Shown here piece by piece: positions 1 to 14,067 of a DNA stretch of 14,067 nt. This DNA comes from Actinomycetota bacterium. Lineage in GTDB: Bacteria; Actinomycetota; Thermoleophilia; Solirubrobacterales; 70-9. The notes under the pieces were generated by a model. That model saw only the letters and a list, made by a program, of their open reading frames with translations. It was not told the origin of the DNA and did no database searches. The stretch covers positions 1-14,067 of the forward strand of contig VAYL01000137.1 in assembly GCA_005884305.1 (NCBI GenBank), in the 5' to 3' direction. Both the position numbers and the translations under genes were made by a program. How positions within the stretch are numbered: position 1 is the stretch's first letter; every line of letters starts with the position of its first letter.

Positions 1-2
1 AA

Positions 3-979
<977 letters not shown>

Positions 980-1049
980 CGCCGCCGCCGGTCAGCGCCC
1001 CGAACGAGGCACGTAGGAGACGTAACTGTGTGTACCGGCGCCCGGGTAA

Positions 1050-1097
1050 GCATTGACGGGGTTAGGGACACTATGGCGTCCTCAACCCCGTCAATGC
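1050..1097. terminator. Long hairpin between convergent mdh and the AT-hook gene
   Basis: A perfect 14-bp inverted repeat (GCATTGACGGGGTT at 1050-1063, complement at 1084-1097) continues inward, after one mismatch and one G-T wobble, with four more pairs (1066-1069 with 1078-1081). The loop is about 8 nt (1070-1077). It sits tail-to-tail between mdh (+) and the gene at 1183-1548 (-), so a bidirectional terminator is the simplest reading. There is no U-tract on either side, so it would be a tail-less hairpin of the kind proposed in high-GC actinobacteria. An RNA-processing or protein-binding site is the alternative. Confidence 0.55.
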
Positions 1098-1182
1098 TGC
1101 TCCTGCCGCAGCGCTGCCCTACTTGCGAAATCCCCGTAAGGCTGGAACGCCGATCAGGCTCGCGACTTGAACGTTGTCGTCC

Positions 1183-1548
1183 TTACGTCGCGGTGTAAGA
1201 GCGCCCTGACTTCTTGACCCGGCCTTCCTTCTGCAGGTCGCCGAGCACCCGGTACAGGTAGTTCGGCTGGATGCTCATCTTCCGGGCGACCTCCGACGCG
1301 GTGATGCCGGGGTTCTGCTTGATCAGCTTGACCGCCTGGTCGGCGCGGGTTCCGCCCCTCCGGCGGCGGCGCCTGCGCGTTGCCCCGCTCGTCGATCCGC
1401 GCGGGCGGCCCGGGCCGCGGCGGCCCTGGCGGCCGTCGGTGAGGTTCGCGAGCGCTCGCTGCAGCTTCGAGAGCTCCGACTCGAGCTCTCTGATCCGCTC
1501 CTTCAGAAGCGTGGCCGCCTGATCGACCGCGCTGGACGCTGGTGCCAT
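1183..1548 (-). CDS. Small DNA-binding protein: coiled coil, AT-hook-like Arg-rich linker, winged helix
   Basis: 121 residues from the ATG at 1548, chosen because AAAGGA (minus strand, 1560-1555) lies 6 nt upstream and the reading further upstream looks non-coding. Residues about 8-37 form a heptad-like amphipathic helix, probably for dimerisation. Residues 42-51 (GRRGPGRPRG) contain a GRP core typical of AT-hooks and are followed by seven consecutive arginines (58-64). Residues about 69-121 form a helix-turn-helix/winged-helix fold (ITASEVARKMSIQPNYLYRV, then LQKEGRVKKSGRSY). The overall charge is strongly basic. The protein probably binds the minor groove together with a sequence- or structure-specific site, as a nucleoid-associated protein or local regulator. 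Its target is unknown. The upstream palindrome at 1594-1609 could be an autoregulatory operator (inference). Confidence 0.85.
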   Translation of the reverse strand: MAPASSAVDQAATLLKERIRELESELSKLQRALANLTDGRQGRRGPGRPRGSTSGATRRRRRRRGGTRADQAVKLIKQNPGITASEVARKMSIQPNYLYRVLGDLQKEGRVKKSGRSYTAT

Positions 1549-1593
1549 CGAAAATCCTTTCGGTTTATGCGAGGGGAATAGGTAGGCGCGAGA

Positions 1594-1609
1594 GTGTGAC
1601 ACCTCACAC
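1594..1609. promoter_or_regulatory. Palindrome GTGTGA-N4-TCACAC upstream of the AT-hook gene
   Basis: Perfect 6-bp half sites (1594-1599 and 1604-1609) lie 46-61 nt upstream of the ATG at 1548, a likely promoter position. The half sites look like those of CRP-family regulators (TGTGA/TCACA), but the spacer is 4 nt rather than the usual 6, so it may belong to another dimeric regulator, including the adjacent AT-hook/winged-helix protein itself. Confidence 0.4.
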
Positions 1610-1635
1610 CCTGTGACGCTCAATGCGTAAGTGTG

Positions 1636-2259
1636 TCAGTAACGCCGCTTGCGGGGAAGCGTTCTGAACACCACGTCCCACAGCGGCGATGAAACACCGT
1701 AGCCGTACCTGTGGTCCTGGAAGTGGTGGCGCATGTGCTGCTCGCGCAGCTGCTTGCCCAGCTGCGTCTTCGGGGTGTGGTGGTGCACGTGGTAGTGCGT
1801 GTAGTCGTAGAAGAGGTAGCCGATGATGAATCCGGCGAAGATCGGGTAGGCGGCCGGCGTTCCGAAGATCAGCGTGTAGATGAAGAGGAAGAGGGCCGCG
1901 AGCGGAACGCTCACCGCCGGCGGCATCACGAGCCGCAGGCGGTCGTTGGGATGGTCGTGGTGGATCCCGTGGATGATGAAGTGAAGGCGGCTTCCGATCG
2001 GATGGTCGGGCTCCCAGTGGAAGACCAGCCGGTGAAGCCAGTACTCGGTGAGCGTCCAGATCAGGAGCCCGAGCGCCACGAAGCCGATCACCGCGAGCGC
2101 GCCGTAGCCGCCGTCGGCGCCGAGCCAGATCCCGGCTCCGACGACGGGTACGAAGATGATCGCGGGCACGGACGGGTGGATCCGCGAGAAGAAGTCGAGG
2201 AACCGGTTGTCGAAAAGGGGCGGCGAGGCGCTCAAGCGGGCTGTTCGCTGCTGTGCCAT
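1636..2259 (-). CDS. FA2H/sterol desaturase-like di-iron fatty acid hydroxylase
   Basis: 207-residue integral membrane protein of the fatty acid hydroxylase superfamily, closest in motif pattern to fatty acid 2-hydroxylases (Scs7/FA2H catalytic domain). It has the full histidine cluster set: H76 and H81 (HRLVFH), H97/H100/H101/H103 (HGIHHDHPND), H155/H157/H159 (YTHYHVHHH), and H175/H178/H179/H183 (QHMRHHFQDH) followed by YGVSSPLWDVVF. Hydrophobic stretches at about 32-48, 52-70, 116-133 and 138-152 would form the membrane helices. The expected reaction is O2-dependent hydroxylation of an acyl chain or lipid. Substrate and electron donor are not visible, and there is no cytochrome b5 domain, as is usual for bacterial versions. 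The start at 2259 is supported by a TAAAAT box 8 nt upstream. The AT-hook gene follows in the same direction after 87 bp. Confidence 0.9.
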   Translation of the reverse strand: MAQQRTARLSASPPLFDNRFLDFFSRIHPSVPAIIFVPVVGAGIWLGADGGYGALAVIGFVALGLLIWTLTEYWLHRLVFHWEPDHPIGSRLHFIIHGIHHDHPNDRLRLVMPPAVSVPLAALFLFIYTLIFGTPAAYPIFAGFIIGYLFYDYTHYHVHHHTPKTQLGKQLREQHMRHHFQDHRYGYGVSSPLWDVVFRTLPRKRRY

Positions 2260-2267
2260 CGGGAAGA

Positions 2268-2273
2268 ATTTTA
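2268..2273 (-). promoter_or_regulatory. -10-like TAAAAT directly before the FA2H-like start
   Basis: On the minus strand TAAAAT (2273-2268) ends 8 nt before the ATG at 2259. No Shine-Dalgarno sequence lies between. This predicts transcription starting at or next to the start codon, giving a leaderless mRNA. Confidence 0.5.
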
Positions 2274-2314
2274 TCGACGCCCCGTTCGCCTTTCCGCAAA
2301 GGCCGGGAATCCGA

Positions 2315-2381
2315 AAATCGCCGTCGCCGAAAAAGGCGGCGATTTGCGCAAACCCGCCCTGCGGCCTTCACCGGCCGGTGA
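2315..2381. promoter_or_regulatory. Palindrome cluster in the divergent spacer 2260-2425
   Basis: The 166-bp spacer between the FA2H-like gene (-) and the small Cys protein gene (+) holds three inverted repeats. AAATCGCCG (2315-2323) pairs with CGGCGATTT (2337-2345). TTTGCGCAAA is a perfect 10-bp palindrome at 2343-2352. TCACCGGCCGGTGA is a perfect 14-bp palindrome at 2368-2381. They lie where regulators of either gene could bind. No specific regulator can be named. Confidence 0.4.
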
Positions 2382-2425
2382 CATGATCGGCGCACGGGCA
2401 TGGAGACGACGAACTCGGAGAGGCA

Positions 2426-2686
2426 ATGAGTACGAGAGGGACAGGCGGACCGGCGATGGAGATGGCGGACGTGATCGGGCTGGCGCGGCGGCGCGCGAGC
2501 AAGCGGCGGAAGGGCCGGCCGAACTGCGTCGACTGCTTCTTCCACTGCAACATGCTCTGCGCCCTGGACCTGGACGAGCCCTGCTCGACCTTCCGCCCGA
2601 ACACGGAGGACGGGCTCGTGCCGCCACGCCAGCCGTCGCTGCTGTTGCGCGAGGCTCCCGACGAGGCGCCCGCCCAGGCAGCCTGA
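2426..2686 (+). CDS. Small cysteine-rich hypothetical protein
   Basis: 86 residues; the family is not recognised. The ATG at 2426 is supported by GGAGAGG at 2417-2423. After a basic segment (RRRASKRRKGRP, about 21-32) comes a compact Cys/His motif: C34-X2-C37-X2-H40-C41-X3-C45-X7-C53. The C-terminus is acidic and Pro-rich, probably disordered. Spacing and density of Cys/His suggest a metal- or Fe-S-binding knuckle or a disulfide/redox motif, but no known zinc-finger pattern fits cleanly. It reads divergently from the FA2H-like gene and ends 20 bp before the cNMP-binding gene, in the same direction. Codon use and a real Shine-Dalgarno site make it a probable gene. Confidence 0.7.
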   Translation: MSTRGTGGPAMEMADVIGLARRRASKRRKGRPNCVDCFFHCNMLCALDLDEPCSTFRPNTEDGLVPPRQPSLLLREAPDEAPAQAA

Positions 2687-2693
2687 GCCCGCT

Positions 2694-2699
2694 TAGAAT
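2694..2699 (+). promoter_or_regulatory. -10-like TAGAAT directly before the cNMP-binding gene
   Basis: TAGAAT ends 7 nt before the ATG at 2707, and no Shine-Dalgarno sequence precedes that ATG. The box lies just after the stop codon of the Cys-rich gene (2684-2686), so the cNMP gene probably has its own promoter and a leaderless transcript. Confidence 0.5.
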
Positions 2700-2706
2700 C
2701 CCCTGG

Positions 2707-3126
2707 ATGGCCGACCTAGTCCAGAGTCTCAAGACCGTTCCGCTGTTCGCCGGCGTTGGGGATCGGGAGCTGAAGCGTCTCGCGAACGTGATGCGCGAGA
2801 GTCGGTTCAACGAGGGCGAGGCGATCACGACCGAGGGGCGTAGCGGGATCGGCTTCTTCCTGATCGAGGACGGCAACGCCTCCGTCAGCCTTCACGGCGA
2901 GATCATCCGCACTCTCGGGCCCGGCGACCACTTCGGCGAGATCGCGCTGATCGACGAGGGACCGCGCTCGGCGACGGTCACCGCCGGCACCGATCTTCGC
3001 TGCCGCGGGATGGCGGCCTGGGAGTTTCGCTCCTTCGTCCAGGAGCACCCCGAGGTCGCCTGGCCGTTGCTCCAGACGCTCGCCTCGCGTTTGCGCGAGG
3101 CCGAAGTCCGCGGCGCCGACGAGTAG
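2707..3126 (+). CDS. Stand-alone cyclic nucleotide-binding domain protein
   Basis: 139 residues, nearly all one cNMP-binding beta-barrel of the CRP/PKA-R type. It begins with a helix (LKTVPLFAGVGDRELKRLA). The barrel includes FNEGEAITTEG and GFFLIEDGNASVSL. The phosphate-binding cassette FGEIALIDEGPRSATVTA carries E78 (ribose contact) and R87 (phosphate contact), so ligand binding should be intact. The C-terminal helix is about 110-135. There is no DNA-binding, kinase or channel domain, so it is probably a binding module acting on a partner protein. It ends 6 bp from the stop codon of the convergent cyclase gene on the other strand. Its position next to two cyclases and a probable phosphodiesterase suggests it senses their product (inference). 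Confidence 0.92.
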   Translation: MADLVQSLKTVPLFAGVGDRELKRLANVMRESRFNEGEAITTEGRSGIGFFLIEDGNASVSLHGEIIRTLGPGDHFGEIALIDEGPRSATVTAGTDLRCRGMAAWEFRSFVQEHPEVAWPLLQTLASRLREAEVRGADE

Positions 3127-3132
3127 TACGGC

Positions 3133-6100
3133 CTACGCCGCCAGCGTCGGCTCTACCGGCACAGTGGCACCGAGTGCGTTCAGCCTCCGCTCGGCCTCGG
3201 CTCGAGCGCTTCCGCCCAGGAGGCATCCGGTTCGCGCCGCCTGGTAGGGGCATTCGATGTCCACGAACAGGGACAGAGCCTCGCGAATCGCTTCCTCGTC
3301 GTCATCGCGAAGGCCTTTGGCGCGCAGCAGGACGCCGCGTGCGTACCGGTGATCGCCGATCATCCCCTCCGCCTCGGCGAGGGCATCATCGGCTTCGAGG
3401 TTGCGCGCACGGAGCATGGCCTCGCCGCGCGTAACCGCATAGATGGCCCGCCACCAGAAGGTCTCCCTAGGGGGCTGGGCGACGCGGTCGGCCGCTTCTC
3501 GAAAGTGTCCGCAATGGAGATCGACCTCCGACTGCAGAAGCAGGACTCCGGATCGCTGCCCGGCGGTGGGCGGCGCGATGCTCCGGGCGAAGTCGAACCA
3601 GTCGGCCGCGGCGCCCTCGTCCCCGCGGTATCCGTGGATCGCGCCGGCGCATGCGACCGCGGCGGCTAAAGCCGCGATGGGCGGCCGGTCGGCGGCGGTC
3701 CACGCCTCGCGCAGCTGCGTCGCCATCTCGAGCGCGCTGTCCCACTGTCCCAGGAAGAACGCCGGCAGGAGCCCGCGTGCCCAGCCGGAGTAAACCGCGC
3801 CGATCGAGAGGTCCAGCTCGCGAGCCTGGGCCGCGTACTTGGCAGCCGACCGGTAGTCGCCGGTCGCCACGAGCGACTCGATGATCATGTGGAGGGCGTC
3901 GCTGCGCTCGGGTCCAAGCTGCACCCCGCCCCTCTCCTTCGCCAGGAGCTCGATGCGCTCGCGGTTGTGCTCCACAGCGTCGCGGTACCGCCCCTCATGC
4001 CAGGCCACGGCCGACATGGCATCGAGCGCGTTGGACAGCAGCGCCGGATCGTGAGCGTCGCGCGCCAGGTCCCAGCCCTCCTGCGCCGATCGCGCCATGT
4101 CATCCCAGTCTCCAAACCGCCATTCGATCCACGTCTCGTCGAGTCGCAGACGAGCCCGCGTCGCGACGTCGTCATCCCCGACGAGCTCGTTGCCGCGACG
4201 AAGCATGCGATCGACCTCATCGCGCGGGAGGGTCCCGGTGATGCCGCCCATCCTCGCGATGACCTCGACGAGACGGGCGTAGGTGACGGCGGCCTCGTCT
4301 CGGAGGCCGGCCTCCTCCGACACCTCGGCCGCCTCACGGAGCAGCCGCAGAGTGTCGTCTCCCCGCCACCGGTGGAGCGCAAGGTCGCCGGCGAAGCGCA
4401 GCGCGGCGACCTGATCCTGGGGGGTGTCGGCCAGCTCCGCCGCCTGCTCGAAGAGCTCCTGCGCGCGTGCCATCGCTCCGCGCCTGGCCGCGACCGCGGC
4501 GGCCTCGAGACTCGCGAGGCGGGCAGCGTCCTTGTGGTCAGGCGTCGGAGCGAGCTCGGCGGCCTGGACGCGGTGATACGCGACGAGCTCCGCCAGCTCC
4601 GGGAAGCGCTCGCCCGCGCGTCCCAGGATGCCGTCCGCGGCCCGCTCATGAAGCGTGGCGCGCTCGGCGCGGGGGAGGGAGGCGTACGCGACGTCGCGGA
4701 TCAGGTGATGTCGAAACCCGTAGCGACCCGGCCCGATGGCGAGGCGCTCCTGCACGAGCGCCTTCTGCGTCAGCGCGGCGAGGGCCTCTGTCGATGAGGA
4801 GCCGAGCAGGTCGTCCAGGGCCACCTTGAGAAAGTTGGGGCCCAGCACCGACGCGTGTTGGAGCACCCGCTTCTCATCAGGGGGCACGAGGTCCAGGCGG
4901 GCGGCGACCGCCGCCTGCACGGTGTCGGGCAGCTGGTGGAGCGCGCCACGCCGGCCATCGACGATCGCCTGCGCGACCTCCTCGGCGAAGAACGGGTTGC
5001 CTCCCGAGGCCCGCGCGACGCGCCCGGCGAGGCGGCGTTCCTCGGGTGGCAGCAGCGCGACCGCCAGCTCGTCGGTCGCTTCGGTCGTCAGGGGGCGAAG
5101 CTCGACCTGAGTGACGTTCCGCGCCGCCCGGCCGAAGTCAGATCGGCGTTCGAGCAGCTCGGGGCGGCTGGTGCACAGCACGACCAGCGGCACGTCGTCC
5201 AGCCGGAAGACCACTTCCTCGACCAGGTCGAGGAGGCCGTCATCGGCCCAGTGGGCGTCGTCGATCCCGATCACAAGCGGCCGCTGGCGAGCCAGCAGGG
5301 CGACCAGCCGCCGCCACGCGTGCTTGAGCTCGTCCTCCACGTCGCCGTCGCGCTCTTCGCCGCCGCCGAGGGCGGTCGCCAGGGCGCGGGCCAGGTCGTG
5401 CGCGTCGCCCGCGCCAAGTCCTTCGAGCCGCTCCGCGAGCCGATCGTGCACAGTCGCGACGGAATCGTCCATGGTGGCCCCCGCGGCGCTGCGCACGATC
5501 TCCCCGAGCGCCCAGAAGGCGATGCCCCTCCCGTACGGCGGGTTTCTGCCCAGCAGGATCTCGGGGGCCGGATCGGCCACGGCGAGGCGCTCCGTGAACT
5601 CGCTCGCCAAGCGCGTCTTGCCAACCCCGGTGTCGCCGGTGATCGTCACCAGCTCGGGGACGCGATCGCGAACCGAGCGCCGGTAGACGATCTCCAGCAT
5701 CGCCATGTCGTCGGCGCGCCCGACGAACGGGGCGCTGGTCGGGGCGCGCTCGCCGCGCGCGCATTGCGCCCGCCAGGCTCGAAGCGGTGCGGGGAAGCCC
5801 TTCGCCTCGATGGCGTCGATCTCGCTCATGTCCGAGGCCCGGCACGCCCGCGCGGCCCGCTCGCCCACCAGCACCTCGCCCGGCTGGGCCGCCTGCTGGA
5901 GCCGCGCCGCGGCGTTCACGGCCTCACCGGTCACCGAGAGGTCGCCGGAACGCTCGAGCGCCAGTACCTCGCCGGTCTCGATGCCGATCCTGACGTCCAG
6001 CCCCTGATTCATGGCGCGCACGCGCTCCGTCAGCACCAGCGCGGCGGCGACGGCGCGGTCGGGATCGTCGCCGTGCGTCACCGGCACGCCGAACACGGCC

Positions 6101-6369
6101 ATCACCGCGTCGCCCACGTACTTCTCCAACGTTCCCCCGTGCTCCTCGAGGGCGGTTTGAGCCACCTGGAAGAACGGCGCGAGGCGTCCGCGAAGCTCCT
6201 CGGGGTCCAGATTCGACGCCAGCTGGGTGGAGTCGACCAGGTCGGCGAAGACCATCGTCGCGAGCTTTCGCTCGGCTCCCGCGAGCTCGCCAAGGGGCGC
6301 TCCGCACGACGCGCAGAAGCGCGCATCGTCGTCCGCCGTAGCACCGCAACGAGCACAGGTCTGAGCCAT
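3133..6369 (-). CDS. Zinc ribbon - class III nucleotide cyclase - AAA ATPase - TPR signalling protein (cyclase A)
   Basis: 1078 residues from the ATG at 6369. An N-terminal zinc ribbon (C5, C8, C19, C22) is followed by a class III adenylate/guanylate cyclase domain at about 33-200. Metal-binding D43 (FADLVDST) and D87 (EKYVGDAVMAVFG), base-contacting K83, and transition-state N152 and R156 (VNAAARL) are all present, so activity is likely. The usual second base-specifying residue, Asp, is Ser145. Next is an AfsR/AAA_16-like ATPase: FVGR at 215-218, Walker A GDTGVGKT at 245-252 and Walker B VIGIDDAHWAD at 366-376. From about 600 to the end it is alpha-helical, TPR-like. No membrane segment or LuxR domain is seen. 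It probably makes cAMP or a related nucleotide under control of the ATPase/TPR part. It is divergent from the MBL hydrolase gene and convergent with the cNMP-binding gene. Confidence 0.93.
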   Translation of the reverse strand: MAQTCARCGATADDDARFCASCGAPLGELAGAERKLATMVFADLVDSTQLASNLDPEELRGRLAPFFQVAQTALEEHGGTLEKYVGDAVMAVFGVPVTHGDDPDRAVAAALVLTERVRAMNQGLDVRIGIETGEVLALERSGDLSVTGEAVNAAARLQQAAQPGEVLVGERAARACRASDMSEIDAIEAKGFPAPLRAWRAQCARGERAPTSAPFVGRADDMAMLEIVYRRSVRDRVPELVTITGDTGVGKTRLASEFTERLAVADPAPEILLGRNPPYGRGIAFWALGEIVRSAAGATMDDSVATVHDRLAERLEGLGAGDAHDLARALATALGGGEERDGDVEDELKHAWRRLVALLARQRPLVIGIDDAHWADDGLLDLVEEVVFRLDDVPLVVLCTSRPELLERRSDFGRAARNVTQVELRPLTTEATDELAVALLPPEERRLAGRVARASGGNPFFAEEVAQAIVDGRRGALHQLPDTVQAAVAARLDLVPPDEKRVLQHASVLGPNFLKVALDDLLGSSSTEALAALTQKALVQERLAIGPGRYGFRHHLIRDVAYASLPRAERATLHERAADGILGRAGERFPELAELVAYHRVQAAELAPTPDHKDAARLASLEAAAVAARRGAMARAQELFEQAAELADTPQDQVAALRFAGDLALHRWRGDDTLRLLREAAEVSEEAGLRDEAAVTYARLVEVIARMGGITGTLPRDEVDRMLRRGNELVGDDDVATRARLRLDETWIEWRFGDWDDMARSAQEGWDLARDAHDPALLSNALDAMSAVAWHEGRYRDAVEHNRERIELLAKERGGVQLGPERSDALHMIIESLVATGDYRSAAKYAAQARELDLSIGAVYSGWARGLLPAFFLGQWDSALEMATQLREAWTAADRPPIAALAAAVACAGAIHGYRGDEGAAADWFDFARSIAPPTAGQRSGVLLLQSEVDLHCGHFREAADRVAQPPRETFWWRAIYAVTRGEAMLRARNLEADDALAEAEGMIGDHRYARGVLLRAKGLRDDDEEAIREALSLFVDIECPYQAARTGCLLGGSARAEAERRLNALGATVPVEPTLAA

Positions 6370-6375
6370 GGGATC

Positions 6376-6381
6376 ACGATA
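6376..6381 (-). promoter_or_regulatory. -10-like TATCGT directly before cyclase A
   Basis: On the minus strand TATCGT (6381-6376) ends 6 nt before the ATG at 6369, with no Shine-Dalgarno sequence, again fitting a leaderless transcript. The 98-bp spacer to the divergent hydrolase gene also holds the 8-bp palindrome ATTGCAAT (6411-6418), roughly midway, where a shared regulator could sit. Confidence 0.5.
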
Positions 6382-6453
6382 GCCCGACCAAAGGCGTGAT
6401 CGGTTGCCGAATTGCAATGGTCCGGGCGGACAGGCGCGGGCGGGGCCCAGGAC

Positions 6454-6459
6454 TACAGT
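6454..6459 (+). promoter_or_regulatory. -10-like TACAGT directly before the MBL hydrolase gene
   Basis: TACAGT ends 8 nt before the ATG at 6468. No Shine-Dalgarno sequence precedes that ATG, so the predicted transcript is leaderless or nearly so. It would also cover cyclase B downstream. Confidence 0.5.
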
Positions 6460-6467
6460 TGGTTGCG

Positions 6468-7262
6468 ATGCGGATCACCGTGCTGGGGAAGTCCCCGTCT
6501 TGGCAGGACGCCGGGGGCGCATGCAGCGGGTACCTGGTCACCGACGGCGAGACCAAGCTCTTGCTCGATTGCGGCAACGGCGTCTTCGCGAAGCTCCGCC
6601 AGCACGTCGACTACGTCGACGTCCACGCGATCCTCATCTCGCACCTCCACGCCGATCACATCCTCGACCTCGTTCCGTACGCGTATGCGCTCACCTACGC
6701 GCCGCGCCAGCAACCCGTCCCGGTCGGCGGATACCCCGGGACCGACAATCCCGCCCGCCCCCGGCTGATTGCGCCCTCGGGCGCCACCGAGTGCTTCCGC
6801 CGGCTGACGGGCTCGTGGGGCAGCGAGGACCTGATCACAAACGCCTTTGCGATCGAGGAGTACGACGCGGAATCCACGGTGGAGGTTGGAACCCTGCGGG
6901 CCCGATTCAAGGAGGTGCCGCACTTCACCACCACGTACGCGGTCGACTTCAGCTCCCAGAACGGCTCCGGCCGGTTCACCTACAGCGCCGACTGCCGTCC
7001 CGGCGAGGAGCTCGTCGAGATCGCGCGCGACACCGACCTCCTGCTCGTCGAAGCGACCCTGCCGCGGCCCGAGCGGACCGGCGACCGGGGCCACCTGACC
7101 CCGGCAGAGGCGGGCGACCACGCGCGACGGGCCGGCGCCCACCGCGTCGTGCTGACCCACATCTCGGATGAGCTCGACGCCGATTGGGCCAGGCGGGAGG
7201 GCTCGGAGGCCTACGGGGGCGAGGTCGAGATGGCGGAGGAGGGCGCGACCTATGAAGTGTGA
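6468..7262 (+). CDS. MBL-fold metallohydrolase, YhfI/Rv1339-like; candidate cyclic nucleotide phosphodiesterase
   Basis: 264 residues from the ATG at 6468, where family similarity begins (MRITVLGKSP...GGACSGYLV, like the MRITVLGCSG opening of Rv1339-type proteins). Metal ligands visible are the HLHADH motif (H59, H61, D63, H64), the His of VPHFTTTYAVDF, the Asp of YSADCRPGEEL, and the final His of VVLTHISDELD; GHLTPAEAG is another family signature. The fold is that of RNase Z/phosphodiesterase-type metallo-beta-lactamases without the extra RNase Z arm. The M. tuberculosis homologue type Rv1339 has been reported to hydrolyse cAMP. The location between two class III cyclase genes makes a phosphodiesterase role attractive, but it remains inference; a different phosphodiester or ester substrate is possible. 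Cyclase B follows after 42 bp, probably in the same transcript. Confidence 0.87.
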   Translation: MRITVLGKSPSWQDAGGACSGYLVTDGETKLLLDCGNGVFAKLRQHVDYVDVHAILISHLHADHILDLVPYAYALTYAPRQQPVPVGGYPGTDNPARPRLIAPSGATECFRRLTGSWGSEDLITNAFAIEEYDAESTVEVGTLRARFKEVPHFTTTYAVDFSSQNGSGRFTYSADCRPGEELVEIARDTDLLLVEATLPRPERTGDRGHLTPAEAGDHARRAGAHRVVLTHISDELDADWARREGSEAYGGEVEMAEEGATYEV

Positions 7263-7304
7263 GCGTAAGGTTCCGCCGGTGAGCAGGGAGGGCACAGCCG
7301 GCCG

Positions 7305-10300
7305 ATGAAGTGCCCCGCATGCGGCACCGAGAACCGCTCCGGGCGGCGGTTCTGTGCGCAGTGCGGTACCGCATTGGAGGCCGTCTGCCCCAGCTGCGGC
7401 ACAGCAAACGATCCCGGCGATCGCTTCTGCGGCGCGTGCGGCACCGCGCTCGTCACGGGCGCGTCCCGAGCCCCCGAGCCGGGTCAGCCGCCGGTCTCCG
7501 AACGGCGCCTGGTCTCGGTGCTGTTCGCCGACCTCGTCGGATTCACGACGCTCTCGGAGTACCGCGACCCCGAGGAGGTCCGCGAGCTCCTGGGCCAGTA
7601 CTTCGATCGCTGCCGCACCCTGATCGAGCAATTCGGCGGCACCGTCGAGAAGTTCATCGGCGACGCGGTGATGGCCGTCTGGGGATCGCCGGTGGCGCGC
7701 GAGGACGACGCCGAGCGGGCGGTGCGGGCCGCCCTCGCGATCGCGCAGGCGGTCACCGCGCTCGGGGACGCGGCCGGCATGCCGGACCTTCGCGCCAGGG
7801 CGGGCGTGCTGACGGGATCCGCCGCCGTGGAGATCGGTGCCCGCAGCGAGGCGATGGTGATGGGCGACACCGTCAACGCCGCCTCGCGGCTCCAGGGGAT
7901 CGCGGAGCCCGGAACGGTCCTCGTGGACGACGCAACGCGCGCCGCGACGGAGGCGGCGGTCGCCTACGAGGACGCCGGCACCCACCTCCTGAAGGGCCGC
8001 GACGATCCGATCAAGGCGTGGACCGCGTTGCGGGTGGTGGCGGGTGCCAGGGGCGCCAGGCGCAGCGTCGGCCTGGAGGCACCGTTCGTAGGCCGCGCCG
8101 CCGACCTGCAACTGATCATCTCGGCGCTCGACGAGAGCCTCCGCGAGCGCAGGGCGAGGCTGGTGACGGTCCTGGGCGAGGCGGGATTCGGGAAGTCACG
8201 GCTGCTCTGGGAGTTCTTCAAGCACATCGACGGCATCGAGGCGGAGATCCACTGGCATCAGGGCCGCTCGCTCGCGTACGGGGAAGGCGTGGCCTACTGG
8301 GCGCTCACCGAGATGGTTCGCTCCCGTGCGGGCATCACCGAAGACGAGTCCCCTGAGTCGGCCCGGCGGAAGCTTCGCGAGACGATCGAGCGCTACGTGG
8401 CCGACGAGCGTGAGCGCCGTCTGATCGAGCCGCGGCTCGCCCATCTGCTCGGCCTCGAGGAGCGCGTCGCGCCCGACCGGGCGGACCTGTTCTCGGGTTG
8501 GCGGCTCTTCTTCGAGCGGATCGCCGGCGCCGACCCGGTGGTGCTGGTCTTCGAGGACCTCCACTGGGCGGACTCCGGAATGCTCGACTTCATCGACTAC
8601 CTGCTCGAGTGGTCGGCCGACTTCCCGATCTTCATCCTGGTGCTGGCCCGGCCCGACTTCGAGGAGATGCGCCCCATCTGGGAGACGACGATCCAGCTCG
8701 GCGCCCTGCCTGACGAGGTGATGGGTGAGCTCCTGGAGGGCCTGGTACCGGGCCTGCCGCCGGAGCTCAGCGAGCGCATCCGCGAGCGGGCCGAGGGCGT
8801 GCCGCTATACGCCGTCGAGACCGTGCGGATGCTGCTGGATCGCGGCCTCCTGGCGCAGAGGGGGTCCCGGTACGTGGTGACCGGGGAGGTCGAGGAGCTC
8901 GACGTGCCGGAGACCCTCCAGGCCCTGGTCGCGGCGCGGCTCGACGGTCTCGAACCCGCGGAGCGCTCGGTCGTGCAGGACGCGGCCGTCCTGGGTCAGA
9001 GCTTCACCCCACCGGCCGTCGCCGCGGTCGGGGGCCGAGCGGTGGCCGAGGCCGAGGAGCTCCTCGGCCGACTCGTCTCCAAGCAGGTCCTCGCTTACCA
9101 GGACGACCCACGATCGGCCGAGCGCGGCCAGTACTCGTTCCTTCAGGCGCTGCTGCGCGGCGTCGCGTACGGCACGCTCTCGCGCCGCGATCGCAAGGCG
9201 CGGCACCTCGCCGCCGCGCGGTACCTCCAGGAGTCCTGGGCGGGCGACGTGGGGGAGATCGCCGAGGTCCTCGCCAGCCATTTCCTCGCCGCCGCGGAGG
9301 CCGAGCGCGATAGCGCCGACACGCCGAAGATCCGCGCGCTGGCCCGCGAGACTCTGGCGGAGGCCGGCCGGCGCGCCGCCTCGCTCGCGCTCGGCCGGGA
9401 GGCGCAGCGCAGCTACGACAAGGCGGTCGAGCTCGCCGAGGACGACGACACGCGCGCGACGTTGCTCGAGCAGGCCGGTCGCGCCGCTTGGCTGGCGGGT
9501 GACGCCGCCGCCTCGCAAGAGCGACTGAACCCCGCGATCGAGCTGTATGAGGCCGCCGGCGTCACGGAGGCCGCGGCGCGGGCCAGCATCGTGCTGGCCG
9601 AGACGTTCATCACCCTCAATCGCCTCGAGGAGGGCGTGAGCCTGATCGAGCGGGCGCTGACGAGCCTGCCGGAAGCCAGCGAGGATCGTGCGGCGACGGC
9701 AGCGCAGCTGGGGCGGTTCCTGTTTCTTCGCGGCGATGTCCCCGGGGCACTTCGTGCGACGGAGGAAGCGCTCGCGATCGCGGAGCCGCTCCAGGCATGG
9801 GAGGTACTGGCGGGAGCGCTCGTCGCCCGTGGAACGGCGTACTTCTCCGACGACCGACCCCAGGAGGGCGTGGCGCTGCTCCAGCACGGACTGACCCTCG
9901 CCCTCGAACACGATCTCCAGATGGTCGCGATCCGGGCGCGAAACAACCTGGCCGTCAACCTGGTCATTGCGGATCGTGCCGGAGAGGCCCTCGACGAGTT
10001 CGTGCGAGCACTGGAGCTGGCGCGGGCGCGCGGCGATCGTCCGTGGGAGCACCTGATCCTCGCCGGGATGAACCACGCCGTGTTCCGGCTGGGGAGGTGG
10101 GATGAGGCCGCAGAGAATGGCGGGCGGCTCCTCACCGAGGCCGCCGATGACCTGCCCGTGCTGACGGAGGCCGGCTTGGTGCTCGCCATGCTGTACCGCG
10201 AGCGAGGAGACCACGACGGCGTTGATCGTGTCGCCGCGATGGCCGGACGCTCCGAAACGGCCGACGCTCAGGTGCGCGACTTCGGGCTGATCGGGCAGGC

Positions 10301-10753
10301 GGTCGTGGCGCAGGCACGCGGTCGCAACGACGAGGCACTGGCGGTCATGCTCGAGTTACTCAAAGACGTCGATCCAACGAGTCGCATCTATGCCCACCGG
10401 CACGCGCTGGAGGCCGCCTGGGTGCTCGAGGACCATGCGCAGGTGCGCGCCGGTACACGGGGCTGCTCGCGGCAAGCCGGGGCGACCCGGTTGCCGGCGC
10501 CGACCAACTCGACGCGGCGATCTCCACGCTCAGCGAGCTCGGCTATCGCTACGAGATGGCGTGCGCCCTGCTCGAGCGCGGTGAGATCCTGCTCGGCACG
10601 GATCGCGGCGAGGAGGGCATCACGGCGATGCGGGAGGCCGATCACGTCTTCGCCGAGCTCGGCGCGAAGCCGATGCACGAGCGCGCGCAGCAGGCCTTGG
10701 CGGCCCGGGCCGAACCGGGCGAAGGACGCGTCGCCTCCGCCGCCTCGGGCTGA
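7305..10753 (+). CDS. Double zinc ribbon - class III nucleotide cyclase - AAA ATPase - TPR protein (cyclase B), frameshifted near the C-terminus
   Basis: Same architecture as cyclase A but with two zinc ribbons (C3/C6/C17/C20 and C28/C31/C42/C45). The cyclase domain spans about 66-245 with metal-binding D76 (FADLVGFT) and D120, base-contacting K116 (EKFIGDAVMAVWG), and catalytic N191 and R195 (VNAASRL). The position normally holding the base-specifying Asp is Met184. The ATPase has FVGR (261-264), Walker A GEAGFGKS (291-298) and Walker B VVLVFEDLHWAD (412-423). TPR-like helices run from about 650. The original frame stays open to 10760, but after about 10449 it becomes Arg/Ser-rich. The sensible sequence (RYTGLLAASRGDPVAGADQL...ELGAKPMHERAQQALAARAE) continues in the frame of 10451 to TGA at 10751-10753, so a short deletion is likely there. 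AGGGAGGG at 7285-7292 is 12 nt before the ATG, a weak Shine-Dalgarno site. Probably co-transcribed with the hydrolase. Confidence 0.9.
10446..10455 (+). other. Deletion/frameshift junction in cyclase B
   Basis: Before this point helical TPR sequence is read in the frame of 7305 (VLEDHAQVR). After it, helical sequence continues in the frame of 10451 (YTGLLAASRGDP) for 100 codons to a proper stop. A loss of 1 modulo 3 nt would restore one frame. The TPR region is too variable to state how many residues are missing. Confidence 0.7.
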
Positions 10754-10790
10754 GCGCTAGCGAGCAGAACCATCAGCATCGAGGCCCGCT

Positions 10791-10829
10791 GTCTTCGACT
10801 TGGGTCGTCCTGCGACCACAATCGAAGAC
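10791..10829. terminator. Hairpin between cyclase B and hsp20
   Basis: GTCTTCGA (10791-10798) pairs perfectly with TCGAAGAC (10822-10829). After an internal mismatch region, GGTCG (10803-10807) pairs with CGACC (10813-10817) around a 5-nt loop. It begins 38 bp after the cyclase B stop and has no U-tract. A tail-less terminator is likely. Because it ends 25 bp before the hsp20 -10-like box, an operator role is also possible. It does not match the HspR HAIR consensus well. Confidence 0.45.
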
Positions 10830-10854
10830 GGCGCGACCTAGAGGGGTCGCTGGC

Positions 10855-10860
10855 TAAGGT
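10855..10860 (+). promoter_or_regulatory. -10-like TAAGGT directly before hsp20
   Basis: TAAGGT ends 6 nt before the ATG at 10867. The intervening TGGGGC is a poor Shine-Dalgarno match and too close to the start. This fits a leaderless hsp20-lon transcript. No clear -35 box is seen at the usual distance. Confidence 0.5.
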
Positions 10861-10866
10861 TGGGGC

Positions 10867-11319
10867 ATGGCACGCGAGCGGGACCTGCTGGTCAACTTCG
10901 AGCGGATGCGCCGCGAGATGGACGAGCTGTTCGGCGACGTCTGGGGCCAGCGCAGCGTGCTCGGCCGGCGCCGCCAGACCGGGTTCACCCCGCGCGTAGA
11001 CGTCTACTACTGCGGTGACCCCCCGAAGGCGATCGTGAAGGCCGACCTGGCCGGCGTCGGCCTCGAGAGCATCGGGCTCGAGGTCGTCGGGCGCAACCTC
11101 TTGATCACCGGCGAGCGCCCGATCCAGGAGACGGAGGGCCGCACCTACCAGCAGCTGGAGATCGAGGCGGGCCAGTTCCGCCGCGTGATCGAGCTGAACG
11201 CCGATCCGGTCGCCGAGGACGCGCGGGCCACCTACGAGGACGGGATCCTGCGAGTCGAGCTGCCGCTGCGCCCCCAGAGCGCCTCTCGCCGAAGCGTTCC
11301 AATCGAAACGGAGGATTGA
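10867..11319 (+). CDS. Small heat shock protein, Hsp20/alpha-crystallin family
   Basis: 150 residues. A short N-terminal arm (FERMRREMDELFGDVWG, about 11-27) is followed by the alpha-crystallin domain at about 39-135: FTPRVDVYYCGDPPKAIVKADLAG, then LEVVGRNLLITGERP, then the conserved YEDGILRVELPL, which corresponds to the family's GVL motif. The C-terminal tail has VPI, the V/I-X-I motif that docks into neighbouring subunits. Such proteins are ATP-independent holdases that bind unfolding proteins in large oligomers. The stop codon overlaps nothing, but lon begins only 6 bp later (ATG 11326) with its GGAGG inside the hsp20 end, so the two are probably one stress operon. Confidence 0.95.
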   Translation: MARERDLLVNFERMRREMDELFGDVWGQRSVLGRRRQTGFTPRVDVYYCGDPPKAIVKADLAGVGLESIGLEVVGRNLLITGERPIQETEGRTYQQLEIEAGQFRRVIELNADPVAEDARATYEDGILRVELPLRPQSASRRSVPIETED

Positions 11320-11325
11320 ACCCTC

Positions 11326-13762
<2,437 letters not shown>

Positions 13763-13764
13763 AC

Positions 13765-13795
13765 GACCCGTGCAGGGTCAATTCGCCGGCGAATT
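13765..13795. promoter_or_regulatory. Hairpin plus 16-bp perfect palindrome after lon
   Basis: GACCC (13765-13769) and GGGTC (13775-13779) form a short hairpin 3 bp after the lon stop. It is followed at once by the perfect 16-bp palindrome AATTCGCCGGCGAATT (13780-13795). The palindrome covers the -35/spacer region relative to TATGCT at 13804-13809, so it could be an operator for the next gene, or the pair may act as a lon terminator. Confidence 0.45.
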
Positions 13796-13803
13796 TCCGG
13801 GTA

Positions 13804-13809
13804 TATGCT
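13804..13809 (+). promoter_or_regulatory. Candidate -10 box TATGCT for the last gene
   Basis: TATGCT (within GTATATGCTG) lies 34 nt before the ATG at 13844, which would give a leader of roughly 28 nt containing the Shine-Dalgarno site GAGGGAG (13831-13837). No clear -35 box is seen, because the palindrome occupies that position. Confidence 0.35.
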
Positions 13810-13843
13810 GCGCGAACGAGCCAAGCGGACGAGGGAGTTGTTG

Positions 13844-14067
13844 ATGGCAAGCACCAAGGCTGAGAAGGCGAGACAAGCCGCGCAGCAGGCGGGATCGAAC
13901 CCGTACGTGCGGCGCTTCATCGAGGACGAGGAACTCCGGACGAGCGTCAAGGAGGCCTTCGATGCCGCGAAGAACGCCTACCAGCGCATGTCCAACGGCA
14001 AGGGACCGGTCAAGGCCCTGACCGACGACAAGAAGGTCCAGCGCGATCTCGAGACCGCGGCCGAGAA
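13844..14067 (+). CDS. Small Lys/Glu-rich helical protein, 3' end outside the window
   Basis: A partial gene, open from the ATG at 13844 to the window edge (74 full codons). GAGGGAG at 13831-13837 lies 6 nt upstream. The visible part is highly charged and helical: MASTKAEKARQAAQQAG, then NPYVRRFIEDEELRTSVKEAFDAAKNAYQRM and ALTDDKKVQRDLETAAE. There is no signal peptide or membrane segment in the visible part. The family is not named. The style resembles small conserved actinobacterial proteins that end in a membrane helix, which would lie beyond the window. Confidence 0.75.
   Translation, partial: MASTKAEKARQAAQQAGSNPYVRRFIEDEELRTSVKEAFDAAKNAYQRMSNGKGPVKALTDDKKVQRDLETAAE

Follow-up and report, generated by a model that had tools for sequence, protein, structure and literature searches.

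A candidate cyclic-nucleotide phosphodiesterase gene in an older gene row, with cyclase and sensor neighbours that were probably acquired later

The window, the whole 14,067-nucleotide stretch of DNA analysed here, carries four adjacent genes for two class III cyclases, a cyclic-nucleotide (cNMP) sensor and a metallo-beta-lactamase-fold (MBL) hydrolase. This gene cluster is real but is not a conserved module. With a probability of roughly two in three, we read the locus as an old phosphodiesterase gene that later gained cyclases as neighbours, and the comparison of gene orders suggests that the row around the MBL gene is older, while the cyclases and the sensor arrived later. A tidy signalling "island" can arise when genes are inserted separately into a row that was there before them, and the case is a warning that function is not to be read from adjacency in a single genome. 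The remaining interest lies in the cyclase A-sensor pair and in the tie of the phosphodiesterase candidate to Hsp20 and Lon.

The host is an uncultured actinobacterium with an assembly of 2.35 Mb that is 73% complete, and the window represents bases 1-14067 of a 16,713-base contig. As the initial annotation had described, the four genes lie side by side with nothing between them. The sensor, a stand-alone cNMP-binding protein of 139 aa (2707..3126, plus strand), converges on cyclase A (1078 aa, 3133..6369, minus strand) with 6 bp (3127-3132) between the stop codons. Cyclase A is divergent from the MBL-fold hydrolase (264 aa, 6468..7262, plus strand), their starts being 98 bp apart, and 42 bp further on cyclase B begins, also on the plus strand; the coordinates bore out this entire arrangement. 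Upstream of the sensor is the gene for Cys86, a small Cys-rich protein (2426..2686, plus strand; CVDCFFHCNMLCALDLDEPCSTFR) that showed no match in Pfam or NCBIfam. Downstream of cyclase B, and likewise on the plus strand, are the genes for the small heat-shock protein Hsp20 (10867..11319) and the Lon protease (11326..13762), the latter in two frames in this assembly and named from homology by reading and from its position, not via a family search.

Of 101 genomes searched, 72 (counting the window's own) had an MBL orthologue (E<=1e-30); many of the 29 without one belong to a single genus (g12) within the window's family. MBL loci were fetched for 60 of the 71 relatives, and the window's proteins were mapped onto them (left out were G026, G036, G045, G046, G061, G071, G081, G084, G085, G092 and G097). 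The usual surroundings were MDH and a winged-helix gene, then Cys86, MBL, Hsp20 and Lon, and in the window's family a fatty-acid hydroxylase gene often stood between the winged-helix gene and Cys86. Cys86 lay co-directional within 1 kb upstream of MBL in 40 of the 54 loci with enough flank; in the other 14 it was farther upstream in the same direction (12 loci) or turned round (G007 and G017). Hsp20 followed in the same direction within 600 bp in 48 of 56 testable loci, with five of the other eight having it farther downstream and three showing none, and Lon was present in 49 of 52 loci with enough flank. A cyclase match within 4 kb of MBL was seen in just 3 of the 45 relatives with at least 4 kb on both sides, as judged by tblastn with the two cyclases as queries, which divergent cyclases may escape; in G007 and G017 the match was an orthologue of cyclase A, in G068 an unrelated cyclase. 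Cyclase B stood beside MBL in none of the 60 relatives, 56 of which had more than 1.5 kb downstream. A second set of 58 named loci, which overlaps the first partly and reaches farther, showed the same row less strictly (Cys86 30/55, Hsp20 33/49, Lon 35/42), and 1 of 34 had a cyclase at most 4 kb from MBL (L190, apparently the G007 record). Culturable organisms that carry the row include Paraconexibacter antarcticus (L223) and Conexibacter sp. CPCC 206217 (L241). Named records with MBL relatives were mostly from Solirubrobacterales, Thermoleophilaceae or unplaced actinobacterial MAGs, and the isolates were Conexibacter, Paraconexibacter, Svornostia and Solirubrobacter. On this basis the host very probably belongs to Solirubrobacterales (Actinomycetota).

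The initial annotation had proposed that the four genes work jointly, which would make them a dedicated module that produces, degrades and senses one cyclic nucleotide, with stimulus gating via the ATPase and TPR parts. The families fit this proposal, cyclase A and the sensor occur together in two genera, and cyclase A and MBL start back to back not only in the window but also in G007 (gap about 51 bp) and G017 (118 bp), which makes a common regulator of the gap possible. However, the four-family neighbourhood was largely not conserved, an outcome that the initial annotation had itself listed as refuting its proposal: 42 of the 45 wide-flank relatives had no cyclase match within 4 kb of MBL, the count for cyclase B was zero, and the usual partners of MBL were Cys86, Hsp20 and Lon. 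Together with three further points given below, namely separate promoter-like boxes, a sensor that outlives its cyclase in G002 and the number of cyclase domains in the genome, this makes a joint module quite unlikely.

The view of the MBL protein as an Rv1339-like breakdown enzyme fared better, since the family was right and the protein is best placed with cyclic-nucleotide phosphodiesterases. It matched Lactamase_B_2 (PF12706) with 71.1 bits against a cut-off of 27, and its SHLHADH motif satisfies [T/S]HXHXDH, which within a PF12706 protein is the signature of atypical class-II cNMP phosphodiesterases (PMC9293780). The fold and the signature are shared with B. subtilis YhfI, C. glutamicum CpdA and M. 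tuberculosis Rv1339; the motif is not exclusive, the genome's RNase Z having THYHADH. Residues H59, H61, D63, H64, H152, D175, H209 and H231 were invariant in 28 proteins. In the fold comparison YhfI was the top match, and it was also among the two top PDB sequence matches. The window's protein differs from these enzymes in being 29% identical to YhfI (in the fold alignment), in its place in the Cys86-Hsp20-Lon row and in scoring 152.8 bits, under the NF041851 cut-off of 400 bits. It is therefore filed as working like these enzymes, not as an NF041851 member, and that cut-off was passed in just 3 of 80 phylum genomes, with the control C. glutamicum also below it. Most likely, to judge from these likenesses, the gene encodes an ordinary cAMP/cGMP phosphodiesterase, which would hydrolyse 3',5'-cAMP and cGMP like its nearest relative with a solved structure.

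Alternatively, cNMP breakdown might not be the protein's main task: it might act on RNA or, jointly with Hsp20 and Lon, in protein quality control, and the cyclases would stand beside it by accident. The frequent row with Hsp20 and Lon is in line with the quality-control role, and RNase Z folds almost as close as that of YhfI are in line with the RNA role; the protein is still closer to YhfI/Rv1339 than to RNase Z, and we regard this explanation as unlikely. The frequent Cys86-MBL-Hsp20-Lon row raises the question of why a candidate cNMP phosphodiesterase stays near heat-shock genes.

Both cyclases passed the PF00211 gathering score (60.1 bits for A and 78.1 for B, cut-off 21.9), and AAA_16 was above the Pfam cut-off in both. 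Cyclase A consists of a zinc ribbon, the class III cyclase domain, the AAA_16 ATPase and a long C-terminal region with no Pfam call, while cyclase B has a double zinc ribbon, the cyclase domain, AAA_16 and TPR. Each had been described as joined to an ATPase and TPR repeats, which holds for cyclase B (TPR_12, 31.7 bits against a cut-off of 30.1) and only for the ATPase in cyclase A, where Pfam listed no TPR at E<=0.01. Numerous cyclase A homologues carry TPR-protein names from their source. Alignment to solved cyclases gave the motifs FADLV, KYVGDAVM and VNAAAR in cyclase A and FADLV, KFIGDAVM and VNAASR in cyclase B. Their catalytic residues, which we take to be two metal-binding Asp, a substrate Lys and a transition-state Asn and Arg, are present in both, as had been claimed. 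That claim left out the substrate-specifying position, N-7, where Asp or Thr presumably specifies adenine and which matches the Thr of CyaC (1wc0) in the alignment. Cyclase A has Ser at this position, as do 88 of 112 motif-bearing homologues (8 of 120 lacked the motif), and cyclase B has Met, as do 120 of 120 homologues; consequently the base specificity, of cyclase B above all, is not settled by sequence. At E<=1e-100, among 8000 candidates scored for each, cyclase A had at least 1079 relatives and cyclase B at least 7987. Both share the zinc ribbon, cyclase domain and AAA_16 with "class 3 adenylate cyclase/TPR" proteins, and cyclase B the TPR as well, whereas the specificity residue here is Ser or Met. 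TOMM kinase/cyclase fusions (TIGR03903) were matched partially, far below the cut-off.

The sensor matched PF00027 with 56.6 bits (cut-off 27.5), and its phosphate-binding cassette, FGEIALIDEGPRSAT, is intact as the initial annotation had stated, with Glu and Arg present (E78 and R87, invariant among 13 homologues). PF00027 and these cassette residues are shared with CRP/PKA-R-type cNMP domains such as the isolated MloK1 channel domain (1vp6), but the sensor has no helix-turn-helix, channel, acyltransferase or TIR domain. A class III cyclase, a cNMP receptor domain and an MBL phosphodiesterase are also the broad families of Pycsar with Apyc1, and the locus could be a Pycsar-like anti-phage system in which the cyclase makes a cyclic pyrimidine nucleotide and the cNMP protein is its receptor. 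The PADLOC models PycTIR and PycC did match the sensor and the cyclases in their cNMP and cyclase domains, and the MBL protein had a weak Apyc1 match (E 0.0018). However, the Pycsar receptor is fused to a TIR or membrane effector, and the sensor is a single domain of 139 aa in which Pfam found no TIR, membrane or other effector domain, PycTIR matching the cNMP part only. With about 1100 aa each, the cyclases are large AAA proteins, the match to Apyc1 was far under its cut-off (18.2 bits against 50), Apyc1 structures ranked below YhfI and RNase Z in the fold comparison, and a Pfam scan of 8 window proteins showed no phage gene. An anti-phage role is thus highly improbable.

The sensor and cyclase A had a narrow distribution. 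At 60% identity or more, the sensor was found in 4 of 232 genomes of the order (window, G007, G017 and G002), and cyclase A orthologues (E<=1e-200, best 3 candidates per genome scored) in 3 of the 232, namely the window, G007 (57% identical) and G017 (59%). All three have cyclase A between Cys86 and MBL, and the sensor gene converges on it. In G002, of the window's genus, the sensor is intact (76%) and cyclase A is reduced to 54 codons, indicating that a sensor can outlast its cyclase; G001 and G003, of the same genus, have neither gene at this place. A tree of MBL, Hsp20 and Lon from 31 taxa joined the two genera with bootstrap 86 and G002 with G003 with 97, while one node inside the window's genus was weak (49). 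The simplest account of these patterns is one gain of the pair, probably in the common ancestor of two sister genera, with later losses; within the window's genus this history draws on four genomes including the window's, of which only G003 is more than 90% complete. The pN/pS ratio was below 1 for the sensor, cyclase A and MBL, which points to purifying selection on all three. Remoter sensor relatives, at 34-52% identity, had loci mostly without a cyclase: a match occurred in 2 of 37 (G072, about 3.6 kb away, and G102, about 3.9 kb), the 37 coming from two fetches of 20 and 17 and several ending at contig ends.

We also examined signals upstream of the genes. According to PMC3160421, a TANNNT motif some 12 bp before the start marks leaderless genes, which are frequent in Actinobacteria. 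Leaderless-type -10 boxes were found 7 nt before the sensor (TAGAAT, 2694..2699, plus strand), 6 nt before cyclase A (TATCGT, 6376..6381, minus strand), 8 nt before MBL (TACAGT, 6454..6459, plus strand) and 6 nt before Hsp20 (TAAGGT, 10855..10860, plus strand), and no such box lay 6-8 nt before the start codon of Cys86 or cyclase B. When the upstream sequences of the four boxed genes were shuffled, 1.5-3.9% of trials gave a box at a distance of 5-12 nt from the start. Among relatives, 37 of 60 MBL genes had the box, as did all 31 Hsp20 genes whose start was usable, compared with 0.5-0.6% at random positions. Since the sensor, cyclase A, MBL and Hsp20 each have a box of their own, they are probably separate transcription units, and the row need not be one operon. 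The sole read-through may be from MBL into cyclase B.

These results are consistent with the following mechanism. The pair would have been gained once between Cys86 and MBL and lost or eroded in congeners. A signal might act on the AAA or C-terminal part of cyclase A, whose cyclase domain would then make cAMP, and the free cNMP-binding protein would take it up; without an output domain, the sensor could act through contact with a partner protein or as a buffer of the nucleotide. The phosphodiesterase would clear cAMP and cGMP for the whole cell, whose genome has 12 of its 14 PF00211 matches outside the window. Two of the 14, on contig C198, share one frame and may be one domain. Given 14 PF00211 and 5 PF00027 matches, the window's sensor being one of the latter, the sensor could just as plausibly serve several cyclases as form a private pair with cyclase A. 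Of the genes here, only cyclase A and the sensor may form a dedicated unit; if real, the pair would offer a small example of a bacterial cAMP receptor lacking an output domain. A stricter version, in which ATPase-gated cyclase A signals to the small free receptor, which acts via protein contact, with tuning by the back-to-back phosphodiesterase, has in our estimate a low probability; if true, it would be one case of AAA cyclases commonly pairing with different cNMP-gated outputs.

Cyclase B probably had a different history. Its relatives reach 86% identity in protein searches, leaving aside P0001, an intact 1171-aa protein that is nearly identical and is encoded on a contig of 77,391 bases. 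With a 404-aa piece as query (best 8 candidates per genome scored; up to 13 in genome searches elsewhere), close relatives (E<=1e-110) were found in 11 other genomes of the 232, all in families f2 and f3 and at best 75% identical, and none in the window's own family. The simplest reading of this distribution is that cyclase B was gained horizontally and then inserted between MBL and Hsp20. The gene had been described as a single ORF to 10753, which does not hold, as that reading crossed a frame break near 10446. The frame from 7305 ends at 10760 with a terminal part that misfits the family, and the family-like C-terminus is read in another frame with its stop at 10751-10753 (by eye against P0001). 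MDH (near base 400) and Lon (near 11,600) are likewise split between frames, so an assembly error is likely for the break. The position of cyclase B could also be an artefact, a chimera or a collapsed repeat: the broken 3' end is a possible hint, three frame breaks fall within 14 kb, and the several copies of cyclase B relatives in some genomes (7 matches in G172) favour misassembly. Nevertheless, cyclase B fits precisely between MBL and Hsp20, both of which are intact, as is the Hsp20 box, and P0001, considered apart from its gene neighbours, is full-length on a long contig, which leaves an artefact of position unlikely. Two relatives of cyclase B would be further examples of AAA cyclases paired with cNMP-gated outputs: one (G066, contig C47) overlaps the gene of a transporter-like protein whose C-terminal part is a cNMP domain, the other (G069, contig C63) adjoins an enzyme/cNMP fusion.

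Across the order, the gene of the MBL-fold hydrolase, the candidate cNMP phosphodiesterase, was often preceded by that of Cys86, a small Cys-rich protein (2426-2686 in the window). We found 445 homologues of Cys86, and no Pfam domain was found in any of the 120 homologues listed. The orientation of the Cys86 gene was reversed in G007 and G017, the relatives with cyclase A and the sensor. When 101 genomes were searched for the hydrolase, 29 had no orthologue (no match at E<=1e-30), and these included many genomes of one genus, g12, in the family of the window. Two records titled Bifidobacterium breve (L207 and L235) held parts of the Solirubrobacterales Cys86-MBL-Hsp20-Lon row, and these titles look wrong.

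The upstream region of Hsp20 was compared among relatives. The Hsp20 start was preceded at 5-12 nt by a TANNNT box (10855-10860 in the window) in all 31 relatives with a usable start, and the leaderless-type promoter predicted from this box is very constant. An imperfect 21-bp hairpin with 81% complementarity lies between cyclase B and Hsp20 (10787-10833), and it was absent from the list given by the terminator scan. MDH (27-979) and Lon (11326-13762) were each split over two frames, and together with cyclase B this made three frame breaks within 14 kb, suggesting that the assembly of the window is error-prone.

The window genome also encoded two more cNMP-binding proteins that stand alone, each about 150 aa long, with 44% (G000:C14:13606-13998) and 41% (G000:C188:5158-5523) identity to the sensor, and no cyclase match was found in the stretches examined around their genes. 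Relatives of cyclase B stood beside cNMP-domain proteins in two other genomes. In G066:C47 (L264 5905-11123), the cyclase overlapped by 4 bases a protein with a C-terminal cNMP-binding domain, which reads from its sequence as a transporter-like membrane protein, and the pair is likely to be a cyclase/cNMP-gated transporter operon. In G069:C63 (L265 2118-9457), the cyclase adjoined a fusion protein with two cNMP domains, whose fusion partner, judged by its sequence alone, looks like a PLP-dependent aminotransferase/desulfurase, and another protein at this locus likewise carried two cNMP domains.
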